Shown here: positions 1 to 35,025 of the stretch, one piece after another | Layout of the letters: each line of letters begins with the position of its first letter | How positions within the stretch are numbered: the first letter of the stretch is position 1 | DNA from: Deltaproteobacteria bacterium | GTDB taxonomy: Bacteria; Desulfobacterota_D; UBA1144; Nemesobacterales; UBA2774 | Length of the DNA: 35,025 bases | Direction of reading: 5' to 3' | Assembly (NCBI GenBank): GCA_029262275.1 | Contig: JAJCZS010000013.1 | Span: 1-35,025, forward strand | Notes under the pieces: generated by a model | Database searches by the model: none | Told to the model about the DNA's origin: nothing | Seen by the model: the letters and a program-made list of their open reading frames with translations, nothing else | Program-made: the position numbers and the translations under genes

Positions 1-64
1 ACCTCAGTCATCTCTCACGACTGAAAAGTTACGCAGAACATATATGTAAGCAGACACTGTCCAC
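1..64. repeat. Diverged copy of a dispersed repeat (partner at 7048-7111)
   Basis: Positions 27-64 match 7074-7111 at 31 of 38 bases without gaps, both containing AGTTACG, AGAAC and GCAGACAC. Weaker similarity (about 15 of 26) continues to the window edge. It sits directly upstream of the first SDR gene here, but in an intergenic position downstream of two convergent genes in the other copy, so it is probably a small dispersed element rather than a promoter. The real left end lies outside the window. Confidence 0.45.
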
Positions 65-79
65 AAGGAGATTCAACAC

Positions 80-844
80 ATGAAACTTGCTAATAAAACA
101 GCCATTATCACTGGAGGCGGCACGGGGATTGGGAAAGCTACGGCTCATTTGTTTGCACAAGAAGGCGCAAATGTAGTAATAACCGGTAGAAGAGCCAGTA
201 AGCTCGAAGAAGTACATCAGGAAGCAAAAAACAATGGACATACGATTGACTTTTTTATGTGCGACGTGTCAAAGGAAGAGGACTGTAAAGCCACAGTAAA
301 TTATGCGTTAGAGAAACATGGAAAGGTGGACATTCTCTTTAATAATGCGGGTATTTTAATCCCTGGTGTCACACACGAAACTGAGACTGAGGCATGGGAT
401 CAGATATTTGATATAAATGTAAAAGGCACTTATTTAATGTCCAAGCACACAATTCCTCATATGCTAGAGAAAGGGTACGGAGTAATAGTAAACAACTCAT
501 CCGTGGGTGGATTAAAGGCCCTACCCGGTTTGGCTGCATATATCGCATCCAAAGGGGCAGTAACACAGCTAACAAGAAGCATGGCACTTGAGTATGCGGA
601 TAAGGGAATTAGGGTAAATGCAATCTGTCCAGGAGTGATAGAGACCCCGATGGTGTTAGATGATTTCTATAGCAGAGCAGAAGATAAAGAAGCCGCAGAG
701 CAATTTATGATCTCTCTTCACCCAGTTGGAAGACTTGGTAAACCTGAGGAAATTGCACACTCTATACTATTTTTAGTTGATGACAATATAGGATTCATGA
801 CCGGCAATATGCTCTCAGTGGACGGCGGCTGGATCGCCAGATGA
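80..844 (+). CDS. SDR family NAD(P)-dependent oxidoreductase (copy 1)
   Basis: A 254-residue classical short-chain dehydrogenase/reductase, soluble and cytoplasmic. The Rossmann dinucleotide motif TGGGTGIG is at residues 11-18, the adenine-contact CDV at 61-63, NNAG at 88-91, the catalytic Ser at about 140, Tyr154 and Lys158 (YIASK), and the PG motif at 184-185. Length and motif spacing match the FabG-like 'classical' subfamily. RBS AAGGAG lies 11 nt before the ATG. The substrate cannot be read from sequence; such enzymes oxidise or reduce secondary alcohols/ketones. A close paralogue at 5705-6469 keeps every motif, and the two flank three duplicated secreted-protein genes. Family assignment is certain, substrate unknown. 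Confidence 0.95.
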   Translation: MKLANKTAIITGGGTGIGKATAHLFAQEGANVVITGRRASKLEEVHQEAKNNGHTIDFFMCDVSKEEDCKATVNYALEKHGKVDILFNNAGILIPGVTHETETEAWDQIFDINVKGTYLMSKHTIPHMLEKGYGVIVNNSSVGGLKALPGLAAYIASKGAVTQLTRSMALEYADKGIRVNAICPGVIETPMVLDDFYSRAEDKEAAEQFMISLHPVGRLGKPEEIAHSILFLVDDNIGFMTGNMLSVDGGWIAR

Positions 845-949
845 GCCAGCTTTGTATTAACTCTTTATATTACCTCTTACCTATAACGATACTTACCTTC
901 TTCACTAAATACATATAGTTCTATAATTATATAGATATATGCCCAACCA

Positions 950-978
950 TTGTGCAATCTCGCACTTTATGATATTGT
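950..978 (+). promoter_or_regulatory. Extended -10 promoter of the 1170 gene
   Basis: TTGTGC at 950-955, 17 nt spacer, TATTGT at 973-978 preceded by TATGA. It has the same layout as seven other sorted-protein promoters in this window. Transcription would begin near 985, exactly at the 5' edge of the leader RNA. Confidence 0.6.
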
Positions 979-987
979 ATTTTTGGA

Positions 988-1134
988 GGGTATAGGATGG
1001 CTAATATTGACTAAGAATTAGGGAACCACCGTAATCCTTAGTTTATATAACTTCAAACCCACAACTCAAGTTCAAAAAAAGTGCTCCCGAGAACTATCCT
1101 TATGCGAAGTATCTGAGCACCATTTTCTTGAACT
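988..1134 (+). ncRNA. Candidate structured leader RNA, copy A
   Basis: 5' UTR element of the 1170 gene, homologous to copies at 2567-2709 and 4144-4315. Helix P2 pairs ACTAAG (1010-1015) with CTTAGT (1037-1042), continuing with ATTA/TAAT after an A.C mismatch. A second hairpin has AGTTCAA (1069-1075) with TTGAACT (1128-1134), and inside it GTGCTC (1081-1086) with GAGCAC (1115-1120). The closing helix P1 (988-996 with 1052-1060) is weak in this copy, needing G.U pairs and mismatches. The GGATGGC segment and CTTCAAACCCAC are conserved between copies. It matches no riboswitch class I recognise; its function is unknown. Confidence 0.55.
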
Positions 1135-1169
1135 AAAAATACCAACAATTGTTTTGAAGGAGGATACAG

Positions 1170-2390
1170 ATGAGAGTTATAAGTAGCGTAATTATTGCAT
1201 TTGTAATGGTTTTATTGCTAGGCGTCTCTGCCAATGCACAGACTGAAATTTATGGTATAGGTAGTTTTGATGGACGATTAGATCCGTGTTGCCCACCATG
1301 TGATGGTCCTGTATGCGAAGTTTGCATTTGCGACGATACTTTTGATACCAATCAAATAATTGGTTTCCTTGGAGAATCGGCATTCTACCAGGTAAACCCC
1401 ATTAACGGCAATCCTATATTTATAGGTTATACAGGATTTGCTGGATGTCGTGGACTAGACATTCATCCAACTACCGGAGACTTTTATGCAGTGTGTAATA
1501 GGTTCGAAATCCACGGACCTCCAGGACCTCCGGGCATGAATAAAGAATTAGACACAAATGAAGAAGAAATTGGCCAAGTATTAGTTCATATTGACCCAAA
1601 CACGGGACAGGGAACAGAAATTGGACCTCTAGGTGATGGCATAGGCGCCATCTTTAGTCGCTCAGGCTTTATATCTGACATTAGTTTTGATTCTACCGGA
1701 GAGCTATATGCACACCTAAATACTTTGAACGTAGTATATGTTCCACTTCCAGCTGATCCAGCAGAGAAGACATCCAGCGGTGTAACAGATAACACGCTTG
1801 GAACTATTGATCTTCTAACTGGAACTTTTCAACCTGTGGGACCTACAGGATCTAAAGATTTTATAAGCGCAATCGGATTCTCAAACATAGGTGAATTGAT
1901 TCAGTGTGCAAACTTTAACAATTTTGATAGAAGGCTAGTGGAACAAGAGAATAATATTATCCTTGATCCCAGCTTCACAAATATAAACAGTCTTAATATA
2001 AACACAGGTCTTGCAACATTTATAGAACAGGCTGCATTCCCACCAGATGTTGCTGGTCACTTTAATGTCATTACCTCTAAGGACGCAGATGACAGCACTG
2101 GTGTTTTTTATGCGTTTCTAAATACAGAGTTTGATAATTGGATCTTTGATGCTGATACCAAAAATATTGATAACGGCACATATCTGGTAAGAATAAATCC
2201 TTCTAATGGAAATGTAGACATTATTGGACAGACTTCTCTTGCTTTCGAGACCTTTGCAGCAATAGCAGTCAGGAGCAATATAAGAGACGTTCCTACCATG
2301 TCTGAATATGGTTTAATGGCTACAGCGGTATTATTACTAGGTGCTGCAACATTATATTTAAGACGTCGTAAGGCTCAAACAGAAGTATAA
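1170..2390 (+). CDS. Secreted propeller-like protein with SEYGL-type sorting signal (paralogue 1)
   Basis: A 406-residue secreted protein. Sec signal peptide at 1-23 (likely cut after ANA). A Cys-rich segment follows (CCPPCDGPVCEVCIC, residues about 39-53). Repeated blade-like units of the type 'lxxIDPxTGxgtxIGplG' suggest a beta-propeller-like fold of the YncE/NHL kind, interrupted by a short GPPGPPG stretch. The C-terminus (from about 374) has VPTMSEYGL, a hydrophobic helix and RRRK: an IPTL-CTERM-like exosortase signal in which Tyr replaces the usual Trp. Start supported by GGAGG 6 nt before the ATG. No enzyme motif is visible; a surface or matrix role is inferred. Paralogous to the 2747 and 4354 genes. 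Confidence 0.85.
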   Translation: MRVISSVIIAFVMVLLLGVSANAQTEIYGIGSFDGRLDPCCPPCDGPVCEVCICDDTFDTNQIIGFLGESAFYQVNPINGNPIFIGYTGFAGCRGLDIHPTTGDFYAVCNRFEIHGPPGPPGMNKELDTNEEEIGQVLVHIDPNTGQGTEIGPLGDGIGAIFSRSGFISDISFDSTGELYAHLNTLNVVYVPLPADPAEKTSSGVTDNTLGTIDLLTGTFQPVGPTGSKDFISAIGFSNIGELIQCANFNNFDRRLVEQENNIILDPSFTNINSLNINTGLATFIEQAAFPPDVAGHFNVITSKDADDSTGVFYAFLNTEFDNWIFDADTKNIDNGTYLVRINPSNGNVDIIGQTSLAFETFAAIAVRSNIRDVPTMSEYGLMATAVLLLGAATLYLRRRKAQTEV

Positions 2391-2426
2391 AACAGCAAAT
2401 TAAGGAGGCTTTTGCCTTCACTAAAA

Positions 2427-2460
2427 GGGGTATTCCTTTCAGGAATACCCCCTATTTTTA
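2427..2460 (+). terminator. Intrinsic terminator after the 1170 gene
   Basis: Perfect 10-bp stem GGGGTATTCC/GGAATACCCC with a 5-nt loop, followed by a modest T-rich tail. Confidence 0.75.
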
Positions 2461-2530
2461 TCTAATTTAAACATTCAGCATAACCAACGAGTTATTACCA
2501 TAATTTCTATACATTTCTATATATGTATTC

Positions 2531-2559
2531 TTGTATGTTTTTGGCAAATATGATATATT
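2531..2559 (+). promoter_or_regulatory. Extended -10 promoter of the 2747 gene
   Basis: TTGTAT (2531-2536), 17 nt, TATATT (2554-2559) preceded by TATGA. Same geometry as the promoters at 950 and 4107. The predicted start is just before leader RNA copy B. Confidence 0.6.
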
Positions 2560-2566
2560 GGAGATA

Positions 2567-2709
2567 GGTTAGAAGATGGCGAGTATAGACTAAGAATTAT
2601 GCACCGCCGTAATCCTTAGTTAATACAACTTCAAACCCACAAACAGTTCAATAAAGGTGCTCCCAAGAACTATCTTTACACAAAAGCTGAAGAGTCCTAC
2701 ATTTGAACT
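2567..2709 (+). ncRNA. Candidate structured leader RNA, copy B
   Basis: P1: GGTTAGAAG (2567-2575) pairs with CTTCAAACC (2629-2637), 8 pairs and one A.A mismatch. P2: ACTAAG (2589-2594) with CTTAGT (2615-2620), plus ATTA/TAAT above an A.C mismatch. P3: AGTTCAA (2645-2651) with TTGAACT (2703-2709), with partial inner pairing of GGTGCTC and GAGTCC. The conserved GATGGC follows the P1 left arm. The element ends 37 nt before the start codon at 2747. Confidence 0.6.
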
Positions 2710-2746
2710 GAAAAATACAAAAAATTGTTTTTGGAGGAGGATGCAG

Positions 2747-3952
2747 ATGAAAATTATAAGTAGCGTATTTATAGCTTTAACATTTGTCTTATTAATGAGC
2801 GTATCATCTAAAGCTCAGACTGAAATTTATGCATTAGGCAGCTTTAACGGAATGCTACAGTGTTGCCCACCATGTGATGGTCCTGTATGTGAAGTTTGCA
2901 ATTGCTTCGACACTATCGAGACCAATCAGGTCTTTGGTTTCCTTGGAGAAACAACATTATACAAGATAGACCCCAATTCAGGTTTTTCAGAAATAATAGG
3001 GTTCACTGGTTTTAGGGGATGCCAAGGGCTTGATATAGAGCCTCTCACAGGCGAGTTGTATGCAGTATGCAACCAGTTTGAAATTGGTCCTCCAGGACCT
3101 CCTGGAGTAATTGATGAAACAATAAATGAAGAGGATGCACCAGGTCAAGTGCTTGTTAAGCTTGATAAAAATACCGGACAGGGAACTCTGATCGGTTCTC
3201 TAGGTGATGGAATTGGCTCACGTTTATTCGGAGCAGGATTCATCTCTGATATTGATTTTAGATCAGATGGTGTTTTATTTGCCCATCTTAATAGTAATTT
3301 GCGGTACACGCTTGTAAATCCGGCAGAAAGCCTATCAAACGGTGTAACACAGAATTCACTTGGAACTATAAATTTACAAACAGGTAAATTTGATATTATC
3401 GGAACAACAGGTTCCTTTGATGAGTACAGCGCAATTGGATTTGATTTAGTGGGTGACTTAATTCAGTGTGCAAACAACAACAACTCAAGAGGACTTATTG
3501 ATTTAGGCACAAATACTCTGCCATTTTTACATGACACTGACATAAACCTCCTAAACCAGGACACCGGTAATGCTACATTTTTAACAAAGGCTGTTTTTCC
3601 ACCGGAACTTCAAGACCATGTAAACACCATAACATCTAAGGACTTTGATACTGAAAACAACATCATGTATGGCCTTATGACCACTCACGGTTTTGGTCAT
3701 GGTGGCACGCTCGCAACAAACAATCTTGTCCCAGACGGATCTTACTTAGTTAGATTAGACAGATCTACTGGTGATGTTCAACTTCTAGGTCAATCCTCTG
3801 GTCCTTTCGAAGACTTTTTAGCTATTGCTGTAAAGGGTAAGGTTAGAGTAGTACCAACAATGTCTGAATACGGTCTTATGCTTACAGTTGCACTTTTCTT
3901 AGGAGCAGCTGTAGTTTTCTTAAGACGTCGTCAAGCTAGATCAGAAGCATAA
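2747..3952 (+). CDS. Secreted propeller-like protein with SEYGL-type sorting signal (paralogue 2)
   Basis: A 401-residue paralogue of the 1170 product. The start is placed at 2747 because GGAGGAGG lies 6 nt upstream and a normal signal peptide (MKIISSVFIA... ending SKA) follows; the longer reading frame from 2657 would begin inside the leader RNA. It shares the CCPPCDGPVCEVC cluster, the GPPGPPG insert and the repeated 'DxxTGqgTlIGslG' blades. The C-terminus is VPTMSEYGL, a hydrophobic helix and RRRQ. Predicted to be exported and processed by an exosortase; molecular function unknown. Confidence 0.85.
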   Translation: MKIISSVFIALTFVLLMSVSSKAQTEIYALGSFNGMLQCCPPCDGPVCEVCNCFDTIETNQVFGFLGETTLYKIDPNSGFSEIIGFTGFRGCQGLDIEPLTGELYAVCNQFEIGPPGPPGVIDETINEEDAPGQVLVKLDKNTGQGTLIGSLGDGIGSRLFGAGFISDIDFRSDGVLFAHLNSNLRYTLVNPAESLSNGVTQNSLGTINLQTGKFDIIGTTGSFDEYSAIGFDLVGDLIQCANNNNSRGLIDLGTNTLPFLHDTDINLLNQDTGNATFLTKAVFPPELQDHVNTITSKDFDTENNIMYGLMTTHGFGHGGTLATNNLVPDGSYLVRLDRSTGDVQLLGQSSGPFEDFLAIAVKGKVRVVPTMSEYGLMLTVALFLGAAVVFLRRRQARSEA

Positions 3953-3992
3953 AATAGAAAACTAAGAAGGCACCAGCCTTCAATAAAATTAG

Positions 3993-4028
3993 AAAAGGGA
4001 CATTCCTTCTGGGTTTGTCCCTTTTCTA
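3993..4028 (+). terminator. Intrinsic terminator after the 2747 gene
   Basis: AAAAGGGAC (3993-4001) pairs with GTCCCTTTT (4017-4025); the T run is part of the stem, so it may act in both directions. Confidence 0.75.
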
Positions 4029-4106
4029 TTTCCAGCTCCACTTACAATCAAACAAATACTAGCTAAAAGCTCACGATATCTCGCTATATGCCTATTTAGA
4101 AATGTA

Positions 4107-4135
4107 TTGTAATTCAATTATGATTGTGATATTAT
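4107..4135 (+). promoter_or_regulatory. Extended -10 promoter of the 4354 gene
   Basis: TTGTAA (4107-4112), 17 nt, TATTAT (4130-4135) preceded by TGTGA. Predicted transcript start near 4142, immediately before the P1 helix of leader copy C. Confidence 0.6.
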
Positions 4136-4143
4136 CGAATAAA

Positions 4144-4315
4144 GGTTAGAAGATGGCGGGAAAAAGCTAAGAATAGCAAATCCACTTTGCAGCCCTCTTA
4201 GCTAATTTCACTTCAAACCAACATTTTTAAGTAGCAGTGGTGTATGAAGAGAGGCTTTAGGCACGAAATACAGATCCATAGCTATATATTTCAGACCTAA
4301 TACATCTTTTGCTAC
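4144..4315 (+). ncRNA. Candidate structured leader RNA, copy C
   Basis: P1: GGTTAGAAG (4144-4152) with CTTCAAACC (4211-4219), as in copy B. P2: GCTAAGA (4166-4172) with TCTTAGC (4196-4202), capped by GCAAA (4176-4180) with TTTGC (4186-4190); the bases differ from copies A/B but the pairing is kept. P3: GTAGCA (4231-4236) with TGCTAC (4310-4315), enclosing TGTAT/ATACA, again replacing AGTTCAA/TTGAACT by a different complementary pair. This covariation is the best evidence that the leader works as folded RNA. Confidence 0.6.
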
Positions 4316-4353
4316 CCATACTACTAAAACTAAATATCTATGGAGGATTGATG

Positions 4354-5472
4354 ATGAAGAATCTCAAATACTTTGTAATAGCCATATCTGTATTCTTACT
4401 ACTAGGTTTCTCAACCAGCGCCCAAGCCTCAGAACTCTATGGTTTGGCTCAGCTTGTTGGAGGCATTGACGGCGGTGGGGGAGTAAACGTGGCGGCAGAG
4501 AGACCACAAACTGTTTTTTACTCTATTGATCCAAACACGGGTATTCCAACAATGATTGGTGAAACCGGGTTTGATATTTGCACATCTCTGGACTTCGAGC
4601 CAGTTACAAATAGAGCATTTGCTGTATGCAATAGGATAATTGAGGGAAATGGTGAGGGGCCAATAGAAGAAGCGGTGATATTGGAAAACAGAATGGAGAA
4701 TGTGGGTCAGGTATTAGTAGAGCTAGACATGACAACCGGACAGGGAACCGAGATAGGCCCGCTGGGTGTATTCCTAAACGATATAGGAGTATCGGACATA
4801 TCATTTAGACCTGACGGCGCTCTATTTGGTATTATAGGAATTTCTGTAGAACCTGGAGACAATGATGAAGCAACGAAGGCGTTAGAATTTGAAGAAAACA
4901 CTTTAATTAGAATAGACACTAATACTGGTGAAGCATCGGTTGTTGGCCCTACAAACACAGGAGCTTCGATTGATGCTATTGGGTTCTCACTATCGGGTTC
5001 CCTCTACCATGCAACAGATAACGTTTTAGACCCAGGCACCATCAATATGCTAGATCATAATACAGGAGAAGGCACAAACCTTGGTAATTTAGATTACCCA
5101 GAAGGGTTTGATGGTGAAAATGTATTAAATTATATTACTTCTTTGGATTATGATACTTCTAAAAACCAACTATTTGGAATGCTTTTATCTCGAGTATTTG
5201 AAGATCGTGGAGTCGCAGAAGAACTAGAATCTAAAGTTGAGTTTGCTGAAGGGGCGTTCCTATTTAGATTAGATCCTGACTCCGGAGCTATAGAGCTTAT
5301 AGGAATGACTGCGCCATTTGGCAATCAGTTTATAGCTATGGCATTTCTTAACCGTAATCTCGTATCAGAGGTACCTACCCTATCTGAGTATGGCTTGATC
5401 GCAACTGCCGTATTCTTCCTAGGAGCATCGGTTCTTTTCTTAAGAAGACGTCAGGCTAAATTAGAAATATAA
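4354..5472 (+). CDS. Secreted propeller-like protein with SEYGL-type sorting signal (paralogue 3)
   Basis: 372 residues, the most diverged of the three paralogues. ATG codons at 4351 and 4354 both follow GGAGG (4342-4346); 4354 gives the better 7-nt spacing. Signal peptide MKNLKYFVIAISVF... ends near AQA. It lacks the Cys cluster and GPPGPPG of its two sisters; an acidic Gly-rich segment takes their place. It keeps the blades ('IDPNTGiptmIGetG', 'DMTTGQGTEIGPLG', 'IDTNTGEASVVGPT'). C-terminus VPTLSEYGL, helix, RRRQ. Its leader RNA is also the most diverged. Exported, exosortase-type processing inferred. Confidence 0.85.
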   Translation: MKNLKYFVIAISVFLLLGFSTSAQASELYGLAQLVGGIDGGGGVNVAAERPQTVFYSIDPNTGIPTMIGETGFDICTSLDFEPVTNRAFAVCNRIIEGNGEGPIEEAVILENRMENVGQVLVELDMTTGQGTEIGPLGVFLNDIGVSDISFRPDGALFGIIGISVEPGDNDEATKALEFEENTLIRIDTNTGEASVVGPTNTGASIDAIGFSLSGSLYHATDNVLDPGTINMLDHNTGEGTNLGNLDYPEGFDGENVLNYITSLDYDTSKNQLFGMLLSRVFEDRGVAEELESKVEFAEGAFLFRLDPDSGAIELIGMTAPFGNQFIAMAFLNRNLVSEVPTLSEYGLIATAVFFLGASVLFLRRRQAKLEI

Positions 5473-5502
5473 GTTTTTAAAACTTTTTAGAATCACGATT
5501 TT

Positions 5503-5535
5503 AAAGGGGCACTCCTTAGGATTTGCCCCTTTTTT
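5503..5535 (+). terminator. Intrinsic terminator after the 4354 gene
   Basis: AAAGGGGCA (5503-5511) pairs with TGCCCCTTT (5524-5532), followed by a T run. Confidence 0.8.
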
Positions 5536-5704
5536 TATTTTCACAAGAATAGACGTTTTTATAATAGTATTAATCCTGAGTTAATTTCCTTTGTTCTCCC
5601 CCACCCTCCAGCTATGCTTATTACTTAGAAAATAATCATTCTGTATCTATTTATAAATTATGAGCATCAGAATTATTAAATAACTTTTTCAGGAGATCAC
5701 ATTT

Positions 5705-6469
5705 ATGAAGCTAGCAAATAAAACAGCAATCATTACAGGCGGCGGTACCGGAATAGGAAAAGCTACTGCGCATCTTTTTGCAGAGGAAGGAGCTAATGTT
5801 GTCATTACCGGAAGAAGAGAAGAGAAATTAAAGGAGGTACAAGAGGAGGCAAAAGCAAAAGGACACAATATCGATATCTTTATTTGTGACGTTTCCAATG
5901 AGGATGACTGCAAATCTACAGTTGACTATGCTGTAGATAAGTACGGCAGGGTCGATATTCTATTCAACAATGCTGGTGTGCTCTACGGAGGCGCAACTCA
6001 CGAAACTGATACAGAAACATGGGAAAAAACTTTTGACATAAATGTTAAAGGCACATATTTCATGTCTAAACATATCATACCGCATATGCTCGAGCATGGT
6101 GGCGGATCAATTGTAAATAATTCCTCAATAGTTGGCCTAAAGGGAATGCCGGGCTTTGCAGCATATGTTGCATCAAAGGGAGCTATTACCCAGTTTACAA
6201 AGGCCATGGCTCTTGAGTATGCTGATAAAGGGATCAGAGTAAATGCTATTTGCCCTGGAGCAATTGAGACACCAATGATAGTCGAAGATTTTTTTGGCAA
6301 AGTAGACGACCCAGAGGCTGCAAAAGAATTCCTCATCTCCCTGCACCCTGTTGGAAGACTCGGAAAGTCTGAAGAGATTGCGCACTCGATCTTGTTCCTT
6401 GTTGACGACAACATTGGATTCATGACAGGCAACATGCTATCAGTAGACGGCGGCTGGATTGCTAGATAG
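5705..6469 (+). CDS. SDR family NAD(P)-dependent oxidoreductase (copy 2)
   Basis: A 254-residue paralogue of the 80-844 product with the same length and motifs: TGGGTGIG (11-18), CDV (61-63), NNAG (88-91), catalytic Ser, YVASK, PG. The C-terminal 20 residues are the same in both. AGGAG precedes the ATG by 7 nt. Codons differ extensively between the copies although the proteins are close, so the duplication is not recent or has been under protein-level selection. Likely the same reaction class; substrate unknown. Confidence 0.95.
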   Translation: MKLANKTAIITGGGTGIGKATAHLFAEEGANVVITGRREEKLKEVQEEAKAKGHNIDIFICDVSNEDDCKSTVDYAVDKYGRVDILFNNAGVLYGGATHETDTETWEKTFDINVKGTYFMSKHIIPHMLEHGGGSIVNNSSIVGLKGMPGFAAYVASKGAITQFTKAMALEYADKGIRVNAICPGAIETPMIVEDFFGKVDDPEAAKEFLISLHPVGRLGKSEEIAHSILFLVDDNIGFMTGNMLSVDGGWIAR

Positions 6470-6547
6470 CAGACGGCGCATGCAGGCAGTTCTTTTTTAT
6501 GATATATAAGCTAGAATTTTAAACACATAATGTGTAAGGAGAGAACA

Positions 6548-6946
6548 ATGGCACTAGATGAATTTGTATACAAGCTTGCTACAGAAGGTCAAAACTTTGC
6601 ATCTGTAGCGACCGTTATGGCTGACGGATCACCTCAGGTAAGCCTTGTCTGGGTAGACTCAGATGGGGAGAATATTATTATTAACACTGCCGAGGGAAGG
6701 CTTAAAACAGAGAACATAAGAAGATCTGGAACAATCGCTTTAGCAATCGCAGATTCTAACAACCACTACAATCAGGCTATGGTCAGGGGCAAAATAGTTG
6801 AGGACACACATGATGGTGCTGATGAGCACATCAACATGCTGGCAAAGAAATACTTAGACCTAGATGAATACCCTCACCGACAGCCAGGTGAGCAAAGGGT
6901 TATTTTCAAAATTAAACCAGAGAAAATTCTTAAGTTCGAAAATTGA
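6548..6946 (+). CDS. PPOX-class (pyridoxamine 5'-phosphate oxidase-like) flavin/F420-binding protein
   Basis: 132 residues forming one split beta-barrel domain: 'FASVATVMADGSPQVSLVWVD' at the N-terminus, the 'INTAEGRLKTENIRRSGTIALAI' core and the 'VRGKIVE' strand are typical of the PNPOx-like family that binds FMN or F420. The start at 6548 is preferred over 6530 because AAGGAG (6537-6542) precedes it and homologues start at this point. Expected to be a cytoplasmic homodimer; the cofactor (FMN versus F420) cannot be decided here. It follows the SDR gene by 78 nt and may be co-transcribed with it. Confidence 0.85.
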   Translation: MALDEFVYKLATEGQNFASVATVMADGSPQVSLVWVDSDGENIIINTAEGRLKTENIRRSGTIALAIADSNNHYNQAMVRGKIVEDTHDGADEHINMLAKKYLDLDEYPHRQPGEQRVIFKIKPEKILKFEN

Positions 6947-6956
6947 CAACAAAAAA

Positions 6957-6993
6957 CCCTGAGGCAGTTATCTCTAACTACATCAGGGCCTTT
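6957..6993 (+). terminator. Terminator after the PPOX gene
   Basis: CCCTGA (6957-6962) pairs with TCAGGG (6983-6988), preceded by an A run and followed by a short T stretch; could also serve the opposing strand. Confidence 0.55.
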
Positions 6994-6995
6994 GC

Positions 6996-7111
6996 GGACA
7001 GAGTCCACTGTATATTATGTTCGCAATAAATTCTACAAAATATTAGAACTTCTGAGTTCACTCGCAACTATATAGTTACGTAGAACTTTAATGTCAGCAG
7101 ACACCGTCTAC
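6996..7111. repeat. Intergenic element with imperfect inverted ends; right half repeated at 1-64
   Basis: The left end (about 6994-7024) and the reverse complement of the right end (7074-7111) agree at about 17 of 29 positions. The right part matches the first 64 bases of the window. It lies between convergent genes. A small non-autonomous element is possible; the inverted-end relationship is weak. Confidence 0.3.
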
Positions 7112-7261
7112 TTAGGACTCGGTGCTGTCTGAAGTACCAGTGGTATCTTCAGTTGTAGCGCCTTTATCTTTTCCGCCGCAAGCCAGTGCGTCAGAAGACA
7201 TGATTGCATAACTTCCAAGTGCTAATCCAACTGCTAGTGCTAATGTAAGTACTAATTTCAT
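7112..7261 (-). CDS. Small secreted peptide
   Basis: 49 residues. Start at 7261 supported by GGGAGG about 7 nt upstream. The first ~29 residues form a signal peptide (MKLVLTLALAVGLALGSYAI... SSDALA). The mature part begins ACGGKDKG and continues with a Thr/Ser/Asp-rich tail. The longer frame upstream runs through the palindromic repeat and is not credible. No family recognised. The single Cys after the signal could be a lipidation site, but the preceding residues (ALA-C) fit a lipobox only loosely. Confidence 0.6.
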   Translation of the reverse strand: MKLVLTLALAVGLALGSYAIMSSDALACGGKDKGATTEDTTGTSDSTES

Positions 7262-7345
7262 TTTACTGCCTCCCGCTTTGGATATAAGAAAAGGATAGCT
7301 TAGGATTGGGGATTTTACCAGTGGTTTATTTAACATATCAAAGAA

Positions 7346-7461
7346 AGATTTCTCGCTTGAACACGTTCTGTTCGCTCGAAATGACGGATGAGTTAGGTTC
7401 TTATGGTACCCAACAACAAATGTCATCTCGAACGCACACAAGGTGTGCATGTGAGAGATCT
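7346..7461. repeat. Palindromic repeat element next to the GIY-YIG gene
   Basis: A 40-bp arm at 7346-7385 (begins AGATTTCTCGC, ends TCGAAATGAC) and the reverse complement of 7422-7461 match at 31 of 40 positions without gaps. The outer boundary coincides with the stop codon of the GIY-YIG gene at 7460-7462. Elements with GTCAT..TCGA and GAGA-ATCT ends are common dispersed palindromes in several bacterial groups. Confidence 0.6.
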
Positions 7462-7759
7462 AAAGTATTTTATCATTCATAAATTCCCAACTTGGATTTT
7501 GTTGTTCGATTAGCTCAGTCTTTTTATTCCTTCTCCATTTCTTTATTTCTTTTTCCCTTCTAATCGCATCTGATATATTTTCATAAACTTCACAATATAC
7601 CAAGTTATAACAGTAGTATTTACCTGCAAAAGAATCTTCATTACCTTTATTCTCAAGATGTTCTTGGAGTCTTCTAGACAAATTGTTTGTGACTCCTATA
7701 TAAAGTGTTGTCTTGCCCGGGTTAGTGGTTATATATAAGTAATAATTCTTGTTGCTCAT
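7460..7759 (-). CDS. GIY-YIG nuclease superfamily protein
   Basis: 99 residues, a stand-alone GIY-YIG domain. 'YYLYITTN' and 'TLYIGVTNNLSRRLQEH' carry the equivalents of the GIY and YIG strands plus the catalytic Arg; 'VYCEVYENISDAIRREKEIKKW' holds the conserved acidic residue and the 'REKEIKKWRR' helix typical of this small-endonuclease (UPF0213-like) family. Length is normal, so the gene looks intact. The family is implicated in DNA processing, but its cellular role is poorly defined. Its stop codon touches the edge of a palindromic repeat (7346-7461), suggesting a functional or evolutionary link with that element. Confidence 0.9.
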   Translation of the reverse strand: MSNKNYYLYITTNPGKTTLYIGVTNNLSRRLQEHLENKGNEDSFAGKYYCYNLVYCEVYENISDAIRREKEIKKWRRNKKTELIEQQNPSWEFMNDKIL

Positions 7760-7853
7760 TTTCTCAAATATACAGCATCAGAAAAAATTCAAAAGAAAAT
7801 TACTTGAACCAATTGCCTAAAAAGCCCCGGGTGTCTATAATCTTTAGCTAAAG

Positions 7854-8087
7854 ATGGATTTACTAACAATTTTTGGCATATTTGCAGTCAGTGCGATGCT
7901 CCTTTTCTACGCATTGGAAAAACGAAGCCACTGGTTTGTATTGGCATTTGCTGGGGCTTGTCTACTTGCTTCGACCTATGGATTTCTCCAGGGCGCCTGG
8001 CCTTTTGGCGTGATTGAGGCAATCTGGTCTCTAATTGCACTAAAAAGATGGCATACAGTGAAGACTTCAGGTATTTCCACCACCTAA
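7854..8087 (+). CDS. Small two- to three-helix membrane protein
   Basis: 77 residues: hydrophobic segments at about 3-20, 27-45 and 48-64, and a short polar tail. The core 'YALEKRSHWFVLAFAGACLLASTYGFLQGAWPFGVIEAIWSLIALKRW' pattern is one I recognise as a widely occurring small conserved membrane protein without assigned function. No clear Shine-Dalgarno before the ATG. It stands alone between opposite-strand genes. Confidence 0.75.
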   Translation: MDLLTIFGIFAVSAMLLFYALEKRSHWFVLAFAGACLLASTYGFLQGAWPFGVIEAIWSLIALKRWHTVKTSGISTT

Positions 8088-8142
8088 AGTTATAAATAGT
8101 AGTGTTATTTCAGCTAGTTAAGAAGAATACATGAAGTTGACT

Positions 8143-8186
8143 CTAAAGTGAGATAAAGCACTCGATTTTGCCTGTTCCCGGTGATG
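8143..8186 (-). pseudogene. Remnant of the 3' end of a PaaK-like ligase gene
   Basis: Reverse-complement reading gives HH...GTGKIECFISL-stop, matching the end of the intact ligase (HHPETGKIKRFIPL-stop, 9298-9343) with about five substitutions and a 1-nt deletion. It lies 7 nt beyond the stop of the ion channel gene, so the channel gene is bracketed by direct copies of the ligase 3' end. Confidence 0.65.
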
Positions 8187-8193
8187 TGCTGGA

Positions 8194-9231
8194 TTATAGA
8201 AACAATGAATAGATCAATATGCCTATGAATATTGCTGGAAATACAAAGCGTGAATACCAGTCTATTGTTTTCGCCAGCTTATCATTATTCTCGTAACTTA
8301 GAGCCCCACTTACTATGGCCTCTACAAAAGCCAGAAATACCAGCAATGTGGAACCAAATACAAATTTGTCAAAACGGGTAAGGTAGGAAACGTCAGGTAC
8401 GACATGCCCTATCGCAAAGCGATACGCAATCAGCGTCAGCATCGAGGTCATAGATAAGCCGATTTGAGGCCCTAACTGACTTGGGGGAATCCAAAATACA
8501 GCCCACGACATTATTACAATCAGAATAAGCGGGATAATTATCTTCCACACAAAGAAACTAGAATCACGTTTAGCTGTGAGTGTATAAACAAATGATGCGA
8601 GATCACGGTTTCCGGGTTTGAAATGATAGTCCGCCGACTCAGCAACGGGCACTTTATCAATATACCAATCTGCAACCGAGAGATCTGCATCACGCCCTGT
8701 GATCGATTTATCATTCACAAATTGTAATTCACTGGTTTGAAATTCCGTAGAAACCAACTCAATTGTCAAAGGACGCTGGTCAAATGGAAATTCCTTTATA
8801 TTTGCAATTGTCAAAAAGTCACCGAACACAATCTCCGTGTATTCTACATTGCCTAAACAATCTACCCAGGCTTGATACGCATACTGTTTTTCAATATGCT
8901 CCTGATTAGCTACAATCATGCTCGGATTCCAAATATCTTTAAGATTAAACTTCCGGATTATGCCTTTATCTTCCAATGGGCCGCATATCAGCGAGGGATC
9001 GTTCCATTTCATATCCAGGGCAACAGTGGCTTGATAACTTTGTTTAGCACTGTTCACCTCTTCGATGTTTATCACGTATATTCCAACCTGCACCTCTTTG
9101 GGTTTTTCCGTAGTATTACCAGGTTTTATAACACCCGTGGGTTTTGGCTCAAAAGCATTTGTAATGATAGGAGAGAATAGGAAAAAGCATAGAAAAACTA
9201 ATGAGATTCGGATCAGAAGTGTTCTAAACAT
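8194..9231 (-). CDS. Prokaryotic pentameric ligand-gated ion channel (Cys-loop receptor superfamily)
   Basis: 345 residues with full pLGIC architecture. Signal peptide about 1-26; extracellular beta-sandwich about 45-222 with the WNPSM motif (101-105) and FPFDQRPL (148-155), the latter in place of the eukaryotic Cys-loop FPFD region. Four membrane helices follow: M1 about 226-248, the pore helix M2 about 256-275 (QIGLSMTSMLTLIAYRF), M3 about 288-311 and M4 328-345. The M1-M2 linker is short, as in bacterial GLIC/ELIC. The Cys-loop pair is absent as usual for bacteria; Cys83 and Cys125 are elsewhere. No acidic ring residue at the M2 start is obvious, so ion selectivity is open. Ligand unknown. 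No Shine-Dalgarno is visible before the ATG. Acts in the inner membrane. Confidence 0.93.
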   Translation of the reverse strand: MFRTLLIRISLVFLCFFLFSPIITNAFEPKPTGVIKPGNTTEKPKEVQVGIYVINIEEVNSAKQSYQATVALDMKWNDPSLICGPLEDKGIIRKFNLKDIWNPSMIVANQEHIEKQYAYQAWVDCLGNVEYTEIVFGDFLTIANIKEFPFDQRPLTIELVSTEFQTSELQFVNDKSITGRDADLSVADWYIDKVPVAESADYHFKPGNRDLASFVYTLTAKRDSSFFVWKIIIPLILIVIMSWAVFWIPPSQLGPQIGLSMTSMLTLIAYRFAIGHVVPDVSYLTRFDKFVFGSTLLVFLAFVEAIVSGALSYENNDKLAKTIDWYSRFVFPAIFIGILIYSLFL

Positions 9232-9297
9232 TAGAATTTAGACACTAACAAATATAGATTTGTATGTCAATCAACCTTCCCCGTGACAATGGGTTGT

Positions 9298-10665
9298 CTA
9301 AAGTGGGATAAAGCGCTTGATTTTACCTGTCTCCGGGTGATGTGGGAGGGAATCTACTATTTCAAAGTCGATTTTTGCGTGAGTTAAGCCATATTTGCCA
9401 AGGTTCTCCAAGATCGTGTCATTCATCTCAGAGATATTGGGCTCGCCTCCGCAAACAAGCTTTATGAGGGCCCCTTCCCTTGTCTGAACAATTTGGAATT
9501 CCTCAACCTCCCTCTCCTCTTCCAAAATATTACTAAACGCGGTTGGATGAACTCGTACGGCTCCATACTCGAACCAGAAAGTAGCTTTCCCAAGTATGCG
9601 AGTTACTGTTTTGTAGCCCGGATACTCAGGCAATGGCGGGCCGATCTCGATAATATCATCCACTTCATAGCGGATCATCGGCATGGCAAAATTGGTTAGA
9701 TTGGTGGCTAGTACTTTGGCCGCATCCTCGACATTACTTACAGGCTGGTTGTTTTTGTCGACTACTTCAAAAATTGCCCCGTCTTCGCATATCACCATAG
9801 CCTGGCTGCTCTGTGTTTCTATCCCCATCTGCCCTATCTCGCAGCATCCCCATGAATTTGTGGCCTTAACTCCCCAAGCCTTAAGAGACCTATTGCGTAT
9901 ATCCTCATCCTGTGGTCCTGAGTTGGTGCATACCCATTTTGGCTTAATATTTAGCTCCCCCTTTATTTGTGCGGAAGCCAATTCAGCAACGGACGAGGCA
10001 TAAGCCATCAGATGCGTGGGTCTATATTCATTTAACTTTGCGCATACTTCTGGAATTGGGTCGGTCGAGGCAAGGCTCAAGAGTTCCATATTAGGAATAA
10101 ATTTGCTCGGAAATACATAGGGGCTCCCGTGAAGAAGCGTCGGGGCTTCTACGGTTGCGAGCCGGCATGGACCGTCATATCCATTTCTCTGCTCGTCATT
10201 AACTATGTAGCGGTAGGTGTAGCAGATTATCTGCCTTATAAACTCGAGATCCCATACAAACAGCCCTCTTTTTCCTGTGGAGCCTCCGGTTGCGACAAAG
10301 AGATATTTTTCTTTATAGAAAGTGTTCTCGTTGTTGCCGGACCTAATTCCCTCCATATGCGCCTCGGCTATTTCGTATGTTAGCTCGGGTGTGGTAGAAA
10401 AATCATTCCAGCGGTCCATGTGAACAATTTTATCGTGTGGCGAGAGGGTCCCTAAATCCTCAAGCTCGAATGTATCTACATTTACATCCGATAGAATTTC
10501 GCCGTAATATTTCGTATTTTCTTTTGCTACTTTAAGCAGCGCTCTCAGTTTCTTTGTCTGATAGTCCGATACTTGCTCACGTGACCATGAGAGCCTCTCC
10601 ACATGCTCGGGCATAAGGTCTTGAACATCGCTCCAGACATTATTCATAATATCTTTGTAATCCAT
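9298..10665 (-). CDS. PaaK-like adenylate-forming enzyme (phenylacetate-CoA ligase family)
   Basis: 455 residues. The ATP-binding loop TGGSTGKRG (126-134) has the variant seen in PaaK/CapK-type enzymes. 'NSWGCCEIGQMG' corresponds to the A5 motif, 'YEVDDI' to the A7 aspartate, and the C-terminal subdomain ends in 'HHPETGKIKRFIPL', which carries the A10 lysine region. Such enzymes activate a carboxylate as an acyl-AMP and usually form a CoA thioester; the substrate here is not predictable. The upstream region 10666-10720 has a GGCGGTGG stretch near the ATG. The 3' end is duplicated at 8143-8186. Confidence 0.88.
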   Translation of the reverse strand: MDYKDIMNNVWSDVQDLMPEHVERLSWSREQVSDYQTKKLRALLKVAKENTKYYGEILSDVNVDTFELEDLGTLSPHDKIVHMDRWNDFSTTPELTYEIAEAHMEGIRSGNNENTFYKEKYLFVATGGSTGKRGLFVWDLEFIRQIICYTYRYIVNDEQRNGYDGPCRLATVEAPTLLHGSPYVFPSKFIPNMELLSLASTDPIPEVCAKLNEYRPTHLMAYASSVAELASAQIKGELNIKPKWVCTNSGPQDEDIRNRSLKAWGVKATNSWGCCEIGQMGIETQSSQAMVICEDGAIFEVVDKNNQPVSNVEDAAKVLATNLTNFAMPMIRYEVDDIIEIGPPLPEYPGYKTVTRILGKATFWFEYGAVRVHPTAFSNILEEEREVEEFQIVQTREGALIKLVCGGEPNISEMNDTILENLGKYGLTHAKIDFEIVDSLPHHPETGKIKRFIPL

Positions 10666-10787
10666 TTACCACCGCCTTGGTCGCCTTATCTAAATATCAA
10701 AACGATTTTAACACATTTGTAGAATTTCTTTCGTAATTCCTGAGTAAGCAAAAAGCCCCATCCTATTTGAATTATTGTAAAAAAGTA

Positions 10788-10816
10788 TTGTTACAAAATT
10801 TGATATGTGATAGTAT
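10788..10816 (+). promoter_or_regulatory. Extended -10 promoter of the 10852 gene
   Basis: TTGTTA (10788-10793), 17 nt, TAGTAT (10811-10816) preceded by TGTGA; the ATG is 35 nt further on. Confidence 0.6.
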
Positions 10817-10851
10817 TTTTAAACTAATTGCATTCTTGAGGAGGATGATAA

Positions 10852-12215
10852 ATGGTAGGACTTCAATTTAAATCAGGAATTAAAACATTATTCTTAACTT
10901 TTCTTTTAGCAGTATCCCTTGGAACAGTTTCATATGCCGCAACATTCACAGTAACAAATACAAATGACTCAGGCGCTGGATCACTTAGGCAAGCTATTTC
11001 TGATGCTATGCCTGCAGATACAGTACAGTTCGCCGAGAACTTGGCGGGCGGTACAATTAATCTCCAAAGTGAGATAGCTTTTAATAAGGGATTAATAATT
11101 AATGGTCCTAACGCAGGAATTACAACTATAAGTGGTCAGGACTCAACAAGAATATTCAATATTACAGGAACCGATCTTGAAACGGTAGTTATAACACGCC
11201 TTAGATTTGCAAATGGGTTTGCAGATCAAGACAGTGGCGGGGCAATTAGAATATCAGAACCAGCTCTGGAGTTAGACCATTGCATATTTGATTCCAATAG
11301 GACCTTCTGTGGCACAGCAGATTGCGTGCATTTGGAGCAGCTTTAGAGTATAGAAGTGGTCCTGGCTTTATTATTACCTACACAACTTTCACTCATAACT
11401 CCAGTGAGTGTAATGGATTGGACTGTGATGCATCCGGAGCTGCTATTTTATCTGGTGCTGGCGGCGCAACATATTCTATTAGTAAAAGCGCATTTGTTTC
11501 AAACTCCGCAACCTGTACTGGAGAGGAATGCGATGCAGATGGAGCAGCCTTTAGCAATGGCGGTGGAGGAGCAATTATAGAAATAGACAACAGCACCTTT
11601 GCTCTTAATAGTTCTCAGTGTAATGGATTTGAATGTGATGCAGATGGAGCGGGCATAAACAACGGCGGAGGAGGAGTGGTAACAGAAATTCATAACAGCA
11701 CTTTCGATTTAAACTCCTCAAGCTGTGTTGGTGTAGACTGTAATCAAAGCGGAGCTAGCATTAGTGGTCTTAGAGACGTAACAATAAGTAACACTATTTT
11801 CAAGACACTATCACCTGAGGGAAATTGTAATGAGTTTGATGACATAACATCCCTTGGCTATAACATTGAGAACGGCTCGAGTTGCATAGACGGAACTGTT
11901 TTTGGAGACAAACCTAATACTCTTCCAGGTCTTGACCCAGCCGGTCCACGGGATAATGGAGGCCCTACACCTACAGTTGCACTTCTGGAAGACAGCCCTG
12001 CCCTAGATATGGGCCCGCCAGCGTGCCCTCCACCTGATACTGACCAAAGAGGATTTATTCGCCCTGAAGGCCCAAGATGTGACATTGGAGCGTTTGAAGG
12101 TTTTGTATTAAGGACCCCTATTCCCACTCTCTCGGAGTGGGGATTAATTGCCATGGCAGGAATCTTAGGAATCGTAGGATTTATGGTTGTCAGAAGAAGG
12201 CAAGATATCGCTTAA
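10852..12215 (+). pseudogene. Beta-helix / choice-of-anchor Q-type IPTL-CTERM protein, frameshifted
   Basis: Two overlapping frames (10852-11346 and 11322-12215) form one gene of about 454 codons. Signal peptide to about residue 29, then the 'TFTVTNTNDSGAGSLRQAI' opening typical of right-handed beta-helix surface proteins. Next come about five ~36-residue units of the form STFxxNSSxCxGxxCDADGAxxxNGGGG, then the 'DNGGPTPTVALL...SPALDMG...CDIGAFE' block of choice-of-anchor Q proteins. It ends with IPTLSEWGL, a helix and RRRQ. The break is near 11325-11328: the unit consensus predicts GATTGCGATGCATTTGG but one A is missing, so unit one stops prematurely at 11344. All repeats after the break are well preserved, favouring a very recent mutation, phase variation or a sequencing/assembly error. 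GGAGG precedes the ATG. Confidence 0.8.
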
Positions 12216-12220
12216 ATAGT

Positions 12221-12249
12221 TTGTCTTCCTCTTTATAACATGATAATAT
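12221..12249 (+). promoter_or_regulatory. Extended -10 promoter of the 12285 gene
   Basis: TTGTCT (12221-12226), 17 nt, TAATAT (12244-12249) preceded by CATGA. It begins 6 nt after the stop codon of the preceding gene, with no terminator between. Confidence 0.6.
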
Positions 12250-12284
12250 TAACCAAATATTTTATAGTTTAAAGGAGGATGTTG

Positions 12285-13037
12285 ATGATGGCTTCTAGAC
12301 TCAGAAAAGTAGTGTTCTATGTTTTAGTGTTAGCTGTTTCCTTTGTTACATCTTATTCACTGGCTTCTGCACAGGTTAGTTTTACAAATGACGAGCCCCA
12401 ATTTATTGCAAACAACCCTGGACTTGCATTTCAGAACTTTGACGCGGCAATGGCTGCCCCTAATACACTAACTACTTGCACTGGCCCTGTTGATGAGAAC
12501 TCAAATGATGCATGCTTTCAACCGGGAGACATACTGCCGGGAATAGCATTTAGTGAGATTCCATCCATTCCAGATGCCCCCCTTTTAGTGGGTGAAAATA
12601 GAACTGGCAACAACAATCCAGCAAATATATTGGCAAACAATACATTTGATGATAGTTTAGAAGTCACATTTACTCAGAGCCCTAATGCGGTTGGACTTGT
12701 AATAGGCTGTCTTGCTGTTAGTAATGGGTGTAGTGAAACAGTAGTAGTAGAGGTATTCGGCCCTGGTGATGCTCTATTAGGTTCAACAAATGTAGCGGTT
12801 ACTGCTCTCGCGGACAGTTTTATTGGTATGGTGACACAAAGCCCAATAACGAGAGTCAATTTGGATATTAATATGCCTAATGGCCAAGTAGTAAAATCTA
12901 TATTAAATGTTAGATTTGGATTAGGTCCGGAACCTGAGCTAATACCTACCCTCTCAGAGTGGGGATTAATCGCAATGGCTGGTCTTCTTGGAATCGTAGG
13001 ATTTATGGTTGTAAGAAGAAGACAGTTATCTGCTTAA
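12285..13037 (+). CDS. Secreted IPTL-CTERM protein with jelly-roll-like domain
   Basis: 250 residues. ATGs at 12279, 12285 and 12288 are possible; 12285 has the best distance from GGAGG (12274-12278). Signal peptide ends near SAQ. The body has a beta-rich pattern ('SFTNDEPQFIANNPGLAFQNFDAA...', '...DDSLEVTFTQSPNAVGLVIGC...', 'VVVEVFGPGDALLGSTNVAV') resembling the FxxF/jelly-roll domain of PEP-CTERM-associated proteins. Three or four Cys may form disulfides. C-terminus IPTLSEWGL, helix, RRRQ. Exported and exosortase-processed by inference; binding partner unknown. Confidence 0.85.
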   Translation: MMASRLRKVVFYVLVLAVSFVTSYSLASAQVSFTNDEPQFIANNPGLAFQNFDAAMAAPNTLTTCTGPVDENSNDACFQPGDILPGIAFSEIPSIPDAPLLVGENRTGNNNPANILANNTFDDSLEVTFTQSPNAVGLVIGCLAVSNGCSETVVVEVFGPGDALLGSTNVAVTALADSFIGMVTQSPITRVNLDINMPNGQVVKSILNVRFGLGPEPELIPTLSEWGLIAMAGLLGIVGFMVVRRRQLSA

Positions 13038-13071
13038 AGTCTAAAGTAATATCAAATTAAAAACTTTATGG

Positions 13072-13111
13072 GAGCCTAGAAAGTGAGATCTTTCTAGGCT
13101 CTTTTTTTTTT
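13072..13111 (+). terminator. Strong intrinsic terminator after the 12285 gene
   Basis: Perfect 12-bp stem (GAGCCTAGAAAG/CTTTCTAGGCTC), 6-nt loop, 10 T. Confidence 0.92.
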
Positions 13112-13160
13112 GCAAATCGTTCCTCAATTTATTCTCCGACTTTTCCTTCTTATATATATA

Positions 13161-13189
13161 TTGTTATAACAATTCGCCTGTGATAACAT
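13161..13189 (+). promoter_or_regulatory. Extended -10 promoter of the 13218 gene
   Basis: TTGTTA (13161-13166), 17 nt, TAACAT (13184-13189) preceded by TGTGA; ATG 28 nt downstream. Confidence 0.6.
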
Positions 13190-13217
13190 ACTTGTCATTA
13201 AATTTAGGAGGATGTAG

Positions 13218-13730
13218 ATGCTAAATAAAAATAGTATATCAATTTATGCAGCTTGTTTTTTAATTGTTGGTTTTTTCTATATAGCTCTAGCTGAGAATGG
13301 GAATGCGGGGATTGCACCATTACCACCGTGTCCGTGCGATACTGAAGTATTGAGTGATGGAACAAGTGGTAATGATATCGTTGAGCAAGTCTGCCCAGGT
13401 GGCAACCTTGGTGAGAATAGTGTCTTCCAAGATAGTCCAGAAGAGCTTAGAATTGCTTTAGAAATTGACCCAAATTCAGATTACGAAGTCTCGGACAATC
13501 CATCATGTACAATAAACACTAATGGTGCAGAGCCAGTTAGCCTGGATTTAACTGATGAAGAATTCGAACTTTGCAGAGAACGACTAACTATAGGATGCGG
13601 CTTTGGACCTCCACCCCCTGCTCCCTCAAGAAACGTCCCAACACTATCAGAATGGGGACTAATCGCAATGGCTGGTCTTCTAGGAATAGTAGGATTTATG
13701 GTTATTAGGAGAAGGCAGATTACAGTCTAG
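13218..13730 (+). CDS. Small Cys-containing IPTL-CTERM protein
   Basis: 170 residues. N-terminal signal sequence (about 1-30, ends near NAG), then a PPCPC cluster, an acidic central region with spaced Cys (VCPGG, PSCTI, ELCRE, IGCGFG), a proline linker, and VPTLSEWGL, helix, RRRQ. AGGAGG precedes the ATG. No recognised domain beyond the sorting signal. The even distribution of Cys suggests a disulfide-stabilised surface protein. Confidence 0.8.
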   Translation: MLNKNSISIYAACFLIVGFFYIALAENGNAGIAPLPPCPCDTEVLSDGTSGNDIVEQVCPGGNLGENSVFQDSPEELRIALEIDPNSDYEVSDNPSCTINTNGAEPVSLDLTDEEFELCRERLTIGCGFGPPPPAPSRNVPTLSEWGLIAMAGLLGIVGFMVIRRRQITV

Positions 13731-13777
13731 AGCCTAGAGATAATTGCATCTCAAATCTATACAATAATTAAAAAAAC

Positions 13778-13786
13778 TGTTATAAT
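13778..13786 (+). promoter_or_regulatory. Consensus extended -10 upstream of the 13907 gene
   Basis: TGT followed by TATAAT (13781-13786), a perfect -10 with TG extension. The -35 (TATACA at 13758) is poor. It implies a leader of about 115 nt before 13907, in which I see no strong fold. Confidence 0.5.
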
Positions 13787-13906
13787 AGGCTTCTAATAAG
13801 GCGGCTTACCGGGATTTTACTATATAGACTACGGTTTTTAATATCTAAATCTGCAAATAAAAAGTTATACAAAAAAATAAACATCTTTAATTAATGGAGG
13901 GATGAT

Positions 13907-15262
13907 ATGAAAAAATTATTTTCACTAAGCTTGATAGCTTTAGTTTTCGCTTTGGGGCTAAGCTTAGATTCGTATGGTTTTTGTGTACGTACCGGTCCTA
14001 ATGGACCTGGTAATGTTATAGACTGTCCGACTCCTATCCAGGTTATTCCACTTAACCCATTCGTAAATGCACCCAACAATACAACTTTTTTTGATGATAT
14101 TGTGACTATACCACTAAACGGTGGAGTTATTGTCGGGCCTGAACCTCTAGGAGCAGTAGATACTTCTTTTGGATCCGATATGGTTACTGTCAGCGGTAAT
14201 ATAGTAGGTGACATTATTGGTCTTAACACAGGGCTTCTTATACCGGGTTCTGACACAGTGATCGTGAATCCTGGTGCTAATATTTCCGGTGGCACAGGAA
14301 TTCTGACTGGAGGAAGCGCTGACTTTGTTCAAATAAATGGAGGATCTGTTGTAGGTACAGCAATTGCTGCCTTGTTCACAGGCGGTGGTCCTGACACAGT
14401 TGAGATCAACGGTGGTAATGTTGATGGCGGATTTTTCCTCTCATTTTCTACAGACTTTGGTGATGATATGCTTACCATAAACGATGGTACGTTTAATGGA
14501 CCAATATCCATGGGTTTCGGAAATGACACTGCAAGATTAAATGGGGGAACATATAATTTCCTAACTCTTGGAATGGGCCCCGGAGACGACACTCTACATA
14601 TTACTAACAACATTCCAGATATTGGACTGTTAAGCTGTGGAGAAAACATTTTTGGTCCTGGTGACGATGACACTCTTATATTCTCAATGCAGGTTCCTGC
14701 AAATGAAGTTGCGCAGTTATCTCAAGATTTCATAAATGCTGGTGAGAGCGGCAGTCTCGAGGTAAACGGCGTTACATACTCATGGGTATTTTGCGAGAAC
14801 AGAATTCCCAACTTCAACGGCGTTGTAACAACTATTGAACTAAGCCCTATTGGAGCAATTAACCCAGTAGGTACTGATCACACTGTTGATGCTGAGGTCT
14901 CAACAAACGTCGGAGGACCTACCGAGGGTCTACTTGTTACTTTTGAAATAAACGAAGGACCTAACGCAGGACTAGACAGTGGCTCAGACGGCACATGCTC
15001 TCCAAATCCTGACTGTACGACAGATTCGAATGGAGAAGTATCCTGGACATATACCAGCAACGGTTTAGTTGGCATTGATACAATTGTTGCCACTACTGAT
15101 GACCAATTTATTGGTATGACAAGTTCAAACACTGTTGAGAAAGAATGGGAAAATGTTCCATTAGAAATCCCAACACTAAGTGAGTGGGGATTAATCGCAA
15201 TGGCCTCTATTCTTGGAATAGTTGGATTCATGGTTGTTAGAAGAAGACAAGTAGTTGCTTAA
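13907..15262 (+). CDS. IPTL-CTERM protein with beta-repeats and Ig-like (Big_1) domain, copy 1
   Basis: 451 residues. Signal peptide about 1-24. Residues about 60-270 hold repeated strands of the type 'DTVxINGGxxxG' / 'FGDDMLTINDGTFNG', consistent with a beta-helix or beta-solenoid. Residues about 310-410 resemble a bacterial Ig-like (invasin/Big_1) domain: 'HTVDAEVSTNVGGPTEGLLVTFEI...G...DSNGEVSWTYTSNGLVGIDTIVA'. The sorting signal IPTLSEWGL, helix, RRRQ closes it. GGAGGG precedes the ATG. Tandem paralogue of the 15476 gene, with nearly identical 3' UTR and terminator. Confidence 0.87.
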   Translation: MKKLFSLSLIALVFALGLSLDSYGFCVRTGPNGPGNVIDCPTPIQVIPLNPFVNAPNNTTFFDDIVTIPLNGGVIVGPEPLGAVDTSFGSDMVTVSGNIVGDIIGLNTGLLIPGSDTVIVNPGANISGGTGILTGGSADFVQINGGSVVGTAIAALFTGGGPDTVEINGGNVDGGFFLSFSTDFGDDMLTINDGTFNGPISMGFGNDTARLNGGTYNFLTLGMGPGDDTLHITNNIPDIGLLSCGENIFGPGDDDTLIFSMQVPANEVAQLSQDFINAGESGSLEVNGVTYSWVFCENRIPNFNGVVTTIELSPIGAINPVGTDHTVDAEVSTNVGGPTEGLLVTFEINEGPNAGLDSGSDGTCSPNPDCTTDSNGEVSWTYTSNGLVGIDTIVATTDDQFIGMTSSNTVEKEWENVPLEIPTLSEWGLIAMASILGIVGFMVVRRRQVVA

Positions 15263-15297
15263 TATATAGAAATAAAAGTTTTTAAAAGTTAAAGGAA

Positions 15298-15335
15298 GGG
15301 AGCTTGGTGCTTATTGCGCCGGCTCCCTTTTTTTT
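15298..15335 (+). terminator. Terminator of the GGGAGC/GCTCCC family (copy 1)
   Basis: GGGAGC (15298-15303) pairs with GCTCCC (15322-15327), inner GGTGC/GCGCC pairing, T run. Confidence 0.85.
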
Positions 15336-15475
15336 AGGACTGTCATTGCTCTTTCTTTGACCAATTGGCATAGAGCAATTGGCCCCGTATTAGTTCCTTA
15401 TATATATATCTAATTATTAGTCATCACCCCCTCATGACTATACAATAGATCAATTCTTATTGTATGGAGGATGTG

Positions 15476-16798
15476 ATGAAGAACCTACTACTGTTTAGCT
15501 TTATAGCTTTAGTTTTTGCCCTTGGTCTAAGTCAGAGATCTCATGCTGACTGTGTTGATCTGGGTCCTAACGGAGGAACTGGCGGCAGAATTATAGACTG
15601 CCCAGCTCCCGTTCAAGCAACCCGTCTAAATACAACTTCAGTACCAGCACAAACAACAACCTCGGATGATATAGTAACAATACCAAACGCAGGCGGTGTA
15701 GCCATCATAGATGGTGGTGGAAGCGCGGCAGTAACAACAAGTTTTGGTAATGACACAATTACTGTAAATGGTGAGATCTCATCTACAAGCAGCACTGCTC
15801 TTCTTACAAGCACTGACAATGATATGTTAACCGTCGGAACTGGGGCCAATATTATTGGAAACCTCGCAATTTCTATGACCAGTGGGGTTGATCTAATTGA
15901 GGTATTCGACGGAAATATTACAGGAGTAACCAGCACTCCGGTAAATACTGGAAGTGGCAATGACACAGCCATAATTAATGGAGGAACTTTTACCTCGCAA
16001 GCAAGTTCAACAATCTTTATGATGGATGATGATGAGGATCTTTTAATCATAAACGGAGGCACATTTGTTGGGCCAAGCGGTGACGGATCCGGACAGATTA
16101 TAACAAATCAGGATGATGACACTATAATACTTTCAGGCGGCACATATAATTTTAATGAAATTGATGCGTCCAGTGGTGATGATACTATCCATATAACAGC
16201 AGATCTTCCCGATGTAGGATTGCTACAATGCGGTTCTAACATAGATACACTTATATTCTCAATGGGCGTACCACAAGCACAGGTTGACCAACTCACAGCC
16301 GACTTTCTCAATGCCGGAAACACCGACGGACTTACCGTAAACGGAAATGATTACAGCTGGGCTGGTTGTGAGAATAGGATACCAAATTTCAATGCTCTTA
16401 TTACTACCATTAGCCTAACTCCTTTTATGGCAACAAATGAGCTCTTGGAGGACCACACAGTTACAGCCACGGTTTTAACAAATGGTGATCCTGAATCGGG
16501 TGTAGAAGTAACATTTGAAATTACTAGCGGTCCTAACGAAGGGTTAACAGACACTGACACTACTGATGCGAATGGAGAGGCTACATTTACCTTCACTAGC
16601 CCCAGGCTAGGTATGGATACAATAGTTTCTACATTTGATGATCCAAATCTAGGTACTATGAGCTCAAACAGTGTTTCCAAAACGTGGATACGGACAATAA
16701 ACGTTCCAACCCTTTCTGAGTGGGGACTAATTGCAATGGCCTCTCTTCTTGGAATAGTTGGTTTCATGGTTGTAAGAAGAAGACAAGTAGTTGCTTAA
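15476..16798 (+). CDS. IPTL-CTERM protein with beta-repeats and Ig-like (Big_1) domain, copy 2
   Basis: 440 residues; start at 15476 chosen because GGAGG is at 15466-15470 and aligns with copy 1 (MKNLLLFSFIALVFALGLS). Same order: signal peptide, solenoid-like repeats ('NDTITVNGEI', 'NDTAIINGGTF', 'DDTIILSGGTYNF'), Cys-flanked LPDVGLLQCG segment, Ig-like domain ('HTVTATVLTNGDPESGVEVTFEITSGPNEG...DANGEATFTF'), VPTLSEWGL, helix, RRRQ. The final ~30 residues are almost identical to copy 1, while the repeats have diverged, as expected for a surface protein whose exposed part evolves faster. Confidence 0.87.
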   Translation: MKNLLLFSFIALVFALGLSQRSHADCVDLGPNGGTGGRIIDCPAPVQATRLNTTSVPAQTTTSDDIVTIPNAGGVAIIDGGGSAAVTTSFGNDTITVNGEISSTSSTALLTSTDNDMLTVGTGANIIGNLAISMTSGVDLIEVFDGNITGVTSTPVNTGSGNDTAIINGGTFTSQASSTIFMMDDDEDLLIINGGTFVGPSGDGSGQIITNQDDDTIILSGGTYNFNEIDASSGDDTIHITADLPDVGLLQCGSNIDTLIFSMGVPQAQVDQLTADFLNAGNTDGLTVNGNDYSWAGCENRIPNFNALITTISLTPFMATNELLEDHTVTATVLTNGDPESGVEVTFEITSGPNEGLTDTDTTDANGEATFTFTSPRLGMDTIVSTFDDPNLGTMSSNSVSKTWIRTINVPTLSEWGLIAMASLLGIVGFMVVRRRQVVA

Positions 16799-16834
16799 TA
16801 TATAGAAATAAAAATTTTTAAAAGTTAAAGGAAA

Positions 16835-16869
16835 GGAGCTTAATCCAAATTGCACCGGCTCCCTTTTTT
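16835..16869 (+). terminator. Terminator of the GGGAGC/GCTCCC family (copy 2)
   Basis: GGAGC (16835-16839) pairs with GCTCC (16858-16862), then six T. Preceded by about 40 nt nearly identical to the 3' UTR at 15258-15297. Confidence 0.75.
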
Positions 16870-16962
16870 ATGGATAGCACCAGCCAGAAATAAACTTCAA
16901 TCTAGATTTCCTCAAACCCGAGCCCTCCCCTTTATTCATAGATATACATATTCCAATACATC

Positions 16963-16992
16963 TTGACTTTATATGCGAACGTATGTTTTAAT
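16963..16992 (+). promoter_or_regulatory. Candidate promoter of the 17181 gene
   Basis: TTGACT (16963-16968), 18 nt, TTTAAT (16987-16992). The predicted start, near 16999, coincides with the first base of the folded leader. Confidence 0.45.
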
Positions 16993-16999
16993 TGAAAAA

Positions 17000-17158
17000 T
17001 AGATGCGGTAGGTACCTCAAAATACCTATGTAGAAGAATTTCCAGAGATTTGGTAGGTCTCTGGGCGGAAGATTCATGACATTCTAGAGTATAGAGAAGC
17101 ACTAGAATATTGCTAGGAATTGCTCCGCCTTTTTGTGGTATTGGATGGATCGCATCTA
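17000..17158 (+). ncRNA. Candidate multi-helix leader RNA upstream of the RTX-like gene
   Basis: A closing helix TAGATGCG (17000-17007) / CGCATCTA (17151-17158), 8 perfect pairs, encloses three hairpins. The first is GTAGGTA (17008-17014) / TACCTAT (17023-17029). The second is CCAGAGA (17042-17048) / TCTCTGG (17058-17064), 7 perfect pairs. The third is GGCGGA (17064-17069) / TCCGCC (17124-17129), extended by ATTC/GAAT and capped by ATTCTAG (17081-17087) / CTAGAAT (17102-17108). TTTTT follows TCCGCC, so this arm may be an intrinsic terminator competing with the closing helix, as in a riboswitch. GGTAGGT occurs twice (17008 region and the second hairpin loop), allowing alternative pairing. It matches no class I know. 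Confidence 0.6.
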
Positions 17159-17180
17159 ATATTCTAAGGAGGTAGAAGGC

Positions 17181-18173
17181 ATGAAGAAATATATTTTAGT
17201 TCTGATTTTAATTCTAGGTTTAGGTTTTCCAGCCCAAGAATCACAGGGTGCAACCGCAATAGAGTTTGGTCTGATTGCAGCTCAATTAGGGGGCTTAGGA
17301 ATCATATGTATCGACCCAGCGGTTATTTGTTCTATACAAAATTGCGGTGAGAATGAAGCCTGCGACATAACCATTGATACTAGTGCACCATTATGTTTTT
17401 CAGGTGTACAGTGTGTTGAGAGTAATGCCGAGACGACATGTACCACAGATTCAGACTGTACAGACCCCTCGATGGCTATGTGCGGACCACTGGGAATATG
17501 CGAGGCTCCGCCTGAATTATGTGCCGCAGATACAGACTGTCCAGACCCTGCTAAACCATATTGTGATCCGTTAGCTATGATTTGTATAGATACTGCACCA
17601 ATTGATACAGATGGAGATTCGGTGCCTGACGTTGTTGATCTGGATGATGATAACGACGGGGTTGAGGATATTGACGATCCAGCGCCTCTCGATCCAGGAG
17701 TCTGCGGTGATATAGATACAGACACATGTGATGACTGCAGCCAAACAGGAGTTCAGGATCCTGATAATGACGGGCCTGACTCTGATGGAGACGGCATTTG
17801 CGATGCAGGAGATACTACAGCATGTGACTGTGATAACCCTAATGCTATTGTTGAAGGATTCCCATTTAGAGGCAAAACATACTTTTTCGGCACATTCGGG
17901 GATGACATCATCTGCGGATCATCGGAGAGGGATGTGGTCTTCGCATTTGGTGGTGATGATTGCGTGGACTCCGGTGACGGCAATGACAGAGTGTTTGCAG
18001 GATTTGGAGACGACATAATATCTCTTGGTCTTGGCGACGACAGAGCCTGGGGCGGACCTGGGAATGACGACATAGAAGGCGACGGCGGAGAGGACAGCGC
18101 CAATGGCGGTTTCGGCGAGGATTACTGTGACGCAGAGACCACAAGTAGGTGTGAGGTAGGTCCAGAAGAATAG
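17181..18173 (+). CDS. Secreted Cys-rich protein with calcium-binding and RTX-like repeats
   Basis: 330 residues. Signal peptide about 1-23. Residues about 50-135 contain tandem disulfide modules (CxxxxDCxDPxxPxCxxxxxxC). Residues about 138-215 carry aspartate-rich DTDGDSVPDVVDLDDDNDG-type loops (thrombospondin type-3/EF-hand-like calcium sites). Residues about 230-315 carry glycine/aspartate nonapeptides of the RTX kind ('GTFGDDIICG', 'FGGDDCVDSGDGNDRVFAG', 'LGDDRAWGGPGNDDIEGDGG'). No sorting signal at the C-terminus, so it may be released or exported to bind calcium outside the cell. GGAGG precedes the ATG. It lies behind the 17000-17158 leader. Confidence 0.85.
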   Translation: MKKYILVLILILGLGFPAQESQGATAIEFGLIAAQLGGLGIICIDPAVICSIQNCGENEACDITIDTSAPLCFSGVQCVESNAETTCTTDSDCTDPSMAMCGPLGICEAPPELCAADTDCPDPAKPYCDPLAMICIDTAPIDTDGDSVPDVVDLDDDNDGVEDIDDPAPLDPGVCGDIDTDTCDDCSQTGVQDPDNDGPDSDGDGICDAGDTTACDCDNPNAIVEGFPFRGKTYFFGTFGDDIICGSSERDVVFAFGGDDCVDSGDGNDRVFAGFGDDIISLGLGDDRAWGGPGNDDIEGDGGEDSANGGFGEDYCDAETTSRCEVGPEE

Positions 18174-18200
18174 CTCTATATTAAAAATGAATACTACAGG

Positions 18201-18231
18201 GGAAGCTTGGCACAAACGTGCCGGCTCCCTT
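18201..18231 (+). terminator. Weak terminator of the GGGAGC/GCTCCC family
   Basis: GG-AAGC (18200 region) with GCTCCC (18223-18228) and inner GGCAC/GTGCC; T run poor. Confidence 0.5.
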
Positions 18232-18235
18232 ATTA

Positions 18236-18441
18236 TCAAGGAATATAGTAATAAGGGTTTGGGAGCTTAAAGACTGCCTCTGAATATCCCCCGCAAGATC
18301 GCTCCACTGATCACCGATATTTACAACTATCTCGTAGCCGCGAATTAAATCTATATTCGTTCTCAGGAAATTGTTTTGCGTCTTTTTTAATGTGCCTCCG
18401 TCTTTATGGGTGAGAGCAGATAATTTCTGCCGGAACAAATA
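18236..18441 (-). pseudogene. C-terminal remnant of a HAD-type (class IIIB) acid phosphatase
   Basis: The reverse strand reads GYEIVVNIGDQWSDLAG, the characteristic C-terminal HAD motif of the acid phosphatase/VSP-like family. After a 1-nt frameshift in a G run near 18291 it continues YSEAVFKLPNPYYYIP-stop, the usual family ending. The N-terminal two thirds, including the catalytic DxDxT, are missing, and an in-frame stop precedes the fragment. It is a decayed gene end, overlapping nothing else. Confidence 0.65.
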
Positions 18442-18460
18442 AAATTAGGAGGTATTAACT

Positions 18461-18559
18461 ATGAGTGAGAAAGAAAAGAGCGTAAAGTGTGAGTGTGAAA
18501 ACTGCGAGTGCAGCACATGTAAATGCAATTGCACCTGTACAGATTGTAAATGTGGGTAA
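18461..18559 (+). CDS. Metallothionein-like Cys-rich peptide
   Basis: 32 residues with 10 cysteines (positions 10, 12, 15, 17, 20, 22, 24, 26, 29, 31), mainly CxC and CxxC, spaced by charged or small polar residues: CECENCECSTCKCNCTCTDCKC. AGGAGG lies 8 nt before the ATG, so translation is well supported. No signal peptide, hence cytoplasmic. By composition it should bind Zn, Cu or Cd thiolate clusters; it is not obviously a member of a named metallothionein family. It precedes the SigZ-like gene, suggesting metal- or thiol-linked control. Confidence 0.75.
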   Translation: MSEKEKSVKCECENCECSTCKCNCTCTDCKCG

Positions 18560-18583
18560 CTAACCGAACCCGAATGGATATAA

Positions 18584-18627
18584 GGGTACACATTATTTCT
18601 TAAGTGATTAATATATAGTGTGTGCCC
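18584..18627 (+). promoter_or_regulatory. Long hairpin between metallothionein-like and sigma factor genes
   Basis: GGGTACACATT (18584-18594) pairs with AGTGTGTGCCC (18617-18627), 11 pairs including two G.U, 22-nt loop. No T run follows, so it is more likely an attenuating, stabilising or operator element than a simple terminator. Confidence 0.5.
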
Positions 18628-18650
18628 TACTCTATTGGGAATGAGTTAAT

Positions 18651-19232
18651 ATGAACGAACTAAAAAATACACGTGAGGTGTGGGATCAGTTCTCAGGACA
18701 GATAAGAGGCTATCTGCTAGGGAAAGTTAAGCAGAGGGATGATGCTGATGATCTGCTGCAGGAGATCTTTATCAAAATTCACAATAACATCGGAACACTA
18801 CAGGATGAGAAGAAGCTTGCCCCATGGATACATCAGATAGTGCGCAACTCTCTTACGGATTATTATAGGAAACGTAATCTCGAAACTACTGAACTAGATG
18901 AAGAAAGCACTTTGTCAGATAATACCGAAGCAGATGATGACCTATATTCTGCTTGTATCTCGGGGTGCTTAAAAGTTTTTATAGATAGACTTCCAGATAA
19001 ATATAGAGAGCCTTTGGTACTAAGCGATATAGAGGAGCTTAAGCAAAAAGATATCGCAAAACAGATGGGGCTTTCCTATTCCGGGCTCAAATCACGCGTG
19101 CAGCGCGGGCGCAGTATGATAAAAGATATGTTTGTTGAGTGCTCCTGCTTTATTCACGACAGCAATGGAAAATTTACACAGGGTAGCCTTGATTCAGAGA
19201 ACTGTAGTATATGCAACCCGGGCGCGAACTGA
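18651..19232 (+). CDS. sigZ: SigZ-like RNA polymerase sigma factor (ECF type)
   Basis: 193 residues. Region 2: 'VWDQFSGQIRGYLLGKVKQRDDADDLLQEIFIKIHNNI' through 'WIHQIVRNSLTDYYRKR' (about 10-78). Region 4: 'LPDKYREPLVLSDIEELKQKDIAKQMGLSYSGLKSRVQRGRSMIKDMF' (about 112-160). This arrangement and wording match the SigZ group. The tail (about 161-193) has a CSCFIHDSNGKF...ENCSICNP pattern with four Cys and one His, which may bind zinc or sense thiol redox state. No anti-sigma gene adjoins. RBS weak. The gene name is by similarity only. Confidence 0.85.
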   Translation: MNELKNTREVWDQFSGQIRGYLLGKVKQRDDADDLLQEIFIKIHNNIGTLQDEKKLAPWIHQIVRNSLTDYYRKRNLETTELDEESTLSDNTEADDDLYSACISGCLKVFIDRLPDKYREPLVLSDIEELKQKDIAKQMGLSYSGLKSRVQRGRSMIKDMFVECSCFIHDSNGKFTQGSLDSENCSICNPGAN

Positions 19233-19235
19233 ATA

Positions 19236-19270
19236 AAAAAGCCGGGAGATTTTCATCCACCCGGCCTTTT
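19236..19270. terminator. Bidirectional terminator between sigma factor and AhpD-like genes
   Basis: GCCGGG (19241-19246) pairs with CCCGGC (19260-19265), flanked by an A run on the left and T run on the right; serves both convergent genes. Confidence 0.88.
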
Positions 19271-19302
19271 GATATTTCTAATTTGTAATAGCTATTATTA
19301 CT

Positions 19303-19962
19303 TTATTCTGTCGCTTCAATTGCAGCTGGAGCATGAGATGCGCATGAAGCACCATTCATAACCATAGCAATGTTGATAGCCTCTACAATTTCTTCTTTGA
19401 TTACACCCTCTTGAAGACCATCACGCACACAGCTTCTTATGCACCATGGGCATTTTGCTAGGATTGCTGTAGCCAGACCCATAAGGCCTTTTTTTAGTTT
19501 TTTGGATAGATGCCCGTCTTCGTAGACAATGTCGTGAAAAGCTGCAAATTTAGTACGCATCTCGCCGCTAACCTCATGGAAATCCATAATCTGAGGGGTA
19601 ATGTTTTTGCTGATAAAATAGCCCTCAGCAATATTCTTCTTTGCTTTCATAAGATCATAGTTCTCAAGCGCTATGCTGCTAAAAGCATACGGCTGACCCA
19701 TTGCCAAACGAATGGCAATATATACTGACTCTGCAACTTCCTCATCAGTTGCACCCTCAGCCTTTGCAAGTTTAGTGTGTTTTTGTATGCAATGCTCGCA
19801 CCCTGTAATATGAGCGCATGAAACAGCAATCAATTGTTTATCTTTTACAGAAATTAGTCCCTCTTTGAAAACCTCTTCTTGGTATTCTTTCCAAGGCTTA
19901 TCAAGCTCCGGCACAAGTGACTCAAACTTAGCCATGTATTTCTCAAAATCCTGATTATCCAT
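19303..19962 (-). CDS. Double AhpD-like (carboxymuconolactone decarboxylase family) protein
   Basis: 219 residues with two CMD/AhpD helical domains. The first holds CEHCIQKH, the CxxCxxxH active-site motif of alkylhydroperoxidase D-like thiol reductases. The second has CPWCIRSC, where the His is replaced by Cys. The frame opens at a GTG at 19971, but GGAGG is only 2 nt from it; the ATG at 19962 is taken as the start. Cytoplasmic. Such proteins reduce peroxides with thiols or decarboxylate lactones; the CxxC pairs favour the redox role. Convergent with the SigZ-like gene; downstream of the Cys-repeat protein gene on the same strand. Confidence 0.87.
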   Translation of the reverse strand: MDNQDFEKYMAKFESLVPELDKPWKEYQEEVFKEGLISVKDKQLIAVSCAHITGCEHCIQKHTKLAKAEGATDEEVAESVYIAIRLAMGQPYAFSSIALENYDLMKAKKNIAEGYFISKNITPQIMDFHEVSGEMRTKFAAFHDIVYEDGHLSKKLKKGLMGLATAILAKCPWCIRSCVRDGLQEGVIKEEIVEAINIAMVMNGASCASHAPAAIEATE

Positions 19963-20058
19963 AATAGCCACATCCTCCTTTGTTGTAAGTCTGATTATTT
20001 TATATAATCTGCAGAAAAAGTGTATTGATGTTCCTAAATTTATTCTATCGGAGCGTAT

Positions 20059-20574
20059 TTACTCAACAGTATTCATGCTGGCATTGGATTCCCATTGACC
20101 TCCGCATGACACCTTTCCCGCAGATGTGGTACGACAGTCCTTTGCCATTCCCCCACATGCAACGTTGCCAGCAGAAGTTGTTCTGCAATCCTTAGATAAA
20201 CCACCGCATGCTACGTTGCCCTTGGATGTAGTACGGCAGTCTTTGGATAACCCGCCACAGGCTACATTCCCAGCAGAGGTTGTTCTGCAATCTTTGGATA
20301 AGCCACCGCAGGCGACATTACCAGCCGATGTTGTACGGCAGTCTTTGGAAAGTCCACCGCATGCTACGTTTCCGGCAGAGGTAGTTCTGCAGTCTTTTGA
20401 TCTTCCCCCGCAAGCAACTTGCCCCTTGGATGTGGTCCTGCAGTCCTTCGAGCCGCAGAAAACAAGCCCCTCCACTATCACACACGCATCATTGATATCC
20501 ACTGCGTCTGCATATGGTGAAAAGGATAGGATTAAACCTAAACTTAGAGACAAGCTGTATAGATATTTTTTCAT
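20059..20574 (-). CDS. Secreted protein with seven 17-residue Cys repeats
   Basis: 171 residues. Signal peptide about 1-24 (ends YADA). Residues 43-161 are seven tandem units with consensus KDCRTTSAGNVACGGLS, each with two Cys seven residues apart or so, in an otherwise Thr/Gly-rich context. Unit spacing is exactly 17 residues (51 bp, 20092-20448). A related but degenerate unit (DACVIVEGLVFCGS) precedes. The product is probably a disulfide-laddered beta-solenoid exported to periplasm or surface. No family recognised. The start ATG follows GGTGGGGG. It is 96 nt upstream of the AhpD-like gene and may be co-transcribed with it. Confidence 0.8.
   Translation of the reverse strand: MKKYLYSLSLSLGLILSFSPYADAVDINDACVIVEGLVFCGSKDCRTTSKGQVACGGRSKDCRTTSAGNVACGGLSKDCRTTSAGNVACGGLSKDCRTTSAGNVACGGLSKDCRTTSKGNVACGGLSKDCRTTSAGNVACGGMAKDCRTTSAGKVSCGGQWESNASMNTVE
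20092..20448 (-). repeat. Tandem 51-bp coding repeats (7 units) with 102-bp higher order
   Basis: In coding order the Arg codon of DCRTTS runs AGG, AGA, CGT, AGA, CGT, AGA, CGT. Neighbouring Thr and Asp codons alternate with it, so the array probably grew by duplication of a two-unit, 102-bp block. Confidence 0.8.
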
Positions 20575-20627
20575 TAATAACCCCCACCTATGTATTTATG
20601 TCTAAGAATAATTAAGCGCTTAGTGTA

Positions 20628-20656
20628 TTACAACGACTTTTTATAGTGGTTATAAT
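20628..20656 (+). promoter_or_regulatory. Promoter of the 20695 gene
   Basis: TTACAA (20628-20633), 17 nt, TATAAT (20651-20656). A consensus -10, but without the TGA extension of the other sorted-protein promoters. Confidence 0.5.
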
Positions 20657-20694
20657 ATTTGTGATTGAAGCACACTCACTGGAGGAAACAATTC

Positions 20695-21015
20695 ATGAGA
20701 CTACTTGTTTTAGCTATCGCATTTCTATATTCTGGAGCAGCATACTCACAAGGGGTACCATTTTCTGGATGTTGCCAGTTTGTGAACTCCTGTGAAACCC
20801 TTTCTCAGGATGCTTGCATTGCGGATCCTACAAGTATGGAGTTCTTTATTAATGAAGAATGCCAGCCAGGAGCTCTAACATGCCCTAGCTTTGTGCTTGC
20901 GGACCCAGAACCGAGCACCGTCCCTACTCTCTCAGAATGGGGTCTAATCGCAATGGCTGGAATACTTGGATTAGTAGGATTTATGGTGATAAGAAGAAAG
21001 AAAGTATCAGTTTAA
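20695..21015 (+). CDS. Small IPTL-CTERM protein with CC-type disulfide module
   Basis: 106 residues; start 20695 has GGAGG at 20681-20685 and is followed directly by a signal peptide (MRLLVLAIAFLYSGAAYS). The mature part is a single 'GCCQ...C...DAC...F...EC...C' module, recalling the CC-x-DGxC disulfide repeats found in many exported bacterial proteins. It ends in VPTLSEWGL, helix, RRKK. Related in layout to the 28580 and 29187 products. Confidence 0.8.
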   Translation: MRLLVLAIAFLYSGAAYSQGVPFSGCCQFVNSCETLSQDACIADPTSMEFFINEECQPGALTCPSFVLADPEPSTVPTLSEWGLIAMAGILGLVGFMVIRRKKVSV

Positions 21016-21047
21016 AATCTAAAAACATTTCAATTTAGAACTTATAA

Positions 21048-21088
21048 GGGTGTCTCGAGCTAGTAAAGTTAGAGACCCCTCTTTTTTT
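21048..21088 (+). terminator. Intrinsic terminator after the 20695 gene
   Basis: GGGTGTCTC pairs with GAGACCCC around 21048-21079 (one bulge), then seven T. Confidence 0.8.
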
Positions 21089-21145
21089 GGTTTACCTTAA
21101 GTCTATATATCCGAATTCATAGCTTTGCACCAGACTATATAGTTA

Positions 21146-21174
21146 TTGTGATAAATATACTAGTGCGATAATAT
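21146..21174 (+). promoter_or_regulatory. Extended -10 promoter of the 21204 gene
   Basis: TTGTGA (21146-21151), 17 nt, TAATAT (21169-21174) preceded by TGCGA; ATG 29 nt downstream. Confidence 0.6.
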
Positions 21175-21203
21175 AGATTTATCAATATTGAGGAGGATGA
21201 AAG

Positions 21204-22124
21204 ATGTATATATTGAGATTAACAATTTCAACTATTTTTGTTCTTATGATCACTTATAGTGTATCAAGTGCACAAACGGATCTATTGATTGCTGCTAACG
21301 ATGCATGCCAACAGGACGATATAGGAAGCGAAGACAGCACACTTTTTAGGGTTGATCCATCATCGGGAGTACTCACAGAGATCGGACCAATCGGTTTCAA
21401 CGCTGTAACAGGGATGACTGTTCTAGGAGATGGGAGACTAGTAGCCAGTGCAAGAGCTGATGCAAACGGAGACAGGATATCAATCCTAATCGAAATAAAC
21501 CCTATGACCGGGCAAGGAACACTTATTGGGACTATAGGGAATAATAATGAAGGAGGCTGCGGAAGAGCCCCCGACCTTACCTATGACCCAACTACAGATA
21601 CACTCTACGGGATAGGCTTCAGATGTGTACCAGGAGATGGCCATGGTGGTATAACAGAGCTTCTTACAATAAATCAGACAACTGGACAGGGTACGACTGT
21701 AGGACAAACAGGATTTTTCGGTGGAGGAAACGGTTTAGCTATTAGTCCCAACCTCACATTGTTTTCTATGACAAATTTTAATTTTTTAAGCATTAATCCT
21801 AATACTGGTGCGGGTTCGCCGGTAGCATTGGCAACATTACCAAACGGTGTAATATCTGCATTGGATTTTCACCCTGAAACTGGTGAACTATTCGGTATAG
21901 AATTCCAATTTGTTACTTTCCCTACCTTTCTTGTAACTATTGATACTTCAAATTCCAATATCAACAGGCTTACAGAGTTGCCAGTATGTTCCGATGCCTT
22001 GGTATTTATGGAGAGACAACAGAGAAACGTACCCACTCTATCCCAATGGGGTCTCATAGCAATGGCAGGGCTTTTAGGAATAGTAGGATTTATGGTTATC
22101 CGCAGAAAAAGACTGACTGCTTAA
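21204..22124 (+). CDS. Propeller-like IPTL-CTERM protein
   Basis: 306 residues. Signal peptide about 1-23 (ends SSAQ). Blade-like units 'LFRVDPSSGVLTEIGPIGF', 'LIEINPMTGQGTLIGTIG', 'LLTINQTTGQGTTVGQTGF', 'FLSINPNTGAGSPVAL', 'LVTIDTSNSNINRLTEL' indicate a beta-propeller related to the three SEYGL proteins at 1170-5472, but the sorting motif is VPTLSQWGL (Trp class) and no leader RNA precedes it. GGAGG before the ATG. Surface localisation inferred. Confidence 0.85.
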   Translation: MYILRLTISTIFVLMITYSVSSAQTDLLIAANDACQQDDIGSEDSTLFRVDPSSGVLTEIGPIGFNAVTGMTVLGDGRLVASARADANGDRISILIEINPMTGQGTLIGTIGNNNEGGCGRAPDLTYDPTTDTLYGIGFRCVPGDGHGGITELLTINQTTGQGTTVGQTGFFGGGNGLAISPNLTLFSMTNFNFLSINPNTGAGSPVALATLPNGVISALDFHPETGELFGIEFQFVTFPTFLVTIDTSNSNINRLTELPVCSDALVFMERQQRNVPTLSQWGLIAMAGLLGIVGFMVIRRKRLTA

Positions 22125-22155
22125 ATTCTGAGAACAATTCAAATTAAAACTTTAA

Positions 22156-22194
22156 GGGAGTCTCTAGCTAGTAATTTTGAGACTCCCTTTTTTT
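22156..22194 (+). terminator. Intrinsic terminator after the 21204 gene
   Basis: GGGAGTCTC (22156-22164) pairs with GAGACTCCC (22179-22187), then seven T. Confidence 0.9.
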
Positions 22195-22289
22195 ATTTCC
22201 AACAGCCCCCGCCCCCTCTTTATAAAAATTTGAACCTTTTCCTCCTAATTAGTTACTAACTTATCAAACTCAATTAAGGAGGCATTATC

Positions 22290-22784
22290 ATGAAGAATTT
22301 ATTACTTATCTTACTAGCATTCGGTTTGTTTCTATCCTTAGGTGTGGATGTACAAGCAAGAAAGTCTGATCCTTTTGTGCCAATTGTTGAATCTGACCCA
22401 TTTGTTCCGATCGTTGAATCTGATCCATTTGTCCCGGTTAAACCATCAGATTGCGTTGGATTAGATTGCGCGGCTTACGGTATTTGCGATACATATTGTG
22501 AGGATCTGGAGTGCGATACTAAGGAAGGTTTTGAAAAGAATCCGGAGATATGTGAGAAAGTGCTTAGTAAATACCAGGAGAAAACAGGTTTTCCCGGACC
22601 ACCATGTGACTGTAACAATGTATGCTTTGATGAACAAGTCGAGTGTAAGAGTGAGTGTAAGCCCGGTGATTTAGAATGCTTTGCTGACTGCTGCTCCAGT
22701 TTTGCCGATTGTCAGATAGATTGTTGCGAGCAAGTAGGAGATAAAGAATGCGTAACTGACTTTTGCGCTATAGGACCAAATTAA
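22290..22784 (+). CDS. Secreted Cys-rich protein with SDPFVP repeats
   Basis: 164 residues. Signal peptide about 1-23 (ends VQA). Residues about 26-50 are three tandem SDPFVPIVE-type units (9 residues each). The rest carries 19 Cys, including two CC pairs, in an acidic background, consistent with a heavily disulfide-bonded extracellular protein. No sorting signal or anchor. AAGGAGG precedes the ATG. No family recognised. Confidence 0.78.
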   Translation: MKNLLLILLAFGLFLSLGVDVQARKSDPFVPIVESDPFVPIVESDPFVPVKPSDCVGLDCAAYGICDTYCEDLECDTKEGFEKNPEICEKVLSKYQEKTGFPGPPCDCNNVCFDEQVECKSECKPGDLECFADCCSSFADCQIDCCEQVGDKECVTDFCAIGPN

Positions 22785-22812
22785 CCAACCAGATATCATA
22801 TTATGCAACTAG

Positions 22813-22851
22813 GGAGTCTCTAGCTACTAAAGCTTGGGACTCCTTTTTTTT
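22813..22851 (+). terminator. Intrinsic terminator after the 22290 gene
   Basis: GGAGTC (22813-22818) pairs with GACTCC (22838-22843), then eight T; loop sequence resembles that of the terminator at 22156. Confidence 0.8.
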
Positions 22852-23005
22852 ACGGGCAGCGCGCGCCGGCAAACCACTGCCTAGCAACTCATTGCAATAG
22901 CCCACATCACCCTTAATGACTATGTCGAGGGCTCAAATCCTCTTGGGGAGATCAGCAATTTCAGGAATTGACCTACTATTTTCATTCTTCGCTATTACTA
23001 ACTAG
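22852..23005. other. Gene-free stretch with locally high GC
   Basis: Begins with a GC-rich patch (GCGCGCGCCGGC) unlike its surroundings, followed by a T-arm-like GAGG..CCTC hairpin at 22927-22942. No open frame or complete RNA gene is visible. Confidence 0.3.
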
Positions 23006-23044
23006 TTTTTTATGATTTACTAATATGATAGTTTGAAAAGAGTC

Positions 23045-23074
23045 TATATATTCTATGCTCAGACAGAATATATA
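23045..23074 (+). promoter_or_regulatory. Perfect 10-bp inverted repeat before the 23118 gene
   Basis: TATATATTCT (23045-23054) and AGAATATATA (23065-23074), 10-nt spacer. It lies between a TATGATAGTTT extended -10-like element (23024-23034) and the ATG, so it would be a leader hairpin or an operator. No T run. Confidence 0.5.
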
Positions 23075-23117
23075 TTATTGATGTATAGTTTTAATTATAA
23101 ATTAGGCGGAGGGCAAT

Positions 23118-23909
23118 ATGAATTCTATTAAATTACTCGCTTTATCTTTATTTACTTTTATTAGCTTAACATCAGTAAGTTTATACGCTCAGGAACTAGT
23201 AACAAACGGCGATTTTGAAGCTGGTGGTTTAGCCGGCTGGACCACCGCGGCAAATGAACCAGATGGTAGTGGATGCGGGTTCTTTCGTTATAGCGGTACA
23301 GAGAGCTTCAACGGAAACTCTATTCAAGCTCCTCCAGTGGGTAGTCATGCAGTATCTTCAGATTCACTGGACCCCCCATGCAGCTCTGTAATATATCAGG
23401 ACATTGCAGTTCCATCAGGCGAGGAAGTATCATGTTTTCTGATCTATTACTATGAAAATTTTGCTGATGAGTTTATCTTAGGTCCGGGATTGAATTCGTC
23501 AGATGTAGGTACAGCCAATCAACAGGCCAGAATAGATATCATGACTGAAAATGCTGGGAATTTTAACACTGGAAGCGGAGTGTTGGAAAATCTCGTTCAG
23601 ACTGAGCCCGGCGATGCGAACACGCTTGATTATACAACCCTAGAGTTTGATCTTACAAAGTACGCCGGAAGCACCGTAAAGCTAAGAGCATCTCAAGCAA
23701 GTAATCGGGGAGTACTCCTATTTGCAATTGACTCTGTTTCATGCACAATCGATCAGGTAGACGATGAAGATGGAGGGAATGGGTCATCATCTGGGTGCTC
23801 ATCATTGGCAGGAGCTAAAAATTCTAGCGGACCTGAATCATTACAAGGTTTACTTTTTTATCTTTTAATTCCAGCCTTAGTTATGATACGCCGACTACGA
23901 TTCAAATAG
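23118..23909 (+). CDS. Secreted carbohydrate-binding-like protein with a distinct C-terminal anchor
   Basis: 263 residues. Signal peptide about 1-24. The mature N-terminus 'ELVTNGDFEAGGLAGWTTAAN' is the hallmark opening of CBM4/9-like or choice-of-anchor galactose-binding-type beta-sandwich domains. The C-terminus has a low-complexity DDEDGGNGSSSGCSS linker, a hydrophobic helix (LLFYLLIPALVMI) and RRLRFK. This differs from IPTL-CTERM and resembles Cys-containing GlyGly/MYXO/JDVT-like signals handled by other sorting proteases. Ligand unknown. Confidence 0.78.
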   Translation: MNSIKLLALSLFTFISLTSVSLYAQELVTNGDFEAGGLAGWTTAANEPDGSGCGFFRYSGTESFNGNSIQAPPVGSHAVSSDSLDPPCSSVIYQDIAVPSGEEVSCFLIYYYENFADEFILGPGLNSSDVGTANQQARIDIMTENAGNFNTGSGVLENLVQTEPGDANTLDYTTLEFDLTKYAGSTVKLRASQASNRGVLLFAIDSVSCTIDQVDDEDGGNGSSSGCSSLAGAKNSSGPESLQGLLFYLLIPALVMIRRLRFK

Positions 23910-24004
23910 TCGTATTATAAGAATTAAGGCATAATATTCTTAAGGGTAGGTTTTATCTATAAATAATTGTATAAGGCTTGGAAAAAATTCTGGTGGAGGC
24001 TTTT

Positions 24005-25189
24005 ATGCATTTAAGACTTAACAAATTATCACTCTTAGTGACTTTCAGATCCGTTATCACAGTAGTTTTAATTTCCTTTTTATCAATTGGTGGTTGCAAC
24101 GATAATAATAGCAGTAATAACGGTGGTCTGGGTGGGACAGAAACTAGCTGCTCTACTCTCTCAAACCCCTGCCTAACTACTTCTCAAAATGAAAACGGTA
24201 CAGAATTTGTATGCACATCATTAAGCAATGATGCCTGTGCTGTCGACCTTGAGGATGTGGCAAATCAGGTGGATCCTGACGGTACGTCAGTGGATAATAA
24301 TACTATTATGTGGATAGAAGCATGGGGCGGCAGGGGTGGGTTCACCGACAATGGCGCGAACGGAGGACCAGGAGGGTACTCCCTAACAACTACAACAATT
24401 CAGAGTATTAAAAACAATAATAGTGGATCTAGCACAATATACTATTTTCTGGGGACTGCTGGACTAAGAGCTGCGGAGAGATGCGCGGGCGGCGGCGGAG
24501 TAGCCACAATTGTAACGACCGAGGATCTTGTATTGAATCCGGACTCCAACCCTACTCAGAGCGCCCCACCAATCCTGCTAATAGCTGGTGGAGGTGGAAG
24601 TGGAGCTGCAGGTAACCATATAGGATTATGTCTTACTGGCACAACATTTAATGGAGGACACGGCGGGACGGCCATTGCGTTAGTTGATGGAGACGGAGAA
24701 GGTGCGGGAGCAGCATCTGCAAACCATACTGGAGAATCTTTTGGAGGTGGGGGGAACGAAAATGGTATGGGTGAAGGTGGTAGCTGCAACTGCAAAGGTA
24801 CCAACACTGAAAATAACCCAACAAATGGGACTGATGGTTTCGGAGGTCGTGGCGGAGTCGGAGGCAGCGGACCTGACTGTGGCGGAGTCGGAGCAGATGG
24901 TTTCTCAAACATTTCAGTCCATCTCAGTATGACCACTGGGAAGGGTGGAAATGGCGGTTCGGCAAAAGGATCCTGTGCCGCAGGCGGCGGAGCAGGCGGA
25001 GGCGGATATGGCGGTGCTGGTGGTGGAATTCATGGAAATGAAACAGAAGACGTAATAGGTGGTGCAGGGGGCGGAAGTTTTGCAATACAGTCAACCCATT
25101 CATCCGGCAAGGCTCCGACTAGTATACAGTCTAACCCTTGTGAGGATACTAATAATGGTTGTGTCCGTATCACATTTGTTTCTGATTAA
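24005..25189 (+). CDS. Glycine-rich lipoprotein
   Basis: 394 residues; start 24005 has GGAGG at 23995-23999. N-terminal signal with lipobox SIGGC (Cys about residue 31). A Cys-containing region (about 50-90) is followed by 'MWIEAWGGRGGFTDNGANGGPGGYS...YYFLGTAG' and long Gly-rich stretches, the layout of the ALK-type glycine-rich domain found in some bacterial surface proteins. Expected to be lipid-anchored, outer membrane by default. High Gly content gives locally GC-rich DNA. Function unknown. Confidence 0.8.
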   Translation: MHLRLNKLSLLVTFRSVITVVLISFLSIGGCNDNNSSNNGGLGGTETSCSTLSNPCLTTSQNENGTEFVCTSLSNDACAVDLEDVANQVDPDGTSVDNNTIMWIEAWGGRGGFTDNGANGGPGGYSLTTTTIQSIKNNNSGSSTIYYFLGTAGLRAAERCAGGGGVATIVTTEDLVLNPDSNPTQSAPPILLIAGGGGSGAAGNHIGLCLTGTTFNGGHGGTAIALVDGDGEGAGAASANHTGESFGGGGNENGMGEGGSCNCKGTNTENNPTNGTDGFGGRGGVGGSGPDCGGVGADGFSNISVHLSMTTGKGGNGGSAKGSCAAGGGAGGGGYGGAGGGIHGNETEDVIGGAGGGSFAIQSTHSSGKAPTSIQSNPCEDTNNGCVRITFVSD

Positions 25190-25440
25190 ATATATATAGG
25201 TAGCTTAAAGATATACTTGCCTTTCGGCTCCCTTTTATAGTTTTATGTCACCCTTATGGTCTGTTCTCAATACCACTGATTTCTATCCATTTTTAATCAG
25301 TATTACCTAGACTAATATATTTCGGCACCATTATGTATATAGGATCTGTAATATATACTAACAAATCATACTGAGAGATAAGAAGAGTATACGAATATCC
25401 TAAGAGGTTTGGTGAAATGGATTACAAGTCACAGAATGAT
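25190..25440. other. Gene-free stretch upstream of the TetR gene
   Basis: A weak hairpin (GTAGC...GCTCC) right after the Gly-rich gene may terminate it. Beyond that I see AT-rich sequence with no coding frame or clear structure. Confidence 0.35.
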
Positions 25441-25455
25441 ATTTATTTGAACGAT

Positions 25456-25484
25456 TAGTCAAGATCAGTTAGTTATATTATAAT
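25456..25484 (+). promoter_or_regulatory. Putative tetR promoter with operator element
   Basis: TAGTCAAGA (25456-25464) overlaps the -35 position of a TATAAT -10 at 25479-25484. Its reverse complement TCTTGACTA occurs at the promoter of the next gene (26147-26155), so the regulator may bind both. Confidence 0.4.
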
Positions 25485-25503
25485 ATTCAGAAAGGAACTT
25501 ACT

Positions 25504-26085
25504 ATGCCTTGGGAAAAATCATTTGAAACTGCTGAAGCAATAGATTCTGCAATGCATGTGTTTTGGGAAAAAAGTTATATTGGCACATCAATCTCAGACT
25601 TGACCGATGCTATTGGCATCAAGCGAGGTAGTTTGTACAATGCGTTTGGGAGCAAGCAGGAGTTATTTGTAGAAGCACTACTCAAATATGATATGGAGCA
25701 TCGTAGGGCTGGCCTGATTCAACTAGAATCTAATTATGAACCGCGACAGGCAATACATACATTATTTGAATCACTAGTAAGCCAATCAATTAATGATAAA
25801 GAGAAGAAAGGCTGTTTCCTAGTAAACACAGCTTTAGAATTACCCTCTCATACCAAGGAAGTTGCTGTTATTGTCAGATCCGGTTTTCAAGATATTGAAA
25901 ATTTCTTTGAACGACTTATTAAACTCGGTCAGAAACAATCTGAAATTCCTGAATCTGTTAATCCTCAAGATACCGCAAAGGCGCTATTGGGTTTCATCAT
26001 TTCAATTAGGGTACTAGCCCGCGGAGCATTTGATGAAAATGAAATACGCTCAATCGCATCGCAAGCAACTCGTTTGATTTCCTAA
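25504..26085 (+). CDS. TetR/AcrR family transcriptional regulator
   Basis: 193 residues. The N-terminal helix-turn-helix 'GTSISDLTDAIGIKRGSLYNAFGSKQELFVEAL' (about 27-59) is canonical TetR; the C-terminal helical ligand/dimer domain matches the TetR_C group seen in AcrR-like regulators ('FLVNTALELPSHTKEVAVIVRSGFQDIENFFERLI'). Start at 25504 preceded by AAAGGAA. Likely represses itself and the NTF2-like gene that follows 164 nt downstream, given the shared TCTTGACTA element. Inducer unknown. Confidence 0.92.
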   Translation: MPWEKSFETAEAIDSAMHVFWEKSYIGTSISDLTDAIGIKRGSLYNAFGSKQELFVEALLKYDMEHRRAGLIQLESNYEPRQAIHTLFESLVSQSINDKEKKGCFLVNTALELPSHTKEVAVIVRSGFQDIENFFERLIKLGQKQSEIPESVNPQDTAKALLGFIISIRVLARGAFDENEIRSIASQATRLIS

Positions 26086-26146
26086 ACCCTTCTTTTATTA
26101 CCAACCTATGAAACAAATATTGCACATGAAGGTATTTTTTAGATAG

Positions 26147-26176
26147 TCTTGACTAGTCGGTCTAAACTAATACAAT
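26147..26176 (+). promoter_or_regulatory. Promoter and candidate TetR operator of the 26250 gene
   Basis: TTGACT (26149-26154), 16 nt, TACAAT (26171-26176). The spacer holds the palindrome GACTAGTC and the imperfect dyad TAGTCGGTCTA, so a repressor here would block the polymerase. Confidence 0.5.
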
Positions 26177-26249
26177 AGTCATATTGGATAATAAAACTAC
26201 TTATTACATATAGAAATTGTCCATAAACACACACTAGGAGGTATTTATT

Positions 26250-26651
26250 ATGAGTAAATCAAGTTTAGAATCAGATGCAGCAAAGGCTATCATAGCTAAT
26301 GACCGGATATGGTGTGATGCCTATAGAAGTGGGGATGCCGCCAAAATTGCTTCTTTATATACTGAGGACGGACAGCTTCTCCCGCAAAACAGTGAAGTTG
26401 TATCCGGTCAGGAGAATATAAAAAACTTGTTGCAGAGCCTAATTGATGGAGGTGTAATAGCAGAGGTAGAAATCAATCCTTCTGAAATTATAGACAATGG
26501 AGACAACGCAACTGAGATTGGGGTATATATAATGAAAGGGCCTGATAGTAATATTGTGGATAAGGGTAAATATATAGTAATTTGGAAAAAAGTAGGTGAC
26601 GAGTTCAAATTCTACCGCGATATGTTCAGTAGCGATCTGCCCTCACAATAA
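26250..26651 (+). CDS. NTF2-like/SnoaL-like (DUF4440-type) protein
   Basis: 133 residues, a single cone-shaped alpha+beta domain: 'AIIANDRIWCDAYRSGDAAKIASLYTEDGQLLPQNSEVVSGQENIKNLLQSLIDGG' is the standard opening, and 'KGKYIVIWKKVGDEFKFYRDMFSSD' the closing strands. No signal peptide; cytoplasmic. Members include steroid isomerases, cyclases and stress proteins; the pocket residues do not identify a reaction. AGGAGG precedes the ATG. Probably controlled by the adjacent TetR regulator. Confidence 0.87.
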   Translation: MSKSSLESDAAKAIIANDRIWCDAYRSGDAAKIASLYTEDGQLLPQNSEVVSGQENIKNLLQSLIDGGVIAEVEINPSEIIDNGDNATEIGVYIMKGPDSNIVDKGKYIVIWKKVGDEFKFYRDMFSSDLPSQ

Positions 26652-26683
26652 TAGCAGCTAAATTATAATATTGAGTATAACAA

Positions 26684-26719
26684 GGGAGCTTGGTGCAGCT
26701 AGTGCCGGCTCCCTTTTTT
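26684..26719 (+). terminator. Terminator of the GGGAGC/GCTCCC family (copy 4)
   Basis: GGGAGC (26684-26689) pairs with GCTCCC (26708-26713), six T; loop closely similar to the one at 15298. Confidence 0.88.
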
Positions 26720-26760
26720 ATACCTGCTCCACTCATTTAGAGTTTTACATGCGCTGTATA

Positions 26761-26790
26761 TTGCGAATCAGACTTTTTTTGTGATAGAAT
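26761..26790 (+). promoter_or_regulatory. Extended -10 promoter of the 26820 gene
   Basis: TTGCGA (26761-26766), 18 nt, TAGAAT (26785-26790) preceded by TGTGA. Same -10 form as the sorted-protein set with a different -35. Confidence 0.5.
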
Positions 26791-26819
26791 GGGAATATTC
26801 TCATGGCGGAGGTAGTAGA

Positions 26820-28484
26820 ATGAAATTCCCTCACTTTTTTCCTATATTATTGATAATTGCATTGCCCATACTTTTTTCATGTGCGGCAAAGACACCTGGG
26901 ACTGACTCTCAAGAAACTCAAGTTTATAACCTCGAAGACCTGCCTCTATCTGACAATCTGGTTAAACAGATAAAAAACGGTGATGAACAGAAATATATAA
27001 TGTATACGTTCTATACGGTTGGTGATAAAAACAAAATCCACAAACAGTACTGGGAAGGACTCATCGTCTTTGATGATATGCCATTTGCTGATATGGCTAT
27101 TGCCAACCCGGAGAATCAGGGAAAAGTTGTTAATTGGCGGCAGGACCCTCTTAGGAAAAGCTACAGCAGAGATGTATACAATGTAAATGGAGTACTGTTT
27201 AGAAGAACCACCATCAATCCCGATGGCTCCGCAGTGGATTCGGTTGATCTAAATGGAGATGGCCGTGCTGATTTTACAGAGGCAAGCTTGCCCAATGGAG
27301 ATGAACTAGTTATCGCCTCTGACCCTCTGGGAGTGAAATTTCTAAATGAATTGCTTGAAGAAAGACTTACATTTTGTAATAACTCTGAGACACTCGGTGT
27401 TCCGAGGGAAGAAATACCGGGCTGCCGTCGTTCTAGCGGACCTGGGGAGTCTGGCTTTGGCTCAGGTGTAGGTCCTGCCGATGCAGGAAATCCTTATGAT
27501 CAGTTCATGGAAAGTATGTGCGAAGGATATGAAACCGGCGGTGCCTCGAGCCTACCGGGTGCTACACATGCGCGAAATCTTGTCGGTGTTGAGAGACGCA
27601 ATTCTTGGAGAGCATTTACAGATAGAACGCGTTTAACAGAAACAGTAATAGAGAGCTACGATGACAGCTCCACGTTAACGTATGAAAATGCAATTGTAAC
27701 TCAAAACGATGGAACAGTAACATTTCTTGCGTCAAAGAGAGAGGACAATGTTGATGGTAGCTCTATTACAAACGCCACTGGAGTTACTAACCGTACTGAT
27801 GGTAGCACTGAAACTTCTAGCTATACAACTAGAGCTAGTGCTGATGGTAGTTCTACGGAGAGAGGCTCAACAGTGATACGCCGCAGGGACGGCAGTACGA
27901 CAACTCAGCATTGGAGAACGACAACACGGTCCGATGGCACCTCGACAACCAGAACGTGGGAAAGAACAGATCGGGCTGACGGCACCTCTTCAGCCACACC
28001 GGTTACAGAGACTGAATGCTCAAGTGACGGCAGCTGTTCTGAGCCGATACCAGCACCAGATTCAGACACTGAACACCCAGGGCCTGAACCTGATCATAAC
28101 CAAGCAATGGGTGAATTTTGTGATACATGGAGACAATCCAACGAAGACAGGCCTAATGACATCTCTGAGCTAAACCGTGCAGCCAACGAGGAGCGCTGCA
28201 GCATAGAGCCTGATGAGTCTGCCTCCTCAGATGGCAGTTCCTTGACCGAAAACTGTTATTTTGATATTCAAGGTAGGGATGAACTAGCTGAGTTTATTGC
28301 TGGAGGCACTTGTGTCACAGCATCAGGCGGAACTCATTTCGACTATGATAGCTCTAACCCTAGGGCATGCACGCAAAATAGATTCTTTATTCTAGAGCGC
28401 GGGCTTATAATGAATGGATCATCAGGTTTATCTGGGGTTGAGTTATGCGAAGATGATCTTGCATGCGACCCTGCAGATTTTTAG
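26820..28484 (+). CDS. Lipoprotein with 15-residue DG tandem repeats
   Basis: 554 residues; start 26820 follows GGAGG (26808-26812). Signal peptide with lipobox LFSC (Cys about 21). Residues about 136-152 contain DLNGDGRADFTEA, an EF-hand-like calcium loop. Residues about 297-402 are seven tandem 15-residue units starting DGSS/DGST/DGTS with alternating Thr/Ser and Arg, likely a beta-repeat rod. A Cys-containing C-terminal domain follows with no anchor helix. Expected to be lipid-anchored in the envelope. No named family recognised; the repeats recall YD/MORN-like short beta-repeats only in general form. Confidence 0.8.
   Translation: MKFPHFFPILLIIALPILFSCAAKTPGTDSQETQVYNLEDLPLSDNLVKQIKNGDEQKYIMYTFYTVGDKNKIHKQYWEGLIVFDDMPFADMAIANPENQGKVVNWRQDPLRKSYSRDVYNVNGVLFRRTTINPDGSAVDSVDLNGDGRADFTEASLPNGDELVIASDPLGVKFLNELLEERLTFCNNSETLGVPREEIPGCRRSSGPGESGFGSGVGPADAGNPYDQFMESMCEGYETGGASSLPGATHARNLVGVERRNSWRAFTDRTRLTETVIESYDDSSTLTYENAIVTQNDGTVTFLASKREDNVDGSSITNATGVTNRTDGSTETSSYTTRASADGSSTERGSTVIRRRDGSTTTQHWRTTTRSDGTSTTRTWERTDRADGTSSATPVTETECSSDGSCSEPIPAPDSDTEHPGPEPDHNQAMGEFCDTWRQSNEDRPNDISELNRAANEERCSIEPDESASSDGSSLTENCYFDIQGRDELAEFIAGGTCVTASGGTHFDYDSSNPRACTQNRFFILERGLIMNGSSGLSGVELCEDDLACDPADF
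27708..28025 (+). repeat. Seven coding repeats of 45 bp (15 residues)
   Basis: DG dipeptides recur exactly every 15 residues seven times; DNA identity between units is limited, so the array is old and maintained at protein level. Confidence 0.75.
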
Positions 28485-28513
28485 AGCTTCGGCAAACATA
28501 CTTTACAAGTTGA

Positions 28514-28541
28514 TTGCGATTAACTTTTCACATGATAAGAT
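28514..28541 (+). promoter_or_regulatory. Extended -10 promoter of the 28580 gene
   Basis: TTGCGA (28514-28519), 16 nt, TAAGAT (28536-28541) preceded by CATGA. Confidence 0.45.
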
Positions 28542-28579
28542 AGATATATATATGTTTTCAACTCTTAGGAGGGTACAAG

Positions 28580-28963
28580 ATGACAAGCAAGAACATTATT
28601 TCAACTGTAGTTATTTCCCTTTTTGTATTCGGTTTTGTATTTTTAACGCTACCTGAAAAAGGGTACTCTGGCACTGGAATCCCAACGTTTCCACCAGTCA
28701 TTGGGGGATGCTGTCAATATTTAGAAATTGCGGAGGCTGGATCTGCTTGTGCTGAAGTTGTATTTGAACAGTGCCCAGCACCTCCACCCGGATTTGCTTT
28801 TGATGACTTTAGAACAGGTGAGTCTTGTGTTGTAGAAACAGGCCGATGTGAGCGTCCAGCAGCAGACGTTCCTACCCTATCCGAATGGGGTCTAATAGCC
28901 ATGGCTGGTATTTTGGGAATAGTAGGTTTTATGATTATTAGAAGAAGAAAACAAGTAGCATAA
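28580..28963 (+). CDS. Small IPTL-CTERM protein with CC-type disulfide module
   Basis: 127 residues. Signal peptide about 1-32 (ends GYSG). The mature part holds one 'GGCCQYLEIAEAGSACAEVVFEQC...F...GESCVVETGRC' module, then VPTLSEWGL, helix, RRRK. GGAGGG precedes the ATG. Closest in layout to the 20695 product; the CCQ opening is shared. Probably exported, disulfide-bonded and exosortase-processed. Confidence 0.8.
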   Translation: MTSKNIISTVVISLFVFGFVFLTLPEKGYSGTGIPTFPPVIGGCCQYLEIAEAGSACAEVVFEQCPAPPPGFAFDDFRTGESCVVETGRCERPAADVPTLSEWGLIAMAGILGIVGFMIIRRRKQVA

Positions 28964-28990
28964 ACATACAAGTTAGAACAAAAACTATAA

Positions 28991-29026
28991 GGGGCTTTGC
29001 ACATCTAGTGCAGGCCCTTTTTTTTT
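28991..29026 (+). terminator. Intrinsic terminator after the 28580 gene
   Basis: GGGC...GCCC with inner GCA/TGC pairing, followed by nine T. Confidence 0.85.
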
Positions 29027-29120
29027 GCTTATTTATTTGTTCTTTAGTCCATTATTCTTAGATTTAGAGCTAATAAAGTGATCTGTATAAAGCATCGCTT
29101 AATTTCAAATTATATAATCG

Positions 29121-29149
29121 TTGTTATCTATATTGCAATATGATAGAAT
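29121..29149 (+). promoter_or_regulatory. Extended -10 promoter of the 29187 gene
   Basis: TTGTTA (29121-29126), 17 nt, TAGAAT (29144-29149) preceded by TATGA; the closest to consensus of the set. Confidence 0.65.
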
Positions 29150-29186
29150 TGAAAATTATTGACAATATTCCTGGCGGAGGATGATA

Positions 29187-29690
29187 ATGAAAACTAATAG
29201 ATCTATATCGTTATCGGTTGGTTTTTTCCTAGTTTTTGCTTTAGCCCTACTTATTATTCCAAAAGAATCACACTCTGGTATGGCCTTCAGTCTTGGATGC
29301 TGTATAGCCGATAATGAATGCTTGGGATGTGGTGAGCTTGGTGAGGATTGTGCAGTTACCCAAGGTACCTGTCTATTAGACCTGGGCGGCACTTTCTTTG
29401 AGGGAAGCAGTTTTTGCTCGGAAGGGTTGCCTGGGGCAAATTGTTTTGCTGCTGGCGGCACACCAGGGTGTTGTATAACAGGCCCAGGCTTATGTCAGGA
29501 TGATGTAATTATTTCATCCTGCGGTGGTGATCAATGGTTTTTAGATACTGCATGCTCCGAAGTATCAGTATGTTCTGAGAGTCCAAACAGGAATATCCCT
29601 ACTCTATCTAAATGGGGGCTTATATCTATAGCTCTTATTCTTGGTATAGCAGGATTTATAGTAATAAGAAGAAGACAAGCAACAGCTTAA
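29187..29690 (+). CDS. IPTL-CTERM protein with two CC-type disulfide modules
   Basis: 167 residues; start 29187 preferred over 29181, which abuts the GGCGGAGG ribosome site. Signal peptide about 1-31. Two Cys modules: 'GCCIADNECLGCGELGEDCAVTQGTCL...F...SFCSEGLPGANC' and 'GCCITGPGLCQDDVIISSCGG..W....ACSEVSVC'. Sorting motif IPTLSKWGL with Lys in place of Glu, helix, RRRQ. A two-module relative of the 20695 and 28580 products. Confidence 0.8.
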   Translation: MKTNRSISLSVGFFLVFALALLIIPKESHSGMAFSLGCCIADNECLGCGELGEDCAVTQGTCLLDLGGTFFEGSSFCSEGLPGANCFAAGGTPGCCITGPGLCQDDVIISSCGGDQWFLDTACSEVSVCSESPNRNIPTLSKWGLISIALILGIAGFIVIRRRQATA

Positions 29691-29724
29691 ATCAAAGCAA
29701 ATAACTCAAATCAATTTTTCACAG

Positions 29725-29763
29725 GGAACCCCTAACTGCTTGTGTAGTTAGGGGTCCTTTTTT
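29725..29763 (+). terminator. Strong intrinsic terminator after the 29187 gene
   Basis: ACCCCTAACT (29728-29737) pairs with AGTTAGGGGT (29746-29755), extended by GG/CC, then six T. Confidence 0.92.
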
Positions 29764-29858
29764 ATTTCCGAACATTTTCATTAATTGTACAAAATAGTAA
29801 TAGAGAATCTGAAAGGTAATGTACAATAAAGATAAAATCTAATTAATGGAGGGGTTTA

Positions 29859-31448
29859 ATGAATCTTTATAAAAACATACAGATGGCGTATGTGTTTGTA
29901 GTACTAACTGTGCTCGCAGGCGCACTTATGACACCTACCGTCTTTGCTCAAGAACCAACGGCTGGCTACAACACCCAGATCCCAGAGTCAATCATGACAC
30001 CGGATAGCTTAAAGACGAGAATAGGTACTTTTGAATTCTTCGATGGAATTCCGACCCAGGAAACTGCCGATGCCATATACAACAACCTCGACTACATCCG
30101 AGGTGTCGAGACGTTCTTGAACGGACTTCCCGCAGCCTCTATGGAGGCGATTCGGCGTGGGCAGGCAAGTCTCGGTCTCAATAATTCCAATCAAGTCTTA
30201 ATCTTCGATGAACTAATGAACAGCAACTCGCTGTTTCTTACCGGCAATACTGACACCGTCTACGTCTCAGTATTTCTCGACCTGAAGAAAGATGGCCCTA
30301 CTGTCATAGAGGTTCCCGCAGAAAGTGGCCCCGGGACAGTCAATGATGCCTTCTTCCGATTCGTAACCGACACCGGTCCTCCAGGTCCCGACAAAGGCAA
30401 GGGAGGCAAGTACCTGATCCTCCCTCCTGATTACGATGGAGAGCTAGATCCTCCTGTCGGCGGCATGGAAGCTGAGGTAGAGGGAGAAAAGTACTTTGTT
30501 TCCAAGTCCACAAGCTGGGTAAACTGGTACATCGCTCGAGGCTTTCTTAAAGACGGCAAGCCAGACTTCTCAAGCCAACTGTTTAGAAATGGCCTTAAGA
30601 TTTATCCTCTCGCCAAAAGAACTGACCAGCCACAGATGGAGTTCCTAGATGGATCAGGGAAGGCATTCAATACTATTAGTTCCAATGACTATAGCTTCTT
30701 TGAAGAGCTTAACGCTGTCATACAGCGTGAGCCAATTGAGATGCTGGAACCACAATTGCGCGGGATTTATTCGTCTATTGGCATTGAGAAAGGTATGCCA
30801 TTTGCTCCGGATGACCGTATGAAGGAGATCCTAACCAAAGCAGTGGCCGTGGGCAACGCGACAGCACGTACGATGCTCTGGTATGAGCGCGACAAATCGG
30901 CATTCCTCTACGAGGACAGCTATTGGAAGAGAGGTTTTGTAGGCGGATCCTATGAGTTCCTCAAGAACAAGGGAATGGGTGGACGCAATTTGGATGCGCG
31001 TGCACAATTCTTTTACTTTGCAACCGTCAACACTCCTGCAATGACTTGGAAACTGATCGGAAAGGGATCTCAATATGCCTGGGGCTATCTGGATTCCCAG
31101 GGGAATTACCTAGACGGCGGCAAGAACTATAAGCTCAACATCCCAAAAGACGTGCCCGCACAGAAGTTTCTTTCGGTTGTCGTATATGATCCGCAGACAC
31201 GATCTCAACTCCAGACAGATCAGCCATTTCCAAGTAAGAACAGCGTGCGAGACAAAGACACGTTGGTCTTCAATGACGATGGGTCATTCGATCTGTACTT
31301 CGGCCCCAGTGCACCCAAAGGAATGGAAGCAAACTGGATACAGACGGTTCCCAATAAGGGTTGGTTCTCCGTATTGCGACTTTATAGCCCAACTCAGGCA
31401 TGGTTTAACAAGACATGGCGACCGGGTGAGATTGAATTAGTTGAGTGA
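29859..31448 (+). CDS. DUF1254/DUF1214 domain-containing exported protein
   Basis: 529 residues. Signal peptide about 1-31 (ends VFAQ). The N-terminal half ('YIRGVETFLNGLPAASMEAIRRG...LFLTGNTDTVYVSVFLDLKKDGPTVIEVP') is DUF1254. The C-terminal half ('YFYFATVNTPAM...YAWGYLDSQGNYLDGGKNYKLNIPKDVPAQKFLSVVVYDPQTRSQLQTDQPFPS...DGSFDLYFGPSAPKGMEANWIQTVPNKGWFSVLRLYSPTQAWFNKTWRPGEIE') is DUF1214. Length and order are normal for this pair. Codon use is richer in G/C-ending codons than the neighbouring CTERM genes, which may signal later acquisition. GGAGGGG precedes the ATG. Biochemical role not established. Confidence 0.93.
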   Translation: MNLYKNIQMAYVFVVLTVLAGALMTPTVFAQEPTAGYNTQIPESIMTPDSLKTRIGTFEFFDGIPTQETADAIYNNLDYIRGVETFLNGLPAASMEAIRRGQASLGLNNSNQVLIFDELMNSNSLFLTGNTDTVYVSVFLDLKKDGPTVIEVPAESGPGTVNDAFFRFVTDTGPPGPDKGKGGKYLILPPDYDGELDPPVGGMEAEVEGEKYFVSKSTSWVNWYIARGFLKDGKPDFSSQLFRNGLKIYPLAKRTDQPQMEFLDGSGKAFNTISSNDYSFFEELNAVIQREPIEMLEPQLRGIYSSIGIEKGMPFAPDDRMKEILTKAVAVGNATARTMLWYERDKSAFLYEDSYWKRGFVGGSYEFLKNKGMGGRNLDARAQFFYFATVNTPAMTWKLIGKGSQYAWGYLDSQGNYLDGGKNYKLNIPKDVPAQKFLSVVVYDPQTRSQLQTDQPFPSKNSVRDKDTLVFNDDGSFDLYFGPSAPKGMEANWIQTVPNKGWFSVLRLYSPTQAWFNKTWRPGEIELVE

Positions 31449-31490
31449 CCTCTATTTCATATTCTAAAAAGACAATTTAATTCTAAAAAA

Positions 31491-31526
31491 GGGAGCTTGA
31501 ACAAATTGTTCTGGCTCCTTTTTTTT
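31491..31526 (+). terminator. Terminator of the GGGAGC/GCTCCC family (copy 5)
   Basis: GGAGC (31492-31496) pairs with GCTCC (31514-31518), inner GAACA/TGTTC, eight T. Confidence 0.88.
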
Positions 31527-31598
31527 ATTTATTATTCTGCTAATTTTATTTATCCAGGCTATAATATTATTAAGAACCTTTTTGTGAGGAGGCATCTT

Positions 31599-32168
31599 AT
31601 GAAGACATTACTTTTAGGAATCGGATTAGTACTAGTAGTAGCCATGTCACTTGGTTGTGATGAGAACAACAATGTAATGGCACAGGACAATGATCCTATG
31701 GAACCGGGGCCAATGGACCCAGGACCAATGACAGAAGCGATGACTATGGTAACAGGAAAAGTTATTGCCTCGGGCGATCAGTGCGATGGTATGCTAGATG
31801 GTTTTTCAGTTGGGGACGAGGTTATGATTGAGATGAATGCCGGAACCGAAGAGACTCAACCTGGAGGGAAAGTTGTAAATATGACTACTGGAAATTCTGT
31901 TGATTGCGGCGGGAACACGTCAATTATGGATGATCCCTTGCTATCACTTCTTGCATGCGCGTCAGAAAACAGCCAGATTTCCTCCTTCAAAAATGGAGAT
32001 TTTATGACAATGATGGTGGAATTTACTTGGACTCAGAGTTTTAAACAAGATATTGCTAAGTCTGCTTACATAATTAATCAAAACATCGATTTCGTCGAAG
32101 ATCTGGACTTAAAAAAAGTTCCTTGCGCAAGGGTAATGATAGAGACACTAAGTGCTGCAGGCATGTAA
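31599..32168 (+). CDS. Methionine-rich lipoprotein
   Basis: 189 residues; start 31599 with GAGGAGG 6 nt upstream. The longer frame from 31497 runs back through the preceding terminator and is rejected. Lipobox MSLGC (Cys about 20). A Met/Pro-rich segment (MEPGPMDPGPMTEAMTM) follows, then a domain with several Cys (QCDG, VDCGG, ACASE, PCARV). Likely envelope-anchored. Met-rich stretches are sometimes linked to copper binding, but no ligand set is clear enough to claim this. Confidence 0.75.
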   Translation: MKTLLLGIGLVLVVAMSLGCDENNNVMAQDNDPMEPGPMDPGPMTEAMTMVTGKVIASGDQCDGMLDGFSVGDEVMIEMNAGTEETQPGGKVVNMTTGNSVDCGGNTSIMDDPLLSLLACASENSQISSFKNGDFMTMMVEFTWTQSFKQDIAKSAYIINQNIDFVEDLDLKKVPCARVMIETLSAAGM

Positions 32169-32232
32169 TGAAAAGGGAGCTTTACCTGTTGGCTAGTCTC
32201 CCCTATAAATTGTTTTCATCTAATACCCCTTT

Positions 32233-32715
32233 CTACCAATATCTAAATCCAAAAATAAAGAACACTGCACTAAGCAAGCATGCGACAGTGCGCACATGAT
32301 TCCAGGCGGTCCAGTCGGTCAAATATCTGGCCCATAGATTTGCTGCCTCATCTGCATCTGAACTAAGTGCATCAAGTGCTTTATTCATTGGTACGTTAAA
32401 TGCGATGGTCACAAGAAACGATCCGATTAAATAAATCAGGGCACCTATTAATATATAGACAGCTCCTTGATGGCCCCAGAACCAAAATATAGATACAGCC
32501 AAAAGAGCAGATATAACCGCTGTTCCAATGAAGGCTGCAAAAAATAGAGGATTTAGAATCACACGATTAATGTTTTGCATGGCAGCAATACCCTGGGAAG
32601 ACGGGAGCTGCCTAAGGGCGTTCATAACTGTATTAGAGAATATGAAAAACACTCCCGCCATTATCCCGGAGCCTACTGCAGATAAAAGGACAGCAATTAA
32701 TAGTACGTTAGCCAT
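32233..32715 (-). CDS. DUF1772 (anthrone oxygenase-like) membrane protein
   Basis: 160 residues with four hydrophobic helices (about 3-27, 55-77, 83-108, 140-157). 'SGIMAGVFFIFSNTVMNALRQLPSSQGIAAMQNIN' and 'FNVPMNKALDAL...WARYLTDWTAWNHVRT' are hallmarks of DUF1772. Its ATG overlaps the stop of the NmrA-like gene by 8 nt (ATGGCTAA), so the two are translationally coupled. GGGAGG precedes the start. Related fungal enzymes oxidise anthrones; a quinone or aromatic substrate is possible but not shown. Confidence 0.9.
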   Translation of the reverse strand: MANVLLIAVLLSAVGSGIMAGVFFIFSNTVMNALRQLPSSQGIAAMQNINRVILNPLFFAAFIGTAVISALLAVSIFWFWGHQGAVYILIGALIYLIGSFLVTIAFNVPMNKALDALSSDADEAANLWARYLTDWTAWNHVRTVACLLSAVFFIFGFRYW

Positions 32716-33574
32716 TTGCGACCTCCCCTACTTTCCAAGCACCCTCTGAGGCTGCTTTGCGAGCAAATTCTGAGAAATCTCTGGGTTTTCTTCCAATTGC
32801 ACGCTCCACCCCATCACATAAGTAAGAATTTCTGCCGTCTAAAACTTCAGTAAATAGATAGTTCACAAGCTGCACATAGTCCTGGGGTACTCCCTCTTTA
32901 ACCATTGCATCTATGAAAACATCATTTGGTATCTGTGTGTAGTGCACGTCAAACCCTGCAGCCTCTGATATTTCTTTAACCGTCTCAGTGAAAGTCATAA
33001 GGCGGGGGCCGGTTAGCTCATAGAGCTCACCGCGGTGCCCGTCTTCGGTAAGTGCTGCAACAGCAACATCGGCAATGTCGTCTACATCGATGAATGCCTC
33101 CTTCACTTCCCCAGCAGGAAGAGCAACTTCTCCTGAGAGCACCAAATCCCTCATGAACGCCTCGCTGAAGTTCTGTGCAAACCAGCTGGCTCTAAGAATT
33201 GTCCAATCTGCGCCAGAGTTCTGAACTATCTGTTCGCACTTTTGAGCCTCTTCTTCACCGCGGCCAGATAGTAACACCAAATGTTTGACTCCGCTTTTTA
33301 AAGCGAGGTTTGTGAATGCCTGTATTGCATCAACAGCACCAGGAACTGCAAGATCTGGATAGAAAGATATGTATACTGCCCTTACCCCCTTAAGTGCAGG
33401 AGCCCAGGTGCTCTGATCATACCACTCAAAGCTCGGATTGGCAGAGCGGGAACCCACTCTTACAGGTAGTCCCTTTTCGTTTAGTTGATCAACTATCCTG
33501 CGACCTGTTTTGCCTGTGCCGCCTAGTACTAAAACAATGTTTCCTTCTACTTCTGAGTTAATTATATTTTGCAT
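32708..33574 (-). CDS. NmrA-like NAD(P)-binding protein
   Basis: 288 residues, atypical SDR. 'IVLVLGGTGKTGRRIVDQL' (about 13-31) is the GxxGxxG-type nucleotide loop; the classical YxxxK catalytic pair is absent, as in NmrA/HSCARG-type redox sensors and quinone oxidoreductases. 'LVLLSGRGEEEAQ' and 'ILRASWFAQNFSE' are typical of the family. AAGGAG precedes the ATG. First gene of the two-gene unit with DUF1772, divergent from the AraC-type regulator 152 nt away. Confidence 0.9.
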   Translation of the reverse strand: MQNIINSEVEGNIVLVLGGTGKTGRRIVDQLNEKGLPVRVGSRSANPSFEWYDQSTWAPALKGVRAVYISFYPDLAVPGAVDAIQAFTNLALKSGVKHLVLLSGRGEEEAQKCEQIVQNSGADWTILRASWFAQNFSEAFMRDLVLSGEVALPAGEVKEAFIDVDDIADVAVAALTEDGHRGELYELTGPRLMTFTETVKEISEAAGFDVHYTQIPNDVFIDAMVKEGVPQDYVQLVNYLFTEVLDGRNSYLCDGVERAIGRKPRDFSEFARKAASEGAWKVGEVANG

Positions 33575-33630
33575 CTTATTCTCCTTTTACCGCAGTTGTT
33601 TATTTACTTACTATCCAGTATAAGGCTAAT

Positions 33631-33654
33631 ACGCTAGAGCGTCTATGATAGTAT
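33631..33654. promoter_or_regulatory. Divergent promoter region with short dyad
   Basis: ACGCT-AG-AGCGT (33631-33642), a 5-bp inverted repeat, lies between the NmrA-like and AraC-type genes. TATGATAGTAT (33644-33654) follows, like an extended -10 toward the AraC gene. Probable regulator binding site. Confidence 0.4.
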
Positions 33655-33726
33655 GTCGCTATTTCATGCTCATTCGTCCAGCACTCTAGGTTTGACTGCA
33701 ATATAGACCAGTGCTATAGTAAATCC

Positions 33727-34728
33727 ATGAGTACATCTGAGATATACATTGAACCCAACGCCGATCCTTGGGTCCCGGTGGATCCGCTTGGAGAAGCGCT
33801 TCACCATCTCCATATGAATGGGGTTTTTTATGCCCGCTCGGAGTTCACAGCTCCTTGGGGTCTTGACCTCCCTCCTTTTGATGACTGCATGATGTTTCAT
33901 GTGGTGACCAAGGGAAGCTCTTGGGTAGAGGTCGAAGGGGTTGAGCCTGTTTTGCTAAAACCCGGGGATTTTGCACTGGTACCTCATGGAAGAGGTCATC
34001 AGCTAAAGTGTGAACCTGGAGCAAAATGTGCAGGTTTATTTGATGTGCCTAGGGTTGAGTACAGTGAGCGTTATGAAATTATCAAACATGGCGGCGGTGG
34101 AGATCCAACCACTATGATTTGCGGAGTTGTTAGGTTTGATCACCCAGCAGCTCGAAGCCTGGTAGAGCTTTTGCCCCGCATTATATACATAGAGGCATGG
34201 CGTGCTCCTCAGATGGAGTGGATCCAGAGCACACTAAGACTAATGGCTGCTGAGGCAAGTGAGATTAAGCCAGGGGGAGAGACAATAATCACACGCCTTG
34301 CCGATATTCTGGTGATCCAGGCCATACGCACTTGGATGGCTGAGGACCCTGCTTCAAAAACAGGTTGGCTTGGTGCCCTTCAAGATAAGGAAATTGGACA
34401 CGCTATACTACTAATCCAGCGCAACCCTGAGCGCCCGTGGACTGTGGAGTCTTTAGCAAATGAAGTGGCAATGTCGCGCTCCGCATTTGCTGCACGTTTT
34501 AAGGAGCTGGTTGGCGAATCCCCAATGCAATATACCACCCGCTGGAAAATGAATCTGGCTTTGACGTGGCTCGAGAAAGAAAAGATGACAGTCAGCAAGC
34601 TTGCCGATCGCTTGGGTTACCAATCAGAAGCCGCATTCAGCCGAGCTTTTAAGCGCTTTATGGGATTCTCTCCTGGCTATGCCAAAAGAAACGGACAGAG
34701 CACTCATGAACATTCCACACAGCTATAA
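33727..34728 (+). CDS. AraC family transcriptional regulator with N-terminal cupin
   Basis: 333 residues. Residues about 15-190 form the cupin_6 type sensor ('DPLGEALHHLHMNGVFYARSEFTAPWGLDLPP', 'VLLKPGDFALVPHGRGHQL'). Residues about 225-325 hold the double helix-turn-helix ('WTVESLANEVAMSRSAFAARFKELVGESPMQYTTRWKMNLAL' and 'MTVSKLADRLGYQSEAAFSRAFKRFMGFSPGYAKR'). No Shine-Dalgarno near the ATG. Regulators of this type often sit beside, and activate, oxidoreductase genes; here the divergent NmrA/DUF1772 pair is the natural target. Confidence 0.93.
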   Translation: MSTSEIYIEPNADPWVPVDPLGEALHHLHMNGVFYARSEFTAPWGLDLPPFDDCMMFHVVTKGSSWVEVEGVEPVLLKPGDFALVPHGRGHQLKCEPGAKCAGLFDVPRVEYSERYEIIKHGGGGDPTTMICGVVRFDHPAARSLVELLPRIIYIEAWRAPQMEWIQSTLRLMAAEASEIKPGGETIITRLADILVIQAIRTWMAEDPASKTGWLGALQDKEIGHAILLIQRNPERPWTVESLANEVAMSRSAFAARFKELVGESPMQYTTRWKMNLALTWLEKEKMTVSKLADRLGYQSEAAFSRAFKRFMGFSPGYAKRNGQSTHEHSTQL

Positions 34729-34737
34729 TAGCCAGCC

Positions 34738-35025
34738 CTACTCTTTTGGAAATTCGATTATTGTGAACTGAAGCTGATGCTCATTGGTTCTAGCCTCTGG
34801 TTGAGTAAAAATGTTAATATCCGTTAAAATTATCCCGGGGTTGTTCTGAGGATTATTCTCCTCTGCTTCTGTGTCAATTGCATCATCAAGATCAAGACCG
34901 TCACCCTCATCATCACCGTCTTCCTCTTCGACATCAATTAGTCTTCCAATATCGGTGAACCGCTCAAATTCAAATGGAACCCCTTCTGCCTCGGCAATTG
35001 AGTTTCCATCCATCACCTGGAAATG
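34738..35025 (-). CDS. Acidic protein, C-terminal part, cut by window edge
   Basis: At least 95 codons, open to the window end, so the true start is outside; the ATG/GTG codons near 35011-35016 are probably internal. The stretch 'LIDVEEEDGDDEGDGLDLDDAIDTEAEENN' is strongly acidic, flanked by beta-strand-like ends ('GIILTDINIF', 'HQLQFTIIEF'). No family recognised. Convergent with the AraC gene, 9 nt between the stops. Confidence 0.55.
   Translation of the reverse strand, partial: HFQVMDGNSIAEAEGVPFEFERFTDIGRLIDVEEEDGDDEGDGLDLDDAIDTEAEENNPQNNPGIILTDINIFTQPEARTNEHQLQFTIIEFPKE

Follow-up and report, generated by a model that had tools for sequence, protein, structure and literature searches.

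A structured leader RNA of about 75 nt was found in ten copies, distributed over four of the seven species sequenced from a single Dadabacteria genus. It comprises a stem (P1), an asymmetric bulge AUGGC and a second stem (P2), and it is previously undescribed, both in Rfam and in the literature searched. Because homologs occur at orthologous and independent loci, P2 is compensated, the position relative to the promoter is fixed and no Rfam family matches, the leader is very probably a functional cis-acting RNA. We read it as a cis-regulatory RNA, specific to the genus and placed at the very 5' end of the message (probability about 55%), with a proposed toggle as the least certain part. The element is defined and testable, and it links exosortase-sorted surface proteins with tiny membrane proteins.

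The analyzed window was an entire contig of 35,025 bases from the 2.48 Mb genome of an uncultured Dadabacteria bacterium. Three leaders (A, B and C) precede three surface protein genes in it (Table 1). A sequence-only reading of the window had proposed a shared order of P1, GATGGC, P2 and a long hairpin P3. The first three were common to all leaders, and P1 was exact in B and C and poor in A, as claimed. P3 was not shared, since C carries a different hairpin.

Table 1 Features of the three leaders and their genes in the window. Mini-ORFs are predictions from sequence only.
Feature	Position	Strand	Sequence or product	Basis
Putative promoter region of leader A	925-986	+	ATTG (-35-like), TATGAT/GATATT (-10-like)	aligned upstream regions
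Leader A	987-1061	+		covariance model match, 91 bits (itself a training member); fold
Leader A, P1 (weak)		+	GGGT..CTTCAAACCC	
Leader A, P2	1009-1015 / 1037-1043	+	GACTAAG / CTTAGTT	
Mini-ORF A	997-1014	+	ATGGCTAATATTGACTAA, MANID then stop	predicted
Variable downstream hairpin (P3) of A	1069-1134	+	AGTTCAA/TTGAACT	z = -4.9 for 1061-1140
Surface protein A	1170-2390	+	exported, IPTL-CTERM-like, 406 aa	TIGR04174, 19.8 bits vs cut-off 20.5
Leader B	2566-2639	+		fold and covariance model
Leader B, P1	2567-2575 / 2629-2637	+	GGTTAGAAG / CTTCAAACC	
Leader B, P2	2588-2594 / 2615-2621	+	GACTAAG / CTTAGTT	
Mini-ORF B	2576-2593	+	ATGGCGAGTATAGACTAA, MASID then stop	predicted
Variable downstream hairpin of B	2644-2710	+	CAGTTCAA/TTGAACTG	fold
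Surface protein B	2747-3952	+	401 aa	family models
Leader C	4143-4221	+		fold and covariance model
Leader C, P1	4144-4152 / 4211-4219	+	GGTTAGAAG / CTTCAAACC	
Leader C, P2	4165-4172 / 4196-4203	+	AGCTAAGA / TCTTAGCT	
Mini-ORF C	4153-4170	+	ATGGCGGGAAAAAGCTAA, MAGKS then stop	predicted
Variable downstream hairpin of C	4230-4325	+	best fold closed by AGTAG/CTACT	fold energy
Surface protein C	4354-5472	+	372 aa	family models

The change of P2 from ACTAAG/CTTAGT in A and B to GCTAAGA/TCTTAGC in C was real, and the pattern continued in the seven further copies. In a MAFFT alignment of all ten, which was not fitted to the structure, changes on both sides were seen at each of the 11 pairs. The observed values of the pair measures were reached by none of 500 shuffles of this alignment, and slid structures scored below the true register. 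Native P2 arms paired at -11.95 kcal/mol vs -7.27 kcal/mol for swapped arms (eight divergent copies, p = 2.5e-5), and the P2 segment folded more stably than shuffled sequences (eight copies, Stouffer Z = -6.5); the leader paralogs are non-independent samples. P2 is kept by compensation, a conserved secondary structure upstream of the genes. The arm swaps and shuffles supported this compensation, but significance did not extend to individual pairs: a tree-based, R-scape-like test, of low power because it had only ten sequences, gave no single significant pair, and 30 of the 400 null alignments matched or exceeded the summed P2 score. We take this to limit the claim. P1 and AUGGC were conserved as sequence, and covariation of P1 was not measurable (arm-swap test, p = 0.18).

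The argument from kept pairing to a functional RNA, which held for P2, failed for P3. The helix was said to change from AGTTCAA/TTGAACT to GTAGCA/TGCTAC with pairing retained, but P3 is non-homologous between A/B and C. In leader C, the claimed GTAGCA/TGCTAC fold reached -19.5 kcal/mol vs -25.7 kcal/mol for the AGTAG/CTACT stem, about 6 kcal/mol worse. A and B have P3 in common because they are close paralogs; the remaining copies have unrelated hairpins at this position, and those of Thermodesulfobacteriota bacterium DHS20C13 (G002) have none. A hairpin here is energetically favoured (Stouffer Z = -5.1), with no covariation claimable. P3 was rejected as a component of the conserved element, as the hairpins are unrelated across copies and the C fold differs.

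A search of related genomes with a covariance model from the three copies had been suggested, and it recovered copies outside the array. This model, built from the window copies only, gave four further copies at E <= 0.007 and one at 0.29. One match (36 bits) fell on a different contig of the source genome (C29:156204-156282), two preceded array genes in genome G004 (C171), one lay in G004 C123, and Candidatus Dadabacteria G006 (C13) gave a weak match. Two copies in G002 were added, one by synteny (C1, upstream of a surface protein gene and behind an SDR gene) and one by an exact pattern scan of named genomes (C4). A second model from all ten copies, run against 58 genomes of the phylum, returned these ten only at E <= 0.01, and none of the 58 held the element outside the genus. 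The source genome, G006 and G002 were placed in this one Dadabacteria genus.

The exact pattern scan matched 26 stretches, close to the 17 expected by chance on a rough manual estimate, and promoter, P1 and P2 occurred together only in the two Dadabacteria ones (L060, L070). The remaining stretches were read as chance matches because most of them continue as coding sequence. Three matches in viral contigs were left outside the ten-copy count. Weak model matches at L006, L016 and L086 were dropped, their sequence reading as coding, and so was that at L088, where an ordinary gene begins (ATGGCGAAAAAA). A first protein-based scan of the genome contigs found nothing.

The order SDR gene, leader, surface protein gene was kept at leader A, G004 C123 and G002 C1. 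The loci are divergent: between the window and the other two, the SDR proteins were 58-59% identical and the surface proteins about 37-42%. The G006 C13 and G002 C4 copies are mutual orthologs, with pyrophosphatase, VWA and transporter genes in common on their flanks. Copies arising only through recent tandem duplication, which would have undercut the sequence-only reading, are excluded, because the same element is present at orthologous and independent loci outside the array. Within the window, two paralogous SDR-family oxidoreductase genes (80-844 and 5705-6469) bracket the three-gene array.

The leader precedes genes for surface proteins of the IPTL-CTERM type and for tiny membrane proteins of two kinds. 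None of the three array proteins in the window reached the IPTL-CTERM cut-off, which two of them missed by a small margin, and a search of solved structures with these proteins gave no match. The genome encodes an XrtH-type exosortase, matched above its cut-off, which is consistent with IPTL-CTERM sorting. The C29 copy stands before the gene for a 51-aa protein consisting almost entirely of an IPTL-CTERM-like VPTLSFWG tail (L013:1313-1468, minus strand, G000:C29). The start of a large open frame, SpvB/TcB-like by eye, adjoins this copy (L013:2119-3078). Both orthologous copies, in G006 C13 and G002 C4, precede a gene for a 35-aa membrane protein; compared with its DHS20C13 counterpart, the G006 gene (L060:6300-6700) begins with ATA, has no standard start and is frame-shifted.

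Similar -35- and -10-like elements were aligned directly ahead of all ten copies, at a near-fixed distance. This spacing predicts a transcription start at or beside the first bases of P1. A DNA promoter element, in which a regulator binds the initially transcribed region and the hairpin is incidental, would also suit the strong conservation of AGAAGATGGC and the near-constant spacing from the -10-like element. We regard this as highly improbable, as the P2 arms stay complementary while their letters change, which DNA binding leaves unexplained. An antisense small RNA was also rejected, the other genomic AGAAGATGGC sites falling in long open frames. Between the window leaders and their genes, no terminator-like site was found, and transcription attenuation was rejected on this ground. 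The best reading from the sequence is that the leader acts after the start of transcription, on translation or mRNA decay.

The route to such control that we favour is a toggle of P1 between its own 5' strand and the ribosome site of the gene. The message would begin at or next to the first P1 base, and its 5' end would fold into P1, the AUGGC bulge and P2. With P1 closed, the ribosome site would be free and the 5' end of the message paired. Occupation of the 5' strand or the bulge, whether by a protein, a ligand or a ribosome initiating on an AUGGCN mini-ORF, would release the P1 3' strand (CUUCAAACC), which could then pair with the purine-rich ribosome site. The P1 3' strand paired slightly better with the ribosome sites of its own genes than with 25 control sites (p = 0.008 and 0.016). 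Native pairs were not clearly better than pairs swapped to the sites of other leader genes (p = 0.10), and the anti-SD strength of leader genes did not differ from that of control sites (p = 0.43). Between P1 and the start codon lie anywhere from 32 to 148 nt, so a direct expression platform is not obvious. We consider the toggle tentative, at somewhat less than even odds. Its extension to a new class of leader RNA, in which a start-like AUGGC bulge within a 5'-terminal stem reads the availability of ribosomes or of a factor and the freed strand sets the translation of exosortase-sorted envelope and tiny membrane proteins, is speculative and on balance unlikely.

The conserved AUGGC may itself be read as coding. 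In all ten copies, AUG GCN opens a frame of 5-12 codons that ends in a stop, and the position following GATGGC is variable (G, T or C), as would suit an Ala codon. GAUGGC would then be kept as a start plus an Ala codon, and initiating ribosomes would open P1 and P2, setting downstream translation or stability. The other two frames stop by codon 12 in only 5 and 6 of the ten copies, a contrast that is weak given the relatedness of the copies. There is a precedent in the ilvB-II motif of Corynebacterium, a candidate structured RNA later explained as a uORF leader (PMC10272879). Like the leader described here, it is conserved and restricted to a genus, and each copy has a start codon followed closely by an in-frame stop. 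Its peptide is rich in branched-chain residues and transcription attenuation was proposed (PMC10272879), whereas the Dadabacteria leader has an unconserved peptide and no terminator-like site. The ten predicted peptides (MANID, MASID, MAGKS, MAGKC, MAVTD, MAVRDKE, MANFRLITV, MADIGQFLLR, MANTDLVVIGR and MAGNAEHYMTKL) showed neither conservation nor amino-acid bias. Residues from position 3 on are unconserved, which argues against a stalling peptide. Pairing with the anti-SD was far weaker at the mini-ORFs than at the genes (p = 0.0006) and almost absent in G006 and G002; initiation near the 5' end may be possible. We judge control by the mini-ORF rather unlikely, if the strongest of the alternatives. 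If ribosomes did use the mini-ORF, the same nucleotides would serve it and a structured RNA at once, a simple instance of such sharing.

None of the 4227 families of Rfam 15, which include riboswitches, leaders and thermometers, matched the leader at gathering score, in agreement with the earlier statement that it fits no nameable riboswitch class. Like the cis-regulatory families of Rfam, it is a structured element in the 5' UTR of coding genes; it differs in matching none of them, in corresponding to no known ligand class and in its restriction to one genus. A conserved unpaired bulge beside a stem conserved in sequence and a second, variable stem is a usual shape for a sensor, and ten loci share a single promoter type. 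P1, the bulge and P2 could accordingly form a binding pocket for a small molecule or ion that controls P1. The lack of an Rfam match, the confinement to one genus, targets without a common metabolic theme, and the absence of a conserved apical loop or pseudoknot make such a riboswitch decidedly unlikely; a pseudoknot of AUGGC with the P2 loop was dropped, since the loop CC is missing by eye in the G006 and DHS20 (G002) copies. Sensing of a metabolite, an ion or temperature, and binding of a protein, had all been suggested. Ribosome- or protein-based control is at least as likely as metabolite, ion or temperature sensing, because the element occurs in one genus only, lacks a conserved expression platform and overlaps the AUGGCN mini-ORF.

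The 5' UTR of E. coli ompA carries a 5'-terminal stem-loop that lengthens the life of the mRNA (references listed in PMC3997798). The Dadabacteria leader would be similar in its base-paired 5' end, given the predicted start, and is similar in belonging to envelope protein mRNAs. In contrast to ompA, the sequence of its stem and bulge is conserved, and copies stand before several unrelated genes. A protective stem-loop, or a site for an RNA-binding protein, might likewise prolong the life of mRNAs for abundant envelope proteins: the predicted transcript opens with P1, the element occurs irrespective of how far away the start codon lies, and in Methylomirabilis an IPTL-CTERM protein is an S-layer protein (PMC8671808). 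Mere protection would need neither the conserved AUGGC nor a sequence-conserved stem, and the 5' end is predicted from -10-like elements only; we hold this explanation to be unlikely.

No leader-RNA control of IPTL-CTERM proteins was found in the literature searched. PEP-CTERM genes are under transcriptional, sigma-54 control by RpoN and PrsK-PrsR (PMC9850573), which likewise co-regulates genes for exosortase-sorted surface proteins. In the Dadabacteria genus, by contrast, the upstream sites look sigma-70-like and the shared feature lies in the RNA.

Elsewhere in the window, nine more open frames with IPTL-CTERM-like tails were noted at 11322-16798, 20665-22124 and 28580-29690, none with this leader; two of the tails were checked against family models and the others by eye. 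Among the surface protein genes, a sigma-70-family factor, ECF-like by eye, has a cysteine-containing C-terminal tail (18651-19232). A small exported protein on the minus strand (20059-20574) consists of near-identical SKDCRTTSAGNVACGG repeats.
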